DNA of 64,000 nucleotides, from assembly GCA_947446575.1 (NCBI GenBank), contig CANFHC010000008.1:62001-126000 (forward strand), written 5' to 3'. Positions 1-64,000 of this stretch are shown here, piece by piece. A model generated the notes under the pieces. That model was given only the letters and a program-made list of their open reading frames with translations. It ran no database searches and was not told the origin of the DNA. Position 1 is the first letter of the stretch, and each line of letters begins with the position of its first letter. The DNA comes from Bacteriovoracaceae bacterium (GTDB lineage Bacteria > Bdellovibrionota > Bacteriovoracia > Bacteriovoracales > Bacteriovoracaceae). Made by a program: the position numbers and the translations under genes.

Positions 1-50
1 AGCCTACGGGTCCTAAATAAACTAATCGGGTTGATCTACAATTAATATGT

Positions 51-641
51 TCACAAAAACTTCGGATCAAATTTCATTACTGATTTAATTTCACTATCTG
101 GCACCTTTAAACCAGAACGATAATCCAGAACTTTTCTCCTTAATGGATTCGTGTAGTATTGAAGGTGTAAGATGGTACCAAACATATCGGAGAGCTCAAC
201 TTTAGAAAAAATAAATCCTAACCTTAGCTTTGGAATTAAAACAGCATTATTAGTCGCGCAATGAGTGCCGTAAATTTTTTGAAAACCTTCTTCGCTACAG
301 TGCTTGATTACTTCTTTTACCAGAGCACTATAAAGACCAAGTTGTCGATGTTCTGGCATAACAGCTGATGCCATCATATAAAATGTTTCTTCATTTTCTT
401 GAGAACCAAAAGAAAAACCTACGAACTCATTTTTCGGAGAAAATAATCCCAAATGTAGAGTATATAAATTTCCCATTCTTTCTTTGAGTAATTGAATTTT
501 CTCATTTTCTCTAACACTGAAATATGAATCGGGAAAAAAAGTGTGATCATTGCCAAAAATAGCATCATAGTTTTTACCAAAAAGAGGAAAAAATTCTTTT
601 GCAGTCATTGTTTTAATTGAGTAGCCATTATCTAATTTCAT
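51..641 (-). CDS. GNAT-family N-acetyltransferase
   Basis: Predicted single-domain GNAT acetyltransferase, expected to move an acetyl group from acetyl-CoA to an unknown amine. The segment at residues 96-108 (PEHRQLGLYSALV) fits the acetyl-CoA-binding loop and following helix of motif A, although the usual RxxGxG/A glycine pattern is loose. At 196 aa it has the normal size for the family. The ATG has an AGAGG about five bases upstream. It stands alone and points away from the glycosyltransferase gene. Cytosolic; no signal peptide. The substrate cannot be told from the sequence or its neighbours. Confidence 0.72.
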   Translation of the reverse strand: MKLDNGYSIKTMTAKEFFPLFGKNYDAIFGNDHTFFPDSYFSVRENEKIQLLKERMGNLYTLHLGLFSPKNEFVGFSFGSQENEETFYMMASAVMPEHRQLGLYSALVKEVIKHCSEEGFQKIYGTHCATNNAVLIPKLRLGFIFSKVELSDMFGTILHLQYYTNPLRRKVLDYRSGLKVPDSEIKSVMKFDPKFL

Positions 642-932
642 ACATACCTCTTATATATATTAGACACTAAATTTATGTATTGATCAAAAAAACATAGCAA
701 TTTCCTCAGTGATAGATTCATTTATTTTTTATTAATTAGGAGAGCAATTGTCAATTTTCTAAGTCTTTATAAGAAGGGAGCATAGTTTCATAGTGACACC
801 AGTTCAACAAAATATATACTCATTTTTAATCTTTTTGTAATTTCTTTCTAGCATTATGTTTTATAGGATTTGTAGCGAAATGATATGAATTCAAAATCAT
901 ATTTTCGTTATATGTTTTGCCAAGGAGATTTT

Positions 933-2138
933 GTGAATATCGTTTATGTTTCAGATCAATATTGGCCATCTGTTAGTGGCGTTCCTGTTTCCATGGATTC
1001 TTTCAGAGAAAGTTTTACGAATAAAGGACATCGGATTTCATTATTAGTTCCAGATTATCCAGAAGCCGCAGAATGGGATAGAGATCACAATCCCAAAAAT
1101 CTTTTTCGGTTTAAGTCACGTTCGATTTTTTTTAACAAAGAAAATCGTCTGGTACATAGATCAGAAAAGAAAAAAATTCACGACAGACTTGATGCCATTA
1201 AACCAGATATTATTCATATCCATACAGAATTCACAATGGCAAAAATAGTCATTAAATATGCGAAGAGAAAAAATATTCCCTTAGTCTTAACTGCTCACAC
1301 GAATTGGGAAGAGTTGATCAATGAGTATATTAAATTTATTCCTCTTAGATTAGCACGGTTTTATTGCAGATCTATTTTAAGACGAATGTTTAATAAGATG
1401 GATGTTGTTATTGTTCCAACATCTCTGATGGAAACAAGACTTTTAGAGTATTATGTAAGAAGTCCTATTCAAGTCATTCCAACTGGAATAAATGTAGATC
1501 AATTTTCAAGAACAATTGAAGAAGAGAAAATTTGTCCCAATGAAATATTACTTAGTTTATCTGAACGTATTAAAGATCATAAAACTCTGCTTTATGTTGG
1601 AAGACTTGGTAGAGAGAAAAACATTAAGTTTCTCATAGACGCATTTTCTAAGATTGCTGAAAATGATAACAATATTAAATTAGTTATTGTCGGCGACGGT
1701 CCAGCTAAGGAAGATTTAGAAAGTTATTCAAGGCACTTGGGATTAGAAGGGCGAATCATTTTTACCGGATTTGTGCAAAGGAATATGCTTAATGATTTTT
1801 ATTCTATGGCCCATATTTTTATTTTTGCCTCAAAAGTTGAAAGCCAAGGACTTGTTATTTTAGAGTCTATGACTTGTGGAACTCCAGTAGTTGCTATAGG
1901 AGAAATGGGAACGAGAGCTTTGATGGGCAGTGGCGGCGGCGGTTATATGGTCGATGATGATTTAGATTTATTTATTGAGAAAGTCGAACTATTATTAAAC
2001 GATTCTCAGCTCTATAAGTTGAAATCTGCTGAAGCCCTCCAAGAAGCAAAAAAGTGGGGAAGTGAGATTATGTCACTTAAAGTTCTGGCCCTGTATGAAG
2101 ATCTATTGCTAGAAAAAAGGAATCATAATGCAATTTAA
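933..2138 (+). CDS. GT4-family glycosyltransferase, possibly a glycolipid synthase
   Basis: Retaining glycosyltransferase of the GT-B fold (GT4). An N-terminal Rossmann half opens with NIVYVSDQYWPSVSGVPVS, and the C-terminal donor-sugar half carries GRLGREKN, VGDGPAKEDLE and the E-x7-E signature in ESQGLVILESMTCGTPVVA. I place the start at the GTG at 933 rather than the in-frame ATG at 885, because AAGGAG lies six bases before it and the family normally starts with this strand; this gives 401 aa. The acceptor region (TAHTNWEELINEY) recalls diacylglycerol glucosyltransferases, so a lipid acceptor is possible but inferred. Its end overlaps the LolA-like gene by 11 bases, the first link of a seven-gene unit on the + strand. 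Confidence 0.82.
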   Translation: MNIVYVSDQYWPSVSGVPVSMDSFRESFTNKGHRISLLVPDYPEAAEWDRDHNPKNLFRFKSRSIFFNKENRLVHRSEKKKIHDRLDAIKPDIIHIHTEFTMAKIVIKYAKRKNIPLVLTAHTNWEELINEYIKFIPLRLARFYCRSILRRMFNKMDVVIVPTSLMETRLLEYYVRSPIQVIPTGINVDQFSRTIEEEKICPNEILLSLSERIKDHKTLLYVGRLGREKNIKFLIDAFSKIAENDNNIKLVIVGDGPAKEDLESYSRHLGLEGRIIFTGFVQRNMLNDFYSMAHIFIFASKVESQGLVILESMTCGTPVVAIGEMGTRALMGSGGGGYMVDDDLDLFIEKVELLLNDSQLYKLKSAEALQEAKKWGSEIMSLKVLALYEDLLLEKRNHNAI

Positions 2139-2904
2139 TTTCAAAAAAAAACTATTCAGTATCTTTTGTATTCTTTCGATGTATTTTTCCACTAACGTTT
2201 TTTCTGCTGAATCTAAACCAGATATTAGGAAAATTTTAGATAATGTAGATAGACTCTATCGATCAGAGCACAGCTTTGGAACTCTTGAAATGCGTATCGA
2301 AACTCCAGATTGGAAACGCACTCTTGATATTAATGTCTGGGCATCTGGTTTAGATAAAACATTTATCAGAATTTTATCACCCCAAAAAGATAAAGGGGTT
2401 GCGACTCTTAGAATTCAAAACGATATGTGGAATTTTTTTCCAAAAATTGATAAAGTTATGAAAGTTCCACCATCAATGATGATGGGCTCATGGATGGGAT
2501 CTGATTTTACCAACGATGATTTAGTTAAAGAAAGTACTTTTCTAAAAGACTATGATTCAAAATTAGGTGCAGCTGATCCAAAAAATCCCGATACAACCCA
2601 TTATTATATAGAATTAAAGCCTAAGGCCCAAACGGCAACAGTTTGGGATAAAATTGTTTTAGTCGTTAATAAAGACAATTCAATTCCTATTCGCCAAGAA
2701 TACTATGACGAAAAAGGTGTAAAAATTCGCGAGATCGTCTTCAAAGACATTCGCAAATTTGGAAATAAAAGTTTGCCAGCGATTATGGAGTTAACTCCTT
2801 TTAATAAAGCGGGACATAAAACTGTCATTGAATACAAAGAATTAAAGTTTGATCATGTAGAAGAAAGTATTTTTTCTCAGATCAATCTTCAAAAGCGCAT
2901 TTAA
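2128..2904 (+). CDS. LolA-like periplasmic outer-membrane lipoprotein-sorting protein
   Basis: Secreted protein of 258 aa with a signal peptide (KKKLFSIFCILSMYFSTNVFSA, cut near residue 26). The body has the look of the LolA_like family (outer membrane lipoprotein-sorting protein, COG2834 type): a short helix followed by alternating strands with FIRILSPQKDKGVATLRI, MWNFFPKIDKVMKVPPSMMMGSWMGSDFTNDDL and a C-terminal EYKELKFD segment. Such proteins fold as an open barrel that shields a lipid. It sits between a glycosyltransferase and a two-permease/ATPase ABC set, so it may receive a lipid from that transporter and pass it to the outer membrane. Cargo unknown. Confidence 0.8.
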   Translation: MQFNFKKKLFSIFCILSMYFSTNVFSAESKPDIRKILDNVDRLYRSEHSFGTLEMRIETPDWKRTLDINVWASGLDKTFIRILSPQKDKGVATLRIQNDMWNFFPKIDKVMKVPPSMMMGSWMGSDFTNDDLVKESTFLKDYDSKLGAADPKNPDTTHYYIELKPKAQTATVWDKIVLVVNKDNSIPIRQEYYDEKGVKIREIVFKDIRKFGNKSLPAIMELTPFNKAGHKTVIEYKELKFDHVEESIFSQINLQKRI

Positions 2905-2926
2905 TAAATTTTATCACGACTAATTT

Positions 2927-4159
2927 ATGCTGATTTTAAAAATTGCTTTTCGTAATATATTTCGACAGAGACGTCGTTCGACGTTCACCATCTTGACCAT
3001 GGTTGGAGGGTTTGTCCTCTTTTCATTGGCGCTTTCTATTTCGGAAGGAACTTATGGAACAGTTATTGAAAAATTCACGAAGTCATATACCGGTCATTTG
3101 CAAATTCACAAAAAAGGTTATTTAGATAAACCTTCTCTTTATAAATCATTAGATGATTATGATTCGTTAAGCCGTGAAATCGAAAAAATTCCTGGAGTGA
3201 AATCATGGACGCCTAGAGTTTATTCAGGAGCTCTCGCTTCAAAAGATAAAAAAACGGGGATGGTGCGAATTATTGGCATCAACCCCGACTCCGAAGCAAA
3301 AACTACATCTGTAAAAAACAAAATTAAATCAGGAGAATTCTTAAAAATATCATCTGATTTAACTAACGATGTTCTCGTTGGAGCAGGCCTTGCAGAAACA
3401 TTAAAGCTTAAATTAGGTGATGAACTCGTTCTTGTCGGCCAAGGAGCGGATGGTTCGATTTCCAACGATCTTTTTAAAGTCCGTGGGATTTTAAAAGGAG
3501 ATGTTTACTCCAAAGATAGAAACTATTGTTATATGGACCTTAAAATGGCACAGAAATTTTTATCGTTAGATAAAAACTTTCAAGAAATTTCCATTACGGT
3601 TGATGATTATAAAAATGCTGACTTAGCCGCTAAGATTCTAAATGCTAATTTAATTAAATCTAATATCACTGATCTAGAAGTTTTGCCATGGCCTCAAGTT
3701 GAAAAACAATTCTACAACACAATGGTTTTTGAAAAGCGAGGTATGCGCATTTGTTTAATTGTTATTGTGATTATCGTCGCAATTGGAGTTCTCAATACTG
3801 TCCTCATGACAATTTTAGAGCGCACGACTGAGTATGGAGTATTACGAGCTTTAGGAACACGTCCAATGACTCTTTTTTGGATGATTGTGCTTGAGAGTGC
3901 GGGACTAGCTATTATTTCAATAATCATCGGATTTATTTTAAGCCTCATTTTAAATTATTGGGTTTCAATTCATGGAATTGATTATCCGTCACCTATTGAT
4001 ATTGGTGGGTTCACTATAACGACTATGTATGGATTAGTTTATGTTGGAGCGTTCACTGGGCCTGCGATCGTTACATTTTTTACAGCATTGTTTGTCAGTG
4101 TTGCTCCCGCTTTTAGGGCCATGAAAATTAGCCCGGTAGAAGCTATGAGGATGAATTAA
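2927..4159 (+). CDS. LolC/FtsX-type ABC transporter permease
   Basis: Inner-membrane permease of 410 aa with the MacB/LolC layout: one N-terminal helix (residues about 18-40) after a basic FRNIFRQRRRSTFT, a large periplasmic domain to about residue 270, then three helices in an FtsX domain (VLNTVLMTILERTTEYGVLRALG is the conserved coupling region). It ends in APAFRAMKISPVEAMR, typical for the family. One base separates it from the second permease, so the two should form a heterodimer with the ATPase at 5425. These transporters extract lipids or lipoproteins from the inner membrane rather than import solutes. Confidence 0.88.
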   Translation: MLILKIAFRNIFRQRRRSTFTILTMVGGFVLFSLALSISEGTYGTVIEKFTKSYTGHLQIHKKGYLDKPSLYKSLDDYDSLSREIEKIPGVKSWTPRVYSGALASKDKKTGMVRIIGINPDSEAKTTSVKNKIKSGEFLKISSDLTNDVLVGAGLAETLKLKLGDELVLVGQGADGSISNDLFKVRGILKGDVYSKDRNYCYMDLKMAQKFLSLDKNFQEISITVDDYKNADLAAKILNANLIKSNITDLEVLPWPQVEKQFYNTMVFEKRGMRICLIVIVIIVAIGVLNTVLMTILERTTEYGVLRALGTRPMTLFWMIVLESAGLAIISIIIGFILSLILNYWVSIHGIDYPSPIDIGGFTITTMYGLVYVGAFTGPAIVTFFTALFVSVAPAFRAMKISPVEAMRMN

Positions 4160-4160
4160 A

Positions 4161-5390
4161 ATGTGGTTGATACTAAAGCTTGCGTGGCGAAATATATTTA
4201 GAAATAAAAGAAGGACAATCCTTTCAGTTATGGCGATTGGGGTTGGTCTTGCGGCAATGATGCTTGCTGATGCTTTAATCGTAAGTCTCGGTGAGACGAT
4301 GGTTCGATCAGCGACCGAAGATTTTTCAGGGAATGCTCAAATTCATCAAATGGGTTTTGTTAAAAACTTAGAAGTTGAAAAAGTCATTACAGGGAATGAA
4401 AATAATAAATTACTTAATAACCTAGCTCTTGAAAAAGACTTACTAAGCTTTTCACCCCGAGTTTTAAGTTACGGCATGCTTACTTCAACCACTGATGCCA
4501 ATAATATTGTCATCTATGGGATTGATCCAGAAAAGGAAAAAAGTGTTTCTAAAATATATCAAGTTATAATTAAAGGTGAATATTTCACAGCTAGTGACGA
4601 TCGGAAAATAATAGTGGGAAAAAAACTTGCGGACAATCTCAATATTGATGTTGGGGATAGAGTCGTAGTTACAGTTGCAAAATCTCATTTAGGTGATCTT
4701 TCTCAAGAGATGTTTCGCGTGGGTGGAATTTTTTCTTTTGGCATGCGTGAGTTAGATGAAAACGTTGCTTTTTTAAATCTTAGCGTTGCTCAAAATATTC
4801 TTAATCTTGGTTTAGACATTCATGAAATTGCACTCAATTTTAAAGATCTCAATCTTCCAGCTAACAAAGTTTTCCCATTTGCTCAAAAATATTTCATCAA
4901 TGGCAATGAAGTGAGTGGTTGGAATAAAATGTTTAAAGAATTAGCGGCCATTTTGCAACTCACTCAATTTTCATTGGGGGTATTGGCGTTCATTTTATTC
5001 GGCATTATTGCTTTTGGAATCATGAACACATTGTTCATGTCTTTGTATGAAAGAATGTTTGAGTTTGGTGTATTAAGAGCGGTAGGAACGAGACCAAGTG
5101 TGGTTGCCCGCATGATTCTCTTTGAAGCTTTTATGCTGGCTTTTATAAGTTCTATTGCCGGTATTATTATGGGTTATTTATTGATTCTTTTTTTCTCAAA
5201 ATATGGAATTGATTATCGTGGAGTAGAATACGCCCATTTGGTTTTCAAAGATAAGATTTACCCCCATTTTAGATTAATTCAATTTGTGCTTTATCCACCT
5301 TGCCTGATTGTTTTTGCGACCTTGGTTGGTATTTATCCAGCGACTTATGCTGCAAGGATTATTCCAGCAGTTGCACTTAGAAAAAAATAA
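4161..5390 (+). CDS. LolE/FtsX-type ABC transporter permease
   Basis: Second permease of the export set, 409 aa, with the same layout as its neighbour: RNIFRNKRRTILS before helix 1, a periplasmic domain, then FGIMNTLFMSLYERMFEFGVLRAVGTRPS and three C-terminal helices ending in IYPATYAARIIPAVALR. The two permeases share the fold and terminal motifs but differ through most of the periplasmic domain, which suggests a LolC/LolE-like division of work. The start lies one base after the previous stop. Expected partner: the ATPase 34 bases downstream. Confidence 0.88.
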   Translation: MWLILKLAWRNIFRNKRRTILSVMAIGVGLAAMMLADALIVSLGETMVRSATEDFSGNAQIHQMGFVKNLEVEKVITGNENNKLLNNLALEKDLLSFSPRVLSYGMLTSTTDANNIVIYGIDPEKEKSVSKIYQVIIKGEYFTASDDRKIIVGKKLADNLNIDVGDRVVVTVAKSHLGDLSQEMFRVGGIFSFGMRELDENVAFLNLSVAQNILNLGLDIHEIALNFKDLNLPANKVFPFAQKYFINGNEVSGWNKMFKELAAILQLTQFSLGVLAFILFGIIAFGIMNTLFMSLYERMFEFGVLRAVGTRPSVVARMILFEAFMLAFISSIAGIIMGYLLILFFSKYGIDYRGVEYAHLVFKDKIYPHFRLIQFVLYPPCLIVFATLVGIYPATYAARIIPAVALRKK

Positions 5391-5424
5391 GAAAAAGTTA
5401 TTTAGTTTGCACGGAGATATAAAT

Positions 5425-6138
5425 ATGAGTCAACATCTACAAAATTTTGAGACTAATTCAAAATATATTTTGAAAACAGAAGATGTTATTAAAACCTATA
5501 TGAGTGGTGAGATTGAAGTTATCGCTTTAAATAAAATAAATATTTCGATAAAAAAAGGTGAGTTTACTGCTATTGCAGGTCCTTCTGGATCTGGAAAATC
5601 GACTTTGCTCAATTTATTAAGTGGACTTGATAAACCAAGCAGTGGAACTGTTTTTATCAACGAATTACCCATTAGCGATATGAGTGGGAATCAGCTTTCT
5701 GATTTTAGACGTGACCATATTGGGTTTATTTTTCAATCATACAATTTAATTCCTGTTTTAACTGTTAGAGAAAATATTGAATACATCATGCTTATTCAAG
5801 GCATTCCGGAAGCTGAGCGTACAGAACGAGTCAATGATGTTCTTAAAGATGTGGGGCTAACTACTATGGGCAACCGCAGACCTGCCCAGCTCTCAGGCGG
5901 ACAACAACAACGAGTGGCCATTGCTCGCGCCGTTGTCTCACGTCCGGCAATTATTTTAGCAGATGAACCTACGGCAAATTTAGATTCTGTCACGGCGAAT
6001 AATCTTATTGATATGATGAAATCTCTAAATGAAACTAAAGGGATTACGTTTTTATTTTCGACTCACGACCAGAGAATTATGGATCATTCAAAACGGTTAA
6101 TTATTCTAAAAGATGGAGTTATTGATAGTGATAAATAA
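5425..6138 (+). CDS. LolD/MacB-type ABC transporter ATP-binding protein
   Basis: ATPase subunit (237 aa) with every catalytic motif: Walker [11 protein letters not shown]-loop [14 protein letters not shown], signature [14 protein letters not shown], Walker [13 protein letters not shown] and H-loop STHD. The sequence style ([22 protein letters not shown]) is that of LolD/MacB/FtsE enzymes that drive FtsX-type permeases. An earlier in-frame ATG at 5308 lies inside the permease gene; the ATG at 5425 is preferred because it has GGAGA eight bases upstream and begins where homologues begin. It should power the permease pair just upstream. Confidence 0.9.
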
Positions 6139-7312
6139 AAAATTAATATTTTTAGTAATAAATTTATTTTTCATAAATTCCTCATTTGCCTTAAATGGTT
6201 CATATAAAACATTTTTATCAGAATCTAAAAATCCATCAACAGGTACATGGGAAGGCGAGTTAACAAATACTTTTCGTCCTAAGTTCTCGTGGTCACCTGA
6301 TGAGCATTATACGTTTTATTTGGCATACGCAGTGTCTGTTAATGCGCTTAAAAAATCGGCATTTACAAATAGTTTAACACAAAAGCAAGCGTACCGAGCT
6401 TATGATTTAAATTTTGAAATAACATCTTCAAACCGTCAGCATGCTTATAGCGTTGAGGCGACTCAAAATCTAGACCGCTTTTATATGAGTTCAACATTTA
6501 ATAAACTAAACATTAATTTGGGTCGTGCCCCTGTAGCCTTTGGATCTTCAAAAATAATTAATCCTACGGATGTGTTAACTCCGATTTCTTATCAGACACT
6601 TGATAAAGAAGAGCGCATAGGAATCGATACGTTGCGCTTTAATTACTCGCTTGGTGCTTTGAGTTTAGTAGATGTTGGTGTTGTTTTTGGTGATAAATTA
6701 AAAAAATCAAAAAGTGCTGCTTTTACTCGCTTAAAAGTAAATTTATTTGAAACTGATATTTCAGCAATGCTGATGGATTTTCAAGAAAATCTTTTAACAG
6801 GTCTCGACCTGGCCAGATCGATTGGTAAGGCGAGTGCATGGTGGGAAAGTGCAATTGTCTTTCCTAAATATTTTAAAATTAATGAGCGCTATAATACTAA
6901 AAAATATTTTAGATCAACTCTAGGAATGGATTATAAATTAACTAACGAAGTCTATAGTTATGTTGAATACCATTTCAATGGAGCAGGTGAGAGCGATCCT
7001 AAAAGATACTTATTACTTTCTTCGAAAACAGCTTTCAGTGAAGGTGGAGTCTCTTTATTAGGTGTCCACTATATTATACCAGGAATGACTTATGAATTAA
7101 CTTCACTTTGGAAAGTGAGTGAACAATTTTTGTATAATGTAAACGATGCTTCCCTTTTTAATAATTTGTCAGTTGAACACAACATAGCACAAGATATTTT
7201 TATTGATTTAGGTACCTACTTACCTTTTGGTGAAAAAACACAAATAGTTCAAAAATCAGAATTTGGAATTTATCCTAAAATTTTGTACTCATCTTTGCGT
7301 TTTTATTTTTAA
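6128..7312 (+). CDS. Predicted outer-membrane beta-barrel protein of the export unit
   Basis: Secreted protein of about 394 aa with a signal peptide ([20 protein letters not shown]) and a body of alternating polar/apolar strands ending in an aromatic residue (YSSLRFYF), the usual C-terminus of an outer-membrane barrel. I cannot assign it to a named family; it has the look of DUF1302-like barrels found next to LolA-like proteins. Start choice: GTG at 6128 with GGAG nine bases upstream, or ATG at 6113; the first gives a cleaner signal peptide. It overlaps the ATPase gene by 11 bases and may be the receiver or channel of this pathway. Confidence 0.7.
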   Translation: MINKKLIFLVINLFFINSSFALNGSYKTFLSESKNPSTGTWEGELTNTFRPKFSWSPDEHYTFYLAYAVSVNALKKSAFTNSLTQKQAYRAYDLNFEITSSNRQHAYSVEATQNLDRFYMSSTFNKLNINLGRAPVAFGSSKIINPTDVLTPISYQTLDKEERIGIDTLRFNYSLGALSLVDVGVVFGDKLKKSKSAAFTRLKVNLFETDISAMLMDFQENLLTGLDLARSIGKASAWWESAIVFPKYFKINERYNTKKYFRSTLGMDYKLTNEVYSYVEYHFNGAGESDPKRYLLLSSKTAFSEGGVSLLGVHYIIPGMTYELTSLWKVSEQFLYNVNDASLFNNLSVEHNIAQDIFIDLGTYLPFGEKTQIVQKSEFGIYPKILYSSLRFYF

Positions 7313-7321
7313 GGATTAACG

Positions 7322-7663
7322 ATGCAAGAACCAATATTGAAAATCACAGATACTGTTTTAGGATCAGGGATGGAGCCTATAAAGGGTGCATTAGTACTAG
7401 CTCACTATGAAGGTTTTTTAGATGATGGAACAAAATTTGATTCTTCGTTTGACCGAGGAACACCTTTTCAATTTGTATTCGGTACTGGTCGAGTTATTAA
7501 GGGCTGGGATCAAGGTTTAGTTGGAATGAAGGTTGGAGGGAAGAGAACTCTTTTTGTTCCATCGCATTTAGCCTATGGAGATCGCCAGATTGGACAATTT
7601 ATTAAACCCAATTCTAATTTATTATTTCATATTGAATTATTAGAAGTGCGTCCGCGTGAATAA
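7322..7663 (+). CDS. FKBP-type peptidyl-prolyl cis-trans isomerase
   Basis: Small FKBP-fold prolyl isomerase (113 aa). The core motifs are clear: VLAHYEGFLDDGTKFDSS near the N-terminus, GTGRVIKGWDQGLVGMKVGGKRTL in the middle and PSHLAYGDR followed by PNSNLLFHIELLEV at the end. No signal peptide is present, so it acts in the cytosol unless exported some other way. AAGGA precedes the ATG. It is the last gene of the + strand unit, ten bases after the barrel gene; a role in folding its products is possible but not shown. Confidence 0.92.
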   Translation: MQEPILKITDTVLGSGMEPIKGALVLAHYEGFLDDGTKFDSSFDRGTPFQFVFGTGRVIKGWDQGLVGMKVGGKRTLFVPSHLAYGDRQIGQFIKPNSNLLFHIELLEVRPRE

Positions 7664-7673
7664 GTTAATTTAA

Positions 7674-8411
7674 TTAGTGTGGTAAATATTCTAAAAACTT
7701 TGCATTTTCTGTATTCATTGAATTAATACTTGCGTCAGTGTAAGACTCTAAGTTTTTATCTTTATCAAACAAATCATAAGAGAATCTATTGGTGAAATAT
7801 TCAGCTAGAAAAATAGATTTTGGTGACTTCCTTAGGCCTTGCTTCCATTGTGCTAAAGGTACAGGCATCTTAAACATTGATGGATCAAAAACATAAGGGT
7901 TGATATCTTCTCCGATTTTTATCAAAACAATTGGTGCCACATGATAAGTCCAAAAGACCGGACCAGAATTTGTTTGGGCGTAGAATCTACCCTGCATAAA
8001 AGCTTTTCCCGTAATAATTTTTTCGTCATCTAGTACCATGGCCATTTTATGGGCCCTGGCAAAACACCCATCTTTTGCATAGGCAAAAGGGATATCTTTT
8101 TGGGCCGCGAGTTTATCAAATAAGACAGATGCTTTTTCAAGACTTAGAATAGAGAGTTCTATAGTTTGTTTATTGGTTGGAGAATCTAATTTAGCAGTTT
8201 TTTCATTAGCTTCAGTAATTTTATAGTTTGATTCAGTGGGAGTGCAATTCGGACAGTTGTGATTATAGTTTAAATTAGGTCCTTGTTTTATTTTTGGAAG
8301 ATTCGGCAGAACAGTTGTTTTTAAATTTGTTTCAAGGACTGTGTCTTCTCCCATTACTTGTATAGAAATAAAACTAAAAAGAAAAAGAAATAGTTTAATT
8401 AATTTTTTCAT
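7674..8411 (-). CDS. Secreted protein-glutaminase-like enzyme (paralogue 1)
   Basis: Secreted 245-aa protein resembling bacterial protein-glutaminase (EC 3.5.1.44), which deamidates glutamine side chains in whole proteins. The known triad is Cys-His-Asp; here the matching blocks are KDGCFARAHKM (Cys116), WTYHVAPIV (His157) and YVFDPSMF (Asp176). A signal peptide covers residues 1-21, and a CPNC pair (Cys53, Cys56) lies in a possible pro-region. A paralogue at 34752 shares all blocks, including the CxxC, IELSIL and EYFTNRF. The gene stands alone after convergent genes. The family match is from memory of the Chryseobacterium enzyme; the substrate is unknown. Confidence 0.75.
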   Translation of the reverse strand: MKKLIKLFLFLFSFISIQVMGEDTVLETNLKTTVLPNLPKIKQGPNLNYNHNCPNCTPTESNYKITEANEKTAKLDSPTNKQTIELSILSLEKASVLFDKLAAQKDIPFAYAKDGCFARAHKMAMVLDDEKIITGKAFMQGRFYAQTNSGPVFWTYHVAPIVLIKIGEDINPYVFDPSMFKMPVPLAQWKQGLRKSPKSIFLAEYFTNRFSYDLFDKDKNLESYTDASINSMNTENAKFLEYLPH

Positions 8412-8534
8412 ATCCTACCTGTTGAATATTTGTCGGACATTAGACCAAATACTTAAATGCTCAACTAAGGTAAGAATTTACGATCTAAACGCGCTTCAAC
8501 CATTATGCCAGATTACATCGTCAATGATCGATAA

Positions 8535-9194
8535 TTATAATTTAATTTGTCCGTCGACAAGCTCGACCTTAGTACGGGCTTCTTTAGCATAATCAAGATC
8601 ATGGGTAACATAGACAACAGTTGTCTTTTTGGTTTGGTTAATTTTATGAAAAAGCGCCATGATCTTATCGCCGTTAGCGGTATCTAAATTTCCAGTTGGT
8701 TCATCGGCAAAAAGGTATTTGGGCTCCATTAAAAGAGATCTTGCTATGGCCACTCGCTGTTGTTCCCCGCCAGAGAGCTGCCCGGGTTTACGATTTTCTT
8801 TTCCACTCATTCCAACTTCAGATATCAAAGAGAGAGCATATTCTCTTTTAGCCACTTGAGTATTTAACTTATAAGCAGGTAATAAAACATTTTCCAAAAC
8901 ATTTAGTTCTGGAAGTAGGTAATGAAATTGAAAAACAAAACCAATATTTTTATTTCTAAAAAGATGAATTTCTTGGCTGGTTAATTGAGTTATATTTTTT
9001 TGATCGTAGAGGATTTCACCACTAGTTACAGTATCAAGACTTGAAATTATATACAATAATGTCGATTTCCCTGAACCTGAGCGACCTATAATGGAAACCA
9101 GGTCCCCATCATTTATTGAAAAATTGATTCCCTTTAAAACTTCCACGCTCGGAGTTCCAAAAGATTTAAATAAATTGACAACTTTTATTCCCAT
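8535..9194 (-). CDS. LolD/MacB-type ABC transporter ATP-binding protein (second system)
   Basis: ATPase of 219 aa with Walker A GRSGSGKST, Q-loop FVFQFHYLLPELNVLEN, signature [14 protein letters not shown], Walker B YLFADEPTGNLD and H-loop VTHD. These are features of the LolD/MacB group. It is the last gene of an operon that runs AmpG, HlyD-type adaptor, permease, ATPase, with only two bases between the permease stop and its ATG. It should act as a homodimer with the single permease, energising export across the envelope. Confidence 0.9.
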   Translation of the reverse strand: MGIKVVNLFKSFGTPSVEVLKGINFSINDGDLVSIIGRSGSGKSTLLYIISSLDTVTSGEILYDQKNITQLTSQEIHLFRNKNIGFVFQFHYLLPELNVLENVLLPAYKLNTQVAKREYALSLISEVGMSGKENRKPGQLSGGEQQRVAIARSLLMEPKYLFADEPTGNLDTANGDKIMALFHKINQTKKTTVVYVTHDLDYAKEARTKVELVDGQIKL

Positions 9195-9196
9195 GA

Positions 9197-10450
9197 TTAA
9201 CTTTCCGACCTGATGATTTCGATGGGGGATAATTTTCCTGCAGCATAACTTGGTAAAAAAGAAGATATAAGTGAAGAGAAAAAGGCAAGTGCTAATGCTT
9301 TAACGTAAATCATTGTTGCAAATGAAATGATCATGGTGTTATTGGCGCCCCCTAATCTGCCAGGAGCAACTTTTATAGTCTGAATATATAAACAAGCGAT
9401 AAATCCTAATAAAATCCCAATGAGTCCGCCCGCGATACCTAAAATAATTCCTTGGTACATAAAGAGTTCAATGATTTGTTTAGCATCAAAACCGATAGCA
9501 CGTAAAATAGCAATTTCTTTTCTTTTTTGATTAACTAAAATGGAAAGGATATTATAAATACCAAATGAGGCGACAACTAAAATTGAAATAGTCATAAAAT
9601 TGCGAACTATATCTTGTGTTTTAAAAACGGATAAAATGGCGGCCGACGTTTCTTCCCAACTCTCTACTTTGTCAGTTGTAAACTGTTTCCAATTTTCTGT
9701 TATCTGTGTTGCTATAGTTGGATCAATGAGCTTAACTCCAATATTCGTTATGCGATTAGGCATGGACAATAATTTTTGCACGTCTAATAATGCAGCAAAC
9801 GCCGTTGTATCATCGATGTTTTGAATTCCTAGGGAGAAGCTTCCAATAATTTTAAAGGGTGTAGATTTGCCCTTTCCCGTGGCGATTGTGATAACTTCTC
9901 CGTTTCTGGCCCCGAGTGTTTTCATAAGGCCTGCGCCGATGATTATCCTATTTCCACTATCTCCTAAGTCGGTAAATTTTAAATCTTTTGAAAGATAGTC
10001 AGATAAATTGCTTACTCTTTGCTCTAATCCTGGCTTTGATCCCGTAATTCTCCCACTGATTTCTGTCTTATTTCTGCGGAAAATTACTTGAGAGACAAGC
10101 TCCGGCGAGTAGGCGAAAACTTCTGGAGTCTGGTCTAGTTTATTAAACCAGTATTTGGGGTTCTGCAATTCAGTTGAGTCTCTTCTTCCTGAAGGGCTAA
10201 CTTTCCAAATGATAGTTTCATTATTGGGATAAAATATTTTTTGCATTGACTCGCGTGTGACGTATTCTTCGCGAGCAGAAATTCTAATATGAGCTTGATT
10301 GTTAATTAAGCGTTCCAAAATATAATTTTGAAATCCAAGCATCATTCCAGAAATAACGACGTATGCACCTGTTCCTAATACAATTCCCATGAGGATAAGG
10401 ATAGTTTGTTTTTTTCTGGAGAAAAGGTGTTTTAAGCTTAAAAAAAGCAT
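9197..10450 (-). CDS. MacB/LolC-type ABC transporter permease (second system)
   Basis: Permease of 417 aa: basic start LKHLFSRKKQTIL, first helix at about residues 15-37, a large periplasmic domain, and a C-terminal FtsX domain containing FGIYNILSILVNQKRKEIAILRAIGFDAKQI and ending in SSFLPSYAAGKLSPIEIIRSES. The ATG follows directly after the stop of the HlyD-type gene (TAA then ATG). A single permease with an adaptor points to a tripartite MacAB-like efflux or export pump rather than a Lol heterodimer. No outer-membrane TolC partner is nearby. Confidence 0.87.
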   Translation of the reverse strand: MLFLSLKHLFSRKKQTILILMGIVLGTGAYVVISGMMLGFQNYILERLINNQAHIRISAREEYVTRESMQKIFYPNNETIIWKVSPSGRRDSTELQNPKYWFNKLDQTPEVFAYSPELVSQVIFRRNKTEISGRITGSKPGLEQRVSNLSDYLSKDLKFTDLGDSGNRIIIGAGLMKTLGARNGEVITIATGKGKSTPFKIIGSFSLGIQNIDDTTAFAALLDVQKLLSMPNRITNIGVKLIDPTIATQITENWKQFTTDKVESWEETSAAILSVFKTQDIVRNFMTISILVVASFGIYNILSILVNQKRKEIAILRAIGFDAKQIIELFMYQGIILGIAGGLIGILLGFIACLYIQTIKVAPGRLGGANNTMIISFATMIYVKALALAFFSSLISSFLPSYAAGKLSPIEIIRSES

Positions 10451-11221
10451 TTAAGATTTCTCTACTGCTGGCATGATGATTTCATCTTCTGCATTTAGAA
10501 CAGGAGAGATTATTTCAGAATTTTCAACATCACTTATTCCTATTTCAACTTTTATCTTCTGAGGCTTATTATTCTTTTTTAGTATGATAAATCCATTTGA
10601 GATCGCTTTAGTTGGAATTAATTGTGCTTTTGCTTTAGTTCCAATTTCAATAGAGAGATCAGCCGACATTCCCGGCAATATATTAGCAGGTAGGTTTTTT
10701 GAATCGACTTGAATTAAAAAATCTTGATCTCTCGGAAGGACTGAGCGAACCACCCCTTCAAAATTTTTAAATCGAAAGTCTTCAAATGAGATGATGACTC
10801 TCATTCCTTTAGCAACTTTGAGAGCTCCCATTTGTTCAATAGAAGCCTCGAGATAAATATTTTTTAAATCGACTATTTTTAATAGAGGAGTATTGGCAGA
10901 AACAGATTCTTTTATTCCAAAAGGTTTCTCAGTCACTATTCCTTGGTGAGGGGCCCGAAAAAGAGCTCGTCCTTCTTCAACTTGAAGCAGAGGATCTCCA
11001 GGATTAACCAAGTCACCTTCTTTAACATAGTATTTAGTCACCGAACTCATGACGCCCAATCTTAGTGAATAATACCATTCTGATTTTACAGTAGAGATGG
11101 CGTAAACACTCTCAGTAATTCGTCCAATCTTAGGATGAACAATTTCATTGGGAGATTTTTTTAAATAAAAAAATAATCCCAATGGAATAAGTAGTATTGG
11201 AGCGAAGTAGATTTTTTTCAT
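10451..11221 (-). CDS. HlyD/MacA-type periplasmic adaptor protein
   Basis: Membrane-fusion protein of 256 aa. An N-terminal helix (FAPILLIPLGLFFYL) anchors it in the inner membrane. A lipoyl-like half follows (YVKEGDLVNPGDPLLQVEEG, then FRAPHQGIVTEKPFGIKESV), and a beta-barrel domain holds GMRVIISFEDF and NILPGMSADLSIEIG. The long coiled hairpin of MacA is missing or very short, as in the compact adaptors that pair with FtsX-type permeases. It lies in the same operon as the permease and ATPase that follow. Confidence 0.82.
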   Translation of the reverse strand: MKKIYFAPILLIPLGLFFYLKKSPNEIVHPKIGRITESVYAISTVKSEWYYSLRLGVMSSVTKYYVKEGDLVNPGDPLLQVEEGRALFRAPHQGIVTEKPFGIKESVSANTPLLKIVDLKNIYLEASIEQMGALKVAKGMRVIISFEDFRFKNFEGVVRSVLPRDQDFLIQVDSKNLPANILPGMSADLSIEIGTKAKAQLIPTKAISNGFIILKKNNKPQKIKVEIGISDVENSEIISPVLNAEDEIIMPAVEKS

Positions 11222-11266
11222 AGCTTAAATCCTAACTCAGGAAAATGTTTTTTTCTGTGATCTTAA

Positions 11267-12505
11267 TTAGGTTTTTGCCTTCTCTTGATGATGACTTTCC
11301 CACTTATTATAACGAGTCAAAAGCAAGAGTCCTGGAATAGAAATGAGAATTGAGACAATGAAGTACATCTCCCATCCTAAACTTTTCATAATAAAACCTG
11401 AGGGGGTTTGAACTAAAGTTCTAGTTATGGCCATGAAGCTTGTTAGAAGCGCAAACTGAGTGGCGGTAAAACGTTTATCACACAAATTCATCATAAACGC
11501 TGTAAAAGCAGCGGTTGCTAGTCCACTACAAATATTTTCAACACAAACGGCGGTGATCATCATTGGATAGTTGTGACCGATTTTTGCTAGAAGAAAAAAA
11601 GTAAATCCAGATACGGCTTGAATAATCCCAAATATCCATAAAGATTTTTTGATTCCCCATTTAGATAGCAGAGCTCCTCCTAAAAGAGTTCCACCAATTG
11701 TTGCAAATATTCCCGCACCTTTTAAGACATATCCAATATCACTTTTTGTAAAGCCCAAATCCATCATAAATGGGGTTGTAAGGGCCATGGCAAAAGCAAC
11801 ATCAAGTTTATAGATAAGAATAAATATCAGCATCTCAACTGCACCTGCTCTACTAAAAAATTCTGTAAATGGTTTGTATACGGCCTCAGCTAAAGTTTTT
11901 GGAGCGGCCACTTGATCTTTTGGTTCTGGTCCAAAAAGACTTGCGATTACACCTAAGAACATACAAGCGGCCATTAGAAGGTAAACGCTAGACATGGGGA
12001 TATGATCAGACAATATCAGAGCAAGGGATCCTGAGACAATCATTGCAATTCGATACCCCATAACATTAACACTTGCCCCTGCTCCTAATTCGTTTTCATC
12101 AAGCACTTCAATTCTATAAGCATCGATAGCAATATCTTGACTGGCGCTAAAGAAGGCCACGCACACAGCAAAAAATGCTATATATTGCGGAGTCAGTTTA
12201 GGATCAGAATATCCCAAAGCTATAATTGTAATGATCAAACCAATTTGCGTGAGCAGGATCCATCCTCTGCGTCGTCCTAATAATGGCGGAACATAACGGT
12301 CCATAATTGGAGACCAGATAAATTTTAAAGAATAGGGTAGTCCTACAAGTGAGAATAAACCAATTGTACCAATATCAATATTTTCAGTTTTCATCCATGC
12401 CTGTAATACTGATGCCGTCAAAGCTAATGGAAGCCCTGAAGCAAAACCAAGAATTAAAACAATCAGCATTTTATAACTGGCAAAAACGTGAAAAATTGAT
12501 TTCAT
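11267..12505 (-). CDS. AmpG-like muropeptide MFS transporter
   Basis: Major-facilitator protein of 412 aa with about twelve hydrophobic segments. The N-terminus (LILGFASGLPLALTASVLQAW) and the loop LPYSLKFIWSPIMDRYVPP followed by GRRRGW are characteristic of AmpG, the inner-membrane permease that takes up anhydro-muropeptides for cell-wall recycling. It lies 45 bases upstream of the adaptor gene and could be co-transcribed with the ABC system. In a bacterium that digests prey peptidoglycan, muropeptide uptake would have an extra use, but this is inference. Confidence 0.85.
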   Translation of the reverse strand: MKSIFHVFASYKMLIVLILGFASGLPLALTASVLQAWMKTENIDIGTIGLFSLVGLPYSLKFIWSPIMDRYVPPLLGRRRGWILLTQIGLIITIIALGYSDPKLTPQYIAFFAVCVAFFSASQDIAIDAYRIEVLDENELGAGASVNVMGYRIAMIVSGSLALILSDHIPMSSVYLLMAACMFLGVIASLFGPEPKDQVAAPKTLAEAVYKPFTEFFSRAGAVEMLIFILIYKLDVAFAMALTTPFMMDLGFTKSDIGYVLKGAGIFATIGGTLLGGALLSKWGIKKSLWIFGIIQAVSGFTFFLLAKIGHNYPMMITAVCVENICSGLATAAFTAFMMNLCDKRFTATQFALLTSFMAITRTLVQTPSGFIMKSLGWEMYFIVSILISIPGLLLLTRYNKWESHHQEKAKT

Positions 12506-12635
12506 AAAACATCCATATAAAAGATTACTTTATTATGACATTTTATTTATATTTTAGTTAGATTTTTTTCTAGAATCTATTGGTAGTTTGAGTAAAAAGT
12601 TGTTCCCAATTAGGGGGGCACTTCTAACCTTGATC

Positions 12636-13448
12636 CTATAATTGAAATAAATCAAAACAAATAGAAGCAAGTTTCTCATCTTTTGATGAGCCGATTCTCT
12701 CAACCACCTGCTCTAGTAAAATGCCAAGTTTTTCTCGAACCCATTCGTAATCATCTTTTGAAAGACTCATAATCCCAGAATAATGTAAATTTTCAGAGCG
12801 GTTCATTTGCACTGATTCAATGGCGCGCAAACGCCAATGTGAATGGTGCTGAGTAAGAAATGGAGAGTCTTTTTCTAAGTGTAAAATAGATTTTTTAACT
12901 TTGTAGGCAGTTCCTTTTTTTTCAATAAGCTGGTGATCGGTCAGAAATTGTAAAACAGCAAGTATGCGATTGGTCGGTAGATTAAAATATTTGGTGAGAC
13001 TTTGAACATTTTGTAATTCAGGAATTAAAATCGCCATGTGAATTCCTGCATAATGCCAACTACTGTAATAAATCATCTGATTTTCAATCGACATTGTATC
13101 GCTAATATTTAATCGCTTTTTTAAGACTGCGTGTTGCTCGCATTGCTTTGATATTTGTTTGGCGAAAAAATTCTCGAGAGTCTTTGTCCCTGCTCTTTGC
13201 TTAAGCACTAGTAAGATAAAAAACTCCGTCTCGTTTTCATTTAAAGCAAGGTAGCGTGCTGTTGCTTCAGCCTGCTCTGGGCTAAAATGATAGTCCCCAG
13301 CTAAAACGTGAGTAATGAATGGAGTTTGGCAGCCTATCGCCTCTGAGAGGAGTTTTCTTTGACCTCTGCCCTGGAGTGGTGTTTTTTCCATCCAATCCAA
13401 AATATACTGCTTGTAATTTTTATACTCATAAAGAGACGATTTTTTCAT
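12636..13448 (-). CDS. TIGR02147 family protein (DUF4423), putative regulator
   Basis: 270-aa cytosolic protein that matches the TIGR02147 family, which is expanded in Fibrobacter and Bdellovibrio-like bacteria. The N-terminal part (YKNYKQYILDWM, then RGQRKLLSEAIGCQTPFITHVLAGDYHFSPEQAE) reads as a helix-turn-helix similar to Xre, followed by the family block YLALNENETEFFILLVLKQRAGT and a helical C-terminal domain (DUF4423). Its target is unknown. It faces a secreted-protein gene across a 128-base gap that holds a 9-bp dyad, a possible operator. Confidence 0.82.
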   Translation of the reverse strand: MKKSSLYEYKNYKQYILDWMEKTPLQGRGQRKLLSEAIGCQTPFITHVLAGDYHFSPEQAEATARYLALNENETEFFILLVLKQRAGTKTLENFFAKQISKQCEQHAVLKKRLNISDTMSIENQMIYYSSWHYAGIHMAILIPELQNVQSLTKYFNLPTNRILAVLQFLTDHQLIEKKGTAYKVKKSILHLEKDSPFLTQHHSHWRLRAIESVQMNRSENLHYSGIMSLSKDDYEWVREKLGILLEQVVERIGSSKDEKLASICFDLFQL

Positions 13449-13480
13449 ATAAACCCCGGATCTTAATGATATTTAGTATT

Positions 13481-13506
13481 GCTAAATTAGTCACTAGTAA
13501 TTTAGC
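13481..13506. promoter_or_regulatory. Dyad in the divergent promoter region of the TIGR02147 gene
   Basis: GCTAAATTA and TAATTTAGC form a perfect 9-bp inverted repeat around an 8-base centre (GTCACTAG). It lies 33 bases from the TIGR02147 start and 70 bases from the start of the secreted-protein gene. The placement fits an operator for an autoregulated repressor. There is no T-run, so it is not a terminator. Function is inferred. Confidence 0.4.
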
Positions 13507-13576
13507 TAATTTTAATTGAAGTCGGCGATGAATATTGCTAAAAATACTTAAGTCTTAATATGGTGGAGTCATACCT

Positions 13577-14116
13577 ATGAAATTAATAATTGTTTTAGCT
13601 TCTATGATAAACATTGCCTACGCAGCAAGTGGTGGTATCAGTGGTGGTGGTGGGAATGTTGTAAGTCCAACCGCCCCCACAGCGCTTCAAGACCCAAGAG
13701 AGATAAGATCTATTATCAAAGGTTCTAAAGAGTTATTGTACAAATTTATTTCTGCCAAATATGCACTTTTTAAAACTGGCAGTATGGATGCAGATGACCT
13801 TCGTATGTATTCAGTTTTATTTGCCGATAATGAAATGAACCTCCATGAAGTTATGGAAGAAATTAAATTAGACATTCCTATAGATCAAGCTTGTTTTGAT
13901 CAAAAAGGAAGAGAGTATGATGGAAGCACTTTTAATACAAAAACAAATACTGTTTGTATCAGTGCTTTTACCATCGCCAAAAAAGTTGATATGTTCGAAG
14001 TGCCAGTTCAAGCAACAGCTTTAGTTTTACATGAGTTTAGCGAAGTTGCTGGTCTTTCTGATGAAGATGCAATTTCACTTCAATTAGAAGTTATCGACGA
14101 ATTAAAAAATTGGTAA
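13577..14116 (+). CDS. Secreted protein of unknown function with a glycine-rich N-terminus
   Basis: 179-aa protein with a short signal peptide (LIIVLASMINIAYA), a glycine-rich mature start (SGGISGGGGN) and a helical body. Two cysteines (QACFDQKG and NTVCISAF) could form a disulfide. Near the C-terminus, ALVLHEFSEVAG recalls a zinc-protease helix, but the second histidine of HExxH is replaced (HEFSE), so catalysis is not supported. GGTGGAG lies about ten bases before the ATG. The gene is divergent from the TIGR02147 regulator, which may control it. I do not recognise the family. Confidence 0.75.
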   Translation: MKLIIVLASMINIAYAASGGISGGGGNVVSPTAPTALQDPREIRSIIKGSKELLYKFISAKYALFKTGSMDADDLRMYSVLFADNEMNLHEVMEEIKLDIPIDQACFDQKGREYDGSTFNTKTNTVCISAFTIAKKVDMFEVPVQATALVLHEFSEVAGLSDEDAISLQLEVIDELKNW

Positions 14117-14734
14117 TTAGTTATTAAGCATGCCTTCGGACATCCAGCTTCTGAAGGCCTCTACAGTTTGAGCTGTTGGCACTGGTGCTTTACGATTTCC
14201 ATTAGCATCGATTGGTGGCATAGGTGTTCCTTCCATATCGCCAATATCTAATATATCTATAATCTCGCTAGCTCGCCTTTTTACGTTAGCGTAGCCTTCA
14301 AAAGACATTTCTTTTCCAGCATTGTTGTGACAAGACAAACAACTTTTTCCAATTAAATGAAATTGAATAGATTGGAATGTTGAATTTAAGGCAATCGTTG
14401 GAGCTCTCTTAGTTGTCATTATGTAACGCTCAACTAATTGTAGTTGACGACTTGGCAGTGCTCCTGATGGCGGCATCGTTCCTGATTTTATTTTCTGGTA
14501 AAGAATAGAATTTTCAGCATCACCCGAAATCATTCTTTGTTGAACAGAAGCTTCATCGCTGGCCCACGAGTGACAACGGATACAGCTGGGAGAAAGGACG
14601 TATGATTTCAGTGCGCTAAAATCAATATTTCCAGTGATCGGAACAACTTTAAATTGTTCACTTTCATTGGTACCAATATTAACTTTACAGCTAAAGACTA
14701 AAAGTAGAATTGAAAGGATTGGGAACATTTTCAT
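14117..14734 (-). CDS. Lipoprotein with two c-type heme motifs
   Basis: Predicted diheme cytochrome c lipoprotein of 205 aa. A lipobox (ILLLVFSC, Cys16) follows a short hydrophobic leader. Two CxxCH heme sites are present: PSCIRCHSW (residues 51-55) and KSCLSCHNN (132-136), each followed by a methionine-containing stretch (SGTMPPSG; GTPMPP) of the kind that supplies the distal ligand. I start at the ATG at 14734, one base after the stop of the upstream barrel gene, rather than the longer frame beginning at 14794, because only this start exposes a lipoprotein signal. Last gene of a four-gene redox operon; likely an electron carrier anchored to a membrane. Confidence 0.82.
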   Translation of the reverse strand: MKMFPILSILLLVFSCKVNIGTNESEQFKVVPITGNIDFSALKSYVLSPSCIRCHSWASDEASVQQRMISGDAENSILYQKIKSGTMPPSGALPSRQLQLVERYIMTTKRAPTIALNSTFQSIQFHLIGKSCLSCHNNAGKEMSFEGYANVKRRASEIIDILDIGDMEGTPMPPIDANGNRKAPVPTAQTVEAFRSWMSEGMLNN

Positions 14735-14735
14735 T

Positions 14736-15839
14736 TTACCACCATTGAATAAATCCTTGCAGTAAATGAGATACTTCATTGCTAGAATTAACATGTCTTA
14801 GTCTGCTTTCGTACATTAAAGTAAACGCGCGAAATAGTTTTCCTTGAAACATTAAACTATGCCTAGTTTCACTAGACTCGAAATCACGATCTTTTTTTAT
14901 CCCTTGAAAAGCATAGGCAATATTAAACCAATCGTTAGGGTGATAGGTAAATTGATTATAATATGTCCACTGGCCAAATTGATTGTGATCTGGATTTATT
15001 TTTCTGTGAGTGTAGTTAGCTTCTCCAAGATAGGAATACTCATTGAGACCGGCCTTCAAGAGAACACCAACTAATTCTCTTTTTATAGTGTCTGTTTTTC
15101 CAACAAGAACTTGTGGGCCAAAGCTTATATTTTTATTCCATAAATACCAAAACTGGCCACCCAGTCCTTTTTCTTGATTTCCTTTTAGTTCTAAGTAATG
15201 AGGAAGGTAGAGGAAATAATTTAATGTGTATTTTTCAAAGAATCCAAATGACCTAAAATTTATGGGAATGTCAGTTATCTGCAATCGATTATTTGCCCGA
15301 ACAAAATCAGTGTGATCAACAAGGCCCAAACCTAATGGCAGAGGTGATATGCCCAAAAAGTAGGAATGATTATTATTTTGATAATAATTTACTTCGGCAA
15401 TTCTAGCATAAACTCTTTGATAATCTTTTGGAGCATCTTTAGGATCGACATTATCAGGCCGTGGAGCAACGTCCACGCTTAAGTTTACTTTCCATTCTTT
15501 ACTAAAATCCATGCGGGCCAAGTATTCAGCTTCCATGGGGAAAATTCTATTTTTTGTCGGAGTTTTATAATCGAGAATTCTGGCCTGAAAAGCCTGTAAG
15601 TATTTTGCGTGTGAGAGTTTTTCTTCTTCTTCATCACTAAGTTCAGACGATTTCAAACTTTGAGTTGAAGAGATTCCTTTCCCGTAGGGAGTAAGCATAC
15701 CCCCACCGGCCGGATTATAGTGGCATCCGATACATGAATTGTATCCCAAACGAATATAAGTTGGATAAGCATAAGCGTCCTGACTATTAAAACTTATGCT
15801 TATCCAAGCAAATACTATGAGGGCAAAACTAGATTTCAT
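14736..15839 (-). CDS. Predicted outer-membrane barrel with an N-terminal CxxCH heme site
   Basis: 367-aa exported protein. After a signal peptide (ending near DAYA, residues 21-24) comes a single heme motif, YNSCIGCHYNPAGGGMLTPYG (Cys36, Cys39, His40), followed by some 320 residues of alternating strands rich in aromatic pairs and ending in LLQGFIQWW, typical of an outer-membrane barrel. A covalent heme at the barrel mouth would make an electron conduit, in principle like porin-cytochrome systems but within one chain. It lies three bases after yceI and one base before the two-heme lipoprotein. Barrel and heme loading are predictions. Confidence 0.75.
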   Translation of the reverse strand: MKSSFALIVFAWISISFNSQDAYAYPTYIRLGYNSCIGCHYNPAGGGMLTPYGKGISSTQSLKSSELSDEEEEKLSHAKYLQAFQARILDYKTPTKNRIFPMEAEYLARMDFSKEWKVNLSVDVAPRPDNVDPKDAPKDYQRVYARIAEVNYYQNNNHSYFLGISPLPLGLGLVDHTDFVRANNRLQITDIPINFRSFGFFEKYTLNYFLYLPHYLELKGNQEKGLGGQFWYLWNKNISFGPQVLVGKTDTIKRELVGVLLKAGLNEYSYLGEANYTHRKINPDHNQFGQWTYYNQFTYHPNDWFNIAYAFQGIKKDRDFESSETRHSLMFQGKLFRAFTLMYESRLRHVNSSNEVSHLLQGFIQWW

Positions 15840-15842
15840 TGA

Positions 15843-16358
15843 TCACTTTGCGCTCACATTAAAAGTAACTTCAACATTATCTAAAACACTAATACCCATA
15901 AATGTTGGGGCAGTTAATTTAAACTGATTCAACGAGACAAGTGCTTTTCCTGAGACGACTTTATTGGTTTTGTTGACCAATGCCTTAAATTTTATTTCAT
16001 TGCTCAAGTCTTTTATTTTGAGATTTCCGATGCAATCACATTCAACTTCAGAATTTGCAGAAGTAGGGCAAGACATTTTTAAGATGGTAAAATCTATTTT
16101 TGCCATTCCATTATTAGTCGCACTAAAAACTTTTTCGTGGAGGTGTTTGTCTCTTTTTTCCATACCAGTAGAAAGATTCATAACGTCCGCAGAAAAATTT
16201 GTCCCTTCCATTTTGTTAAAGTCCATTGAGACAATTGGGTTTTGTACTTCACCTTCAACTTCAATTCCAGGTCCATTTGTTTTTGCTGTAAATTTAATTG
16301 AAGATGTGGCCGCATAACTTTCGAGAGATAAAAGTGATAATAAAATTAAATATTTCAT
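15843..16358 (-). CDS. YceI-family periplasmic protein
   Basis: 171-aa secreted protein with a signal peptide (ILLSLLSLESYA) and the YceI pattern: strands forming a lipocalin-like barrel, the block NFSADVMNLSTGMEKRDKHLHEKVF, and a second half with DCIGNLKIKDLSNEIKFKALV. YceI proteins bind polyisoprenoids such as quinones and often lie beside cytochromes b561. Here the start overlaps the stop of the cytochrome b562-like gene by one base, and the CxxCH barrel gene follows after three bases. This supports a quinone- or redox-linked role in the periplasm. Confidence 0.85.
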   Translation of the reverse strand: MKYLILLSLLSLESYAATSSIKFTAKTNGPGIEVEGEVQNPIVSMDFNKMEGTNFSADVMNLSTGMEKRDKHLHEKVFSATNNGMAKIDFTILKMSCPTSANSEVECDCIGNLKIKDLSNEIKFKALVNKTNKVVSGKALVSLNQFKLTAPTFMGISVLDNVEVTFNVSAK

Positions 16359-16756
16359 TATTTGAAATCCTTGTGACCTTGCTTTTTCAAGTTACCCATT
16401 TGGAGGAGTAGATTTTTTGCTGAGTCAAGATTTCCAGCTTTAATAGCTGCATTGAAGTCGTTTGCTACAACTTCTAAATCTTTTAATTCTTGAACATATT
16501 TAGCTAGTGCAGGAGCTTGTTCAATATTCGGTAATGCTAATACAGTGTCAGGGGTAATTGTTTCTGACTCAACAATAAACTTTACGATACCATCTGATTC
16601 TGTCACCATTTTTGGTGTAATAGATCCAGCTTGTAATCCTAATGTAACAACTTTGAAACTAGCTCCTAGGTCTGACATAACATCTTTTAGTGGGCGTAAC
16701 GATTGCGCTTGTGCAGTTAGTGATGATATTAAAAGAATCATTGCTAAAAATTTCAT
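16358..16756 (-). CDS. Cytochrome b562-like periplasmic protein
   Basis: 132-aa secreted protein. After a signal peptide (FLAMILLISSLTAQA) the chain is almost wholly helical, as expected for a four-helix bundle. It has the two marks of cytochrome b562: a methionine near the mature N-terminus (LRPLKDVMSDLGASFK, Met27) and a histidine in the last helix (LKKQGHKDF, His128), the axial heme ligands in E. coli CybC. The NDFNAAIKAGNLDSAKNLLLQM segment also fits the family. First gene of the redox operon. Identification rests on pattern and context. Confidence 0.65.
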   Translation of the reverse strand: MKFLAMILLISSLTAQAQSLRPLKDVMSDLGASFKVVTLGLQAGSITPKMVTESDGIVKFIVESETITPDTVLALPNIEQAPALAKYVQELKDLEVVANDFNAAIKAGNLDSAKNLLLQMGNLKKQGHKDFK

Positions 16757-16931
16757 TTATTTCTCCTGCTCATTAAGTGATGAATAATTCATCGATTATT
16801 TAACTCTATAATTCATTAAACAATTGCGATATTATTTATTATTAAAATATAGGCACTATTATTTAGTAATACAAAATTTGAACAATTATCTTGATAGCAT
16901 CACAAAAGTGCTTGGACATGTAAAATAATAG

Positions 16932-17090
16932 ATACCTCTAGGATTGCCAACTCCCGTTACTGCGCCTTTAACCAATGAAAATTCTTTTATCGCTGGAGAA
17001 TCTTTAATGTTTGTTGGCGATGCTGCAGAATTGGCTTAGAAAAGTTTAGGATTAAAGGGGAGATCCCTGCACCAAGAGATTTCTTATAAA
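16932..17090 (+). pseudogene. Short remnant of a protein-coding gene
   Basis: In an otherwise empty gap (16757-17170) one frame reads like real protein: IPLGLPTPVTAPLTNENSF, then ESLMFVGDAAELA, an in-frame TAG at 17037, and on in the same frame KGEIPAPRDFL to a TAA at 17088. No start codon or ribosome site precedes it, and stop codons lie just upstream. It looks like the 3' end of a decayed gene. I do not recognise the family. Nothing is seen in 16757-16931 apart from AT-rich spacer. Confidence 0.4.
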
Positions 17091-17170
17091 ATAATTTTTT
17101 ATTTTGTATTTGTTATATCCCCACTGATGATGAAATCTTTTTTTTGATAAAATAAATACGGGAGGATATT

Positions 17171-17902
17171 ATGAGATACTCTTTACTTTTTTTAATGATG
17201 CTACTTTTGTCTTTTAAAATTATGGCGTTTGAAAAAATCATCAAAGGTGAAAGTGTAGCGATAGGCAATGGCACCGCCTATACTTATGTGATTTATGATG
17301 AGAAAAATTGCCCGCGCTCACTTGGAGTCGCTCTTTCTAAATCAGCACTTAAAGCTCTGCCTGAGACAGATTCTAGTTATACTTTAAAGTTACCGGGCAT
17401 TATAAAACTTCCACCTTATAAAGATGTTGTCATTAATTGGAATGCGCATGGACATGAACCAACTGATATCTATGGAATACCACATTTTGATTTTCATTTT
17501 TATGCCATATCTGAGACTGAACGCAACTCTATAATGTGTATGGATCAAGACAATGCTCTTTGTTTAAAACAACCTGGATCTGAATATCTTCCGGCGTATT
17601 ATGTCCCGACCCCAGCGGGAGTTTCTATGATGGGATGGCATTGGCTTGATTCTCGTTCTCCTGAATTGCATGGCGCACGTTTTACATCCACGTTTATATA
17701 CGGGTATTACAATGCCAAAGTCATTTTTGTTGAACCCATGATTACTAGAGAATTTTTATTAGATCATGGAACTGTTAATGCTGAAATTCCAATGCCTGAT
17801 AAATTTGCTATATCTGGATATTATCCACAAAATTATATCTTGAAATATGATGAAGAAATGAGTGTTTATAGAATTATTTTGAAAAATCTTAAAAAGTTTT
17901 AA
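17171..17902 (+). CDS. Secreted TTHB210/DUF5602-like protein
   Basis: 243-aa secreted protein with a signal peptide (LLFLMMLLLSFKIMA). The block WNAHGHEPTDIYGIPHFDFHFYAIS contains the HFDFHFY pattern I associate with the TTHB210-like (DUF5602) family, whose function is not known. The histidines and aspartate could bind a metal. A later MGWHWLDSRSPELHG segment is also histidine-rich. GGGAGGA lies just upstream of the ATG, and a strong terminator follows at 17905. It is a single-gene unit. Confidence 0.65.
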   Translation: MRYSLLFLMMLLLSFKIMAFEKIIKGESVAIGNGTAYTYVIYDEKNCPRSLGVALSKSALKALPETDSSYTLKLPGIIKLPPYKDVVINWNAHGHEPTDIYGIPHFDFHFYAISETERNSIMCMDQDNALCLKQPGSEYLPAYYVPTPAGVSMMGWHWLDSRSPELHGARFTSTFIYGYYNAKVIFVEPMITREFLLDHGTVNAEIPMPDKFAISGYYPQNYILKYDEEMSVYRIILKNLKKF

Positions 17903-17904
17903 TA

Positions 17905-17935
17905 ATTAATGGCCCCAAAAATGGGGCCATTAATT
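17905..17935. terminator. Bidirectional rho-independent terminator
   Basis: A perfect 13-bp stem (AATTAATGGCCCC with GGGGCCATTAATT) around a 6-base loop. It is followed by TTTTTTA on the + strand and has an A-rich 5' flank that gives T residues on the - strand. It sits between the convergent genes ending at 17902 and 17938 and can serve both. Confidence 0.88.
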
Positions 17936-17937
17936 TT

Positions 17938-18504
17938 TTATTGGCAATAATTATTCTCGTTAAAGTATCTTGAGCAGTAAGTTGATGGCATATTGCAATC
18001 ATTTGCTACTGAAGAAAAATAAAATCCTGAACGTTGGCAAACAGATCTTCCACCATCAATTACAGTGACAATAAATGTACCTTCTTCAACAGATTTTCCA
18101 TCTTTTGATAAAATGTACTTTACATTATTTTTGCCCATTCCTAAAAGTGGATGTTGAAATAATGTACTGATCCAGAGGTTGAAAGATTTTTTGCTTTTTC
18201 CTAAAACCCCATCGTATTTTTCAGATTTAATTTTACTTACACTTCCGTCTTCACGAGTTGCTTGTAATGAGACAGCGTCAGCATTAGTTTGAGGACCAGA
18301 AAAATATGAATATTCACCTGGATTTAAAATTTCGCTATTGCAATTAGTATAGGCCGATGATGTTCCTTGTGGAGTGTTACACTGAACTGTTAAGTGTCCA
18401 GAGAGTTGCATTGTTGAGAATTGCTCTCCACCTGAAAGTCCTGCTGCTATAACGTGAGATGAACCTAAAAAAAGCCCAAGCATTAATATTTTTAAATTTT
18501 TCAT
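17938..18504 (-). CDS. Secreted Cys-containing protein of unknown function
   Basis: 188-aa secreted protein with a signal peptide (LKILMLGLFLGSSHVIAA). The mature part is strand-rich with a cysteine pair (VQCNTPQGTSSAYTNCNSE) and a C-terminal cysteine cluster (CQRSGFYFSSVANDCNMPSTYCSRY, final CQ), so disulfides are likely. I start at the ATG at 18504, where GGAGGA lies six bases upstream; the frame is open to 18564 but lacks a signal peptide from there. Convergent with the DUF5602-like gene. Family not recognised. Confidence 0.75.
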   Translation of the reverse strand: MKNLKILMLGLFLGSSHVIAAGLSGGEQFSTMQLSGHLTVQCNTPQGTSSAYTNCNSEILNPGEYSYFSGPQTNADAVSLQATREDGSVSKIKSEKYDGVLGKSKKSFNLWISTLFQHPLLGMGKNNVKYILSKDGKSVEEGTFIVTVIDGGRSVCQRSGFYFSSVANDCNMPSTYCSRYFNENNYCQ

Positions 18505-18594
18505 AAAATCCTCCAATACTTTAAACGTTAGACCTTGACGAATGTTTTGCCAATAAAAAATCAAATCTAGTTCGTGTCATCGAATTGACACTTG

Positions 18595-20088
18595 TTAATT
18601 TAAAGTACATCCAAATTCTGGTTTGGCCGGCGTAAAATATGCTTTAGCAGAATTCTCAGAGTGTCTTCTAAAGAGCCTTGAAAGTTTTGCCAGCCACACT
18701 TGCACCGAAATTCGTCCATCTTTTTCTTCAACTTTTTTTACCACGATTTTACTGAAAAATTTGGCAAAGGAAAATTTATTTCTTTTTAAGCAAGTTGAAA
18801 TATCAACTCCTGAAATTAAATGACAAGAGCAAACGTTTTTAGCAATGGCCGATTGTAATGTGGTTGCTTGTAGCGCATTTCTTATATTACGAATTATATT
18901 TCCTAATCCAATAGATAGAGGATTTGTTTTTTGAACTTTTCCTACAGTTGAGTTCGGGGTTGCGAAACATGCCAGAGCTCCCGAGACAAAATGATCTGTT
19001 TTTGAATGAAATTCTTGATCTGAACCTGTCCTGACAATGATCATATTTTGTGTTGGAAGCATTATGAGAAACTGTCCTAAATGACCAATTGCCAAAAACA
19101 TATCTTCTGGAGAATTAGGATATGGTTTACCCAGTCCGTTTTTTATTGGACGATTAAGCCAGAGTGATCCTCCATAAACACCAGTATCTTTGATGTCTGT
19201 AACGATGGTTCCAGATGAAACATAACCAGGAGAGGGAGTAAGCATAACTTTTATCCATTCAGGAGGTAGGATGATATCTCCATTCCACTGGCCATTATTT
19301 AGTAATAAATAGCCTAGTTTTGCAAGATCCCTTGGGGTTGAAAATACACTTGCCCCGCCTATATAGGTTCCTGTTATATCACGTTCAAATGTGACATTTT
19401 TCATGCCTAACGGATTAAATAAATTTCTCCAAGGCATTTCTTCATATTCGGTTGCGTATACTTTCTTAAGTACACCCATTGTTACTGTTGGAAGACCAGT
19501 TGAGTAGTTCCACTTATAAGCTGGACCTTGTTTAATTATTCTTTTACCTAAAACAAAATTTGTCATGTCTTCATGGCCTGCACCATAAAGCATACTCACA
19601 ACAGGATTATCGATAACATCAAGTTCTGTTTCATTCCAGTTATATCCGGCATCTAAATAAAGTAAATTTTTAATTAAAATTTTTTGATAATTAGAAGTAT
19701 TGTTTCCATGAGGGTAATATGCACTTAACGGCATATCTAAATTTATTCTTCCATCACGTACAGCTGTTCCTAAAAGTATCCCTGTGAATGTTTTACTGAT
19801 GGACCAAAGTGGGTGAGAGACATCAATTCCATAATGATCATCATAATATTCATAAAGAATCTGACCATCTTTAATTATAATTAATCCTTCCGTTAAAAAA
19901 TTCTTATTATCAGTTGCAAAATGTTTAAATTCTTGACATTGAGCGCTCTCCATTCGGTTGGTTGAATTTGCCATTTCCCAATCAGGGACTGGCCACCTTA
20001 TGTTAGAAATTTTTAGATCATTGGCATTGACTGAAAAATTAAAAAGAAAAAATAAGATAACTATTGAAAAACTTTTTTTCATCCACAT
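18595..20088 (-). CDS. Secreted serine hydrolase (beta-lactamase class C/6-aminohexanoate-dimer hydrolase-like)
   Basis: 497-aa secreted protein with a signal peptide (SIVILFFLFNFSVNA). Motifs of the penicillin-binding-protein-like hydrolases are present: SxxK in LWSISKTFTG, a tyrosine block YKWNYSTGLP (Y-x-T where Y-x-N is usual) and a late GHLGQFLIMLP. The family includes esterases, DD-peptidases and amide hydrolases. A C-terminal extension of about 110 residues with a CSCHLISG cluster is unusual. GGGAGA precedes the ATG. The substrate is unknown; a class C beta-lactamase function is unlikely without the classical KTG triad. Confidence 0.8.
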   Translation of the reverse strand: MWMKKSFSIVILFFLFNFSVNANDLKISNIRWPVPDWEMANSTNRMESAQCQEFKHFATDNKNFLTEGLIIIKDGQILYEYYDDHYGIDVSHPLWSISKTFTGILLGTAVRDGRINLDMPLSAYYPHGNNTSNYQKILIKNLLYLDAGYNWNETELDVIDNPVVSMLYGAGHEDMTNFVLGKRIIKQGPAYKWNYSTGLPTVTMGVLKKVYATEYEEMPWRNLFNPLGMKNVTFERDITGTYIGGASVFSTPRDLAKLGYLLLNNGQWNGDIILPPEWIKVMLTPSPGYVSSGTIVTDIKDTGVYGGSLWLNRPIKNGLGKPYPNSPEDMFLAIGHLGQFLIMLPTQNMIIVRTGSDQEFHSKTDHFVSGALACFATPNSTVGKVQKTNPLSIGLGNIIRNIRNALQATTLQSAIAKNVCSCHLISGVDISTCLKRNKFSFAKFFSKIVVKKVEEKDGRISVQVWLAKLSRLFRRHSENSAKAYFTPAKPEFGCTLN

Positions 20089-20122
20089 ATAATTCTCCCA
20101 AGTAAATTTTGATAAGTTTTAG

Positions 20123-20410
20123 TTATTCAACTTCATCATCATAATCTTGGTCTGAATCATCTAATAAGTTTTTTGCAGATTGATTTTCTTTGTTTTCAAG
20201 TTGAGTTTTTTTTAATTCTTCTGATTTCTTGCAAAAAAATTTTCCACTTATTTCTTCACATTTTTCTGAAGTTGTTTCCCCGGCAGGTGTTACTTCAGTT
20301 GTGCCATCCTTTTGCCTTTTATAAATATCGTCTCTTGAGGGACCTATCGTGTTGATGGCAGCGTTTGTAGAAGTAGATGCTATTATAGAGAGACCAATTA
20401 ATAATTTCAT
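20123..20410 (-). CDS. Small secreted protein, unknown function
   Basis: 95-aa protein with a signal peptide (LLIGLSIIASTSTNA) and a hydrophilic, acidic mature chain (KRQKDGTTEVTPAGETTSEK, then DDSDQDYDDEVE at the end) holding two cysteines (EKCEEI, FFCKKS). The ATG at 20410 has AGGAGC upstream; the longer frame to 20488 has no signal peptide. It lies 34 bases upstream of the serine hydrolase on the same strand and could be co-transcribed. No family recognised. Confidence 0.65.
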   Translation of the reverse strand: MKLLIGLSIIASTSTNAAINTIGPSRDDIYKRQKDGTTEVTPAGETTSEKCEEISGKFFCKKSEELKKTQLENKENQSAKNLLDDSDQDYDDEVE

Positions 20411-20630
20411 TGAAGAGCTCCTGTTATCAAGGAATGCGCAAGCATGTCCCAGTTCTCTTACTTTGATGATAGGGAGAGTCAGAAGCATTAAAAAATATAT
20501 TTTTCGAGGCCATTGCCGAAGTTTTTTGTTATGGATTAAGAACTAGATGCACCATTGGCTCCTATAAAACTTACACAGTCTATACTTTTTAGACTCTGAA
20601 TGTTATCAATGAAATAACTAAGGAGTCCCT

Positions 20631-21134
20631 ATGAAAAAATTAATTTTGCTAGCGTTACTTTCAATATTTTTTTCACTTGGTAATCTTTTTGCAAAAGAAG
20701 AAACTTTATCGATAACAGATAATGATGATAACAATGAAGTATATAACCTCGTTGTAAATGTTGATGATGCCACTCAGTCTCTTAAAAATCTCTATAAAGA
20801 TACTTTCATTGATGGAAAAAAAATCCGTCGCGATGTTCTTAATCCAGACAATTTAAAAACTAAAGATGGAGTCATACTAGAGAAGCGTGACAACTATAAT
20901 ATTCTTAATTTAAAAAGTGACAACTTAGACTTTGATCGCGGTGGAAAGATTATCATTGATACACTATATAATGGTGTCACTGGAGATAGACGAACAGTCG
21001 ATTTAGATCTTTCAAAAGATAAAAACAGCTGGAAACTTTTTAAGGATAAAAAAGCTGTCTCTAAGTTTCACGTTAAAGTAAATAAAGTTATTATTTTAGG
21101 TACAGTGGGAATTAAAACTATTGTAATGGAGTAA
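20631..21134 (+). CDS. Secreted protein of unknown function
   Basis: 167-aa secreted protein with a signal peptide (LILLALLSIFFSLGNLFA). The mature part is rich in Asp, Asn and Lys and in short strands (VYNLVVNVDDATQSL, ILNLKSDNLDFDRGG, VKVNKVIILGTVG); no cysteines. It recalls a compact beta-sandwich but I cannot place it. AAGGAG lies upstream of the ATG. Its 3' end overlaps the convergent rlmF gene by 17 bases, so the two mRNAs would be complementary there. Confidence 0.75.
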   Translation: MKKLILLALLSIFFSLGNLFAKEETLSITDNDDNNEVYNLVVNVDDATQSLKNLYKDTFIDGKKIRRDVLNPDNLKTKDGVILEKRDNYNILNLKSDNLDFDRGGKIIIDTLYNGVTGDRRTVDLDLSKDKNSWKLFKDKKAVSKFHVKVNKVIILGTVGIKTIVME

Positions 21135-22020
21135 AAGTCCAAGCAAAAATTCTAGTTTTCTTTTGTCCTTGTGCCATGTCGATTGTTTTAAAACTGGCAA
21201 CACCCATTTTTTTGATTTCTTCATATAAAAAGGGAAGTGTTGTTGCTTTAGAGACTAAAGTTGTAAACCATAAACAGTTCTTTTTATAATTCATACTTTC
21301 TGCGATCATTCCTTTTATAAAGGAAACTTCACCACCTTCATACCAAAGTTCTGTATTTTGACCGCCAAAATTTTGTGAATTTTTTTTCAAGCCTAGGTTA
21401 CGATTTTTCTTTTCCGATCCGGCGCGAGCTTCTTCAAGCGATGTGTGAAAAGGAGGGTTGCATATGGTTAAATGAAAAAATTCTGAAGGTTCAATGATAT
21501 ATTCAAAAAATTTAGTTTTATCTTTTTGCTGACGTATTTCAATTTCTTTAGTTAATTTATTATTTTCGACGATCAATTTTGCGTTTGTAATTGCAACGCT
21601 GTCAATATCGCTGCCTATGACCTTCCAGCCATATTCTTGATGGGCAATCAAGGGATAAATACAATTGGCACCCATTCCAATGTCGAGCACTTTTATTTTT
21701 TCACCAGTTGGTATCTTGCCATTGGCAGGAGTCAACAAATCGGCTACATGATGAATATAATCTGCTCGTCCTGGAATCGGTGGACAGAGATAATTTTTAG
21801 GAATTTCCCAAAACTTAATATGATAAAAATATTTAAGCAAAGCTGTGTTTAATGCAATAACGGCTTGAGAATCAGAGAAATCGACTGATTCATTATTATA
21901 CTGGTTTAATTTTACAAAAACTGAAAGAGGCGGATGACTCTTTATCAATTCCTTAAAGTCATAAGAGGTTTTGTGCTTATTGCGAGGATGCAGTCCAATT
22001 TTTGTTTCTATTTTTTCCAT
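21118..22020 (-). CDS. rlmF: 23S rRNA (adenine(1618)-N(6))-methyltransferase RlmF
   Basis: Class I SAM methyltransferase that methylates N6 of A1618 in 23S rRNA. The 300-aa protein follows the RlmF pattern closely: LHPRNKHKTSYDFKELIKSHPPL at the start, LCPPIPGRADYIHHVADLL, the SAM-binding VLDIGMGANCIYPLI, and the catalytic NPPF motif in ICNPPFHTS. A basic loop (KKNRNLGLKKNSQNFGG) and GEVSFIKGMI are also typical. Length agrees with the E. coli enzyme. Cytosolic, monocistronic. Confidence 0.93.
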   Translation of the reverse strand: MEKIETKIGLHPRNKHKTSYDFKELIKSHPPLSVFVKLNQYNNESVDFSDSQAVIALNTALLKYFYHIKFWEIPKNYLCPPIPGRADYIHHVADLLTPANGKIPTGEKIKVLDIGMGANCIYPLIAHQEYGWKVIGSDIDSVAITNAKLIVENNKLTKEIEIRQQKDKTKFFEYIIEPSEFFHLTICNPPFHTSLEEARAGSEKKNRNLGLKKNSQNFGGQNTELWYEGGEVSFIKGMIAESMNYKKNCLWFTTLVSKATTLPFLYEEIKKMGVASFKTIDMAQGQKKTRIFAWTFTPLQ

Positions 22021-22065
22021 CTTTTAACAATAATGCAAAAACTAAAATCTTTAAAGCTTTATTGA

Positions 22066-22179
22066 TTAAAGTTGAGGACTCATGCCGACAGCAATGACTA
22101 AAATAGCGAGGAAAAATATTATAATATCAATTTTACTGATGTGATTTTTGATCATTTTAAGAGTTCTGCTAGTATTCAT
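22066..22179 (-). CDS. Small membrane peptide (37 aa)
   Basis: A short open frame with a perfect ribosome binding site (AAGGAGG, five bases before the ATG at 22179; another ATG lies directly before it). The product has a basic N-terminal half (NTSRTLKMIKNHISK) and one hydrophobic segment (IDIIIFFLAILVIAVGM), ending SPQL. This is the layout of small single-pass inner-membrane peptides. It sits between rlmF and the O-antigen ligase gene on the same strand. Function unknown. Confidence 0.6.
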   Translation of the reverse strand: MNTSRTLKMIKNHISKIDIIIFFLAILVIAVGMSPQL

Positions 22180-22218
22180 CATTTCCTCCTTAAGGGATAG
22201 CAACATTTATTTTTAAAG

Positions 22219-23571
22219 CTAGAATGATTCTTTTGATAGGGTCAAAGTGTTATTTTCTAAAAAAACTGATTTTACAGGATACCTTTGTGGAAATTGTATT
22301 CCTAAATATCCGAAGACTAACCAATAGATTCTGTCGGCCATTCCTCCTAATGAAAAATGGGCATGATAGATAACAAATACAGGTAAGTGAGATAATAAAA
22401 ATAAACCCAAAACTTGAATGTTAGGATCATCTTGATTCAATCCTTTAATGGCGCCAAAAATCATCATCACATAGCCAAAAATTGCGTAGACAAAAAGCGG
22501 GTAACCACCAATAACTGCCGCTGAAACAAAAAGATTATGCGGATCTTTGAATGAGTTATAACTTTCTACCTCTATTCCTTCTTCTTTGTTATTTAAAAAT
22601 TTATAAAGTAGTCCCAATCCAAAGTAAGGACTTTTTTCAAACATGCTCCAGCCTCTGGTGACTTCTTCCATTCGAGTTTCAACTCCATCCTGGGCCTTTC
22701 TTAGTCCAAAGCTCGTTTTACCTGTTGTTACATTATACATAAACTCAGTTGTAGGAGCGCCTATTAAAAGTGTTGAAACTAAAAAACAGGAAAGAAATGA
22801 AAATTTGAATAATCGCACAGCCCTTTTTTTTGAACCGAATAAAAAAATACCAACAAATGTTGTAATAGCGATTGTTCCAAAAGCAGCTTTTGTTGAAGTT
22901 AGTAAAACTGATAATCCCAGAACAAGGATCGCAATTAATTTAAGTGGAGTATTGTTTTTAAGTGTCCATTTTTTATCATTAAAAAGATTAGGAAAAAAGA
23001 AAATAAAAGCGGCGGTTGTTGCAGAAACCATATGAGGGATATGTTTAAAAAATCCCGTAAATCTTCCCCCTCGAAACATCTCTCCCAAAAAAAGTGGCAA
23101 ACAGAGAAAACTGGTAATAACTAAAAAGACGCTTATTTGAGTTGTGTAAGAAACAAATTTTTTCAAATCAAAAAGTGTAGGAATGACTATTCCGTATAAA
23201 AGAATCAATAATATGGCCATTCCAAGGCCTGCGATTTGAATTAGCACAGAATTTCCAATATTGACTAATGTAATTTGAAATAAGGTTTGAATCGTGAGAA
23301 CTGCAATTAAAGAATAGATATAAGTTTTATAAATGGGAGAGAGTTTAACGGTATGTTCTTTTTTTATCCAGGCCGTAATTAAAATCAGGGAGATCAAAAA
23401 TTGTAATCCAAAATTTATATACGGATGGAGTCCATATTGAAAAATAAATGGTGTAATAGAATACGGAATAACCTTAGTCCACTTGAGTGAAATTTTGCAT
23501 AGAAAAATGAGTGCGATCAAAGTTATGCAGCAAATATCAATAAGTTTGTTGAGCGATAATTTTGGTATCAT
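22219..23571 (-). CDS. O-antigen ligase/polymerase family membrane protein
   Basis: 450-aa inner-membrane protein with about eleven hydrophobic segments and the Wzy_C/O-antigen ligase pattern: a large periplasmic loop containing GWSMFEKSPYFGLGLLYKF and SFKDPHNLFVSAAVIGGYPLF, where the PHN(L/x)F histidine is typical. It would join or polymerise undecaprenyl-linked glycans. Its ATG overlaps the stop of the upstream SLBB gene by four bases, and a chain-length gene is divergent just beyond. The three together look like a small polysaccharide assembly and export set. Confidence 0.85.
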   Translation of the reverse strand: MIPKLSLNKLIDICCITLIALIFLCKISLKWTKVIPYSITPFIFQYGLHPYINFGLQFLISLILITAWIKKEHTVKLSPIYKTYIYSLIAVLTIQTLFQITLVNIGNSVLIQIAGLGMAILLILLYGIVIPTLFDLKKFVSYTTQISVFLVITSFLCLPLFLGEMFRGGRFTGFFKHIPHMVSATTAAFIFFFPNLFNDKKWTLKNNTPLKLIAILVLGLSVLLTSTKAAFGTIAITTFVGIFLFGSKKRAVRLFKFSFLSCFLVSTLLIGAPTTEFMYNVTTGKTSFGLRKAQDGVETRMEEVTRGWSMFEKSPYFGLGLLYKFLNNKEEGIEVESYNSFKDPHNLFVSAAVIGGYPLFVYAIFGYVMMIFGAIKGLNQDDPNIQVLGLFLLSHLPVFVIYHAHFSLGGMADRIYWLVFGYLGIQFPQRYPVKSVFLENNTLTLSKESF

Positions 23572-24092
23572 TTTTTATATCTATCTTTAATAACAATCGC
23601 AGTTAGTATTGAAGTTAAAATTACAGAAACAATAGAGATCGTTCTGAATGCGTCGTTGCTTACAATTGGACTTTTGTTTTTTATCAAAACAATATCATTG
23701 GAGACAAGAGTATAATCATTCTTTGCTCCTTTTTTTAATGTTTCTTCGAGATCTATAGTTAAACTTTTTGTTTCTTCGCCATTACTTCCCTGAATCATTT
23801 GTTGATCGTTACCAATCACGATTTTTTCTAAATCTGCATCAGCACTTGTTCCTCCCGCGAGGGCCAAGAGAGTTGTCAATTTCATATTCGCCGGAATGTG
23901 ATAAAGCCCTGCATTTTTGATGGCACCTAATAAACGTATAGGAATAAGCTCTTGGTTTGGATAGGATTCGAATATGAATTCAGACGATGAATTTACATTA
24001 TATTTTGATCCTTTTTGAAATTCATTTGTAACCGCAAAACTTTGACTAAGTAGAACACTGTAAAGTATGACTATCGCCATTGATCTTCGCAT
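23568..24092 (-). CDS. SLBB-domain polysaccharide export protein
   Basis: 174-aa exported protein: signal peptide (MAIVILYSVLLSQSFA), one SLBB domain at about residues 45-95 (IRLLGAIKNAGLYHIPANMKLTTLLALAGGTSADADL), and a C-terminal hydrophobic helix (IVSVILTSILTAIVI) ending in KDRYKK. The Wza-type Poly_export domain is absent, so it is a reduced relative of capsule export proteins, probably anchored in the inner membrane with the SLBB domain in the periplasm. It overlaps the O-antigen ligase gene by four bases and is divergent from the chain-length gene. Confidence 0.8.
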   Translation of the reverse strand: MRRSMAIVILYSVLLSQSFAVTNEFQKGSKYNVNSSSEFIFESYPNQELIPIRLLGAIKNAGLYHIPANMKLTTLLALAGGTSADADLEKIVIGNDQQMIQGSNGEETKSLTIDLEETLKKGAKNDYTLVSNDIVLIKNKSPIVSNDAFRTISIVSVILTSILTAIVIKDRYKK

Positions 24093-24166
24093 GAAGAGAC
24101 TCCTATCGTATATAAATTCAAAGAACGTTTAGAAAATAAAATAAAATAATGGAGAGAAGAAAACTT

Positions 24167-25396
24167 ATGAATACCAGTGATGAAATAAGTCTGCACCAAA
24201 TTTTACAAATATTTACAAGGCGCTGGAAATATCTTCTTATGTTAAGTTTGATTTTCTCTTTAGGTGCTCTTACTAAACACAAATATTTTCCCAGTTATCC
24301 AGGTAGTGGTAAACTTATTATTAAAGATGTTCGAAATAGTCAATTGCAGTCAATCATAGGTCGGGCCGCAGGTGTTGGTGCTGATTTGAGTACACCAGAA
24401 TCAAAAGGTGATGATGCCGTTTCGCGTGCTGAAGCGCTCTTAGATATTCACGACTTTTATGTGGCAGTAACAAAACGTTTATTAGAAATAAAACATGATG
24501 TTAACAATCCTGCTCTTGTGAGTTTTTTTAATTCTTTTAATCGTTCTGAAAATGATCCAGAGTTTATTCACGTAGTGGCAAATAAATTATCAACACTGAT
24601 AACCTTTAATTCTACCAAAGGCGATATTTTAGTAATTGAGGGAAAAAGTAATAACAAAGAATTCACCGTTATGTTAGTTAATGAAACATTGCTGGAAGCT
24701 CAGCATATTTTAACAGAACGAGAATTAGATGATTTAAATCGCGCTGAAAATTATTTTAAAGTTGAAATAGAAGGTGTTCGCTCTCGTTTAGATTCAATCG
24801 AAACGACGACAGTGAGAAAGATGCAAAAAAATCAAGTTTTTTCGGTGGACATGGAAAAAGGAGAGAATACTAAATATATAAGTGAACTGAAAAAAAATAT
24901 TAATGATACTAATATGGCGATTACAAATAATAATCAAAAAATATTTGAGTTAAAAGAAAAGTTAAAAACGACACCAGCTACAAATACGGCCTTGAGTAAA
25001 TTTAATGAGGCTTCACAAATTAAATCTCTAGAAGATCAAAATAGTGACTTGAATCTAGAATTAAAAACATCTCAGAGTTATTTAAAAGATTTTGAAGTAC
25101 AAAAAAACAATTTAGTTCCATTTCAATATGAAATTGAAAAAATGAACGCTGGCCATGATTTTGAATATAAGATTTATGCTTCATTAAACGATTCACTCGC
25201 TCGGATTGGATTACAAAAAACATACGCTAAAAATAAAGTTGAAATTCTTGAAATGGAAAGGGTCACTAAAGTTCACTCAAGCCCCCCATTATTGATTTTG
25301 ATATTAATTGCTTTAACACTTTCTCAAGTCATTGGAATATTCAGTATTTATATCTATGAACTTTTTCAACCAACAAAGGTGATGGCCCCTTATTAA
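24167..25396 (+). CDS. Wzz-type polysaccharide chain-length determinant protein
   Basis: 409-aa inner-membrane protein with the Wzz layout: a first helix (WKYLLMLSLIFSLGALT), a long periplasmic helical region with coiled coil (about residues 175-330), and a final helix (LLILILIALTLSQVIGIFSIYIYEL). It would set the length of a glycan polymer made with the ligase/polymerase across the divergent gap. The ATG at 24167 is used because GGAGAG lies ten bases before it; an ATG at 24149 is also in frame. The proline-rich C-terminal motif is short (HSSPPLL). No tyrosine-kinase domain. Confidence 0.82.
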   Translation: MNTSDEISLHQILQIFTRRWKYLLMLSLIFSLGALTKHKYFPSYPGSGKLIIKDVRNSQLQSIIGRAAGVGADLSTPESKGDDAVSRAEALLDIHDFYVAVTKRLLEIKHDVNNPALVSFFNSFNRSENDPEFIHVVANKLSTLITFNSTKGDILVIEGKSNNKEFTVMLVNETLLEAQHILTERELDDLNRAENYFKVEIEGVRSRLDSIETTTVRKMQKNQVFSVDMEKGENTKYISELKKNINDTNMAITNNNQKIFELKEKLKTTPATNTALSKFNEASQIKSLEDQNSDLNLELKTSQSYLKDFEVQKNNLVPFQYEIEKMNAGHDFEYKIYASLNDSLARIGLQKTYAKNKVEILEMERVTKVHSSPPLLILILIALTLSQVIGIFSIYIYELFQPTKVMAPY

Positions 25397-25839
25397 ATAG
25401 GAGAGATGCTGATTGAGCTTATTTCACCATGGCTTTCTTTAATAGGAATAATTTTATAGCGGGCCTTAATACCTGTGAAAATTGCGTAATCAATATCGGT
25501 TTCGATCGATATATGTGATTGATCTTTTAGTTGATCGTTGTAGAGTTTTGCGATGATTTGCGCTGATGCACTCGAAAATATTTCATCTTTTTTAGCAAGA
25601 AATGGATCAAAGTAAATATTGTATCCATCATTTTCAAAAGAAGCTTCGTACAAAGTTCCGTTTGAAAGTGTTCCGGAGATATCTTTATTTACAATACCCG
25701 TTTCATGATTATTTTTTTTTGTTGCAATTTTTTTTGTTTTGGCCTGAAGAGGGTTTGCTTTAAAATCACTAAATTTTTTGCTCATATCTGAACACGATAC
25801 ACAAAACAATAAAAACATAAGAACAATAATTTTACTCAT
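25393..25839 (-). CDS. Lipoprotein of unknown function
   Basis: 148-aa lipoprotein with a clear lipobox (LFCVSC, Cys16). The mature chain starts with a Lys-rich linker (KKFSDFKANPLQAKTKKIATKK) and continues as a strand-rich domain (GTLYEASFENDGYNIYFDPF, ISIETDIDYAIFTGIKARYKI). Its 3' end overlaps the convergent chain-length gene by four bases. The sequence vaguely resembles FlgH-like lipoproteins in the order of strands, but I would not claim it. Function unknown. Confidence 0.72.
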   Translation of the reverse strand: MSKIIVLMFLLFCVSCSDMSKKFSDFKANPLQAKTKKIATKKNNHETGIVNKDISGTLSNGTLYEASFENDGYNIYFDPFLAKKDEIFSSASAQIIAKLYNDQLKDQSHISIETDIDYAIFTGIKARYKIIPIKESHGEISSISISPI

Positions 25840-26119
25840 GCTGAAATTTTACTAAGTGATGGATAATTGTCAACCTTGATCTAAGTGGTTGAATAAGAGG
25901 ACATAGAATTTAAGAGATTTGTCAGGAATTCAAGGCAATTTTGCAAAGCTTGATAGATTTAGTAAATGTGCTGAACTTTTCATATATATAAAAATTTGTG
26001 CCGTTTCGTCTTGAGCTTTTTTTTCAATTTCTATATTTATTAACTCTACTGCCCTTTTATTAAACGCTCACTTGTATTAATATTCACAGAGTTTATTTTT
26101 TTAAATAAAGGAATATAAA

Positions 26120-26434
26120 ATGAGTGCCGAAATAGAAAAATTCCCCGTCGGTTGGACTGAAACAGTCGTAATGATTTGTTCGAAATGCGGTAAACAATTT
26201 GATAATTCCGAATCTCAAAATTCACCAGAGAGAATAAAAAGTGAATTAAAATCGGTGGCAAAATCAGAACTGGGTGCAAAGATACGTGTGATCACTACTT
26301 CATGTTTAAATATGTGTCCTGTTGATAAAATTGCTATCGCAGTTGCCAGCACAAATAATGATGATGTCTTTAAAGGTTATTCAGTTGTACCAAATTCTTC
26401 TGGCAGTGAAATTTATAAAAAAATTTTAAAATAA
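26120..26434 (+). CDS. Thioredoxin-like [2Fe-2S] ferredoxin domain protein
   Basis: 104-aa cytosolic protein with four cysteines in the order Cys20-x2-Cys23 and Cys62-x3-Cys66 (ICSKCGKQF; TTSCLNMCPVDKI). The second pair followed by P and a strand (KIAIAVAS) is the usual form of thioredoxin-like (2Fe-2S) ferredoxins. The first pair is tighter than in many members, so a zinc site is an alternative. AAAGGA precedes the ATG. Gene ends one base before the convergent methyltransferase gene. Confidence 0.68.
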   Translation: MSAEIEKFPVGWTETVVMICSKCGKQFDNSESQNSPERIKSELKSVAKSELGAKIRVITTSCLNMCPVDKIAIAVASTNNDDVFKGYSVVPNSSGSEIYKKILK

Positions 26435-27253
26435 TTATTTGGGCGTCGTAAAAAAGCGCTCGCGCATTTCTTCAAGACCCATTTCAACAAGAATGCTCTC
26501 TAATCTATCGGCCGCTTTTTTTCGTGGAAGATCTTTGAAGCTTGCAATCATAAGTTCGTTTTTCATGGAATGCTCCCACCCCACTAATTCCGTCACTGTG
26601 ACTTGATAACCATGGGCCTCAAGTTGCAAACAGCGAAGCACATTGGTTAAGTGACTTCCAAATTCTCGCGTATGAATGGGATGTCTCCAAATTTCAGCGA
26701 GAGATGTTCTTCCTAAATCGCGCCCTTTGTTTTTTCTGAGAATGCTTGCCATCTCGGCTTGGCAACAAGGGACTATAACAATATGTTTTGCTTTTTTTAG
26801 CAGCGCAAATTCGATGGCGTCATCCGTTGCCGTGTTACAAGCATGTAACGCCGTGACTATATCAATATTAGTTGGAAGATCTTTTGATGATATTGAGTCG
26901 TGAACAGAAATATTAAGAAAAGACATGCGTGGAAATTTACATTTCATGGCAAGCTCTTTTGATTTTTTTATCAGATCATCGCGTGTTTCAATTCCATAAA
27001 TGTGATTTTTTCCTTCAAGACTTTTGAGATAAAGATCATAAAGAATAAATCCTAGATAAGATTTACCAGCTCCATGATCGGCAATAGTTACATCGGGACC
27101 AGATTCTTTAATGAGAGGTTCAATAAACTGACACAAGTGAGTGACCTGCTTAAGTTTTCTTCTGCTGTCTTGATTCATTTTTCCATCGCGCGTGAGGATG
27201 TGCAGCTCTTTTAAGAGTTCGATGGATTGATTGGGATTTAATTCGGTTGTCAT
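26435..27253 (-). CDS. Class I SAM-dependent methyltransferase (Methyltransf_32 type)
   Basis: 272-aa cytosolic protein. The SAM site VTIADHGAGKSYLGFILYD is the G-rich loop in the D-x-G-A-G-K form of the Methyltransf_32 family, followed by IVTALHACNTATDDAIEFAL and IVIVPCCQAEM, both characteristic of that group, which includes proteins linked to RNA modification. The frame can begin at a GTG at 27277, but the ATG at 27253 begins a more natural protein; neither has a strong ribosome site. Single gene; substrate unknown. Confidence 0.78.
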   Translation of the reverse strand: MTTELNPNQSIELLKELHILTRDGKMNQDSRRKLKQVTHLCQFIEPLIKESGPDVTIADHGAGKSYLGFILYDLYLKSLEGKNHIYGIETRDDLIKKSKELAMKCKFPRMSFLNISVHDSISSKDLPTNIDIVTALHACNTATDDAIEFALLKKAKHIVIVPCCQAEMASILRKNKGRDLGRTSLAEIWRHPIHTREFGSHLTNVLRCLQLEAHGYQVTVTELVGWEHSMKNELMIASFKDLPRKKAADRLESILVEMGLEEMRERFFTTPK

Positions 27254-27394
27254 AGGAGTGAAGATTACCAATATCACGTTGAAAATACAAAAGGAGATTT
27301 GAGATTGAACAGACTTTATTGACTCTTACTAAGAGAGATAATAGAGTTTTGCATATTTAATTTTACGCCTATTTTCATTGGGAGATCGAACGTT

Positions 27395-29854
27395 ATGAAC
27401 GCACAAACTTTACCAAAACATGCCCGCGTAGTTATCGTTGGTGGTGGTATTATCGGAACTTCGGTAGCTTACCATTTAGCAAAGATGGGTTGGAATGATA
27501 TTGTCCTCATTGAACGCGATAGGCTAACTTCCGGAACTACTTGGCACGCAGCAGGTCTAATGGTCACTTTCGGTTCGACTTCTGAAACTTCGACTGAAAT
27601 GAGGAAATACACTCGCAATTTATACAATAGTCTTGAAGCAGAAACGGGACTCGCGACTGGATTTAAACCAGTAGGCTTCATTGAAGTGGCAACAGACAAA
27701 GATCGTCTAGAAGAATACAGAAGAGTTTCAGCTTTCAATAGATACTGCGGTGTCGATGTTCATGAAATAAGCCCGGCCGAAGTAAAAAAACTTTTTCCCA
27801 TTGCTAAAGTTGATGATGTGCTCGCGGGCTTTTATGTAAAAGAAGACGGAAGAGTTAATCCAGTAGACGTCACCATGTCGATGGCCAAAGGGGCCCGCAT
27901 GATGGGTGTAAAAATGTTTGAAGAAGTAAGTGCCACTGGAATTTTGAAAAAAAATGGTGCAGTTACTGGTGTAAAAACAAACTTAGGTGATATTCAAGCA
28001 GAATTCGTAGTTAATACGGCCGGAATGTGGGCAAGACAATTTGGTGAAATGGCCGGCGTTAATATTCCCAATCAAGCAGCTGAGCATTATTATTTAATCA
28101 CAGAAGACATGAAAGAGATGACGCCAGATCTTCCGATTTTAGAAGATCCATCTTCATATGGTTATTTTAGAGAAGAAGTCGGAGGTCTTATGATTGGTTT
28201 ATTTGAACCAGTCTGTGCTCCATGGAATGTGAAAAAAATTCCTCAGGATTTCTCTTTCGGTGAAATCAATCCTGATTGGGATCGTATGGCCCCATACTTA
28301 GAAAAGGCAATGTCTCGTGTACCAATGTCCCTAAATGTTGGTGTGAAAAAATTCTTCTGCGGACCAGAGAGTTTTACCCCAGATCTCCGTCCAATTGTCG
28401 GTGAAGCTCCAGAATTAAAAAATTATTTCGTCGCTGCTGGATTAAATTCAATTGGTATTTTAACTGGTGGTGGATTAGGACGCGTGCTCGCTCATTGGAT
28501 CATGACAGGAAATCCCGATGTGGATGTCACAGGTTTTAATATTGATCGATTACAAGTTTATCAAAACAATCCTGAATATAGAGCAACGAGAACAGTTGAA
28601 TCTCTTGGTATGGTTTATAAATGCCATTACCCAACGAAATCTCCAGAAACAGCAAGAGGAGCTAAAAAATCTCCTTTCCATGATCGCTTAGTCGCTGCTG
28701 GTGCTTATATGAGAGACGTCAGTGGATGGGAAGCTCCAGATTGGTATGCTCCGAAGGGAGTGAAAGCTGAAACAGGAGAGCTGTCATTTGGAAAAATGCA
28801 TTGGTTTCCTTATTGGGAAGCTGAACATAAGGCCGCTCGTGAAAACGTTATTCTGATGGATATGTCTTTCATGTGTAAATTTATAGTGCAAGGAAGAGAT
28901 GCGGGAAAAGTTTTAAATACTATCTCTGCCAACAATGTTGATGGCGAGCCTGGCATGATTACTTATACTCAGTGGCTAAATCCTCATGGAACTTTGGAAG
29001 CTGATTTAACTGTCACAAAATTAAATGACGAAAAATATTTTGTCGTTGTTACAGACACGCAACTTCGTCATGCAGAAACGTGGATTAAAAAACACACACC
29101 AAATGATGCTCATTGTTTCGTCAGCGATATGACTGGAGCTTACGGACAATTAAATCTTCAAGGACCAAAGTCGCGTGAACTTCTTCAAACTCTGACAAAT
29201 ACAGATATGAGTAATGTTGCATTTCCTTTTAGGCATGCACGCGAAATTGATATCGGATTTGCGCGCGTTTTATGTGTGAGAATAACTTATTTAGGAGAGT
29301 TGGGATATGAGCTTTATATTCCTTCTGAGCAGGCCACACACGTTTACGATAGAATCGTTGCTAGCGGAGTTAAGTTTGATTTAAAACACGCAGGTCTTAA
29401 AGCTCTGGCAAGTCTACGTTTAGAAAAAGGTTATAAAGACTACGGTCACGATATTGACAATACTGATAATGCTTTTGAAACTGGATTAGGATTTGCAGTT
29501 GATCTTAATAAACCAGATGGCTTTATAGGGAAAGAGTTTGCAGTAAAACAAAAAGCAGCCGCTCCTTATTCGCGTCGTTTACTTCAGGTTAAAGTTCTCG
29601 ATCCATCAGTTTTTTTATACCACGCTGAAGTTGTCAGACGTAACGGTGTAGCAGTGGGATACGTTCGCGCTGGCTCTTACGGACACACTTTAGGTGGCGC
29701 TGTGGGGCTAGTGATGATTGAGGCAGGGGAGCCAATTAATCCGGCCTATATCAATGATGGAAAGTGGGAAATTGAAATTGCCGGGACAAATTATCCTTGC
29801 ATGATTTCAATCAAGCCGCTTTTTGATCCAGAAAATAAAAAGATTAAAGCGTAG
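27395..29854 (+). CDS. Dimethylglycine/sarcosine dehydrogenase-type flavoprotein fused to a GcvT domain
   Basis: 819-aa enzyme with the dimethylglycine dehydrogenase architecture. FAD-binding domain: dinucleotide fold VVIVGGGIIGTSVAYHLAKMG at the N-terminus, and TSGTTWHAAGL, where the histidine is the covalent FAD site in the mammalian enzyme. A central FAO_M-like region follows (GYFREEVGGLMIGLFEP; GLNSIGILTGGGLG). The second half is a folate-binding GcvT domain (GMITYTQWLNPHGTLEADLTV, LGELGYELYIPSEQA, LRLEKGYKDYGHDI) with its C-terminal barrel. It would oxidatively demethylate an N-methyl amine and pass formaldehyde to tetrahydrofolate. GGGAGA precedes the ATG. No glycine-cleavage genes or riboswitch nearby. 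Confidence 0.88.
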   Translation: MNAQTLPKHARVVIVGGGIIGTSVAYHLAKMGWNDIVLIERDRLTSGTTWHAAGLMVTFGSTSETSTEMRKYTRNLYNSLEAETGLATGFKPVGFIEVATDKDRLEEYRRVSAFNRYCGVDVHEISPAEVKKLFPIAKVDDVLAGFYVKEDGRVNPVDVTMSMAKGARMMGVKMFEEVSATGILKKNGAVTGVKTNLGDIQAEFVVNTAGMWARQFGEMAGVNIPNQAAEHYYLITEDMKEMTPDLPILEDPSSYGYFREEVGGLMIGLFEPVCAPWNVKKIPQDFSFGEINPDWDRMAPYLEKAMSRVPMSLNVGVKKFFCGPESFTPDLRPIVGEAPELKNYFVAAGLNSIGILTGGGLGRVLAHWIMTGNPDVDVTGFNIDRLQVYQNNPEYRATRTVESLGMVYKCHYPTKSPETARGAKKSPFHDRLVAAGAYMRDVSGWEAPDWYAPKGVKAETGELSFGKMHWFPYWEAEHKAARENVILMDMSFMCKFIVQGRDAGKVLNTISANNVDGEPGMITYTQWLNPHGTLEADLTVTKLNDEKYFVVVTDTQLRHAETWIKKHTPNDAHCFVSDMTGAYGQLNLQGPKSRELLQTLTNTDMSNVAFPFRHAREIDIGFARVLCVRITYLGELGYELYIPSEQATHVYDRIVASGVKFDLKHAGLKALASLRLEKGYKDYGHDIDNTDNAFETGLGFAVDLNKPDGFIGKEFAVKQKAAAPYSRRLLQVKVLDPSVFLYHAEVVRRNGVAVGYVRAGSYGHTLGGAVGLVMIEAGEPINPAYINDGKWEIEIAGTNYPCMISIKPLFDPENKKIKA

Positions 29855-29887
29855 TTTGAGCTTTTTTACTTAAAATTTTGAAAAATA

Positions 29888-29928
29888 ATTCTCGTCATGC
29901 ATCTGCTCATGAGATGTATGACGAGAAT
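29888..29928. terminator. Strong hairpin between convergent genes, probable terminator
   Basis: ATTCTCGTCATGCATCT and AGATGTATGACGAGAAT form a 17-bp stem with a single wobble position around a 7-base loop. It lies 33 bases after the dehydrogenase gene. The + side is followed by CTCAAAAAAA rather than T residues, while the - side runs into TATTTTTC, so it suits the - strand gene better; it could also protect the dehydrogenase mRNA end. Confidence 0.55.
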
Positions 29929-30069
29929 CTCAAAAAAATAAGACCTCGATCAGATCATCCGTAATAATTACCGCGATTTTTTTATAAAAAAGAAGTTCAA
30001 GGCTCTAATCTGCCTCTTAACAAAAAGCAAAGAATTATATTGATTAGGAGGCAGAAATTATTTTTGAAA

Positions 30070-30765
30070 TTATTTGTTTTCTGAACCATCTCCAAGCACC
30101 AGCGAAATTCCTAAAAAATTTAGAGTTCCATTTTTGCCGTTATAATTTCTGAAGAGATTAAAACTAAAACTAAAAATGAGAAGAAAAAAAATGACAGCGA
30201 TAAATGGATATTGATTTGATATTCCCAATTGTTCTTTGTTAACTGTTTTTTTACCGTTAAGCATACTTAAACCAATAGGATCTTTATGCTTTATGGTATG
30301 AAGAACAATGCCAGCAACATGCAATATGGCAACAAATAAAAAGATATATGAAAATGATTCGTGAATTTCTTCATAAAAATCTTTGTTATTTTTTATCGTC
30401 ATTTGATAACCGGTAAATGCTAAGACTAAAGATGAAATCATCATGAGAACGGCCGCATAGCTTGAAGCGGGATTATGACCAATGAATTTTAATGATTTTG
30501 AAGAAAATGTCATTTTAAGATAATTAAAAAGTTTTGTGGGACTCAAGTTAAAGGAAGAAAACTTTGCATAAGTACTTCCAAAGATTCCCCAAAAAATTCT
30601 CATAATTACAGCAGCAGAGAGAATAAAGCCTAAAAGCATGTGATAGGGATAAACCTGAGATTCGTCATCGAATAATTTAGTAATTAAAAAGACACTTACG
30701 AAAAGACCGGCAAAAAGCCAATGGAAAATTCTGGTTGGTAAATCATAAATTAGAATCTTTTTCAT
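30070..30765 (-). CDS. Cytochrome b561-domain membrane protein
   Basis: 231-aa inner-membrane protein with four main helices and the histidines expected for a diheme b-type cytochrome: RIFHWLFAGLF in helix 1, YPYHMLLGF before helix 2, and HESFSYIFLFVAILHVAGIVLHTIKHKDP near helix 4. This is the COG3658-type b561 that takes electrons from quinols or passes them to periplasmic carriers. The ATG at 30765 has GGAG six bases upstream; a TTG at 30777 also opens the frame. It is divergent from a PepSY-like secreted protein, a pairing often seen with these cytochromes. Confidence 0.85.
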   Translation of the reverse strand: MKKILIYDLPTRIFHWLFAGLFVSVFLITKLFDDESQVYPYHMLLGFILSAAVIMRIFWGIFGSTYAKFSSFNLSPTKLFNYLKMTFSSKSLKFIGHNPASSYAAVLMMISSLVLAFTGYQMTIKNNKDFYEEIHESFSYIFLFVAILHVAGIVLHTIKHKDPIGLSMLNGKKTVNKEQLGISNQYPFIAVIFFLLIFSFSFNLFRNYNGKNGTLNFLGISLVLGDGSENK

Positions 30766-30945
30766 TTTGGTCTCCAAACGAAGCTTTACTTTTTATGTGT
30801 GATTTGGGTTATTTAATCCAAAATGCATTTGCCGTATAATAATAATCTATCGAATTTCAGGAACTAATCCTATTTGCAACACTTACAAAAAATACGATAC
30901 TTTATTTAAAAGGAAAATAACTTCCTTAAATTAAATGGAGCTAAT

Positions 30946-31206
30946 ATGAAAAAAAGTGTGTTTGTTGTTTTAGGAGTACTATTAAGTATTGCTGCCGTTC
31001 AGGCTAAAACCAATTGTACTACTGAGCCAAAAGAAAAATGGATGACAGAATCAAACTTTAAAAAAATGGCAGAAGAACAAGGATATACTATTAAGAAATT
31101 TAAAATCTCAGGGGCTTGTTATGAAATCTATGGAAAAAATAAAGAAGGAAAAAATATAGAAATTTATTTTAATCCAGTTGATGGGAGCATTGCAAAGTCT
31201 AAGTAG
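30946..31206 (+). CDS. Small secreted PepSY-like protein
   Basis: 86-aa periplasmic protein with a signal peptide (VFVVLGVLLSIAAVQA). The mature part follows the PepSY-like pattern seen beside cytochrome b561 genes: EKWMTESNFKKMAEEQGYTIKKFKISGACYEIYGKNKEGKNIEIYFNPVDG in outline, with W, GY, C-Y-E and the final P-x-x-G conserved. Two cysteines. GGAGC precedes the ATG. The role of these proteins is unknown; the genomic pairing with the divergent b561 gene suggests they work together. Confidence 0.75.
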   Translation: MKKSVFVVLGVLLSIAAVQAKTNCTTEPKEKWMTESNFKKMAEEQGYTIKKFKISGACYEIYGKNKEGKNIEIYFNPVDGSIAKSK

Positions 31207-31220
31207 TAAATTATATTTAT

Positions 31221-31266
31221 ATTCCATTGTAACAAGTCAAGATTATATGAATTGATACAATGGAAT
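31221..31266. terminator. Inverted repeat downstream of the PepSY-like gene
   Basis: ATTCCATTGTA and TACAATGGAAT form a perfect 11-bp inverted repeat with a 24-base loop, 15 bases after the PepSY-like stop codon. No clear T-run follows (TTGTAAG), so it may be a weak terminator, an mRNA-stabilising hairpin, or an operator. Confidence 0.4.
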
Positions 31267-31419
31267 TTGTAAGATTGGATAAAAAAGGTTTTTGATTTCT
31301 TTAATATACGTTTCGGTGCTGCAATTAAAAGTACACTCTTTTGTGTTTTTTTTTAACGTTTTTACTTTTACTATAAAATAATGCGGCCATATTTGCAAAG
31401 TCCCATGGGCGTTTGGTCT

Positions 31420-32538
31420 ATGAAAAAAATAATTTTCCTACAAAAACTTTTTCTCTTATTACTATTTTCATGTGCCTCTATTCCTTCAGCCAGACAGCCT
31501 TCTGTTGTACCTTTAGAAGATTTTCAAAATGATAAAATGGCAGAACGTATAACCGCGGTTGTTACTCCTCAGATAGGTATAAAAAATGTTGGAGCAATTG
31601 TCGCTATCTACAATAAAGGCAAGTTAAGTTTTTTACCTTTCGGTGAAACAGTCCGTGGAAATAAAACGTTGCCTACAGCCGATACAATTTTTGAAATCGG
31701 CTCAGTCACAAAAACATTCACAGGTTTAATGCTTGCGAGATCTATTGACTTAGATCGAGTAACTCCCACTGATACTTTGGATCAATTCAAAGAAGAATGG
31801 AGAGGGCAAAAAGTAGGATCAATTAATTTAACTGAACTTATTACACATCGTTCAGGCTTGCCAAGGCTGCCCTGTAATTTGCATCCATCAGATCGAAATC
31901 AACCGTATCAAGAATACACCGAGAACGATCTCATTGAAGGCCTAAAAGACTCTGTATTCAATTCAAATTGTGAGCTTCAGCCCCATCCAACATCAACCAT
32001 TAATTACTCCAATTGGGCTCTCGCCGTCTTGGGCTACGTCTTAGCTTCTAAGCAAAGAACTTCATATGAAGCCCTGTTGCATGAATTAGTCTTAGATCCA
32101 TTAAAATTAACTGATACTGCACTAACCTTTACCCCTGATCAAGAAAAGCGATTCGCAACAGGATACAATACTAGTTTTGTTAAATCGCAATGGAAAAACC
32201 AAATTTTACAAGGCCAAGGTGCAGTTAAAAGTTCTGCTAGGGACATAATGAAATATGCTCAAATTTATTTACATCCAAAGCAGTCATTTTTTGAAAATTC
32301 TGTACGCCGAGTGACTCAAGTTAGTTTTGAAACAAAAGACACGGCAATAGGATATGCCTGGTTTGTAAAAAAGAATGGAAGCATTTGGCATAACGGACAG
32401 ACTGGTGGATTTTATACGCTAATTAAAATTTATCCGAAACGTGATTTGGTTGTTTTTTATCTTACCAATACAGCACGAGAACTTAAATGTTTTATGCAAG
32501 CGGTTGAAGAAGTTCCCTGTGATCCAACTTTTGAATAA
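31420..32538 (+). CDS. Lipoprotein serine hydrolase, beta-lactamase class C family
   Basis: 372-aa lipoprotein (lipobox LLLFSC, Cys17) with a class C beta-lactamase/DD-peptidase-like domain: SxxK nucleophile block GSVTKTFTGLML, YxN block INYSNWALAVLGYV and a C-terminal HxG equivalent WHNGQTGGF. The ITHRSGLPRLP segment is typical of the AmpC/EstB group. The frame opens at an ATG at 31381, but only the ATG at 31420 exposes the lipoprotein signal. Probable envelope peptidase or esterase; a true beta-lactamase cannot be claimed. Distinct from the hydrolase at 18595. Confidence 0.85.
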   Translation: MKKIIFLQKLFLLLLFSCASIPSARQPSVVPLEDFQNDKMAERITAVVTPQIGIKNVGAIVAIYNKGKLSFLPFGETVRGNKTLPTADTIFEIGSVTKTFTGLMLARSIDLDRVTPTDTLDQFKEEWRGQKVGSINLTELITHRSGLPRLPCNLHPSDRNQPYQEYTENDLIEGLKDSVFNSNCELQPHPTSTINYSNWALAVLGYVLASKQRTSYEALLHELVLDPLKLTDTALTFTPDQEKRFATGYNTSFVKSQWKNQILQGQGAVKSSARDIMKYAQIYLHPKQSFFENSVRRVTQVSFETKDTAIGYAWFVKKNGSIWHNGQTGGFYTLIKIYPKRDLVVFYLTNTARELKCFMQAVEEVPCDPTFE

Positions 32539-32861
32539 CGAGTAATTTACTTTTTACCATACCAACATGCACACAATACAAAACCTGAGACTTTAGTAGA
32601 TAGTTAATTTTTTTCTTATGTGTTTCCTCATTTTTTTGTATGCGCTTATTAGATGCTCTCATTGTATTGTTAAATTGACGGATGGGTTCTATATTAATTT
32701 TTTTATCTTTTATTATTTTTTTGCAGATTCTGATTTTGATAAAGTCTCAGCCTACCTGGACCGGGTACACGAATTTCACAAATAGTTATACTTGAGCTCT
32801 TAATATGAATAAAGTAATTATGATAAATTAGTTGATGCATTTTTCTTTTCAAGGTTATCTT
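32539..32861. other. AT-rich intergenic region with no clear gene
   Basis: 323 bases upstream of arsA. I see no strong hairpin, repeat or promoter match. One 37-codon frame starts at an ATG at 32682 and encodes a hydrophobic stretch, but it lacks a convincing ribosome site and is not called. Confidence 0.5.
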
Positions 32862-34616
32862 ATGTCATCATTTGAAATTTTTATTCAACCAACTAGATTT
32901 CTTTTTTTTACGGGAAAAGGTGGAGTAGGTAAGACATCAATATCAGCTGCAGTGGCTTTATCACTTGTTGATTCAGGAAAAAAAGTTCTTCTTGTAAGTA
33001 CGGATGCTGCTTCCAATTTGGATGAAATGTTAGGGGTCGAATTAAAGAATACACCAGTACCAGTTCCAAATGCAGAAGGATTATTTGTCTTAAATATCGA
33101 TCCTAATAATGCCGCTGATTCATATCGTAAACGAGTCATTGAACAAATGTCACTAGATTCTAGTGAGGAGGATCGAGCAAAAGTTCGTGAAGAACTCTCA
33201 GGGGCATGTACTACAGAAATTGCAGCCTTTGATGAATTTGCGACTTTGCTAACTGATGAAAATATAAGTTACGACCATGTTGTTTTTGATACAGCACCAA
33301 CAGGCCATACACTTAGGCTTTTAAGTTTACCAAAAGCATGGACTGGTTTTCTTGAAGGCAATGATCGAGGAGCTTCATGTCTAGGTCCTCATTCAGGACT
33401 TAAAATGCAAGAGGCAAGATTTCAAAAAGCGTTGAGCAATTTAAGTAATAAAGCTCTCACAACAGTAGTACTAGTAACAAGACCAGAGAAAAGCTCTATC
33501 CAAGAAGTTGCAAGAAGCGCGGAAGAATTAATAAATTTAGGTTTAACTAATCAGAAATTAATAATCAATGGAGTCTTCAAAGCTTCTAATATAAATGATT
33601 CAGTAGCAGTTTCAATTCAAAATCTTGGATTAAAAGCTATTAACGAAATGCCAGAATCTATAAAAAAATTACCAACAGATCAGATACCATTAAAATCTTT
33701 TGATAATGTTGGATTAACGGCGTTAAGGGCACTCCTTACTGACACTGACTTGCTTCATGTTGATAAAGTTGAAAAAAATTTGAATACGAGCAGCGATTTT
33801 TTGGGAATTGACAGGCTTATTGATGAGATTGCAAAAAATGGGCATGGATTAATTATGGTGATGGGAAAAGGTGGTGTTGGTAAAACAACAATTGCGGTTG
33901 CAATCGCACTTGGTTTAGTTAAAAGAGGAAATAAAGTTCATCTTACGACTACAGACCCTGCCTCTAGTCTTGAAACTACAATCAATGGATCTGTAGGAGG
34001 TTTGATTGTTGATCGAATAGACCCTAAGATCGAAACTCAAAAATACATCGATAAAATTATGGAAAGGAAAGGGGCAAAACTTAATTCTGAAGAAAAGGCA
34101 TTAATGTTAGAAGACCTTAAGTCACCTTGCACGGAAGAAGTTGCAGTTTTCCATGCCTTTTCGAAAGTGGTTAGCGAAGCTCACAGTTCATTCGTTGTGA
34201 TCGATACAGCACCAACGGGACATTCGCTTCTTCTGATGGATGCAACTGGTGCTTATCATCGTCAATCGATGCGTGATTTATCTAAGACCGGTATTAATAC
34301 GACAAGAATAATCACCCCACTTATGCGACTTCAAGATCCAAAATACACTCAAATTGTAATAGTGAGTTTACCTGAGACAACTCCCGTATCTCAAGCCTGT
34401 GCTCTTCAAGAAGATTTAAGACGAGCGAAGATTGAACCATATGCATGGGTAATTAATAAAAGTATTCTTTCTTCTGGAACTCACGATCCTCTTCTAGAAA
34501 CTCGAATGATAGGTGAACTTAAGCAAGTTGAGCGAATCAAAAAGGGACTTTCGTCTAAAGTTTTCATCTTTCCTTGGCAGGCTAATCCTTTTGTTGGATT
34601 GAGTGCTCTTAAATAA
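32862..34616 (+). CDS. arsA: ArsA arsenite-efflux ATPase
   Basis: 584-aa two-lobed ATPase, the same length as the plasmid R773 ArsA. Each half has a deviant Walker A (FTGKGGVGKTS at about 17-27; MGKGGVGKTT at 334-343) and a DTAPTGH signal (143-149 and again in the second half). All three cysteines that bind As(III)/Sb(III) in E. coli ArsA are in place: GACTTEI (Cys116), GASCLGP (Cys173), SPCTEEV (Cys423). ArsA energises the ArsB efflux pump; no arsB, arsD, arsC or arsR lies nearby. The start at 32862 has AAGG seven bases upstream. Confidence 0.9.
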   Translation: MSSFEIFIQPTRFLFFTGKGGVGKTSISAAVALSLVDSGKKVLLVSTDAASNLDEMLGVELKNTPVPVPNAEGLFVLNIDPNNAADSYRKRVIEQMSLDSSEEDRAKVREELSGACTTEIAAFDEFATLLTDENISYDHVVFDTAPTGHTLRLLSLPKAWTGFLEGNDRGASCLGPHSGLKMQEARFQKALSNLSNKALTTVVLVTRPEKSSIQEVARSAEELINLGLTNQKLIINGVFKASNINDSVAVSIQNLGLKAINEMPESIKKLPTDQIPLKSFDNVGLTALRALLTDTDLLHVDKVEKNLNTSSDFLGIDRLIDEIAKNGHGLIMVMGKGGVGKTTIAVAIALGLVKRGNKVHLTTTDPASSLETTINGSVGGLIVDRIDPKIETQKYIDKIMERKGAKLNSEEKALMLEDLKSPCTEEVAVFHAFSKVVSEAHSSFVVIDTAPTGHSLLLMDATGAYHRQSMRDLSKTGINTTRIITPLMRLQDPKYTQIVIVSLPETTPVSQACALQEDLRRAKIEPYAWVINKSILSSGTHDPLLETRMIGELKQVERIKKGLSSKVFIFPWQANPFVGLSALK

Positions 34617-34751
34617 GTATGTTGATTTGTTTGAATTAAAACGCTCTGATTTAGTCAGATATTGAAGACAATAGGAATAAAATACATAGTTTGATAATTG
34701 CTTTTCTGAATTACAATTTTAGTATGTTTTCTCGATCAACCAAAGGTGAGT

Positions 34752-35489
34752 ATGTATCGTAGCATTTTCTTTTTATTCTTGTTTTTACTAAATTTGATAT
34801 TCCAAAATTTATCCTTTGCTCTAGATACAGATGCTTTTAGCAAGACTCTAAATAAAATATCCCCTGCGGTCTCTGCAGCTGGAACAGTTGATTACAAAGG
34901 TGGATGTGCAACCTGTGCGCAAAATTATCAAAATGTTAAAAATTATTCCCTTTATTCAAAGGACAACGATCAAAAAATTGAACTTTCGATTTTAAGCGAA
35001 GATGAAGCCAATAAACTTTTTAAAAAGATTGCAACTAGGGATGATATTCCTTTTGGCTATCCGATTGACGGCTGTTACGCTCGCGCCCATAAAATGTCTA
35101 GGATCTTAGAGGATGAAGGTATTATTTCAGGAAAAGCTTTTGTAGAAGGTAAATTATTTGTAGATACAAAATTTGGTGAAATTGGTTGGAGTTATCACGT
35201 TGCCCCTGTTGTCATGGTTAGAAAAGGTGGCAGTGTTATTCCTTATATATTTGATCCCTCTCTTTTTGATAAAGCAGTGCCATTTGATACCTGGAAAGCA
35301 AAAATGATGACCAAACCAAAGGCCATGTTATCTCGTGAATACTATACAAACAGATTTGCTTATGATCCTGATGATAGAACTGCAATACGTTCTAATTATG
35401 TTGAAGAGACTATTGATGATATGGACAAAACCAATAATAATTATTCGAGGATTCTAGCAATCTATACAGCTTCCTTGAATAAAAAATAA
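34752..35489 (+). CDS. Secreted protein-glutaminase-like enzyme (paralogue 2)
   Basis: 245-aa secreted protein, paralogue of the gene at 7674. The match to protein-glutaminase is closer here: GYPIDGCYARAHKM (catalytic Cys108), GWSYHVAPVV (His149) and YIFDPSLF (Asp168), each nearly as in the Chryseobacterium enzyme. A signal peptide is followed by a region with CATC (Cys52, Cys55), perhaps part of a propeptide, as the known enzyme is made as a proenzyme. The ATG at 34752 has AAAGG upstream. A 98-aa secreted protein follows after 26 bases. Expected to deamidate glutamines on proteins outside the cell or in the periplasm; targets unknown. Confidence 0.8.
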   Translation: MYRSIFFLFLFLLNLIFQNLSFALDTDAFSKTLNKISPAVSAAGTVDYKGGCATCAQNYQNVKNYSLYSKDNDQKIELSILSEDEANKLFKKIATRDDIPFGYPIDGCYARAHKMSRILEDEGIISGKAFVEGKLFVDTKFGEIGWSYHVAPVVMVRKGGSVIPYIFDPSLFDKAVPFDTWKAKMMTKPKAMLSREYYTNRFAYDPDDRTAIRSNYVEETIDDMDKTNNNYSRILAIYTASLNKK

Positions 35490-35515
35490 AAAAAATTGCA
35501 AATAGAGGATACATT

Positions 35516-35812
35516 ATGAAAAAATTATTTTTAGTGCTAACTGCCCTGCTTATCTCATCAAATTTAATAGCAGAGACAAAAATGAAAAATGAAATCACCG
35601 ACTCATTTACAGATAAAATTAAAAGCATCAACGAAGAAGAGAAAGAAATAATTGTAGAATTTTCTCGCCATGCCGCTCTTTATAAAATGCAAAAAACCAA
35701 CCCACGTTTTCTCGAACTAAAAGCTAAACTTGAAGTTCATAAAAAAGAGCAAAAGAAAGTTAAAATTATTGCGACAATGCCGATGATGGAAATTAAAGAT
35801 ATCACTGAATAG
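35516..35812 (+). CDS. Small secreted helical protein downstream of the glutaminase-like gene
   Basis: 98-aa secreted protein with a signal peptide (LFLVLTALLISSNLIA) and a highly charged, Lys/Glu-rich helical body (EEKEIIVEFSRHAALYKM, LEVHKKEQKKVK). No cysteines and no known domain. GAGGA precedes the ATG, and only 26 bases separate it from the glutaminase-like gene, so they are probably co-transcribed. A role as chaperone, inhibitor or target of that enzyme is possible but purely contextual. Confidence 0.68.
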   Translation: MKKLFLVLTALLISSNLIAETKMKNEITDSFTDKIKSINEEEKEIIVEFSRHAALYKMQKTNPRFLELKAKLEVHKKEQKKVKIIATMPMMEIKDITE

Positions 35813-35910
35813 TTAACTTTAAACGGGTACGAGTAAAGATTTAGTATTTTAATTTTTTGTAAATAATGTTCTAATTGATCCTATGAACCATTTTTCACAA
35901 AATTTATAAG

Positions 35911-37344
35911 ATGTCTTTTACATCTTCCATTTATTATCTTTTTTTAGCCTCCGCTATGGTAATCTATTTCAATATTCCAGTCCGCTGGCGTATTTACCTT
36001 CTTTTAATTGCTAACTATATTTTCTATCTCTCTTTTAATCCTCGCTATATTATTTTTATTCTAACGACAACAATCGTGAGTTATTCATCAGCTTATATTA
36101 TGAATTTTACTCAAAGTGAAAAAGTGAAAAAGTGTGCACTTGTGTTTGCTTTAGTCGTCGAGTTAATACTTTTAGGAATGACCAAGTACTGGAATCCCAT
36201 AATGGAGTCTACAGGATGGCTTTCGCCAATTAAAATACTTATCCCTCTGGGAATATCTTTTTATACCTTTCAAACAATTGGTTATTTATTTGATGTTTAT
36301 CGAGAAAATTTAAAAGCTGAATTATCATTTCCTAAGTATGCTATGTTTTTAAGTTTTTTTCCTCATCTATTGGCCGGACCTATTGAGCCAGCTCAACATT
36401 TTCTACCCCAGCTTTCAGAAACGATGAAATTTGAGTATAAACGGTTGGCATTTGCGATTTTACTTATTCTTGTCGGCCTATTCAAAAAATTAGTTATTGC
36501 TGATCGATTAGGCCCAGTAGTTAATCTTGTTTTTGATGCACCAAAAGATCATCACGGTTTAGCGATTGTAATGGCTACAATTTTGGCGCGTTATCAAATC
36601 TATTGTGATTTTTCTGGCTATACTGATATTGCCCTGGGATCTGCTATGATGTTTGGTTATAAATTAACCTTAAATTTTAATCGACCTTTTTTTGCAAAAT
36701 CTATTTCAGAGTATTGGAGAAGATGGCATATATCCCTTTCCCAATGGATTCGAGATTATGTTTTTTATCCCTTACTCTCAACACCATTTTCAATTTTGGG
36801 AGCAAACGGCTTAGTTTTACTAACTTTTTTTATCTTGGGATTATGGCACGGTGGAACTATTAACTTTTTATTTTATGGGCTCACTCAGGGTATACTTATT
36901 ATTATCGACAGCAAAACTAAAAGCTTACGCACACGATTTTATCATAAAATGGGATTGAATAATTTTCCAAAAATTTTAAATGCTACCGCTATATCCTTCA
37001 CCTTTTTTTTCTTAGTTGTCCCTCCTACCTTACTTTTTCGGGCAACGCATTTCTCTGATACTAAAATACTTTTAAGCAATCTAACGAATCAATCATGGTC
37101 GCGAATTGATTTAGCATTTTTATTTAAGAGTGAATACCTTTTGGAAAGTTTGATAATTGCCTTGGTCGGAATTTTCTTGTTAGAATTAATGGACTGGATT
37201 CAAAAAACTCAATTTGATCTTGCTGAATATATTTATTCCAAACCTAAATCATTATTAATTTTTATCATAACCGCATTACTGTTTTCGATTTTAATTTTTG
37301 GCATGATTGAAGATCACACGCAATTCATTTACACTAGATTTTAG
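35911..37344 (+). CDS. MBOAT-family membrane-bound O-acyltransferase (AlgI-like)
   Basis: 477-aa polytopic membrane protein. The MBOAT/AlgI landmarks are present: LFLSFFPHLLAGPIEPAQHF, CDFSGYTDIALGSAMMFGY, SISEYWRRWHISLSQWIRDY and the catalytic-histidine block LGLWHGGTINFLFYG. AlgI-type enzymes bring acyl groups, usually acetyl, across the inner membrane onto extracellular polysaccharides or cell-wall polymers. The gene is convergent with an SGNH-like protein (four-base overlap), the usual partner type for such enzymes. Substrate glycan unknown. Confidence 0.92.
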   Translation: MSFTSSIYYLFLASAMVIYFNIPVRWRIYLLLIANYIFYLSFNPRYIIFILTTTIVSYSSAYIMNFTQSEKVKKCALVFALVVELILLGMTKYWNPIMESTGWLSPIKILIPLGISFYTFQTIGYLFDVYRENLKAELSFPKYAMFLSFFPHLLAGPIEPAQHFLPQLSETMKFEYKRLAFAILLILVGLFKKLVIADRLGPVVNLVFDAPKDHHGLAIVMATILARYQIYCDFSGYTDIALGSAMMFGYKLTLNFNRPFFAKSISEYWRRWHISLSQWIRDYVFYPLLSTPFSILGANGLVLLTFFILGLWHGGTINFLFYGLTQGILIIIDSKTKSLRTRFYHKMGLNNFPKILNATAISFTFFFLVVPPTLLFRATHFSDTKILLSNLTNQSWSRIDLAFLFKSEYLLESLIIALVGIFLLELMDWIQKTQFDLAEYIYSKPKSLLIFIITALLFSILIFGMIEDHTQFIYTRF

Positions 37345-38324
37345 TGTAAGATTTTATTTAAAAATAATGAATCGACTATTTGTTTTGCTCCAAGCACACT
37401 TGGATGACTCGAGTCAAATTTATCAAAATCAAATTTTATTATTTTGGTTTTTGTGTTCCTTTCCCAAATAGGAATATATTCATCTGGCCCTGTCCATAAT
37501 ATTGTAAAATCCTCTACATCAAATTGTTCCCGATACATTTTTTCAATTGAAGCAAAGACTCTTGCGGCCAGTGCGATCTGGGATTGGTCAGTCTTTTTGT
37601 AAAAATAACTTAAGTGTTGACCGCAAAAAATTAAAGGAGCACAGATATTTGAGATAAGTCTTTGCATTAAACTCCCATTTTTCTTAAAGTTTCCTCTGTA
37701 CTCAAATTCACCAGGAGATTTTTCTACTAAATAGGGAGAAGTGGATGCATAAAGTAAATGATCGTATGTTCCTAGAAAACGTCGAATATCTTGATCACCT
37801 GTAATGATGATTGCAGAACCTTTTTTCTGCTTAATTTTTTTAGATAATTGATCTTGTTTAAAAAGCAACCAGTTGTCATTTGGTCCATAACCCAAAAATC
37901 CCAGAGAATAGGCTTCATATATTTTACTTCGAGTGTTTATAAGATGGGCAATTGTGCTGTCATCTGATAACCCTTCACCGAAAGCGACGGAGCCGTCAAT
38001 GAGGAAAAAATGTTTGGTTTTACCTGGCAAGTGAGAGGCTGAACTTATTCGCAATCCATATTGATCTATAGTATAAAGAGCTTTATAGATTAATTTTCCG
38101 TTTTTATATTTTTCTATATCAGATTTAGAATTGGGTTGTGGGATTCTGCCAAAAACATCATCTGGAGTTGTTAAATCATCTCCTCTTAATTTAAATTCTA
38201 CTCCACCAACTTCCTGACCATACCTGATAAGATCATTTGAAGTAGCGTTGTCTGCAAAAAAATAAAGATTCAGATGAAGAAGAATTGTAAAAATTGTGAG
38301 AATTTTTAAATTTAAATAATTCAT
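37341..38324 (-). CDS. SGNH/GDSL hydrolase-like exported protein
   Basis: 327-aa protein with an N-terminal hydrophobic signal or anchor (LKILTIFTILLHLNLYFFA). It shows the SGNH pattern: block I as FLIDGSVAFGEGL (DGS with a nucleophile serine), block III-like LGYGPNDNW, and block V as FDSSHPSVLGAKQIVDSL with Asp and His of the triad. Such proteins work beside MBOAT enzymes as AlgJ/AlgX- or DltD-like acyl transferases or as esterases. The convergent MBOAT gene overlaps it by four bases. Family assignment is by motif only. Confidence 0.68.
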   Translation of the reverse strand: MNYLNLKILTIFTILLHLNLYFFADNATSNDLIRYGQEVGGVEFKLRGDDLTTPDDVFGRIPQPNSKSDIEKYKNGKLIYKALYTIDQYGLRISSASHLPGKTKHFFLIDGSVAFGEGLSDDSTIAHLINTRSKIYEAYSLGFLGYGPNDNWLLFKQDQLSKKIKQKKGSAIIITGDQDIRRFLGTYDHLLYASTSPYLVEKSPGEFEYRGNFKKNGSLMQRLISNICAPLIFCGQHLSYFYKKTDQSQIALAARVFASIEKMYREQFDVEDFTILWTGPDEYIPIWERNTKTKIIKFDFDKFDSSHPSVLGAKQIVDSLFLNKILH

Positions 38325-38356
38325 GCTAGATTCTTATTCATTGATTTGGATCTCAT

Positions 38357-39100
38357 TTAAGGATTCAGCAACCTAGGATATCCCGATCGCATGTATGACT
38401 TAGTGATTATATCAAAGAGAGAGTCATTTTCATTGCGATTTAGTTTCTCTGGATTAAGACTTTTTAAAATCTGTGCTTTCTCTTCCGATTTCTCAGAAAT
38501 ATTGTGCTCTGTGGGAACATAATGAGCTTTTTCATTCACAATTCCTAATGTTGTGTTGACTGATATTTCTTTGGATTTTATTTTTTCACTTTCAGGACTT
38601 TTTTCAAGATTTTTTTTGGTGTTCTTAATCATATTGCTGATTTTTTCAGCTAGTATTTTTTTCGCTTTTTTTCTATCTTCTTGCCCTTTTTGATAACCTT
38701 TTTTTATTTCAGTATAATCGGCAGCGTGATTTTTTAAGAGTGATTTTCTGACATCAAGATTTAATTTATCCAATTTGATATAGAGCTCTTTGATTTCATC
38801 ACTATCTGAGAGGCCTTTAGCCTTTAGATCCATAATTTTGTAAAAGACATCATAGGATTCTTTAAGTTTTGTTTTTTCTTCGGTTTTAAAAACTTTATTC
38901 CCATTTTTATCAGTGATGTCATAGTAATTTGATTTGAATGTTTTAGGCTTAAAATTTATACAAGAATTCGACTTTAAACATTCACAATTCTTGTCAACTA
39001 ACATTTTACCTGCACCACCAGGCGATAAACATCCATTTGGTTCACTGGCCATTGCAAAATTAGAAACAATTAGTAATACGACAATTCTAACCATAGTCAT
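38357..39100 (-). CDS. Secreted Lys-rich helical protein
   Basis: 247-aa secreted protein with a signal peptide (VRIVVLLIVSNFAMA), an N-terminal cysteine pair cluster (NGCLSPG, DKNCECLKSNSC) and a long charged helical region (KKGYQKGQEDRKKAKKILAEK). Ends in SYMRSGYPRLLNP. AAGGA precedes the first ATG. It is the third gene of an operon of secreted coiled-coil proteins, 18 bases after the 632-aa protein. No known domain. Confidence 0.72.
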   Translation of the reverse strand: MTMVRIVVLLIVSNFAMASEPNGCLSPGGAGKMLVDKNCECLKSNSCINFKPKTFKSNYYDITDKNGNKVFKTEEKTKLKESYDVFYKIMDLKAKGLSDSDEIKELYIKLDKLNLDVRKSLLKNHAADYTEIKKGYQKGQEDRKKAKKILAEKISNMIKNTKKNLEKSPESEKIKSKEISVNTTLGIVNEKAHYVPTEHNISEKSEEKAQILKSLNPEKLNRNENDSLFDIITKSYMRSGYPRLLNP

Positions 39101-39118
39101 TTTTTAAAATTCCTTTTC

Positions 39119-41017
39119 TTACTTTAATTTTTTAGCGAGTGCTGTATCAAATTCTTTTAAAATATCATCAATTTTTACAGATGATTTATAACCTTCTTCT
39201 AGCTTCTTTTTGTATCGAGCAGTACTGAAATTCTTTAAATATTCAATGAGAGGATCTATCTTCTTTTTATCTGCTTCGTTAAGAGTATTCTTTGTTTGAT
39301 CATGTGTTTTATGAAACAGAACTAACATTGAATCAAGGTAGCAAATATTATTAACGATCATCGCTCTTATATTGCGATTAAGTTCGTTTGTCTTATCCAG
39401 AGCAGCAGCATTGTATTTCGCTCTTGAATCTGGTGTCTTCATGGCCTCTAGAGTTGCAATTTGTTTAGCTGTTGATTTGGCTTGATAATCAGCAAGAGCA
39501 TTACCAAGTGTTTCGATATTATCTCCACCAGAACCCATGTTATAAAATTTATCTAAAATAGCAGCCGTGGACTTATCATCATCTGCAGGTCGAGCAGTCA
39601 TCAAATTATTTTCTTCTCTCGTCGTTGTTCCTCCAAGAAGAGTATAGTATTTTTTATCAGGAGCATCGGTTTTTGAAGAAGAAAGGTGGTCTGCTGCACT
39701 TTTAAAGTATGTATCAACATAATATTTAGAAATTTGATCGGCATAGCCAGGATCAATTTGACATTCAGCTGATACTGAATCTCCACCACAGACAGTAATT
39801 CCCTCATTTCTTTTAATTTCTGGATGTTCTAATTGATATCTTCCCCAATGCGGCTCTTGAAGTTTCAAACCCAACATGCTCGAGAGTGCTTGATCAGTAT
39901 CAATCATAGTAAATTCATTTCCATTAACTTTAAAATGAACATCTTGTCCGTTTGCATCGCCGTAGATAGTTCCTGATAAAAGTGCGAGAACTGTTCGTGA
40001 TTCAAAATTCATTTTTGTTTTTAATAATTCTAGTAACTCCTTAGTCGCATTCTCGACATCTTTAGTTGCCTTTTCTACATCTTTCGTCGCTTTATCTACT
40101 TCTTTAGCAGCAGCTGCTATAGCTGCCGTTTTCCCTGATTCACACGAATTACTATCACTGGCACTTGTATCACAAACAATAGCGTTCGCAGCACTAAGAG
40201 ATGAGTTTGCTTTGGTAAGTGCTTCTTTTGATTTTTTTAAATCTTCTTTGGCCTTTTTTAATTTAGCTAATGCAGATGTTAGTTCTTTATTGACCTCTTT
40301 GATTTTATTTTCTTGAGTTTGAATTCCTGCAACTCTAGATGTTTGCTCTTCCATTGCTTTATTGACAATCGTTTCTAGTTCAGTTGCTTTTTGATATAAT
40401 GTATCGCTGTCAGAAAATAATGCCGATAAATTACTCATAATTTGATACATCGTACATGCATAATAATTTAATTGATTTTGACTACCATCTAGACTTGAAG
40501 ATGAATTAGTTATTGGTCCATTTAAAGTTTGACAAGATTTTATATAATCTTTAGTTCTTAAATTAACCGCCGATTCATTATATGTTAACTTTGCTGTATT
40601 TAAAGTTTCAGATGCAGTTGTCATACTAGAAGATTCAGATTGGGCCGAACCGAGAATCGGTTTAGCACGGTTTGGATTATCCAGCATAGAAATTGAAGTT
40701 TCCATTAAATCAAGACGAGCAGCTCCTGTGGCCATACTAAGCGCTTTATTAGCAGTTGTGTCGTTATTACAACTTTGTTTTCCATAAAGCGATTCGAGGG
40801 AATAGATTTTGCTTTCAATGGCCGATTCCTCTGACGTTTTACTTTTTAAATTATATTTAGATTTTAAATTATCTAATGTTAAACCTGAAGCATCGAATTC
40901 AACTGCAACAGGACCAAAGACTGGTCCAACTGTTGGTCCTATAACCGCTTGAGCTTGAGCATGCTGGGAGTTTGAGGCTAAGAATGATAGAATTAATATG
41001 ATTTTAAAAGAACTCAT
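39119..41017 (-). CDS. Large secreted coiled-coil protein
   Basis: 632-aa secreted protein with a signal peptide (IILILSFLASNSQHAQA). Residues about 215-335 form a long coiled coil that includes three seven-residue repeats of the K-D-V-E-x-A-T type, flanked by CDTSASDSNSCESGK, a probable disulfide loop between helices. A globular part follows (VHFKVNGNEFTMIDTDQALSSM; CGGDSVSAECQIDPGYADQI), then more helix. AAGGAA precedes the ATG. Central gene of a three-gene operon, 20 bases after the 112-aa protein. The shape suggests an envelope filament or scaffold. Family not recognised. Confidence 0.75.
   Translation of the reverse strand: MSSFKIILILSFLASNSQHAQAQAVIGPTVGPVFGPVAVEFDASGLTLDNLKSKYNLKSKTSEESAIESKIYSLESLYGKQSCNNDTTANKALSMATGAARLDLMETSISMLDNPNRAKPILGSAQSESSSMTTASETLNTAKLTYNESAVNLRTKDYIKSCQTLNGPITNSSSSLDGSQNQLNYYACTMYQIMSNLSALFSDSDTLYQKATELETIVNKAMEEQTSRVAGIQTQENKIKEVNKELTSALAKLKKAKEDLKKSKEALTKANSSLSAANAIVCDTSASDSNSCESGKTAAIAAAAKEVDKATKDVEKATKDVENATKELLELLKTKMNFESRTVLALLSGTIYGDANGQDVHFKVNGNEFTMIDTDQALSSMLGLKLQEPHWGRYQLEHPEIKRNEGITVCGGDSVSAECQIDPGYADQISKYYVDTYFKSAADHLSSSKTDAPDKKYYTLLGGTTTREENNLMTARPADDDKSTAAILDKFYNMGSGGDNIETLGNALADYQAKSTAKQIATLEAMKTPDSRAKYNAAALDKTNELNRNIRAMIVNNICYLDSMLVLFHKTHDQTKNTLNEADKKKIDPLIEYLKNFSTARYKKKLEEGYKSSVKIDDILKEFDTALAKKLK
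40040..40102 (-). repeat. Three 21-bp tandem repeats coding for coiled-coil heptads
   Basis: Three adjacent 21-base units inside the 632-aa protein gene (starting at 40040, 40061 and 40082) encode heptads of the form VDKATKD, VEKATKD, VENATKE. They differ at several positions, so the array is old or under selection. Each unit adds exactly one heptad, keeping the coil in register. Confidence 0.75.
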
Positions 41018-41037
41018 AAAAAATTTCCTTATGTGTA

Positions 41038-41376
41038 CTATTGTTTATTTTTTTTTATTTTTACCGAATCGTTATTACATTTTTGTATTTCATTAATTGA
41101 TCCGAGTTTGCGGCATTCTTCAAAACTTTCCATGTGTTTAAAGACTTGCTCATCAAACTCTTCTTGCTTTTGATCTAGAGAAGCATCGATCTGTGCTTGA
41201 TCAGCAGAACTGCGAGAGAATGCTGGCTTCATTGATGCATTTTTTTCTATTTTTGCATCATCTAGTTCTATTTTGGGAGTGTCAGCTTTTTTAGTTGTAT
41301 CAGCTTTTTGAGTGGTAGTCGCAGCTCCAAAGAGCTGAAGTGAAATCATAAATAAAATTATTACAATAAATCGCAT
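41038..41376 (-). CDS. Small secreted helical protein
   Basis: 112-aa secreted protein with a signal peptide (FIVIILFMISLQLFGA) followed by a Thr/Lys/Asp linker with a short internal repeat (KADTTKKADTPK) and a helical C-terminal half with two cysteines (EECRKLG, QKCNNDS). GGTAGG precedes the ATG. First gene of the three-gene secreted coiled-coil operon. Function unknown. Confidence 0.7.
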   Translation of the reverse strand: MRFIVIILFMISLQLFGAATTTQKADTTKKADTPKIELDDAKIEKNASMKPAFSRSSADQAQIDASLDQKQEEFDEQVFKHMESFEECRKLGSINEIQKCNNDSVKIKKNKQ

Positions 41377-41657
41377 AATTACCTACCTTCTCTAAAATTA
41401 AGACTCTTCGAGGATAAGTGTTAATGCCTGTTTCCTCTATTATATTCGTAATCTTTTCTGATATTAAGTAATTATATGGATTTTTTCAGCTAATGATAGC
41501 CAATTAATTCTGTAGTTCTATATCCTCCAGTCTTAAATAACGGTCATCGGATAGCACCACTTATTTTTCAAAGAGTAGTGATCTTTTTGCTCAATTAATT
41601 TTGGGGCAAAAAAGTTCTCTTAAGATTCTCTGTTGTTTTGTCTATTACAATAGATGA

Positions 41658-42233
41658 ATGATTAGAGTGCTATATTTTTTATTTCTTTGCCTGCTCAATT
41701 CGGCGTTTGGATCAGACTATTCTTATCTCGATCCGGAACATTTAATTCCAGCAACTCAATTGAAAACAGCATTGAATTATTTTGAATCTCATCAAGATCT
41801 AATAAAAAATAAACAGTATATGGGAATTATTGATTTTAAATTACACAATTCTAAAGAGCGATTTTATATTATCGATATGGTCAGCGGAAAAGTTGAAAAA
41901 TACCTAGTTGCTCATGGAAAAAATTCTGATACCGATTTTGATGGATACGCTACAAAGTTCTCTAATATCAACGATTCAAAAATGAGCTCCCTTGGTTTTT
42001 ACCTGACTGCAGAAACTTATAATGGTGATCATGGATACTCTCTTCGACTCGATGGTCTTTCATCGACAAATTCAAATGCTCGTGAGCGTGCAATTGTTCT
42101 TCATGGAGCTCAATACGTTGCTCCTGGAGATAAAATTGGAAGAAGTTTTGGATGCCCGGCCGTTGAGATGCGCTTTCATCAATTAATTATAGATGAATTA
42201 AAAGGAAGATCTTTAATTTTTACTAGTTACTAA
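41658..42233 (+). CDS. Secreted murein L,D-transpeptidase (YkuD_2 type)
   Basis: 191-aa exported protein with a signal peptide (VLYFLFLCLLNSAFG) and a YkuD_2-type (PF13645) catalytic domain: IVLHGAQYV (catalytic His) and the nucleophile block GRSFGCPAVEM (Cys). Upstream blocks YMGIIDFKLHN, YLVAHGKNSD and SSLGFYLTAETYNGDHGYSLRLDGL are typical. L,D-transpeptidases form 3-3 crosslinks or attach groups to peptidoglycan; in Bdellovibrio relatives many copies are used to alter the prey wall. Convergent with the DMT transporter gene, overlapping it by 21 bases. Confidence 0.9.
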   Translation: MIRVLYFLFLCLLNSAFGSDYSYLDPEHLIPATQLKTALNYFESHQDLIKNKQYMGIIDFKLHNSKERFYIIDMVSGKVEKYLVAHGKNSDTDFDGYATKFSNINDSKMSSLGFYLTAETYNGDHGYSLRLDGLSSTNSNARERAIVLHGAQYVAPGDKIGRSFGCPAVEMRFHQLIIDELKGRSLIFTSY

Positions 42234-43112
42234 TTTATCTTTTTGAATTGAGATTAAATTCCCTAAAATGCAAAAGATTATTCCTCCCAAGATATGGGGA
42301 GTGAATTTTACATTTTCAAATAATGAGGAAACTACAACCGCAATCATGGGAGCAATAATACTGCTGTAAGCCGCGCGATCAGCTCCAATAGTGGTGACCA
42401 ATGTTTGATAGGCCCAAAAAGCGATTACTGAACCAAATACGGCAAGATAAATTAGGGAAAGAATAAAAGTTAGAGAGGTAGGGAATGCAAAATTTTCTTG
42501 TCGAACTAAACCGATACAAAAACTCATCAAAGCGCCATAAAGCATTCCATAAGAATTAAATATAACCACAGGTACTTTCATCCTGTGATTTTTGTAGGCG
42601 AACATATTTCCAGTTGATGCAAAAAGTGTGGCAACAATACCAATGATCACTCCGAAAATGGGGCCAACTCCGGCCTGAAATCCTAAAATTTCTTTCCAAA
42701 ATAAAAGAGTGATTCCAAATGCCCCCATGAGTCCACCCACAAATACATTGCGCGAGATTGGTTTTTTAAACCACAAACGCATTCCGATCATGTTGAAGTA
42801 GACGAGAGATGTAAAAGTTAAAGCCACTAAGCCAGAGCTCATTTTTTCTTCGGCGACATAGGTGAGAATATAGTTAAAGCAAAAATTGAAGCATCCTTGC
42901 AGGAAAAAAAAGAGGTGATTTTTTAAAGGATATTTAATAGATTTTTTTGTGATTATAAAATTAAAAAGAAACATTAAAACTGCTGCTAGTAAAAATCGAT
43001 AAAAAACACCTACGGTAGGTGAGGTTTCATTGATTTGAAATTTAATAACCAGCCAAGTTGTTCCCCAAATAAGAGAGCAAATTATAAATAAAAGTAAATT
43101 TCTGGATTTCAT
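42213..43112 (-). CDS. EamA/DMT-family transporter
   Basis: 299-aa inner-membrane protein with ten hydrophobic helices in two EamA repeats. Typical blocks are IWGTTWLVIKFQINETSPTVGVFYRFLLAA in repeat 1 and SVIAFWAYQTLVTTIGADRAAYSSIIAPMIAVVVS in repeat 2. Members export amino acids and other metabolites. No neighbour indicates the substrate. Divergent from the DUF4097 gene; 3' end overlaps the L,D-transpeptidase gene. Confidence 0.88.
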   Translation of the reverse strand: MKSRNLLLFIICSLIWGTTWLVIKFQINETSPTVGVFYRFLLAAVLMFLFNFIITKKSIKYPLKNHLFFFLQGCFNFCFNYILTYVAEEKMSSGLVALTFTSLVYFNMIGMRLWFKKPISRNVFVGGLMGAFGITLLFWKEILGFQAGVGPIFGVIIGIVATLFASTGNMFAYKNHRMKVPVVIFNSYGMLYGALMSFCIGLVRQENFAFPTSLTFILSLIYLAVFGSVIAFWAYQTLVTTIGADRAAYSSIIAPMIAVVVSSLFENVKFTPHILGGIIFCILGNLISIQKDKLVTSKN

Positions 43113-43186
43113 ATGGGCAAATCTTTCTGCGTGGTTTAGAATATAGTGAATAAAGATTAGCTTCTATCGGCATTGGAGTAAACCCT

Positions 43187-43879
43187 ATGAAGATTATTTT
43201 TTGGACGTTTCTTCTTTTGATATCTGCTGCAAGTGCATCTGAAAGCCTGGGGCGCGAGACAAAAGATTTTGAAAGTAACGGAATAAAGTCACTAGAAATC
43301 TCTAATCCTAAAGGGGAGATTCTTGTGAGCTTTGTGAAAAATTCTAAGAAAATTAGAGTTATTGTTGAAAAAATGCAATTTGATCCTAAATGTAAATTAT
43401 TAATTGAATCTGAATTAGGAATTGTTAAAGTACGAGTTGAACACGAAAATGCTCTTTTTGATAAAGCAAATTGTGTAAGTAAAATGAAAATTGAAGTTCC
43501 TAATAAATTAATTAATATTGATGTTTCTTCTGGAACTGCCAACGTAAAATTAATTGATATCGACAGTAAAATAGTATTTAAAACAGCAACAGGTTTAGTG
43601 GAGATAAATGGTGAATTGCTAAAGAATGTTGAAGGAAAAACTGCTACTGGTAACATGCGGATATCGTATAATAATTGTCCAAATCGAGCTGACATTGATT
43701 TAGTTACGGCCACTGGCGACGCTGAAATTCTTCTGCCAAGTCATTGTAAAATTAAGGTCACACACAAAAGTGCAACCGGTGATTTATTTAATGAACTTGG
43801 AGAAACTGAAGATTTTCAAGTTTTAATTAACTCAAAATCGGCGGCGGGAAGCCTGAAAATTAGAAAACTTGCAAAATAA
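43187..43879 (+). CDS. Secreted DUF4097-type beta-helix protein
   Basis: 230-aa secreted protein with a signal peptide (IIFWTFLLLISAASA). The body has repeating short strands with A-T-G turns (KTATGLVEINGE, KTATGNMRISY, TATGDAEILL, SATGDLFNEL, SAAGSLKIRKL), as in DUF4097/putative adhesin proteins that fold as a right-handed beta-solenoid. An early block, FESNGIKSLEISNPKGEILVSF, starts the solenoid. Function unknown. A peroxiredoxin-like fusion gene follows on the same strand after about 60 bases. Confidence 0.82.
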   Translation: MKIIFWTFLLLISAASASESLGRETKDFESNGIKSLEISNPKGEILVSFVKNSKKIRVIVEKMQFDPKCKLLIESELGIVKVRVEHENALFDKANCVSKMKIEVPNKLINIDVSSGTANVKLIDIDSKIVFKTATGLVEINGELLKNVEGKTATGNMRISYNNCPNRADIDLVTATGDAEILLPSHCKIKVTHKSATGDLFNELGETEDFQVLINSKSAAGSLKIRKLAK

Positions 43880-43938
43880 TTTTTTTGTCTAAACATCATC
43901 TTATCCCCAAAAAAGCATTTATTGACTACAATATATGG

Positions 43939-44865
43939 ATGAAAACATATTTTAATTCAGAGACTATTCATAAAATGCTTAAATTAGCGGCCCTCTACAA
44001 TGTGATGTGGGGAATTTTGGTGATAGTTTTTCCAAGCTCACTATTTCATTTTTTAGGACTTGAGGTTCCAAATTATCTTGAAATTTGGCAATGTGTTGGT
44101 GCTACAACTGCCATCTTTGGAATTGGTTATTATATTTCAAGTTTCGATCCTGAGGCACATTGGCCAATAATTCTCGTTGGATTCATGTCAAAAATTCTAG
44201 TTTCAATAGCTATATTGAAAGGTTACCTAACTGGATCACTCCCGCTTAATACTTTAAGTGTAGTTGTCTTTAACGACCTCATCTGGATAATTCCTTTTTA
44301 TTACGCTTTGGTTTTTGCTTATGAAGCTAACACGATTGAAGATAGTGCTCCCAAAAAATTCAACGATCTCATCCGTATGGTAAAAACGAATCAAGGTGAA
44401 TCTCTTTTTGAACTTTCTGAAAAAAAGAATGTTCTTCTCGTTTTTGTTCGCCATTTTGGATGTACATTTTGTCGTGAAACCGTTTCTGAAATAGCAAAAT
44501 TAGATGAAAGTATTAAAGGGAAAAATCTAACCCCCGTTTTTATCCATATGAGTGACTTGGATTTTGCTGATGAGTTTTTCTCTCGTTATTATAATCCTTC
44601 TGTTTCTCATGTTTCAGATCCTTCCCGCGTTCTCTATAAAAGTTTAAACCTAAAGCGTGGTACGCTCTCTCAAGTATTTGGCCCAACGATTTGGCTTAGA
44701 GGTTTTTGGGCGGGTATATTTAAAGGCCACGGACTTGGTGCTATCGAAGGAGATGCTCTTCAATTAGGTGGATATTTTATCCTCTCTCGCGGCCAAATCG
44801 TTTTTGAACACAAAAATCGAAATGCTGCTGATTTCTTCAGTTTGCAAATCTTGCCAGAATTCTAA
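43939..44865 (+). CDS. Membrane protein fused to a peroxiredoxin-like (AhpC/TSA-type) domain
   Basis: 308-aa fusion. The first half (about residues 10-125) has four hydrophobic helices (NVMWGILVIVFPSSLFHFLGL; IWQCVGATTAIFGIGYYI; ILVGFMSKILVSIAILKGYL; FNDLIWIIPFYYALVFAY). The second half is a thioredoxin-fold peroxiredoxin-like domain with a C-x2-C active site, FVRHFGCTFCRETVSEI, and later ILSRGQIVFEHKNRNAADF. It could reduce peroxides or lipid substrates at the membrane. I use the ATG at 43939; a TTG at 43885 also opens the frame, and neither has a clear ribosome site. Confidence 0.78.
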   Translation: MKTYFNSETIHKMLKLAALYNVMWGILVIVFPSSLFHFLGLEVPNYLEIWQCVGATTAIFGIGYYISSFDPEAHWPIILVGFMSKILVSIAILKGYLTGSLPLNTLSVVVFNDLIWIIPFYYALVFAYEANTIEDSAPKKFNDLIRMVKTNQGESLFELSEKKNVLLVFVRHFGCTFCRETVSEIAKLDESIKGKNLTPVFIHMSDLDFADEFFSRYYNPSVSHVSDPSRVLYKSLNLKRGTLSQVFGPTIWLRGFWAGIFKGHGLGAIEGDALQLGGYFILSRGQIVFEHKNRNAADFFSLQILPEF

Positions 44866-44867
44866 TT

Positions 44868-45329
44868 TTAAAATGCCAGGCTTCTCTTGATGGGTTCATC
44901 TAAACAGATGAAAGATTCTGTTGATTGTATCTCTGCTATATTTTGTAATTTATCGACGAGAAAATGATGGAAGTCTTTAATGCTTTTATTATGAACTTTT
45001 ATAATAAGAGCGTAGGCACCAGTGGTATAATAAACTTCAACTACCTCTTTCATACTTTTTAATTTATCAATTACTTTTCCTAAATCTTTAGCACTTTTTA
45101 AGTAGATTCCTAAAAGTGTTGTTACATCATAGCCAATTTTTTCGTAATCAATTAAGACCTGAGTGCCTTTGATGATTTCGGCATCTATCATTTTATTGAC
45201 TCTTTGATGGATAGTTCCACTTGAAACAATGAGTTTTTTGGCGATATCTGTGTAGGCCATGCGTCCATCTTTTTGCAATAACTCCAAAATTTTCCGATCT
45301 AAAATATCAATTTGGTAATTCTCGTCCAT
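44868..45329 (-). CDS. Lrp/AsnC-family transcriptional regulator
   Basis: 153-aa regulator with an N-terminal AsnC helix-turn-helix (LDRKILELLQKDGRMAYTDIAKKLIVSSGTIHQRVNKM) and a C-terminal RAM ligand-binding domain (VEVYYTTGAYALIIKVHNKSIKDFHHFL). Such proteins form octamers and sense amino acids. It is divergent from an asparagine synthetase gene, with 162 bases between the starts. By analogy with E. coli AsnC/asnA it may control that gene in response to asparagine, which is inference from position. Confidence 0.92.
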   Translation of the reverse strand: MDENYQIDILDRKILELLQKDGRMAYTDIAKKLIVSSGTIHQRVNKMIDAEIIKGTQVLIDYEKIGYDVTTLLGIYLKSAKDLGKVIDKLKSMKEVVEVYYTTGAYALIIKVHNKSIKDFHHFLVDKLQNIAEIQSTESFICLDEPIKRSLAF

Positions 45330-45491
45330 TTTTAGCCTGCTTAATTAATGAATTCTTATTATTTGGTGTAATATTATACGAAATCGTTAATAATTCGATC
45401 TATTTAATAATTATATTAAAAATTTATTGGTTTTATGGTATTTTTTTTATAGCTCTCGTCGATGAGGGCCTTTCTTAAGGATAGATTTGAT

Positions 45492-47081
45492 ATGTGTGGA
45501 TTTGTCGTTGTCTCAGATGTCTCAGAAAATGCGAGCGAAATGTTTGCGCAAGATTTTAGAAAACTAGATCACAGAGGTCCTGATGATCACCAGCTCGTAG
45601 CTTTTCCAAAAGGTCTAATTGGGTTTCATCGCCTGGCCATTATGGATTTGTCGGATCACGGAAGACAGCCTTTTCAATCGAGTCTTTCAAATATGCTCGT
45701 CTGTAACGGCGAAATTTATAATTATAGTGAACTTAAATTTAGTTGCTCCGATCATAAATTTATTTCAACTTCAGACTGCGAAGTTCTTTTACCACTCTAT
45801 GAAAAATGGGGATTAAAGAAAATGGTGGAGAGTCTTGATGCCGAATATGCGCTGGTGATTTGGGATCAAGAACTAGGCACGCTGGTGGCAGCTCGTGACC
45901 CAATGGGGATCAGACCACTTTTTTATGGAAAAACAAAATCGGGGAGTATGGCCTTTGCTTCTGAAGTAAAAGCTCTCTTAGATTTTTGTGATGAGATTAC
46001 CCCCTTTCCTCCTGGTCATTTCTTTGATGGTGAGAACTTTTATTCTTATTTAGATTTAGGTACGGTTGAAAAATTTCATGAATTAAGCACTCCAGACATT
46101 TTAAAAGGAATAAATTCAAGGCTGGTTAGTGCTGTAGAAAAACGTCTGCAATCAGATGCTGAAGTAGGATTTTTATTAAGCGGAGGTTTAGACTCTAGTT
46201 TAGTTTGCGCAATTGCTCAAAAACTAAATCCCAATAAACCTATTCGGACATTTTCAATTGGAATGCCCAACGATGCTATTGATTCAAAATATGCTCAAGA
46301 AGTGGCCACATTTATTGGTGCCAATCACATCAACGTAACGATGACAGAAAAAGATGTGCTCGAGGCCCTAAACACCGTCGTTTGGCATTTGGAGACTTGG
46401 GATATTACAACGATTCGAGCTTCAATTGGCATGTATTTGGTGTGTAAATACATCAAAGAGAATACTAATATAAAAGTTTTACTCACCGGAGAAGTCAGTG
46501 ACGAGCTGTTTGGATATAAATATACGGACTTTGCTCCCAGTGCTTCTGAGTTTCAAAAAGAAGCGCAAAAACGTGTGCGTGAACTTTATCTCTACGATGT
46601 TCTTCGTGCCGATCGTTCAATTTCAGCTCATTCTCTGGAGGCGCGAGTTCCATTTTCAGATAGCGAGTTTGTAAAATTTGTCATGGCAATTAGGCCAGAG
46701 CTTAAAATGAACACTACTGGCATCGGCAAATTTCTTTTACGAGAAGCCTTTAAAACGGATGGACTTTTACCGGAGTCAATTTTGTGGAGAGAAAAAGCAG
46801 CTTTTTCTGATGCCGTTGGACACAGTATGGTAGATGAACTCAAAGCATTTGCTGACGCCAAATATTCTTCCGAGGACGTGGAAAGCGCCAGTGAAAAATA
46901 TCCGTATAAATCACCTTTTACTAAAGAGTCTTTGCTATACCGAGAAATATTTGAGAGCTTCTACCCCAATCGCGCCAAATTAATTACTGATTATTGGATG
47001 CCCAATTCTTCCTGGGATAATTGTAAAGTCAGTGACCCTAGTGCTCGGGTGTTGCCTAATTATGGGCAAAGCGGAAAGTAG
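45492..47081 (+). CDS. asnB: Glutamine-hydrolysing asparagine synthetase
   Basis: 529-aa enzyme that makes asparagine from aspartate, ATP and glutamine. The start is fixed by chemistry: the class II amidotransferase needs Cys at position 2, and the ATG at 45492 gives MCGFVVVSD, with AAGGA upstream; the frame open from 45462 would bury it. Amidotransferase blocks are HRGPDD, FHRLAIMDLS, CNGEIYNY and ARDPMGIRPLFYG. The synthetase half has the PP-loop SGGLDSSL and GEVSDELFGYKY, where most enzymes have GEGADELFGGY. It is a divergent AsnB; a relative acting on another carboxylate is possible. Confidence 0.87.
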   Translation: MCGFVVVSDVSENASEMFAQDFRKLDHRGPDDHQLVAFPKGLIGFHRLAIMDLSDHGRQPFQSSLSNMLVCNGEIYNYSELKFSCSDHKFISTSDCEVLLPLYEKWGLKKMVESLDAEYALVIWDQELGTLVAARDPMGIRPLFYGKTKSGSMAFASEVKALLDFCDEITPFPPGHFFDGENFYSYLDLGTVEKFHELSTPDILKGINSRLVSAVEKRLQSDAEVGFLLSGGLDSSLVCAIAQKLNPNKPIRTFSIGMPNDAIDSKYAQEVATFIGANHINVTMTEKDVLEALNTVVWHLETWDITTIRASIGMYLVCKYIKENTNIKVLLTGEVSDELFGYKYTDFAPSASEFQKEAQKRVRELYLYDVLRADRSISAHSLEARVPFSDSEFVKFVMAIRPELKMNTTGIGKFLLREAFKTDGLLPESILWREKAAFSDAVGHSMVDELKAFADAKYSSEDVESASEKYPYKSPFTKESLLYREIFESFYPNRAKLITDYWMPNSSWDNCKVSDPSARVLPNYGQSGK

Positions 47082-47083
47082 TT

Positions 47084-47731
47084 GTGTTTTACAAAATAGT
47101 TTTTCAGAATCCCCATTTTATCATAGTTGATAAATTCCCTAATGTTTTAAGTGTTCCAACTCGAATAGGGACGGAAGAAACGCGACCAATTTTAGGAAAA
47201 ATCCTCGAGCGCGATCTAGGCGTTCCTCTTTTTCCAGTTCATCGCCTCGACTATGAAGTTCAAGGACTCATTATGTATGCGCTTACTCCAGTAGCCCAGC
47301 GAGCGGGGAACGCTTGGTTTGAGCAAAAAATAGTGGAGAAAATTTATTGTGCCATCACATCCGCCAATCCAGAATTTAAAAACTGTTTAGGGAGCTCCGT
47401 CGAACAAGAGTGGAAGTGCAAACTATTACGCGGAAAAAAAAGAGCATACGAATCGTCTCACGGAAAAGAGAGTGTCACAGTTGCCCATCTTGAAAAAATT
47501 TCGGAATCAGGATATTTTCATTGGGAAATGAAGCCGATAACTGGCAGATCACATCAGCTTCGTTATGAACTTTTTCGCCATGGAATGCCGATTGTAGGAG
47601 ACGCACTTTATGGATCGACTGAAATTTTTTCTGAAGGAATCGCTCTTCGTGCTTACAAAATAGATTTTACCAAAGTACTTAATCGCGATAGTTTTTCTCT
47701 TCCAGAAAATATCAGTACAAAAAAATTCTAA
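47084..47731 (+). CDS. RluA-family RNA pseudouridine synthase
   Basis: 215-aa enzyme that would isomerise uridine in RNA. The catalytic aspartate lies in FPVHRLDYEVQGLIMYA, and the family's later blocks follow: FEQKIVEKIYCAI and TGRSHQLRYELFRHGMPIVGDALYG. It lacks an S4 domain, as do several short RluA members, so the RNA target cannot be predicted. The start is a GTG two bases after the asnB stop, with GGAAAG upstream, so it is probably translated from the asnB message. Confidence 0.88.
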   Translation: MFYKIVFQNPHFIIVDKFPNVLSVPTRIGTEETRPILGKILERDLGVPLFPVHRLDYEVQGLIMYALTPVAQRAGNAWFEQKIVEKIYCAITSANPEFKNCLGSSVEQEWKCKLLRGKKRAYESSHGKESVTVAHLEKISESGYFHWEMKPITGRSHQLRYELFRHGMPIVGDALYGSTEIFSEGIALRAYKIDFTKVLNRDSFSLPENISTKKF

Positions 47732-47817
47732 TTATTTTTAATAATGATTTGCCATCGTGTTTTGATTATCTTTATACTTAACTCACTAGGGTATTTTTTT
47801 TACTATGAGGGTGAAAA

Positions 47818-48222
47818 ATGGCAAACTTAAAAGTTTCCTTTCTGGTTATCTCGTTACTTTCAACATTTTCGTCATTTGCTTCTATTGCACCAGTATCGAA
47901 ATCTGAATCAATGGAATCTAATTCGCAAATTATTAATCTGAACATGCAGTTTAAGTCCCACAACAAAACGATGAAGTCAGAACTCGCAATGCCGTACTAC
48001 CAAACGGCGGAATTAGAGAAAAAAATTGATAGTAAAAATAGTGTGCTTATTGAAGTAAATCCACGTCGTGGAAAAAATAACAATGAAGTGGCCATTGAAA
48101 TGAAATTTTACAAAACTGCGGGAGCACGAGCTTTTGCTAAAAAAGATATCATCGCTAAAATCGGTGAAGAATCTAAAATTTCAGTTAAGGGCATGACTGT
48201 GAGAGTGACTCCAGTTCTTTAA
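47818..48222 (+). CDS. Small secreted protein of unknown function
   Basis: 134-aa secreted protein with a signal peptide (VSFLVISLLSTFSSFA). The mature chain is strand-rich and basic (IINLNMQFKSHNKTMKSEL, SVLIEVNPRRGKNNNEVAIEMKFY, SKISVKGMTVRVTPVL) with no cysteines. A GAGGGTG ribosome site lies five bases before the ATG. It is a single gene, convergent with the DUF155 gene. No family recognised. Confidence 0.75.
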   Translation: MANLKVSFLVISLLSTFSSFASIAPVSKSESMESNSQIINLNMQFKSHNKTMKSELAMPYYQTAELEKKIDSKNSVLIEVNPRRGKNNNEVAIEMKFYKTAGARAFAKKDIIAKIGEESKISVKGMTVRVTPVL

Positions 48223-48225
48223 TTT

Positions 48226-49359
48226 TTACTTAAATAATTTTTGCAAATGCTCGAACAGCGGAATGAGCTCTATACTTATGAGAGCAATGACGATGAGTTC
48301 GAGCAAATGACTTCTTCTGTGATTAATTTGATCCAGAAGTAGTTTACACAGCTCTGCTAGGTTTTCTAGTTTCTTATCAATACTTGTTTGCCAGTCGGTA
48401 AATCTAAATTTTTTCGAGGCCATCCTAAAAACAACAGAATGATAAAGATCTCCAATGACCTTCAGCGAGTTTTCAACTGATTCAACAATTTCGGCGATTT
48501 CAACGTAGCGTTGACCAGCTTCTAAAGCGAGATCCGTATAACGACTGGAAAATATACTTAAGTCCTTAAATTCGATAGCAGAATAAATTTCGCGCAATTT
48601 TTTATCTAGTAAATCGTCATAGTAGCGCATCTCAAGGAGTTGGTTGAGTGCAAACTCAATCACGTCAGGGATATCAAGGGATCCACTGGGTTCAATGATA
48701 AAAGCAGAGTTCCAGTCGATGACGGCCAGATCGTTTTTATAATATTGCAATTTTGAATCGTATATACGTTCGTAAATTTGCGGAGACAAAGTATTTTTGT
48801 CTTCTGATAAAATAAGAGCTGCTATATCTTCTTGAGTTAAAATAAGTGAAGCATCTTGAAAATCTTCAACAAATTTTTCTATGAAATAGAGAATATAGTC
48901 TTCATTAACTTCTGTATCTTTTATCTCTTTTAATTTTCCAATGGCCGCTTGTAACTGGTTAGTAAGCTCCTGAGCTTTGGTTCGTGCATATTCTTCTAGA
49001 TCGTCGTAATCTTGAATTTGATTGGAAAGAATGCTTAGGCCCTCGATGGTAGTGCCTTCTGGAATTATATATTCAAAAGTAAGTGATAGTGTACCGAAGT
49101 CCCAAAGTTTTGCACTAATTTCGCAAATAAAATCTACGCCCTGGTCAGTATAGGCATGTTGGCCGAGAATTATACTTAGTGGGTCATTGGAGACGATAAC
49201 TGCTTGACGATTTATTTTTTTAAGCCGAAATTTTGATCTAGAAGTAGTGGCCTCCACTAGAATTTGTTCGGCTTTTTCCAAATCAATTTCTTCTCCGATG
49301 TCATAGACTCGATAAACTAGAATTCTGCCTTTGGTGATAATGTTTACTTTTTTGTTCAT
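48226..49359 (-). CDS. RMD1/RMND1 (DUF155) family protein
   Basis: 377-aa protein of the DUF155 family known from yeast Rmd1 and human mitochondrial RMND1. The central part has AKLWDFGTLSLTFEYIIPEG, a long helical stretch follows (SRYTDLALEAGQRYVEIAEIVESVENSL), and the C-terminus carries the family mark DQINHRRSHLLELIVIALISIELIP, a tail-anchor helix that would place it in the inner membrane facing the cytosol. The molecular role is unknown in bacteria; RMND1 supports mitochondrial translation. Single gene. Confidence 0.85.
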   Translation of the reverse strand: MNKKVNIITKGRILVYRVYDIGEEIDLEKAEQILVEATTSRSKFRLKKINRQAVIVSNDPLSIILGQHAYTDQGVDFICEISAKLWDFGTLSLTFEYIIPEGTTIEGLSILSNQIQDYDDLEEYARTKAQELTNQLQAAIGKLKEIKDTEVNEDYILYFIEKFVEDFQDASLILTQEDIAALILSEDKNTLSPQIYERIYDSKLQYYKNDLAVIDWNSAFIIEPSGSLDIPDVIEFALNQLLEMRYYDDLLDKKLREIYSAIEFKDLSIFSSRYTDLALEAGQRYVEIAEIVESVENSLKVIGDLYHSVVFRMASKKFRFTDWQTSIDKKLENLAELCKLLLDQINHRRSHLLELIVIALISIELIPLFEHLQKLFK

Positions 49360-49514
49360 GAAAAAATTCTAACATATTTAGATTATTGTGAAACGAGTGA
49401 AAATTTATGACCCTTCTATGACAAAATTGGCCGTTTCACCTCTTATTTTACCGTATTTTTAGTGTTATAGTTGTGTTTATTAGTCGGAAATAGTGGTTTT
49501 TAGAGATAGTAAAA

Positions 49515-49943
49515 ATGATCAATCAACGAATTGAAAAATTAAAAGAAGATTTTGAGCGTTTTAGTGAGTGGGAAGGTCGCTATAAGCATCTCATTGAGTT
49601 GGGAAAAAAAATGCCGGCGATGAGTGAAGAGTTTAGATCGGAAGGATTTAAAGTTAAGGGATGCCAATCACAAGTTTGGTTAGGTGCTAAATTAGAAGGT
49701 GATAAAGTTCATTTTGAAGCCGATAGTGATGCTTCAATTGTTAAAGGAATTATCGCTCTTTTAGTTTATGTCTATTCTGAATCCACACCCGATGAAATAC
49801 TTGCAACAAAACCAACTTTTTTAGAGGACATTGGTTTGCGTGAACACCTCTCTATGAGTCGGGCCAATGGATTAACTTCTATGGTTAAACAAATATCTTT
49901 TTACGCTATGGCGTTTAAAGCAAAATTGCAAATGTCTAAATAA
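49515..49943 (+). CDS. sufE: SufE-family sulfur acceptor protein
   Basis: 142-aa cytosolic protein that accepts sulfur from cysteine desulfurase (SufS) and passes it to the iron-sulfur scaffold. The active cysteine sits in FKVKGCQSQVWLGAKLEG, and ASIVKGIIALLVYVYS and LREHLSMSRANGLTSMVKQI are standard SufE blocks. Length matches the family. No other suf genes are adjacent; hemB follows after ten bases, so both may share an mRNA. Confidence 0.93.
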   Translation: MINQRIEKLKEDFERFSEWEGRYKHLIELGKKMPAMSEEFRSEGFKVKGCQSQVWLGAKLEGDKVHFEADSDASIVKGIIALLVYVYSESTPDEILATKPTFLEDIGLREHLSMSRANGLTSMVKQISFYAMAFKAKLQMSK

Positions 49944-49953
49944 GGAAATAGTT

Positions 49954-50940
49954 ATGCTTAATATCTCACGACCAAGAAGAAACAGAAAAACTCCAGCGAT
50001 AAGAAATCTTATTCGCGAAACAAGTTTAACGTCTCACGATTTAATTGCTCCTTTATTTGTTATTGAAGGAAAGAATTTGCGTGAGCCAATTCATTCAATG
50101 CCTGGGATCTCTAGGCTTTCAATTGATCTCTTAATTCAAGAATGCCGTGAGCTTCAAGCATTGGGTGTTCCATGTGTTTCTTTGTTTCCCGCAATAGAAG
50201 AAAAATTAAAAGATGCAAGAGCGACTGAAGCCTATAATCCACAAGGGCTTTATCAGAGAGCTATTCGCGAAGTCAAAAGTGCACTTCCTGAATTATTGAT
50301 TATGACTGATGTGGCGCTTGATCCTTATTCTAGCGAGGGCCATGATGGTTTAGTTGATCCAAAGTCTGGTGAAATTCTAAACGATGCAACCCTAGAAGTA
50401 TTAGCAAAAATGTCTTTGGTTCAAGCAAAATCAGGCTCAGATATTTTAGGCCCTTCTGATATGATGGATGGACGAATTGGATTTATTAGAGATGCTCTCG
50501 ATGAAGAAAATTTAGTAAATACCTCTATTATGTCTTATGCAGCTAAATACGCATCAGCTTTTTATGGGCCTTTTAGAGATGCTCTTGGATCAGCTCCCAA
50601 AAAAGGTGATAAAAAAACTTACCAGATGGATTATGCCAATGTTCGCGAAGCTCTGCGAGAGGCCTATTTAGACGAATCTGAAGGCGCAGATATTTTAATG
50701 GTTAAACCAGGTCTGCCTTACCTCGATGTGATAAAAACAATTCGCGATAATACTACACTTCCTATGGCCGCTTATAACGTTAGTGGAGAGTATGCCATGG
50801 TTAAAGCAGCGGCAGAAAAAGGCTGGATTGATGGCGATAAAGTTATGATTGAAATGCTGTGGAGTTTTAAACGCGCAGGCAGTGATATGATTCTAACTTA
50901 CTTCGCCAAAGAAGCAGCACGCTTATTAAATAATCACTAA
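49954..50940 (+). CDS. hemB: Porphobilinogen synthase (delta-aminolevulinate dehydratase)
   Basis: 328-aa enzyme that joins two 5-aminolevulinate molecules into porphobilinogen in heme synthesis. The Schiff-base lysines lie near ADILMVKPGLPYLDV and in the middle lysine region; AAYNVSGEYAMVKAA is strongly conserved. The metal-site segment reads TDVALDPYSSEGHDG, with Asp and Ala in place of the zinc-binding cysteines, so this is the magnesium-type enzyme as in Pseudomonas. AAGGAA precedes the ATG. Heme supply would serve the several cytochromes in this window. Confidence 0.95.
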   Translation: MLNISRPRRNRKTPAIRNLIRETSLTSHDLIAPLFVIEGKNLREPIHSMPGISRLSIDLLIQECRELQALGVPCVSLFPAIEEKLKDARATEAYNPQGLYQRAIREVKSALPELLIMTDVALDPYSSEGHDGLVDPKSGEILNDATLEVLAKMSLVQAKSGSDILGPSDMMDGRIGFIRDALDEENLVNTSIMSYAAKYASAFYGPFRDALGSAPKKGDKKTYQMDYANVREALREAYLDESEGADILMVKPGLPYLDVIKTIRDNTTLPMAAYNVSGEYAMVKAAAEKGWIDGDKVMIEMLWSFKRAGSDMILTYFAKEAARLLNNH

Positions 50941-51872
50941 TTGATATTCGGCACTCTAGTGATTCTCATTACTTTTTCGTAAGAATTTTTAGAAGAGTCA
51001 CTAAAATGTCTTGATTCTAGGCAATGCTTTTCTTCGTTATAAAAAAAGTCGTCAGCACCTTGAATTAAAATTCCTTCAACAGTACCCGTGTCTTTATTAA
51101 AAACTGGTGAACCAGAATTGCCACCATATGAATCAAGATTAGCAGTAAAATAATTTTGACGCAAAAGCCATGAATGAATTCTTGTTTCGAGTTCTATATC
51201 ATTCATTTTAGTAACTCTTGCTCCATCGGTAATTTTTTGTGAAAGTCCCATTGGATGGCCGATAACAACAAGGGGAGTTTCATGATCTACGACACCAAAT
51301 TTTCTAAAACTCAGAGGAGTACGTCCTTCCACGTTACGATCAAGTAAAATGACAGCATAATCATTAACTTCTTTAGCTGTGTATGAATATTTTTGAGCGA
51401 TTATGCTCTTGCAACTATAAACATTAGACTTGCTAAAAGTTTTTACACCTTCATGAAAATCGAAAACCCATTTATTTGAAGCGCATTCATTAGGTCCTAT
51501 CATACAGTGACCGGCAGTCACTAATTTATTGGGAGCAATTAAAAAGCCTGAGCAATCTCCTACGCTAACTTCATCTACAAAACGCTCTGTTAAGCAGATT
51601 TGTGGAATGAGTTGTTTTAATTTTCTAGCTGGGAAATTATAGCTCGCTGGATCTTCGCGATTTTCTGTCAATTTGCGAGAAGAAATTCGAATCGCAACTG
51701 ATCTGGCCTTTTGAATAAAATCTAAATCTGCATAGTCTTCAACTTCATAACGATTATCAACACCATAAATAAGATCAGTTGCTGGCAAATCAATTGATCT
51801 GGCCCAAATGCTTTGATTGGCAGCGATTATGCTTGCAACGATCAATAGACATTTAGCTGATAAAGACGACAT
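50937..51872 (-). CDS. Secreted trypsin-like serine protease
   Basis: 311-aa secreted protease of the chymotrypsin fold (S1). Signal peptide to about residue 24 (LLIVASIIAANQSIWA). The triad is visible as VTAGHCMIG (His), VNDYAVILLDR (Asp) and SYGGNSGSPVFN (Ser). Cysteines flank the His loop and the SCKSIIA segment. The N-terminal part before the triad (residues 25-100) may be a propeptide. The ribosome site is a GGGGG seven bases before the ATG, in a leader with pairing CCCCC and GGGGG tracts. The end overlaps hemB by four bases. Confidence 0.9.
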   Translation of the reverse strand: MSSLSAKCLLIVASIIAANQSIWARSIDLPATDLIYGVDNRYEVEDYADLDFIQKARSVAIRISSRKLTENREDPASYNFPARKLKQLIPQICLTERFVDEVSVGDCSGFLIAPNKLVTAGHCMIGPNECASNKWVFDFHEGVKTFSKSNVYSCKSIIAQKYSYTAKEVNDYAVILLDRNVEGRTPLSFRKFGVVDHETPLVVIGHPMGLSQKITDGARVTKMNDIELETRIHSWLLRQNYFTANLDSYGGNSGSPVFNKDTGTVEGILIQGADDFFYNEEKHCLESRHFSDSSKNSYEKVMRITRVPNIN

Positions 51873-51879
51873 GAGAAAT

Positions 51880-51921
51880 CCCCCGAGTGTATCTAAATAA
51901 CGTCCCCCAAGAGACAGGGGG
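51880..51921 (-). promoter_or_regulatory. Leader hairpin over the protease ribosome binding site
   Basis: Reading the - strand: CCCCC (51921-51917), an 8-base spacer, GGGGG (51908-51904), a 19-base spacer, then the ribosome-site GGGGG (51884-51880) seven bases before the ATG. The C tract can pair with either G tract, giving two exclusive folds, one of which would block translation. The ATTTAGA to TCGGGGGA part also occurs before the gene at 53176. Confidence 0.5.
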
Positions 51922-51997
51922 AAAATTATCAGTTCGACGGATTTTTAGCTAGGTGTCTTATAATTTTTACCTGTAACTTAAGGCAATTTTTTGCCTT

Positions 51998-53176
51998 TTA
52001 AAACCAAAACGAGACGCTAGAGAGGAATTGGTAAGCTTCAGCATTAGCATTATAGACGCCTTTAATATAGGTCAGGTCTTTTATGCCATTTTTCTCAGCA
52101 ATTTTTTTCTCATAAAGTACACCTGTTGTGATGAATGAGCTTTTTGAGAGTTGATGCTGAACTCCAGCTTCGATTTTATAGCTCGTAGAAACGACTGTTT
52201 GGCCGTTTTTATCAATAGATGAGTCAGTAGCATAAGCGACCCCATCTTGAGTGAAATTTGTGTATGTGTGGGCCTGATCTTTTACATGTAAGTATTCCAT
52301 ATTGGTTACTAAGCTCCAAATAGTGTCAATATGGTATTGCAAACCAGTTTGGATAAAGTACTCATTTTTTCTGTAAGTCGTATAAGCTTCATAGGGCGAC
52401 TTGCTAGTGAAACCATAAATGACATCTAACCAATATTCCCATACCGTACTGTCGAGAACGGCCCCAAAATCTACTGCGTAACTAGCTTTATCTTGAAGTT
52501 TATTTTTGTAATAGGCTTGTCCTGTAGTGAAGGTCCAATTTTGTGTTTTATAAAGTTCAAATTTATTGGCAAGTCCTAATTGTTTTTGAGTAGTAAAAGC
52601 TGGAACTGCTTTTGTTTGGTAAGCCGTAATGTATTTTGGGTTATTTCCTGAAGCGGTATATTTAGGATTTCCTTTTTCATCAAATTGAATTTCTTGGCTG
52701 TCTCCCCAAAGAGTAAAAGTGTTAGTGAAGCCAAGAGCTCTATTTCCATAGGCAGCTGAAAGGAGCGCCTTATTGCTAATTTTTCTCCAACTGTTTTCAG
52801 ATTCTAAAACAGTGCCACCATCCTGATAAGTATTTTCGATAACACCATAATGAAGGTTTTGAAATTTTACGACACCTTTACCAAGAGTTAATTTAAAATT
52901 TGGAATTCCTCTATAAGTTGCATAGGCTTCTTCGAATAAATTATTTTGAACAGCAAGGTTACCATCAATGTTTAATTTAATGGCCGCCAACATATTATCT
53001 TGTTCGGCAAATATTTTTAAATCAAGAACGCCAATACCAACGTCCATTGCATCTTTTGTGCGAGAGATTTTTTTGTAGTTAAGAATGTCTAGGGCGATAA
53101 AACCTTTCACTTGAGCGTCTAGTGAATAGGCAAAATTAGGCATTAGCAAGCAAAGTGCGAAATATAGCTTTCTCAT
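51998..53176 (-). CDS. Predicted outer-membrane beta-barrel protein (porin-like)
   Basis: 392-aa exported protein with a signal peptide (LYFALCLLMPNFAYS) and a body of alternating amphipathic strands separated by polar turns (FTTGQAYYKNKLQDKASYAV; YEAYTTYRKNEYFIQTGLQYH), ending in AYQFLSSVSFWF, a classical C-terminal barrel strand with a final phenylalanine. No family recognised; it has the general form of a 16-strand porin. The ATG at 53176 has a GGGGG ribosome site that lies inside a 7-bp hairpin; a TTG at 53191 is less likely. Upstream of the protease gene on the same strand. Confidence 0.78.
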   Translation of the reverse strand: MRKLYFALCLLMPNFAYSLDAQVKGFIALDILNYKKISRTKDAMDVGIGVLDLKIFAEQDNMLAAIKLNIDGNLAVQNNLFEEAYATYRGIPNFKLTLGKGVVKFQNLHYGVIENTYQDGGTVLESENSWRKISNKALLSAAYGNRALGFTNTFTLWGDSQEIQFDEKGNPKYTASGNNPKYITAYQTKAVPAFTTQKQLGLANKFELYKTQNWTFTTGQAYYKNKLQDKASYAVDFGAVLDSTVWEYWLDVIYGFTSKSPYEAYTTYRKNEYFIQTGLQYHIDTIWSLVTNMEYLHVKDQAHTYTNFTQDGVAYATDSSIDKNGQTVVSTSYKIEAGVQHQLSKSSFITTGVLYEKKIAEKNGIKDLTYIKGVYNANAEAYQFLSSVSFWF

Positions 53177-53179
53177 TAT

Positions 53180-53215
53180 GTCCCCCGACAATGTCTAAAT
53201 GTCTTCTTGGGGGAC
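53180..53215 (-). promoter_or_regulatory. Hairpin that hides the ribosome site of the porin-like gene
   Basis: GTCCCCC (53215-53209) and GGGGGAC (53186-53180) form a perfect 7-bp inverted repeat around a 22-base loop. The 3' arm is the ribosome binding site itself and ends three bases before the ATG. Folding would block translation until the arm is opened. There is no T-run, so it is not a terminator. Confidence 0.55.
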
Positions 53216-53221
53216 TATGTA

Positions 53222-53407
53222 TCATTTGTCAGATTGTTTTTCTATACACTTTTCAACAGAATCAAAATAAGATTGGTATTCACCTTTAACCGAATCCCAA
53301 CATGATTGCGATGAAATAGAACGTTCAGCAGGAGTTTGGTGTGAACATGACACCAGAAAAAGTGCGAATGTTAGAATAAATAACAACGATTTGATGAATT
53401 TTTTCAT
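53222..53407 (-). CDS. Small lipoprotein
   Basis: 61-aa lipoprotein with a clear lipobox (FALFLVSC, Cys21) and a short mature chain with two further cysteines (SQSCWDSV, EKCIEKQ) that could form a disulfide. AGGAGA precedes the ATG but lies within a 9-bp inverted repeat. It is followed by the porin-like gene on the same strand. Function unknown. Confidence 0.7.
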   Translation of the reverse strand: MKKFIKSLLFILTFALFLVSCSHQTPAERSISSQSCWDSVKGEYQSYFDSVEKCIEKQSDK

Positions 53408-53416
53408 TTTTAATCT

Positions 53417-53451
53417 CCTGCATCCTATAATATGTCAAAATTGGATGCAGG
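53417..53451 (-). promoter_or_regulatory. Hairpin that hides the ribosome site of the 61-aa lipoprotein
   Basis: On the - strand CCTGCATCC (53451-53443) pairs with GGATGCAGG (53425-53417) around a 17-base loop. The 3' arm leads straight into the ribosome site (GGAGA), eleven bases before the ATG at 53407. A weak terminator of the preceding gene is an alternative, but no T-run follows. Confidence 0.5.
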
Positions 53452-53470
53452 GACAGTGAAGCATTTTTGC

Positions 53471-53680
53471 CTATTTTTTAGCAGCAGCAGGAGTCTCATC
53501 TTTATTCATTTCATGCGTTTCTTGTTTAGAGTCATGCTTCATATTACATTGCTCTTTTGATCCTTCTTTTTTCATTTCGCATTGAGATTCACCACAATTA
53601 TTGCATCCACCAGAGTGGTGAGCACACGAAGCAAGAACAAAAAGTGTAGATAGTAGAGATATCTTTAATAGATTTTTCAT
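53471..53680 (-). CDS. Small Cys/Met/His-rich lipoprotein, possible metal binder
   Basis: 69-aa lipoprotein with lipobox TLFVLASC (Cys19). The mature part is rich in possible metal ligands: CAHHSGGCNNCGESQCEMKK, then EQCNMKHDSKQETHEMNKDE, with five Cys beyond or including the lipid Cys, four Met and several His. This composition recalls small copper- or silver-binding envelope proteins. GGGAGA precedes the ATG. First of the small-lipoprotein genes on the - strand here. Metal binding is inferred from composition only. Confidence 0.68.
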   Translation of the reverse strand: MKNLLKISLLSTLFVLASCAHHSGGCNNCGESQCEMKKEGSKEQCNMKHDSKQETHEMNKDETPAAAKK

Positions 53681-53736
53681 AATTTCTCCCGGACAAAAGA
53701 TCTGCTTTTTATATTATATCAAGAAGCTACTGAAAT

Positions 53737-54711
53737 CTAGAATAAGAGGCAGAATTGATCATTTAGGGTATGGTTACACAACTCTTTTGGTAGGAATTTG
53801 AAAGTATCTAGTCCGTGATGCAAGCGAGGATTGATCGCCGCCAGATACATGAGTGGTCGCATGGCCGAACTTGATTCATACGTTGATGAAATAACAGCGC
53901 GCTCTTTTAATTGCTCCATTAAAAAAAAACTTTTACTTATTCCGATTAGACTGGGTTTTATGATGGCCATAAAATTATTAGGAAATAGAAATATTTTACT
54001 TTGTTCTACATATTGAATAAGTGATTCGTCTAGGGCCAAAGTGAATTGCGATTTAAAAGTAAATAAGTCATTTGAATTTTTAAAAGGTTCTTCTATATAT
54101 TCAATTAGAGAAGAGATATCGCCACATTCTTTTTTTAATAAAAGAAGGAATGTTTTTAATTCTAAACTATCAAATGAGCGATTTCCATCTAAGCGGAAGT
54201 GACTTCTTTGGGATTTTTTAATAATTGTAATAGTATCTGCAATACTTTTTGGTGTTGGTCTAATCTTTATTTTTAAACAGTTCGGGGTAGTTTTAAGGGG
54301 CAATTTTGAAGAATAAAGGGCATTGATGTGTATTGGTTTTTTTTCAATGTGTGCCAGTGCCTTTGAATACTTTTTTTCGATAATTAAAAATAGAACTGAT
54401 TCTATTGCAAAAAGCAATTCACCACTGAAGACAAAAGTAGATTTTATCGTATTGAAAAAAGGAGCTTCTAAATCAATATGATAAAAATCAAATTCTTTTT
54501 CTTCGAAAAATTCTTTTAAACTAAATCTCCACTCCTCTAAAGTGTAGTGGTGGAAATGGGGTAGTGGTGTAAGAGCTAATTCACCAATATATTGTTCATC
54601 GATCTTTATTGATACTCTCAGGGCCTTATTTTGAATTAATTGATTTTTTAAAACTTGGATGGGAGCAACGTAAGAGAATTCAACAATTGTAAAATCCAGT
54701 TTGATTTTCAC
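53737..54711 (-). CDS. menC: o-Succinylbenzoate synthase (MenC)
   Basis: 324-aa enolase-superfamily enzyme that dehydrates SHCHC to o-succinylbenzoate in menaquinone synthesis. Catalytic features: the KxK pair in CLKIKIRP, metal ligands in RLDGNRSF (Asp), YIEEPF (Glu) and ALDES (Asp), the second catalytic lysine in AIIKPSLIG, and the SSTYESSSA loop. The chain is divergent in its N-terminal capping domain, as usual for MenC. Its ATG overlaps the menA stop by four bases; it is the last gene of the men operon. Confidence 0.85.
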   Translation of the reverse strand: MKIKLDFTIVEFSYVAPIQVLKNQLIQNKALRVSIKIDEQYIGELALTPLPHFHHYTLEEWRFSLKEFFEEKEFDFYHIDLEAPFFNTIKSTFVFSGELLFAIESVLFLIIEKKYSKALAHIEKKPIHINALYSSKLPLKTTPNCLKIKIRPTPKSIADTITIIKKSQRSHFRLDGNRSFDSLELKTFLLLLKKECGDISSLIEYIEEPFKNSNDLFTFKSQFTLALDESLIQYVEQSKIFLFPNNFMAIIKPSLIGISKSFFLMEQLKERAVISSTYESSSAMRPLMYLAAINPRLHHGLDTFKFLPKELCNHTLNDQFCLLF

Positions 54712-55595
54712 AAAATCTTTCCGCTAGATTGCAGTAAACAAAGTGAAGCAATTATACAATATAAAAGTAGATATTGGGCGGTTTTTGCCAGGGCATTGTT
54801 GAGACTTTTATCAATGGGATCCTTGGCAATTTTAATCCAGTTAGAAATAAAAAGTAGAGGAAGAAATCCGGCTGGGATTAGCCATGTGTAATTAAAAAGG
54901 TAAGCCACCATAAATAAGACAATAGATGAAGCAGAGATTAAAAATAAACAAAGTTTGCGTTGAAAATTCTCTCCGAAGCGCACCGCAATTGTTCGTTTGT
55001 TTGTTTCAGTATCTGATTGAATATCGCGAAGATTATTAACGGCCAAAACAGTGGCAGATATAAAACCTGGTCCCATTCCTAAAAGAAGAGCGAGTGGAGA
55101 AAATTGATGAATTTGCAAATAAGTCGTACCACTTACAGCAATCACTCCAAAAAAGATAAAAGCTGCCACCTCTCCAAGGCCATTATGAGAAAGTGGAAAA
55201 GGTCCACCAGTATATCCATAAGCAAAATAAAGTGAGAGCAGTCCAATAATAACTATTACAATTCCACCCACCCACATTAAATAAAGACCCATTAAAAATG
55301 CGAGGGCAAGAACGATAATTAGAGCATTTCTCATGGTACTAGCTGGTATTAAACCAGCATGAGTAACACGCAAGGGACCAAGTCGTTTATCAGTATCGAT
55401 TCCTTTTAGTGAATCTAAGTAATCATTTGCGAGATTAGATGCAATTTGCATTAAAAGAGCGCAAATTAAAGTGAGGAGCGCAATCAGAGGATTAAGGAAG
55501 TTTTGGTGAAGATAGGCCACCGTAAGTCCCAAAATCACAGGAGCAATCGAAGCGAAAAGAGTTTTAGGACGAATGGCAAAAATCCAATTGGACAT
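54708..55595 (-). CDS. menA: 1,4-Dihydroxy-2-naphthoate polyprenyltransferase (MenA)
   Basis: 295-aa UbiA-superfamily membrane enzyme that attaches the polyprenyl chain to 1,4-dihydroxy-2-naphthoate. The two Asp-rich sites are ANDYLDSLKGIDTDKRLGP and NNLRDIQSDTETNKRTIAV, both of the MenA type. The N-terminus WIFAIRPKTLFASIAPVILG is also standard, so I start at the ATG at 55595, 16 bases after the menD stop, rather than at 55670, which would overlap menD. About eight to nine helices. The polyprenyl donor may come from the synthase at 59496. Confidence 0.92.
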   Translation of the reverse strand: MSNWIFAIRPKTLFASIAPVILGLTVAYLHQNFLNPLIALLTLICALLMQIASNLANDYLDSLKGIDTDKRLGPLRVTHAGLIPASTMRNALIIVLALAFLMGLYLMWVGGIVIVIIGLLSLYFAYGYTGGPFPLSHNGLGEVAAFIFFGVIAVSGTTYLQIHQFSPLALLLGMGPGFISATVLAVNNLRDIQSDTETNKRTIAVRFGENFQRKLCLFLISASSIVLFMVAYLFNYTWLIPAGFLPLLFISNWIKIAKDPIDKSLNNALAKTAQYLLLYCIIASLCLLQSSGKIL

Positions 55596-55611
55596 TTTTA
55601 TTTCTTGGTTA

Positions 55612-57360
55612 TTACAGTTTGATTGTGCGAAGTTGATCGTAAACTGCTTTATTAATTTCATTATCGACAAATATTTCCATTAAACAATGCTGCTTTTTTT
55701 CTTGGAGTTCGCTCAGCTTGGTTGCAAGACTTTGTTCATTCCGAACTTCTAAGTAGTCTATACTCACAAGTTCTGCGGCCTTCTTGAAAGTTTGACCATG
55801 AGGACTAGTTATATAGTCGAGGACATTTTTTTCTTTGTTAATAGGCAGGAGAGTGAAAATTCCTCCACCATCGTTATTAATTAAAATAATCTTTAGTGGA
55901 ATTTTTTGTTCTTTTAAAAAATAGAGAGAATTTAAATCGTGGATAAAGGCCACATCGCCAATGACAAGAAAGACTTCTTTTTTTATCCCGTCTATAAAGC
56001 CATTACTCGAGGCAATAAAGCCTTCAATACCACTAACTCCACGATTGGTTGCGATCATAATTTTTTTTCTATTATTATAAGAAAAATAGGCATCAAACGA
56101 GCGCACAACTGTACTGTTACCGATATATAAAATGGAATTGTCCTTAATATTATCGACAATCGTTTTACTGATTAGTGGATAGGCAAGTGGCCCTTCATCA
56201 ATAAGTTTAATTTTTTGTTTTGTGAAAGATTCAAAATTGATTTTGAAAATTTGCGGAGAAAAATGATTATCTTTTAATTCGTCATTAAGAGCATGAAGAG
56301 TTGAGTTGATATCTGCGTTGATGCGCATTTTTGTATGATGGCTTGGATCTTCTTTTTCAATATTGCGACTTAAAGTAATTAAGTTAATCGCAGGAACTTG
56401 CTTTAAATAAGAATAATAATGTTTTGAGGTAAGTCTTCCACCTACATGAAATATTGTTTCTGGTGGATTTTTTAGAAGTGCATCTTGTACTTCTGGGTGA
56501 TCAAAAGTAGGAAGTGCATTATCAGTTAAATTGAATTCGAATTTTAGCGAGCTAGAGATATCAAAGTAGACGGGCCAGTTAAGTTTTTTAATAAATTGTT
56601 TCACTTCATCGGTTTGATCATAAGGATTTAAACTTCCTATAACGAGTAAACCTGATTTTGTATTTTTAAGAATCCCTGCGACCTCTTTGAGGTCCGATTG
56701 CGCCAATGTTGTGCTGGAGCTCATATAACGAGTACTAGGACCCACTCGGTTAATTAGTGCGTTTGCTAAATTAAGGTAGTCTTCTGGTAGTGATTTGATT
56801 GTTGCTTCTAATGGCTCTCTAAAAGCACAATTAAAATGAACAGGTCCTTTTTGTGGATAAAGAGATTTATGAACAAGATTTGAAAGAGAAGAAGTCAAAG
56901 CGAGAGGTGAAATTTCAACAGAGGGAGCACCTAAACTCATTTCACCTTGAATATAATTTCCGAAAAATTTTGTCTGATCCATAGTTTGATTATCATCACA
57001 AAATGTTAATTCTGGAGGGCGGTCAGCGGATAAGACAATTAAGGGCAAGTTTGATTTTTTGGCTTCAACAACTGCTGGCATATAATTGGCCATCGCCGTA
57101 CCGGAAGTACAAATTAGAACACTTGGGAGACCTGTGGCCTTTGAGTAACCGAGTGCTCTATATCCGCCTGTACGTTCATCCATGCACATAATTATTTTAA
57201 TTTCGGGATGAAAATATTGCAAATGACTTAAGGCCGCGATGAGTGGAGCATTTCTCATTCCAGGTGAGAGATAAAAATGAGTAATTTTATTTTTAATAAA
57301 TTCATCGATAATCAAAGATGACCAGACGCGATTTATATTTTCACTTAGTAATTTATTCAT
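55612..57360 (-). CDS. menD: SEPHCHC synthase (MenD)
   Basis: 582-aa thiamine-diphosphate enzyme that couples isochorismate with 2-oxoglutarate (2-succinyl-5-enolpyruvyl-6-hydroxy-3-cyclohexene-1-carboxylate synthase). N-terminal Pyr domain: ITHFYLSPGMRNAPLIAAL and the conserved CTSGTAMANYMPAVVEA and LSADRPPE. C-terminal PP domain: GDVAFIHDLNSLYFL followed by INNDGGGIFTLLP, the ThDP/magnesium site of MenD. The ATG overlaps the menF stop by eight bases. Confidence 0.94.
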   Translation of the reverse strand: MNKLLSENINRVWSSLIIDEFIKNKITHFYLSPGMRNAPLIAALSHLQYFHPEIKIIMCMDERTGGYRALGYSKATGLPSVLICTSGTAMANYMPAVVEAKKSNLPLIVLSADRPPELTFCDDNQTMDQTKFFGNYIQGEMSLGAPSVEISPLALTSSLSNLVHKSLYPQKGPVHFNCAFREPLEATIKSLPEDYLNLANALINRVGPSTRYMSSSTTLAQSDLKEVAGILKNTKSGLLVIGSLNPYDQTDEVKQFIKKLNWPVYFDISSSLKFEFNLTDNALPTFDHPEVQDALLKNPPETIFHVGGRLTSKHYYSYLKQVPAINLITLSRNIEKEDPSHHTKMRINADINSTLHALNDELKDNHFSPQIFKINFESFTKQKIKLIDEGPLAYPLISKTIVDNIKDNSILYIGNSTVVRSFDAYFSYNNRKKIMIATNRGVSGIEGFIASSNGFIDGIKKEVFLVIGDVAFIHDLNSLYFLKEQKIPLKIILINNDGGGIFTLLPINKEKNVLDYITSPHGQTFKKAAELVSIDYLEVRNEQSLATKLSELQEKKQHCLMEIFVDNEINKAVYDQLRTIKL

Positions 57361-58645
57361 GATTCACAACTTGTAAAAAAGGATTCATTTTAACGCCAGT
57401 TTCAACCCACTCTTCTTCGGGCGTGGATCCTTTAACGATTCCAGCTCCGCCAAAAATTGTTAGTTTTTCTCTTTCAATAATAGCTGATCGAATACCTACT
57501 GCTAATTCGGAGTAGCGAGCGCTGATGACGCCTATTGGAGCAGCATAAGAACCTCTTTTATAGGGCTCTAATTCAGCTATTTTATTTTTGGCGATGGACC
57601 ATGGAAGGCCTCCAACTGCTGGAGTCGGGTGAAGTAGATGTATTAATTCTAATGGTTTTATATGCTCTTTAAGTAATGCATTGATATGAGCAGCTCGGTG
57701 TTGGATGTAAGGGAGCTTCATTATTTCTAGCGGATAAACCATGAGTTTTTGGGATAGAGGAGTCAGTAACTTAGTAATCTCATCTGTAACAACTTTATGT
57801 TCTCGTATGAGTTTATCTGATGTTTTTAAATAGTCCTCGAGAATTTGATCATCTTCCGGCGTCTTTCCACGAGCAGCACTTCCGGCCAGAGAGATGGATT
57901 CAAAAATATTATCTTGAATTGAAAAAAGTTGCTCTGGAGTTATTGATAGAAAAGCTGAACCAAAAAATGTTTGGCTAAAAATTTGGTAACTATTATTTTT
58001 GCTATTTTTGTCAATTAATGATTTAAAAAATGCAATAGGCTCAATAGGCTCACTATACTCAAATATTTTTTTTCTAGACATGACAATTTTTAGAAGCTCA
58101 CCACACTCGAGAGCGCTATTGCATTCATCGATCATGGAAGTCCATTGATCATGTTCAGGGAGCTCTTCATAAGAAGTCCATGGGGGAATAAAAGGATCGT
58201 AGTGATTTAAATCAAAGTTGAGATTAAAAAATAAATTTGGAGCAGAAAAGTTTTTATATTCAAAACTTTTTTGAACATGCAATTTGGTTTTTCCATTTTG
58301 AGTGATAAATGTCCATTCAGGTAGAGTGAATTCCGCCGTCATTGGATTTTCTTCAAAAGAAAAAGAAGTCGTTAAGTAAGAGTCTGGATGATGGGTGAGG
58401 TATTGATTGAGATCACTTCCATTTATCGTTTGCGAAACGCCTAGACCTAAAAAAGAAAAATCTTTGTATTTTGATTTGAAATAAAATATTTTTTCGCAAC
58501 AAATGTGATTAAGCAGCTCTAAGAGATCAATAAAATCGTAATCAAAAGTGAAGTGATCAATGCGTGAGTTGTCAATGTTGAAATGATTTCTCAATTCAGT
58601 ATGAATTAAAGGAAGTTCAATATGTAAAAATTGATCAGTCTTCAT
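57353..58645 (-). CDS. menF: Isochorismate synthase (MenF)
   Basis: About 430-aa chorismate-using enzyme that converts chorismate to isochorismate, the first committed step to menaquinone. The C-terminal chorismate-binding domain shows SLAGSAARGKTPEDDQILEDYL, LLHPTPAVGGLPW, YAAPIGV and FGGAGIVKGSTPEEEWVETGVKMNPFL. The N-terminal half is divergent. I use the ATG at 58645; a GTG at 58666 overlaps the menG stop and cannot be excluded. Second gene of the men operon. EntC-like use for siderophores is unlikely given the neighbours. Confidence 0.9.
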   Translation of the reverse strand: MKTDQFLHIELPLIHTELRNHFNIDNSRIDHFTFDYDFIDLLELLNHICCEKIFYFKSKYKDFSFLGLGVSQTINGSDLNQYLTHHPDSYLTTSFSFEENPMTAEFTLPEWTFITQNGKTKLHVQKSFEYKNFSAPNLFFNLNFDLNHYDPFIPPWTSYEELPEHDQWTSMIDECNSALECGELLKIVMSRKKIFEYSEPIEPIAFFKSLIDKNSKNNSYQIFSQTFFGSAFLSITPEQLFSIQDNIFESISLAGSAARGKTPEDDQILEDYLKTSDKLIREHKVVTDEITKLLTPLSQKLMVYPLEIMKLPYIQHRAAHINALLKEHIKPLELIHLLHPTPAVGGLPWSIAKNKIAELEPYKRGSYAAPIGVISARYSELAVGIRSAIIEREKLTIFGGAGIVKGSTPEEEWVETGVKMNPFLQVVNHE

Positions 58646-58649
58646 TTTT

Positions 58650-59363
58650 TTATTTTTTATCACCAATATAGATCATAGCAATTCCAAACGTGAGAGATTC
58701 TTTTTTTAAATTTGTAAAACCCGCATTGGCCATTAGTTTTAAGAATTCATCGCCAAAGGGAAAGTCTTCGACTGATTGATTTAAATAAGTATAGGCATCT
58801 TTATGTTTAGAAACTAGGTTTCCAATGCGTGGAAGAAAATGTCTAAAATAGAAAAAATATACTGCTCGAACAATTGGATTTGTAGGAATAGCAAATTCCA
58901 TAATCATGACTCTGCCTTCATTTTTTAGCACACGGAAAATTTCGTGAAGAGATTTTTGTGGATCAGAAAAATTTCTAATCCCAAAAGAGATAGTTGTTAT
59001 ATCGAAACTTTCGTCAGCTGCTGCGATATTTGTACCATCCCCTAACATTAAAAATATTTTTTTATCGAGACCTTTCTTTTTAACTTTTTCTATTCCAATG
59101 TCGACCATGCCACTTGAGAGATCAAGGCCTGTTATTTTTTTTATTCTTGGATCAGCAATAAGAGTTAAGGGAACATCTCCTGTGCCAGTGGCTAAATCTA
59201 GGGCGTTAATTGACTCTTTTTTTGGAAGATATTTTATAAACTTCTTGCGCCAATAGATATCTATTCCAAATGAAAGTGTGTGATTTAGTAAATCGTAGGT
59301 TCCTGCAATGTCGTTGAAAATTTTGTAGGACTCTTTTTTGCGTTCGCTGATTTCGTTATTCAT
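58650..59363 (-). CDS. ubiE: Demethylmenaquinone methyltransferase (MenG/UbiE)
   Basis: 237-aa SAM methyltransferase that carries out the last step of menaquinone synthesis and, in organisms with ubiquinone, a C-methylation there. UbiE marks: FNDIAGTYDLLNHTLSFGID at the start, SAM loop ALDLATGTGDVPLTL, TISFGIRNFSDPQKSLHEIFRVLK and MIMEFAIP. GAGGT precedes the ATG. First gene of the men operon; the menD/A/C neighbours imply that menaquinone is its substrate here. Confidence 0.93.
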   Translation of the reverse strand: MNNEISERKKESYKIFNDIAGTYDLLNHTLSFGIDIYWRKKFIKYLPKKESINALDLATGTGDVPLTLIADPRIKKITGLDLSSGMVDIGIEKVKKKGLDKKIFLMLGDGTNIAAADESFDITTISFGIRNFSDPQKSLHEIFRVLKNEGRVMIMEFAIPTNPIVRAVYFFYFRHFLPRIGNLVSKHKDAYTYLNQSVEDFPFGDEFLKLMANAGFTNLKKESLTFGIAMIYIGDKK

Positions 59364-59495
59364 TCTTGTTTACCTCAATTTGATTACTTATTTTTACCTT
59401 AAAGCAGGTGTTCCTAGCAAGAATTGGATTTACAAAAATGATTGCATTTGTTAACTTTTACAAGCAAAACATCCAATAGACTCCCAAGGGATTTA

Positions 59496-60479
59496 ATGAT
59501 TGCAGATTTTCTGGAAAGCTTACCGCCGATTGTACTTGAGAGATCTAAGAACTTAGATCTGAACATTCGTTCTGTGAACGCTCATCAGGCGATAGACAAT
59601 GTTTTATCACGCACTGTTCTTAAAGGTGGGAAGCGCTTAAGACCACTTTTAACCTATCTTATGGCCAATTTATTTAAGGCCGATTTCGATAAAATGACTC
59701 CTTTTGCTCGCGCCACTGAACTTGTACATGCAGCATCTTTGTCTCACGATGACGTCATTGATAATGCAACAATGAGGCGTGGTGCTCCTTCGATCAATAT
59801 TTTAGCATCAAATAAAAAAGCTGTACTGGCCGGAGATTATTTATTGTCTTCGGTAATTGTCGATCTTTGTTCAACCAATGAATTGGCCTTAGTTTCAGAA
59901 ATGTCTTTGGTTATAAAAGACCTCTCAGAAGGTGAGTGGCTTCAATTAGACCTCATAGAAAGTAAAAATTACACTCGTGAACTTATTCGTGAAGTTGCCA
60001 GAAAGAAGACTTCTTCAGTAATGAGTTACTGTACAGTGTCTCCTGCCATTTTTGCTAGAATGCCTCAAGAGGTTCAAACAATTTGCCGCAATTTTGGAAT
60101 TAGCCTTGGTTTAGCCTTCCAGCTAATTGACGATACATTAGATTATTCTGCTGAGTCTCTTAAAGATCAAGAGCTCGATTTAAAAAATGGAATTGTCAAT
60201 GCAGTTGTCTTTGAACTTTTATCAGCTAGAGCAGACTTGATGGCGCGTTTTAAAGCTGGGGAAGACCTCGCAGGCCTTCTTTTAATGGTCGATATGCAAG
60301 CTTCAGTTGATAAGATTTCACAAGAGGCCCATGGCCACTTAGAAACCGCAACACACTTACTAGAAGAGCTGAGAATTTATTTAGCAGACACTCTTTATAA
60401 AAATGAAGCAGCACAATTAGAGAGTGCTATTAATCATCTGCAATTGATCGTGGCCTTTATGGGAATGCGTTCACATTAA
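59496..60479 (+). CDS. All-trans polyprenyl diphosphate synthase
   Basis: 327-aa trans-isoprenyl diphosphate synthase. It has the first Asp-rich motif in SLSHDDVIDNATMRRG, the second in QLIDDTLDYSAE, and GGKRLRPLLTYL near the start. The IspB-like length implies a long chain (seven to nine units). The start at 59496 has AAGGG six bases upstream, whereas the open frame from 59442 does not. It is divergent from the men operon and should make the side chain that MenA attaches. Chain length cannot be read reliably by eye. Confidence 0.9.
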   Translation: MIADFLESLPPIVLERSKNLDLNIRSVNAHQAIDNVLSRTVLKGGKRLRPLLTYLMANLFKADFDKMTPFARATELVHAASLSHDDVIDNATMRRGAPSINILASNKKAVLAGDYLLSSVIVDLCSTNELALVSEMSLVIKDLSEGEWLQLDLIESKNYTRELIREVARKKTSSVMSYCTVSPAIFARMPQEVQTICRNFGISLGLAFQLIDDTLDYSAESLKDQELDLKNGIVNAVVFELLSARADLMARFKAGEDLAGLLLMVDMQASVDKISQEAHGHLETATHLLEELRIYLADTLYKNEAAQLESAINHLQLIVAFMGMRSH

Positions 60480-60484
60480 TAAAA

Positions 60485-60504
60485 AGGCCCAATTGCTTGG
60501 GCCT
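60485..60504. terminator. Rho-independent terminator between convergent genes
   Basis: AGGCCCAA and TTGGGCCT form an 8-bp stem with a 4-base loop. On the - strand it is followed by TTTTTATT, so it ends the gene at 60530; on the + strand it lies five bases after the prenyl synthase stop with TATAGT behind it. Confidence 0.85.
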
Positions 60505-60529
60505 ATAGTCTATTAAATTTCAAAAATTC

Positions 60530-61219
60530 TTAACGATTAATATTGCAAGTCTGGCGACCTCTTAAGTCGCGTGAGCAATCATTAAAGGCATTTCTGCAAG
60601 CTTCTCCTCTTACATCTGAATTGATGGGTCCTGTAGCTGTCGCCATGTATGATTGGATAAACATTCCAGCTGGGTCTAGTCGACTAGCAGTACATTGTTC
60701 AGTTTTTGTTCTTGATGGAGGACGTGGATCATTTCTACTATCGATTAATCCTCTGTTTACACAACGAGCTCCATAAGAGTCGTTTCTTGCTAGTTCTGAT
60801 TTGCAGAATATATCAGAAGTATTGCAAGCATCGTATTCGTTAGCCCCTGGAGCAGTAAATGTTCTTACAACGTTGCTGTAGTAATCAACAAGGTCTGTCT
60901 GGCAAACAAACGTACGTGGGTAAGGATTTGGATAAGGGTTTGGATTAGGATTTGGATATGGATTAGGATATGGATTAGGAACTGGACTGTTCCATTTAAT
61001 TTCACATTGAGCATCGTAATAGCGACCAGAGGCCTGGGCGTAAGCCAGTGCTTGACGACAATCATAAGTTGCTTGATCACAAGCTGCTTGTTGTGAATAA
61101 GAAGAACGCGTATACGTCTCCCATTCATACCCTTGGCGGTCTTTAATTACAGAAGTACAAACTTCTGCTGAAGCTAAGCTTGATAATCCTAAAAGGATAA
61201 GCGCCAATACCGTTTTCAT
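60530..61219 (-). CDS. Secreted protein with three four-Cys domains and a Pro-Asn-Pro-Tyr repeat
   Basis: 229-aa secreted protein (signal peptide VLALILLGLSSLASA). It holds three copies of a domain of about 55 residues with four spaced cysteines and an AC-x(5-6)-C core: residues 20-73 (AACDQATYDC), 104-157 (DACNTSDIFC) and 174-229 (EACRNAFNDC). Between the first two is a proline-rich linker with PNPY units (81-101). The first copy is clearly related to the protein encoded at 61261. GGAGAG precedes the ATG. Probably a disulfide-stabilised surface or periplasmic protein. Family not known to me. Confidence 0.8.
   Translation of the reverse strand: MKTVLALILLGLSSLASAEVCTSVIKDRQGYEWETYTRSSYSQQAACDQATYDCRQALAYAQASGRYYDAQCEIKWNSPVPNPYPNPYPNPNPNPYPNPYPRTFVCQTDLVDYYSNVVRTFTAPGANEYDACNTSDIFCKSELARNDSYGARCVNRGLIDSRNDPRPPSRTKTEQCTASRLDPAGMFIQSYMATATGPINSDVRGEACRNAFNDCSRDLRGRQTCNINR
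60917..60979 (-). repeat. In-frame repeat coding for Pro-Asn-Pro-Tyr units
   Basis: Imperfect 6- to 12-base repeats (GGATTTGGATA-like on the + strand) encode a linker of alternating proline with Asn or Tyr (residues 81-101). Such arrays change length easily and give a stiff spacer between domains. Confidence 0.75.
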
Positions 61220-61260
61220 TCTTGTCTCTCCATATTTTTGTTCGTTCTAACTTTTAAAAA

Positions 61261-61794
61261 TTATCTACGAGGTCCTGGTCTTCCTGGTTGTCCTGGTCCT
61301 GGATATCTTGGTCCTGATCCTGGAGCATCTCTTGGTGGTTCTCTTGGATCGCGTGGAGCTGGGTATGGATCACGTGGGTAACGAGGATATTGTGGTTCAC
61401 GTGGAAATCTATCGCGATTATGATCGCGGTCATGTTCATGGTCACGGTCTGGGTAGCTTGGAGGGTATGACGGTGGATACGAAGGCGGGTAATTTGGTGG
61501 ATAAGACGGAGGGTAGCTAGGTGGATACGAAGGCGGAATTGGTGGAACTGGATAAGCAGGACCTATGTTTTTTACAGCACAGATTGCGTTGCCATATCTT
61601 CCATATGATTGATAGTCAGATAATTTTTGACGACAATTCCAAGAGGCATCATCACAAGCTGCTTGAGCGGAATATGATGAGCTCGTAAAGCTATCGTAAT
61701 CATAGTTATATTGATCGCGAATCACAACAGTACAAAGTTCAGCTTGTGCAACTGTCCCTAGTAATAAAATAAATAAAGCGAGTATTGCTTTCAT
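61261..61794 (-). CDS. Secreted four-Cys domain protein with Pro-Pro-Ser-Tyr repeats and a basic tail
   Basis: 177-aa secreted protein with a signal peptide (AILALFILLLGTVAQA), one four-Cys domain (ELCTVVIRDQYNYDYDSF, AACDDASWNCRQKL, NAICAVK) closely related to the first domain of the downstream neighbour, then a PPSY array and an Arg/Asp/His/Pro-rich tail (DRDHEHDRDHNRDR, ending RPGPRR). GGAGA precedes the ATG at 61794; the frame open to 61860 lacks a signal peptide. The two genes look like a tandem duplication followed by domain gain. The repeats resemble cell-surface linkers that contact peptidoglycan or polysaccharide. Function unknown. Confidence 0.78.
   Translation of the reverse strand: MKAILALFILLLGTVAQAELCTVVIRDQYNYDYDSFTSSSYSAQAACDDASWNCRQKLSDYQSYGRYGNAICAVKNIGPAYPVPPIPPSYPPSYPPSYPPNYPPSYPPSYPPSYPDRDHEHDRDHNRDRFPREPQYPRYPRDPYPAPRDPREPPRDAPGSGPRYPGPGQPGRPGPRR
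61453..61536 (-). repeat. 12-bp tandem repeats coding for Pro-Pro-Ser-Tyr units
   Basis: Seven 12-base units encode PPSY (one is PPNY), giving a 28-residue proline/tyrosine linker between the Cys domain and the basic tail. Units differ at third positions, so slippage is not very recent. Confidence 0.8.
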
Positions 61795-61884
61795 AATCTT
61801 TTTCTCCATGAAATTTAGATCTATTATCTTTGGTTTATCGAAGAAGTGAAATTTATGCAAACCGTGAATTGTAAATCATGTAAA

Positions 61885-61907
61885 AAAGGGCCCTTATTGG
61901 GCCCTTT
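61885..61907 (-). terminator. Rho-independent terminator of the lysyl-tRNA synthetase gene
   Basis: AAAGGGCCC and GGGCCCTTT form a 9-bp stem with a 5-base loop; on the - strand the stem is followed by further T residues (TTTTTTA in all). It lies 39 bases beyond the stop codon of the synthetase gene. Confidence 0.85.
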
Positions 61908-61945
61908 GTAAGTATTTTTATTAAGCAGATAGCTTTATGGAATCA

Positions 61946-63535
61946 TTATGGCACTAGTAATTTAAGAACTCGCTCAGATCCAATTGTGCGAATGAAGCCT
62001 GCTAATTTAGGACCTTTTTCCAATCCAATAAGCTTCTTATAAAGAAGTGTGAAGACTTCCATAGGTTCAAGTTCGAGAGCATTGATCATCTCATACATTT
62101 TTTCATGAAGTGTTTTATCGTCTGCGATATTAGTCCATTCAGATTTTAAAAACGCCTGTAGTGTATTTAAAAAAGCTGTTTGTTTTTCACTCATGTCGAT
62201 TTTAAAGACTTCTTTATTAAGTGAGAATTTAAATTCTTCAGGTGCTGAATTTTCAATCCAGTAGGCAGCTCTTTGAGCACGCTCAGAAAAGCGTCTTTCA
62301 TCGCGATCGTTTTTAATTTCATTATTATAAAATCCTCGTGTTCTTTTAACGTCGAGGTCATTTATTTGGAGAACGTTACAGAGGTGACGGAAAGCTGGTT
62401 GGAATGGCATTTCAGTTGGGTGCTCGCCAATTTGAGAGAGTTCGTAAACTCTTTTTGCCATCGCAACTTTTTTCTCATTTCCAGCTTCTAGGCCATAAGC
62501 CAGTCGCTCCATTCTATCGAAGTCTTCGTAGTTTTTGATAACATCTAAATCAAACGATAGTCCAAAGTCGATATTGGTTTTATAACTAGCAAAAATCCAA
62601 CGAACCATTTCTGGTTCATATACATCCAGAACATCGTTAACTGTAACGAGGTTTCCTTTTGATGAACTCATTTTTCCGCCCATGCCTTTAATAGACACGA
62701 AGTCGTATTGCAGATACATCGGAGCTTTCCAGTCATAAACTGCAGCCACGATTTCTTTAGCCGTCGTAAAAGATCCACCTTGAGAAGAGTGGTCTTTTCC
62801 ACCTGGCTCAAAGTCTACTTTTTCAAATGCCCAACGCATCGGCCAATCCATTCTCCATGGAAGCTTCACTCTTGTCGTTGTATTGAGATCAAGTGAGTTC
62901 GTGTGTTTACATTCATCAAACTCACAGTGATAAGTAATTTGAGAATCTCCATCATAGTTCGTAACGGCCGTTTTATCGCGGTTACATTTTTCGCAATAAA
63001 CAGACACTGGCCACCAATTTTCTTCAAGAGGAGTTGATCTCCACTTGTTTAAAATTTCAGCAATTGTATGTTTTGCTTTTAGTGTCTTTTTAATTTGGTC
63101 TTTGTAAACTCCACCGCGGTATTTAGTCGATTGGTAAATCGGCTCAAGTTCGATACCCATTTTTTTTAATTGTGCTTCAAAACTTTTTTCATGGTGAGCA
63201 GCATATGAAGGGTGATCACCAAAAGGATCTGGAGTGTCAACTATCGGTTGAAATAAAAATTGAGCAAGTTCGTCTTGTTTTGGAAGATTGGCAGGAACTT
63301 TTCTAAAAGTATCATAATCATCCCAAGAAAAAATAAATCGAACTTTTTTCCCACGCTTTTTTAATCCACGAGCAACAAGTTCAGTTGTCATTACTTCTCT
63401 AAAGTTTCCGAAGTGAACAACTCCAGAAGGAGTGATTCCGCTTGCGAGGGTATATATATCTTTATCTTCTTGGCGGATAAGTTTATCGGCCGTTAGGTCT
63501 GCCCAGTGAACTGCATCGTTAAGTGCTTGTGACAT
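61946..63535 (-). CDS. lysK: Class I lysyl-tRNA synthetase
   Basis: 529-aa enzyme that charges tRNA-Lys. It is the class I (archaeal-type) form, with Rossmann-fold motifs ITPSGVVHFGNFREV (HIGH-like HFGN) and GKMSSSKGNLVTVNDVL (KMSKS-like), and a zinc-binding stretch VYCEKCNRDK with YHCEFDECKH. The usual class II enzyme of most bacteria is unrelated. Class I LysRS occurs in archaea, spirochaetes and some proteobacteria. AGGA precedes the ATG. It follows a 70-aa gene after 19 bases and ends at a terminator. Confidence 0.94.
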   Translation of the reverse strand: MSQALNDAVHWADLTADKLIRQEDKDIYTLASGITPSGVVHFGNFREVMTTELVARGLKKRGKKVRFIFSWDDYDTFRKVPANLPKQDELAQFLFQPIVDTPDPFGDHPSYAAHHEKSFEAQLKKMGIELEPIYQSTKYRGGVYKDQIKKTLKAKHTIAEILNKWRSTPLEENWWPVSVYCEKCNRDKTAVTNYDGDSQITYHCEFDECKHTNSLDLNTTTRVKLPWRMDWPMRWAFEKVDFEPGGKDHSSQGGSFTTAKEIVAAVYDWKAPMYLQYDFVSIKGMGGKMSSSKGNLVTVNDVLDVYEPEMVRWIFASYKTNIDFGLSFDLDVIKNYEDFDRMERLAYGLEAGNEKKVAMAKRVYELSQIGEHPTEMPFQPAFRHLCNVLQINDLDVKRTRGFYNNEIKNDRDERRFSERAQRAAYWIENSAPEEFKFSLNKEVFKIDMSEKQTAFLNTLQAFLKSEWTNIADDKTLHEKMYEMINALELEPMEVFTLLYKKLIGLEKGPKLAGFIRTIGSERVLKLLVP

Positions 63536-63554
63536 TATTTTTTCCTATGTGACT

Positions 63555-63767
63555 TTATGCGATTCCTAATTTTTCTTTTAATTGATCTTCTGTGACAACG
63601 CCTTTAACCACGGCCATTCTTGTTACTAATAATGCATTTTGACCAATGATACGGTCACCAGCAAGGCAAAGCGAGAGATCAATATGTTTTTGGTTTTTAA
63701 CTTCTGAGTATTTTACAAATTTTTTAAGAAACGTTACAGCTTCATCAAAACTAAGTGTTGGCGTCAT
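63555..63767 (-). CDS. Small conserved-looking protein upstream of lysK
   Basis: 70-aa cytosolic protein with no signal peptide. The sequence reads as two helices, a short strand-like centre (HIDLSLCLAGDRIIGQNALLVTRMAVVKGVV) and a final helix (TEDQLKEKLGIA). AAGGA precedes the ATG, and only 19 bases separate it from lysK, so the two are probably co-transcribed. I do not recognise the family. Confidence 0.65.
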   Translation of the reverse strand: MTPTLSFDEAVTFLKKFVKYSEVKNQKHIDLSLCLAGDRIIGQNALLVTRMAVVKGVVTEDQLKEKLGIA

Positions 63768-63860
63768 ACGGATATTCCTTCAGTGGTAAAGTGATGAGAT
63801 TTCAGCTAATCGATTAGATAGTAGTTGAATTAGCAGGAGTTGAAAACATCAAAGAAATCA

Positions 63861-63905
63861 AAAAGGTTCCAGGAACCTATTGGGAAAAGGTTCCTGGAAC
63901 CTTTT
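63861..63905 (-). terminator. Nested-palindrome terminator after the ABC ATPase gene
   Basis: A perfect 17-bp inverted repeat (AAAAGGTTCCAGGAACC with GGTTCCTGGAACCTTTT) around an 11-base loop. Each arm is itself a palindrome (GGTTCC, one base, GGAACC). On the - strand it is followed by TTTTTGATTT, fitting an intrinsic terminator 24 bases downstream of the ABC ATPase stop. Confidence 0.75.
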
Positions 63906-63928
63906 GAAGGTAGTTATATTGTGATTTC

Positions 63929-64000
63929 TTAATGGCCTAAATAGGCTTTTTTAATCTCTTGATTGTTTAAAAGATCTTTCGCAGGTCCTTGAAGAGAGAC
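63929..64000 (-). CDS. C-terminal end of an ABC transporter ATP-binding protein (partial)
   Basis: Only the last 23 codons lie in the window. They read VSLQGPAKDLLNNQEIKKAYLGH and stop. The ending with AYLG and a final histidine, after a G-x-A-x-x-L-L segment, is typical of LivF/LivG or LptB-type ATPases, most like LivF of branched-chain amino-acid uptake. The gene enters from beyond the right edge on the - strand and ends at the palindromic terminator. Family assignment is tentative because no catalytic motif is present here. Confidence 0.5.
   Translation of the reverse strand, partial: VSLQGPAKDLLNNQEIKKAYLGH

Follow-up and report, generated by a model that had tools for sequence, protein, structure and literature searches.

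A predicted Cyc2-like heme barrel encoded with YceI and a diheme lipoprotein in Bdellovibrionota

Organization of the locus

The window, i.e., the whole stretch of 64,000 nucleotides that was analysed (contig CANFHC010000008.1, positions 62,001 to 126,000, assembly GCA_947446575.1), comes from a Bacteriovoracaceae bacterium and carries on its minus strand four closely packed genes, listed here with the relevant sites of the third and with the neighbouring genes:

16358..16756, minus strand: cytochrome b562 family protein, first gene (PF07361, 9.8e-08, 33 bits against a cut-off of 30)
15843..16358, minus strand: YceI-family periplasmic lipocalin (PF04264, 6e-14, 53 bits against a cut-off of 23.7)
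14736..15839, minus strand: fused cytochrome-porin of 367 aa, with signal peptide, short heme-c segment and predicted 16-strand outer-membrane barrel (ORF and AF2 model), hereafter the barrel
15720..15734, minus strand: CIGCH heme-c motif, barrel residues 36-40 (sequence; conserved in homologues)
15534..15536, minus strand: Met102 codon of the barrel, in predicted strand 2 (130/130 homologues)
15312-15314, minus strand: His176 codon of the barrel (invariant in homologues)
15264..15347, minus strand: longest predicted extracellular loop, barrel residues 165-192, L3-like, with His176 (model)
14117..14734, minus strand: diheme c-type cytochrome lipoprotein, start set at ATG 14734 (two CxxCH motifs and a lipobox)
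13577..14116, plus strand: convergent exported protein of 179 aa, family not recognised (homologues adjoin the module elsewhere)
12636..13448, minus strand: DUF4423 protein (PF14394, 2e-13)

The b562 and YceI reading frames overlap by one base, three bases separate YceI from the barrel and a single base lies between the barrel and the lipoprotein, so that the four genes fit one operon. The ORFs, the Pfam matches and these junctions confirm the arrangement reported in the first-pass annotation, namely four tightly joined minus-strand genes for a b562, a YceI, a CxxCH barrel and a diheme lipoprotein. For the last of these, ATG 14734 was preferred to the listed ORF start at 14794, because the lipobox (LVFSC) fits this in-frame codon. 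Promoter and terminator scans of the locus gave nothing better than shuffled sequences. The DUF4423 gene, whose product we take, by annotation habit, to be probably a regulator, and the gene for the 179-aa exported protein also flank the module at four other loci (L023, L024, L130 and L159).

The barrel chain and its heme motif

No Pfam or NCBIfam family was matched by the barrel, and sequence searches against solved structures with the barrel, the YceI protein and the b562 protein returned no matches. Judged by eye, CIGCH lies about 12 residues past a plausible signal-peptide cleavage site, in accordance with the heme motif at the mature N-terminus that had been proposed for this chain. Among 130 distinct barrels, some of them closely related so that the counts overstate independence, C39, H40, G45, G47, Y52, M102, G170 and H176 are kept in all, and C36, G53 and G163 in 129. 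The exception at C36 is L065 (5651-6715), where the reading frame is broken exactly at the CxxCH, by assembly error or decay. The residues between the two cysteines vary freely, as they do in c-type heme motifs. Since the motif is near-invariant in 130 homologues whose distant members are only about 20% identical to each other, it is not due to chance, and its conservation, on which the earlier reading depended, is thus established.

The AF2 model of the barrel, built without heme from an alignment of 66 sequences of distant relatives that left out the close orthologues of the window, has a mean pLDDT of 77.6 and a pTM of 0.75, with 16 strands across residues 80-366; a barrel, and not a soluble chain, is therefore predicted. 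The heme segment is poorly resolved, residues 21-83 being mostly under 55. The nearest solved folds are OprO (4rjw; Z 23.2, rmsd 3.1, 288 residues aligned) and OprP (2o4v; Z 22.9). In the model M102 falls in strand 2 and H176 in the loop joining strands 5 and 6, which is the counterpart of the constriction loop of general porins. A plain Porin_O_P gene (PF07396) directly follows a heme barrel at another locus of the window's own genome (C28, L026:7176-8186).

The diheme lipoprotein, YceI and b562

The two CxxCH motifs of the lipoprotein are encoded at 14570-14584 and 14327-14341. In 33 aligned lipoproteins, C51, C54, H55 and M87 and, for the second motif, C132, C135, H136 and M172 are invariant, as is a Met-Pro after each CxxCH, and the lipobox cysteine is nearly so. 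Two class I-like His/Met heme sites are accordingly predicted from sequence, with Pfam scores just under the cut-offs for c-type cytochromes. The AF2 model is helical, with two loosely placed domains (pTM 0.52). A fold search with it was unproductive (best E 3.4), probably because AF2 folds without heme and the domains are loosely placed, and comparison with the sequences of solved structures gave a chance-level match only. The lipid-anchored Cys is followed by Asn, Gly, Lys or a similar residue, not by Asp; by the E. coli rule a residue other than Asp at this position favours the outer membrane, and by analogy this location is favoured for the lipoprotein.

Ubiquinone-8 binding is known for YceI proteins, as is a link to cytochrome b561 (PMC9113575). 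In the YceI protein of the window, cysteines 97, 107 and 109 are clustered (16030-16070); its closest homologue has all three and the others have two. In the b562 homologues linked to barrels, the Met and the C-terminal GH motif are kept in 7/7, as judged by eye.

A conserved module around the barrel

Within four genes of the barrel, YceI was found at 90 of the 130 distinct loci, another c-type cytochrome at 104, both at 75 and neither at 11. Restricting the count to the 97 loci where four genes could be seen to either side gave 71 with YceI, 82 with a c-type cytochrome and 61 with both. Where an adjacent YceI gene is on the same strand, it always precedes the barrel (57/57), at 20 bases or less or overlapping in 52 cases. 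The genome of the window has eight YceI genes, four of which lie within four genes of a barrel (C8, C18, C28 and C13), while random placement would put YceI there in about 2% of cases (an estimate from 8 genes in about 3,300). Distance matrices of barrel and YceI are correlated (Mantel r = 0.80, n = 88, permutation maximum 0.13), a correlation that in part reflects the common history of the species. Acidobacteriota (L197/L204) keep the order lipoprotein-YceI-barrel as well.

The two-heme lipoprotein does recur beside CxxCH barrels, and the conserved unit consists of lipoprotein, YceI and barrel. The four-gene set, proposed earlier as the unit, was not borne out: b562 occurs at 7 of the 130 barrel loci and is a lineage-specific accessory of the module, YceI and the c-type cytochrome being the recurring partners. 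The four-gene set was rejected as the ancestral unit on the same count. A cytochrome c assembly gene (PF01578) was present in 27/27 genomes tested and equally in 10/10 barrel-less genomes tested; because every tested genome has it, its co-occurrence with the barrel does not discriminate.

Several variants of the cluster were also encountered. At L026 (2085-4733, 882 aa), L100, L179 and L187, the cluster of YceI, diheme lipoprotein and barrel starts with the gene for a large lipoprotein that has four CxxCH motifs. After barrels of the GNGPLNDYGRA subtype comes a gene encoding about 340-390 aa (L025:2023-3114; same position in L006, L008 and L058-L070), the L025 copy of which gave only a weak TPR match. 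At L142 a gene with 21 CxxCH motifs comes next after the barrel, on the opposite strand.

Distribution of the barrel family

Barrel homologues were found in 19 of 37 genomes of close relatives, and a profile search of the phylum placed them in 201 of 291 sampled genomes and 104 of 162 genera, with five matches in the window's own genome. The barrel is thus not a local oddity: it is phylum-wide, with several copies in the genome of the window. Named genomes scanned with a single barrel subtype as seed gave records almost only from Bdellovibrionota, where Bdellovibrio sp. qaytius has family members, plus three from Acidobacteriota; in a sample of the latter phylum 4/119 genomes had a barrel. A divergent Acidobacteriota barrel with CSACHTNLTGGGKRN (L211:1342-2490), which has the same type of lipoprotein before it, suggests that the family is wider still. 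A literature search retrieved no paper naming Bdellovibrio together with YceI, and the titles and abstracts of the literature on both Cyc2 and Bdellovibrio apparently do not describe this barrel family.

Relationship with Cyc2

Cyc2 is a fused monoheme cytochrome-porin and an iron oxidase, for which OprO and OprP are the templates reported (PMC8406198). The statement of the first-pass annotation that known porin-cytochrome conduits use a separate cytochrome is therefore not supported, and a heme motif within the barrel chain has a precedent in the Cyc2 layout. The heme segments of the two families were compared as profiles, with Cyc2 homologues retrieved from plasmids by a query built on the published motif; these likewise adjoin c-type cytochrome genes. 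The hhalign score was 38.8 (probability 95.7, aligned in register), against a mean of 23.4 and a maximum of 29.5 for column shuffles that kept the CxxCH. A heme site of the lipoprotein scored 33.1 against the barrel with the CxxCH unmasked; because the motif alone raises scores, it was masked in a repeat of the comparison. Barrel and Cyc2 then scored 23.7, the match being carried by LT(P)YGR / LT-x-YGR, with a shuffle maximum of 15.0, and the masked lipoprotein sites scored 7-14 against Cyc2 or the barrel. As the masked match stands above its controls, the barrel family and Cyc2 are probably related in the heme segment.

Among the features of Cyc2, the lone CxxCH near the mature N-terminus is present in the barrel, a fused 16-strand barrel of OprO/OprP type is predicted, and the length of at least 365 aa set by the FeGenie rule is marginally exceeded by the 367-aa precursor. 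Upstream of the CxxCH, AXPXFAR[Q/K][T/Y] is absent; the window has AYPTYIRLGY at this place and the family consensus is A-x-F/Y-P-E/x-x-V/I-R/G-H-G-Y. The PXL located four residues downstream of the CxxCH is absent as well, the window having NPAGGGMLTPYG, with LT-x-YGR alone common to both. No invariant Met or His of the Cyc2 alignment matches M102 and H176. With both motifs and these counterparts missing, the barrel is not classed as Cyc2 itself; the name of a Cyc2-like sister family suits it best.

Proposed function

It is probable that the module carries electrons across the outer membrane, and by a route so far unstudied. Our preferred reading, held with somewhat better than even confidence, is that the Cyc2-like monoheme barrel acts as a redox portal exchanging electrons with a solute outside, in company with the diheme lipoprotein and with YceI as mediator or lipid protector. 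Heme c would be attached to the barrel CxxCH in the periplasm, and the heme segment may plug or line the periplasmic side of the pore, with His176 in the strand 5-6 loop as a candidate second heme ligand or substrate site. A small redox-active solute would enter the pore from outside and trade one electron with the barrel heme; on the periplasmic side the lipid-anchored diheme cytochrome would then take up the electron and hand it to the pool of soluble cytochromes. YceI might bring a bound isoprenoid or quinone as lipophilic mediator, or protect nearby lipids, and b562 would be a further soluble carrier in the lineage of the window. A complete trans-envelope electron path remains putative.

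A strict Cyc2-type iron oxidase, oxidising Fe(II) in the pore either for energy or to keep it from the periplasm, would agree with the layout, the fold class and the related heme segment, and Cyc2 PV-1 does oxidise Fe(II) (PMC8406198). We nevertheless consider it unlikely, given that the diagnostic AXPXFAR[Q/K][T/Y] and PXL are missing, that the Cyc2 alignment has no invariant residues corresponding to Met102 and His176, and that several paralogues in the one genome of a heterotroph, often a predator, are unlike the pattern of iron oxidisers. Rather improbable in our judgement is an envelope antioxidant of the BcnA/LcoA kind, in which YceI would carry quinol and the cytochromes would pass on electrons so that peroxyl radicals of the outer membrane are quenched: no partner is linked to the barrel more tightly than YceI, and in concert with a cytochrome b561 the YceI protein BcnA guards against lipid peroxidation (PMC9113575), but no Pfam match to a membrane cytochrome b561 was found among the four operon genes, and a heme-bearing pore is not obviously needed for lipid repair.

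The linkage to c-type cytochromes at 104 of the 130 loci would be difficult to account for if no electrons flowed, which makes it very unlikely that the protein is a substrate-specific porin whose heme serves only for gating, sensing or channel stability, electron transfer being incidental, even if its nearest folds are those of ordinary solute porins and a Porin_O_P gene follows the heme barrel in the L026 cluster. We give hardly any credence to a CxxCH devoid of heme and serving as a disulfide or metal site, in view of an exact motif with free xx residues, its kinship to the Cyc2 heme segment, the cytochrome c partners and an assembly gene in every genome tested.

The redox-portal reading can be extended to a distinct phylum-wide class in which the pore heme, with His176 as ligand or substrate site, would be wired to the diheme lipoprotein and a quinone-carrying YceI, and which would have been multiplied in Bdellovibrionota to several copies per genome for different extracellular, possibly prey-derived, redox solutes; we put this forward tentatively, as possible and rather doubtful. 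Most of the fused cytochrome-porins known so far come from iron oxidisers. If the portal reading is true, single-heme electron exchange at the outer membrane extends beyond iron oxidation, in a family present in about two thirds of the sampled genomes of a phylum with many bacterial predators, and the widespread, poorly understood YceI proteins gain a testable redox partner. Since the genomes carry several copies and relatives such as Bdellovibrio sp. qaytius can be cultured, the proposal is directly testable.

Comparison with known systems

MtrAB, PioAB and MtoAB share with the module an outer-membrane barrel working with c-type heme, but theirs has 26 strands and encloses a separate decaheme, whereas the barrel of the window is predicted to have 16 strands and carries the heme motif in its own chain. 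An MtrAB-type conduit was rejected on the 16 strands, the single heme motif and an operon without a decaheme gene; a conduit in that sense is unlikely because one heme cannot alone span the outer membrane. The phosphate-selective porins OprO and OprP have the same barrel fold (Z about 23), but they are without heme and about 13% identical to the barrel of the window.

BcnA/LcoA (PMC9113575) likewise combine a YceI lipocalin with a genetically linked cytochrome; their partner is the membrane cytochrome b561, while the window has a c-type lipoprotein and a heme barrel, with a soluble b562 in its own lineage. In Cbp2D of Cellvibrio, a YceI-like domain is associated with two c-type cytochrome domains, as the corresponding proteins are here, but in a single secreted multidomain protein for polysaccharide oxidation, without a barrel (PMC8981238).

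Cyc2 of Mariprofundus and Acidithiobacillus (PMC8406198) is alike in its N-terminal CxxCH, its OprO/OprP-like 16-strand barrel, the LT-x-YGR and a c-type cytochrome gene nearby. Unlike Cyc2, the family of the window has CHxxPxGGGxLTxYG and the invariant Met102 and His176, is linked to YceI and to a lipid-anchored class I-like cytochrome, and is found in Bdellovibrionota and a few Acidobacteriota.
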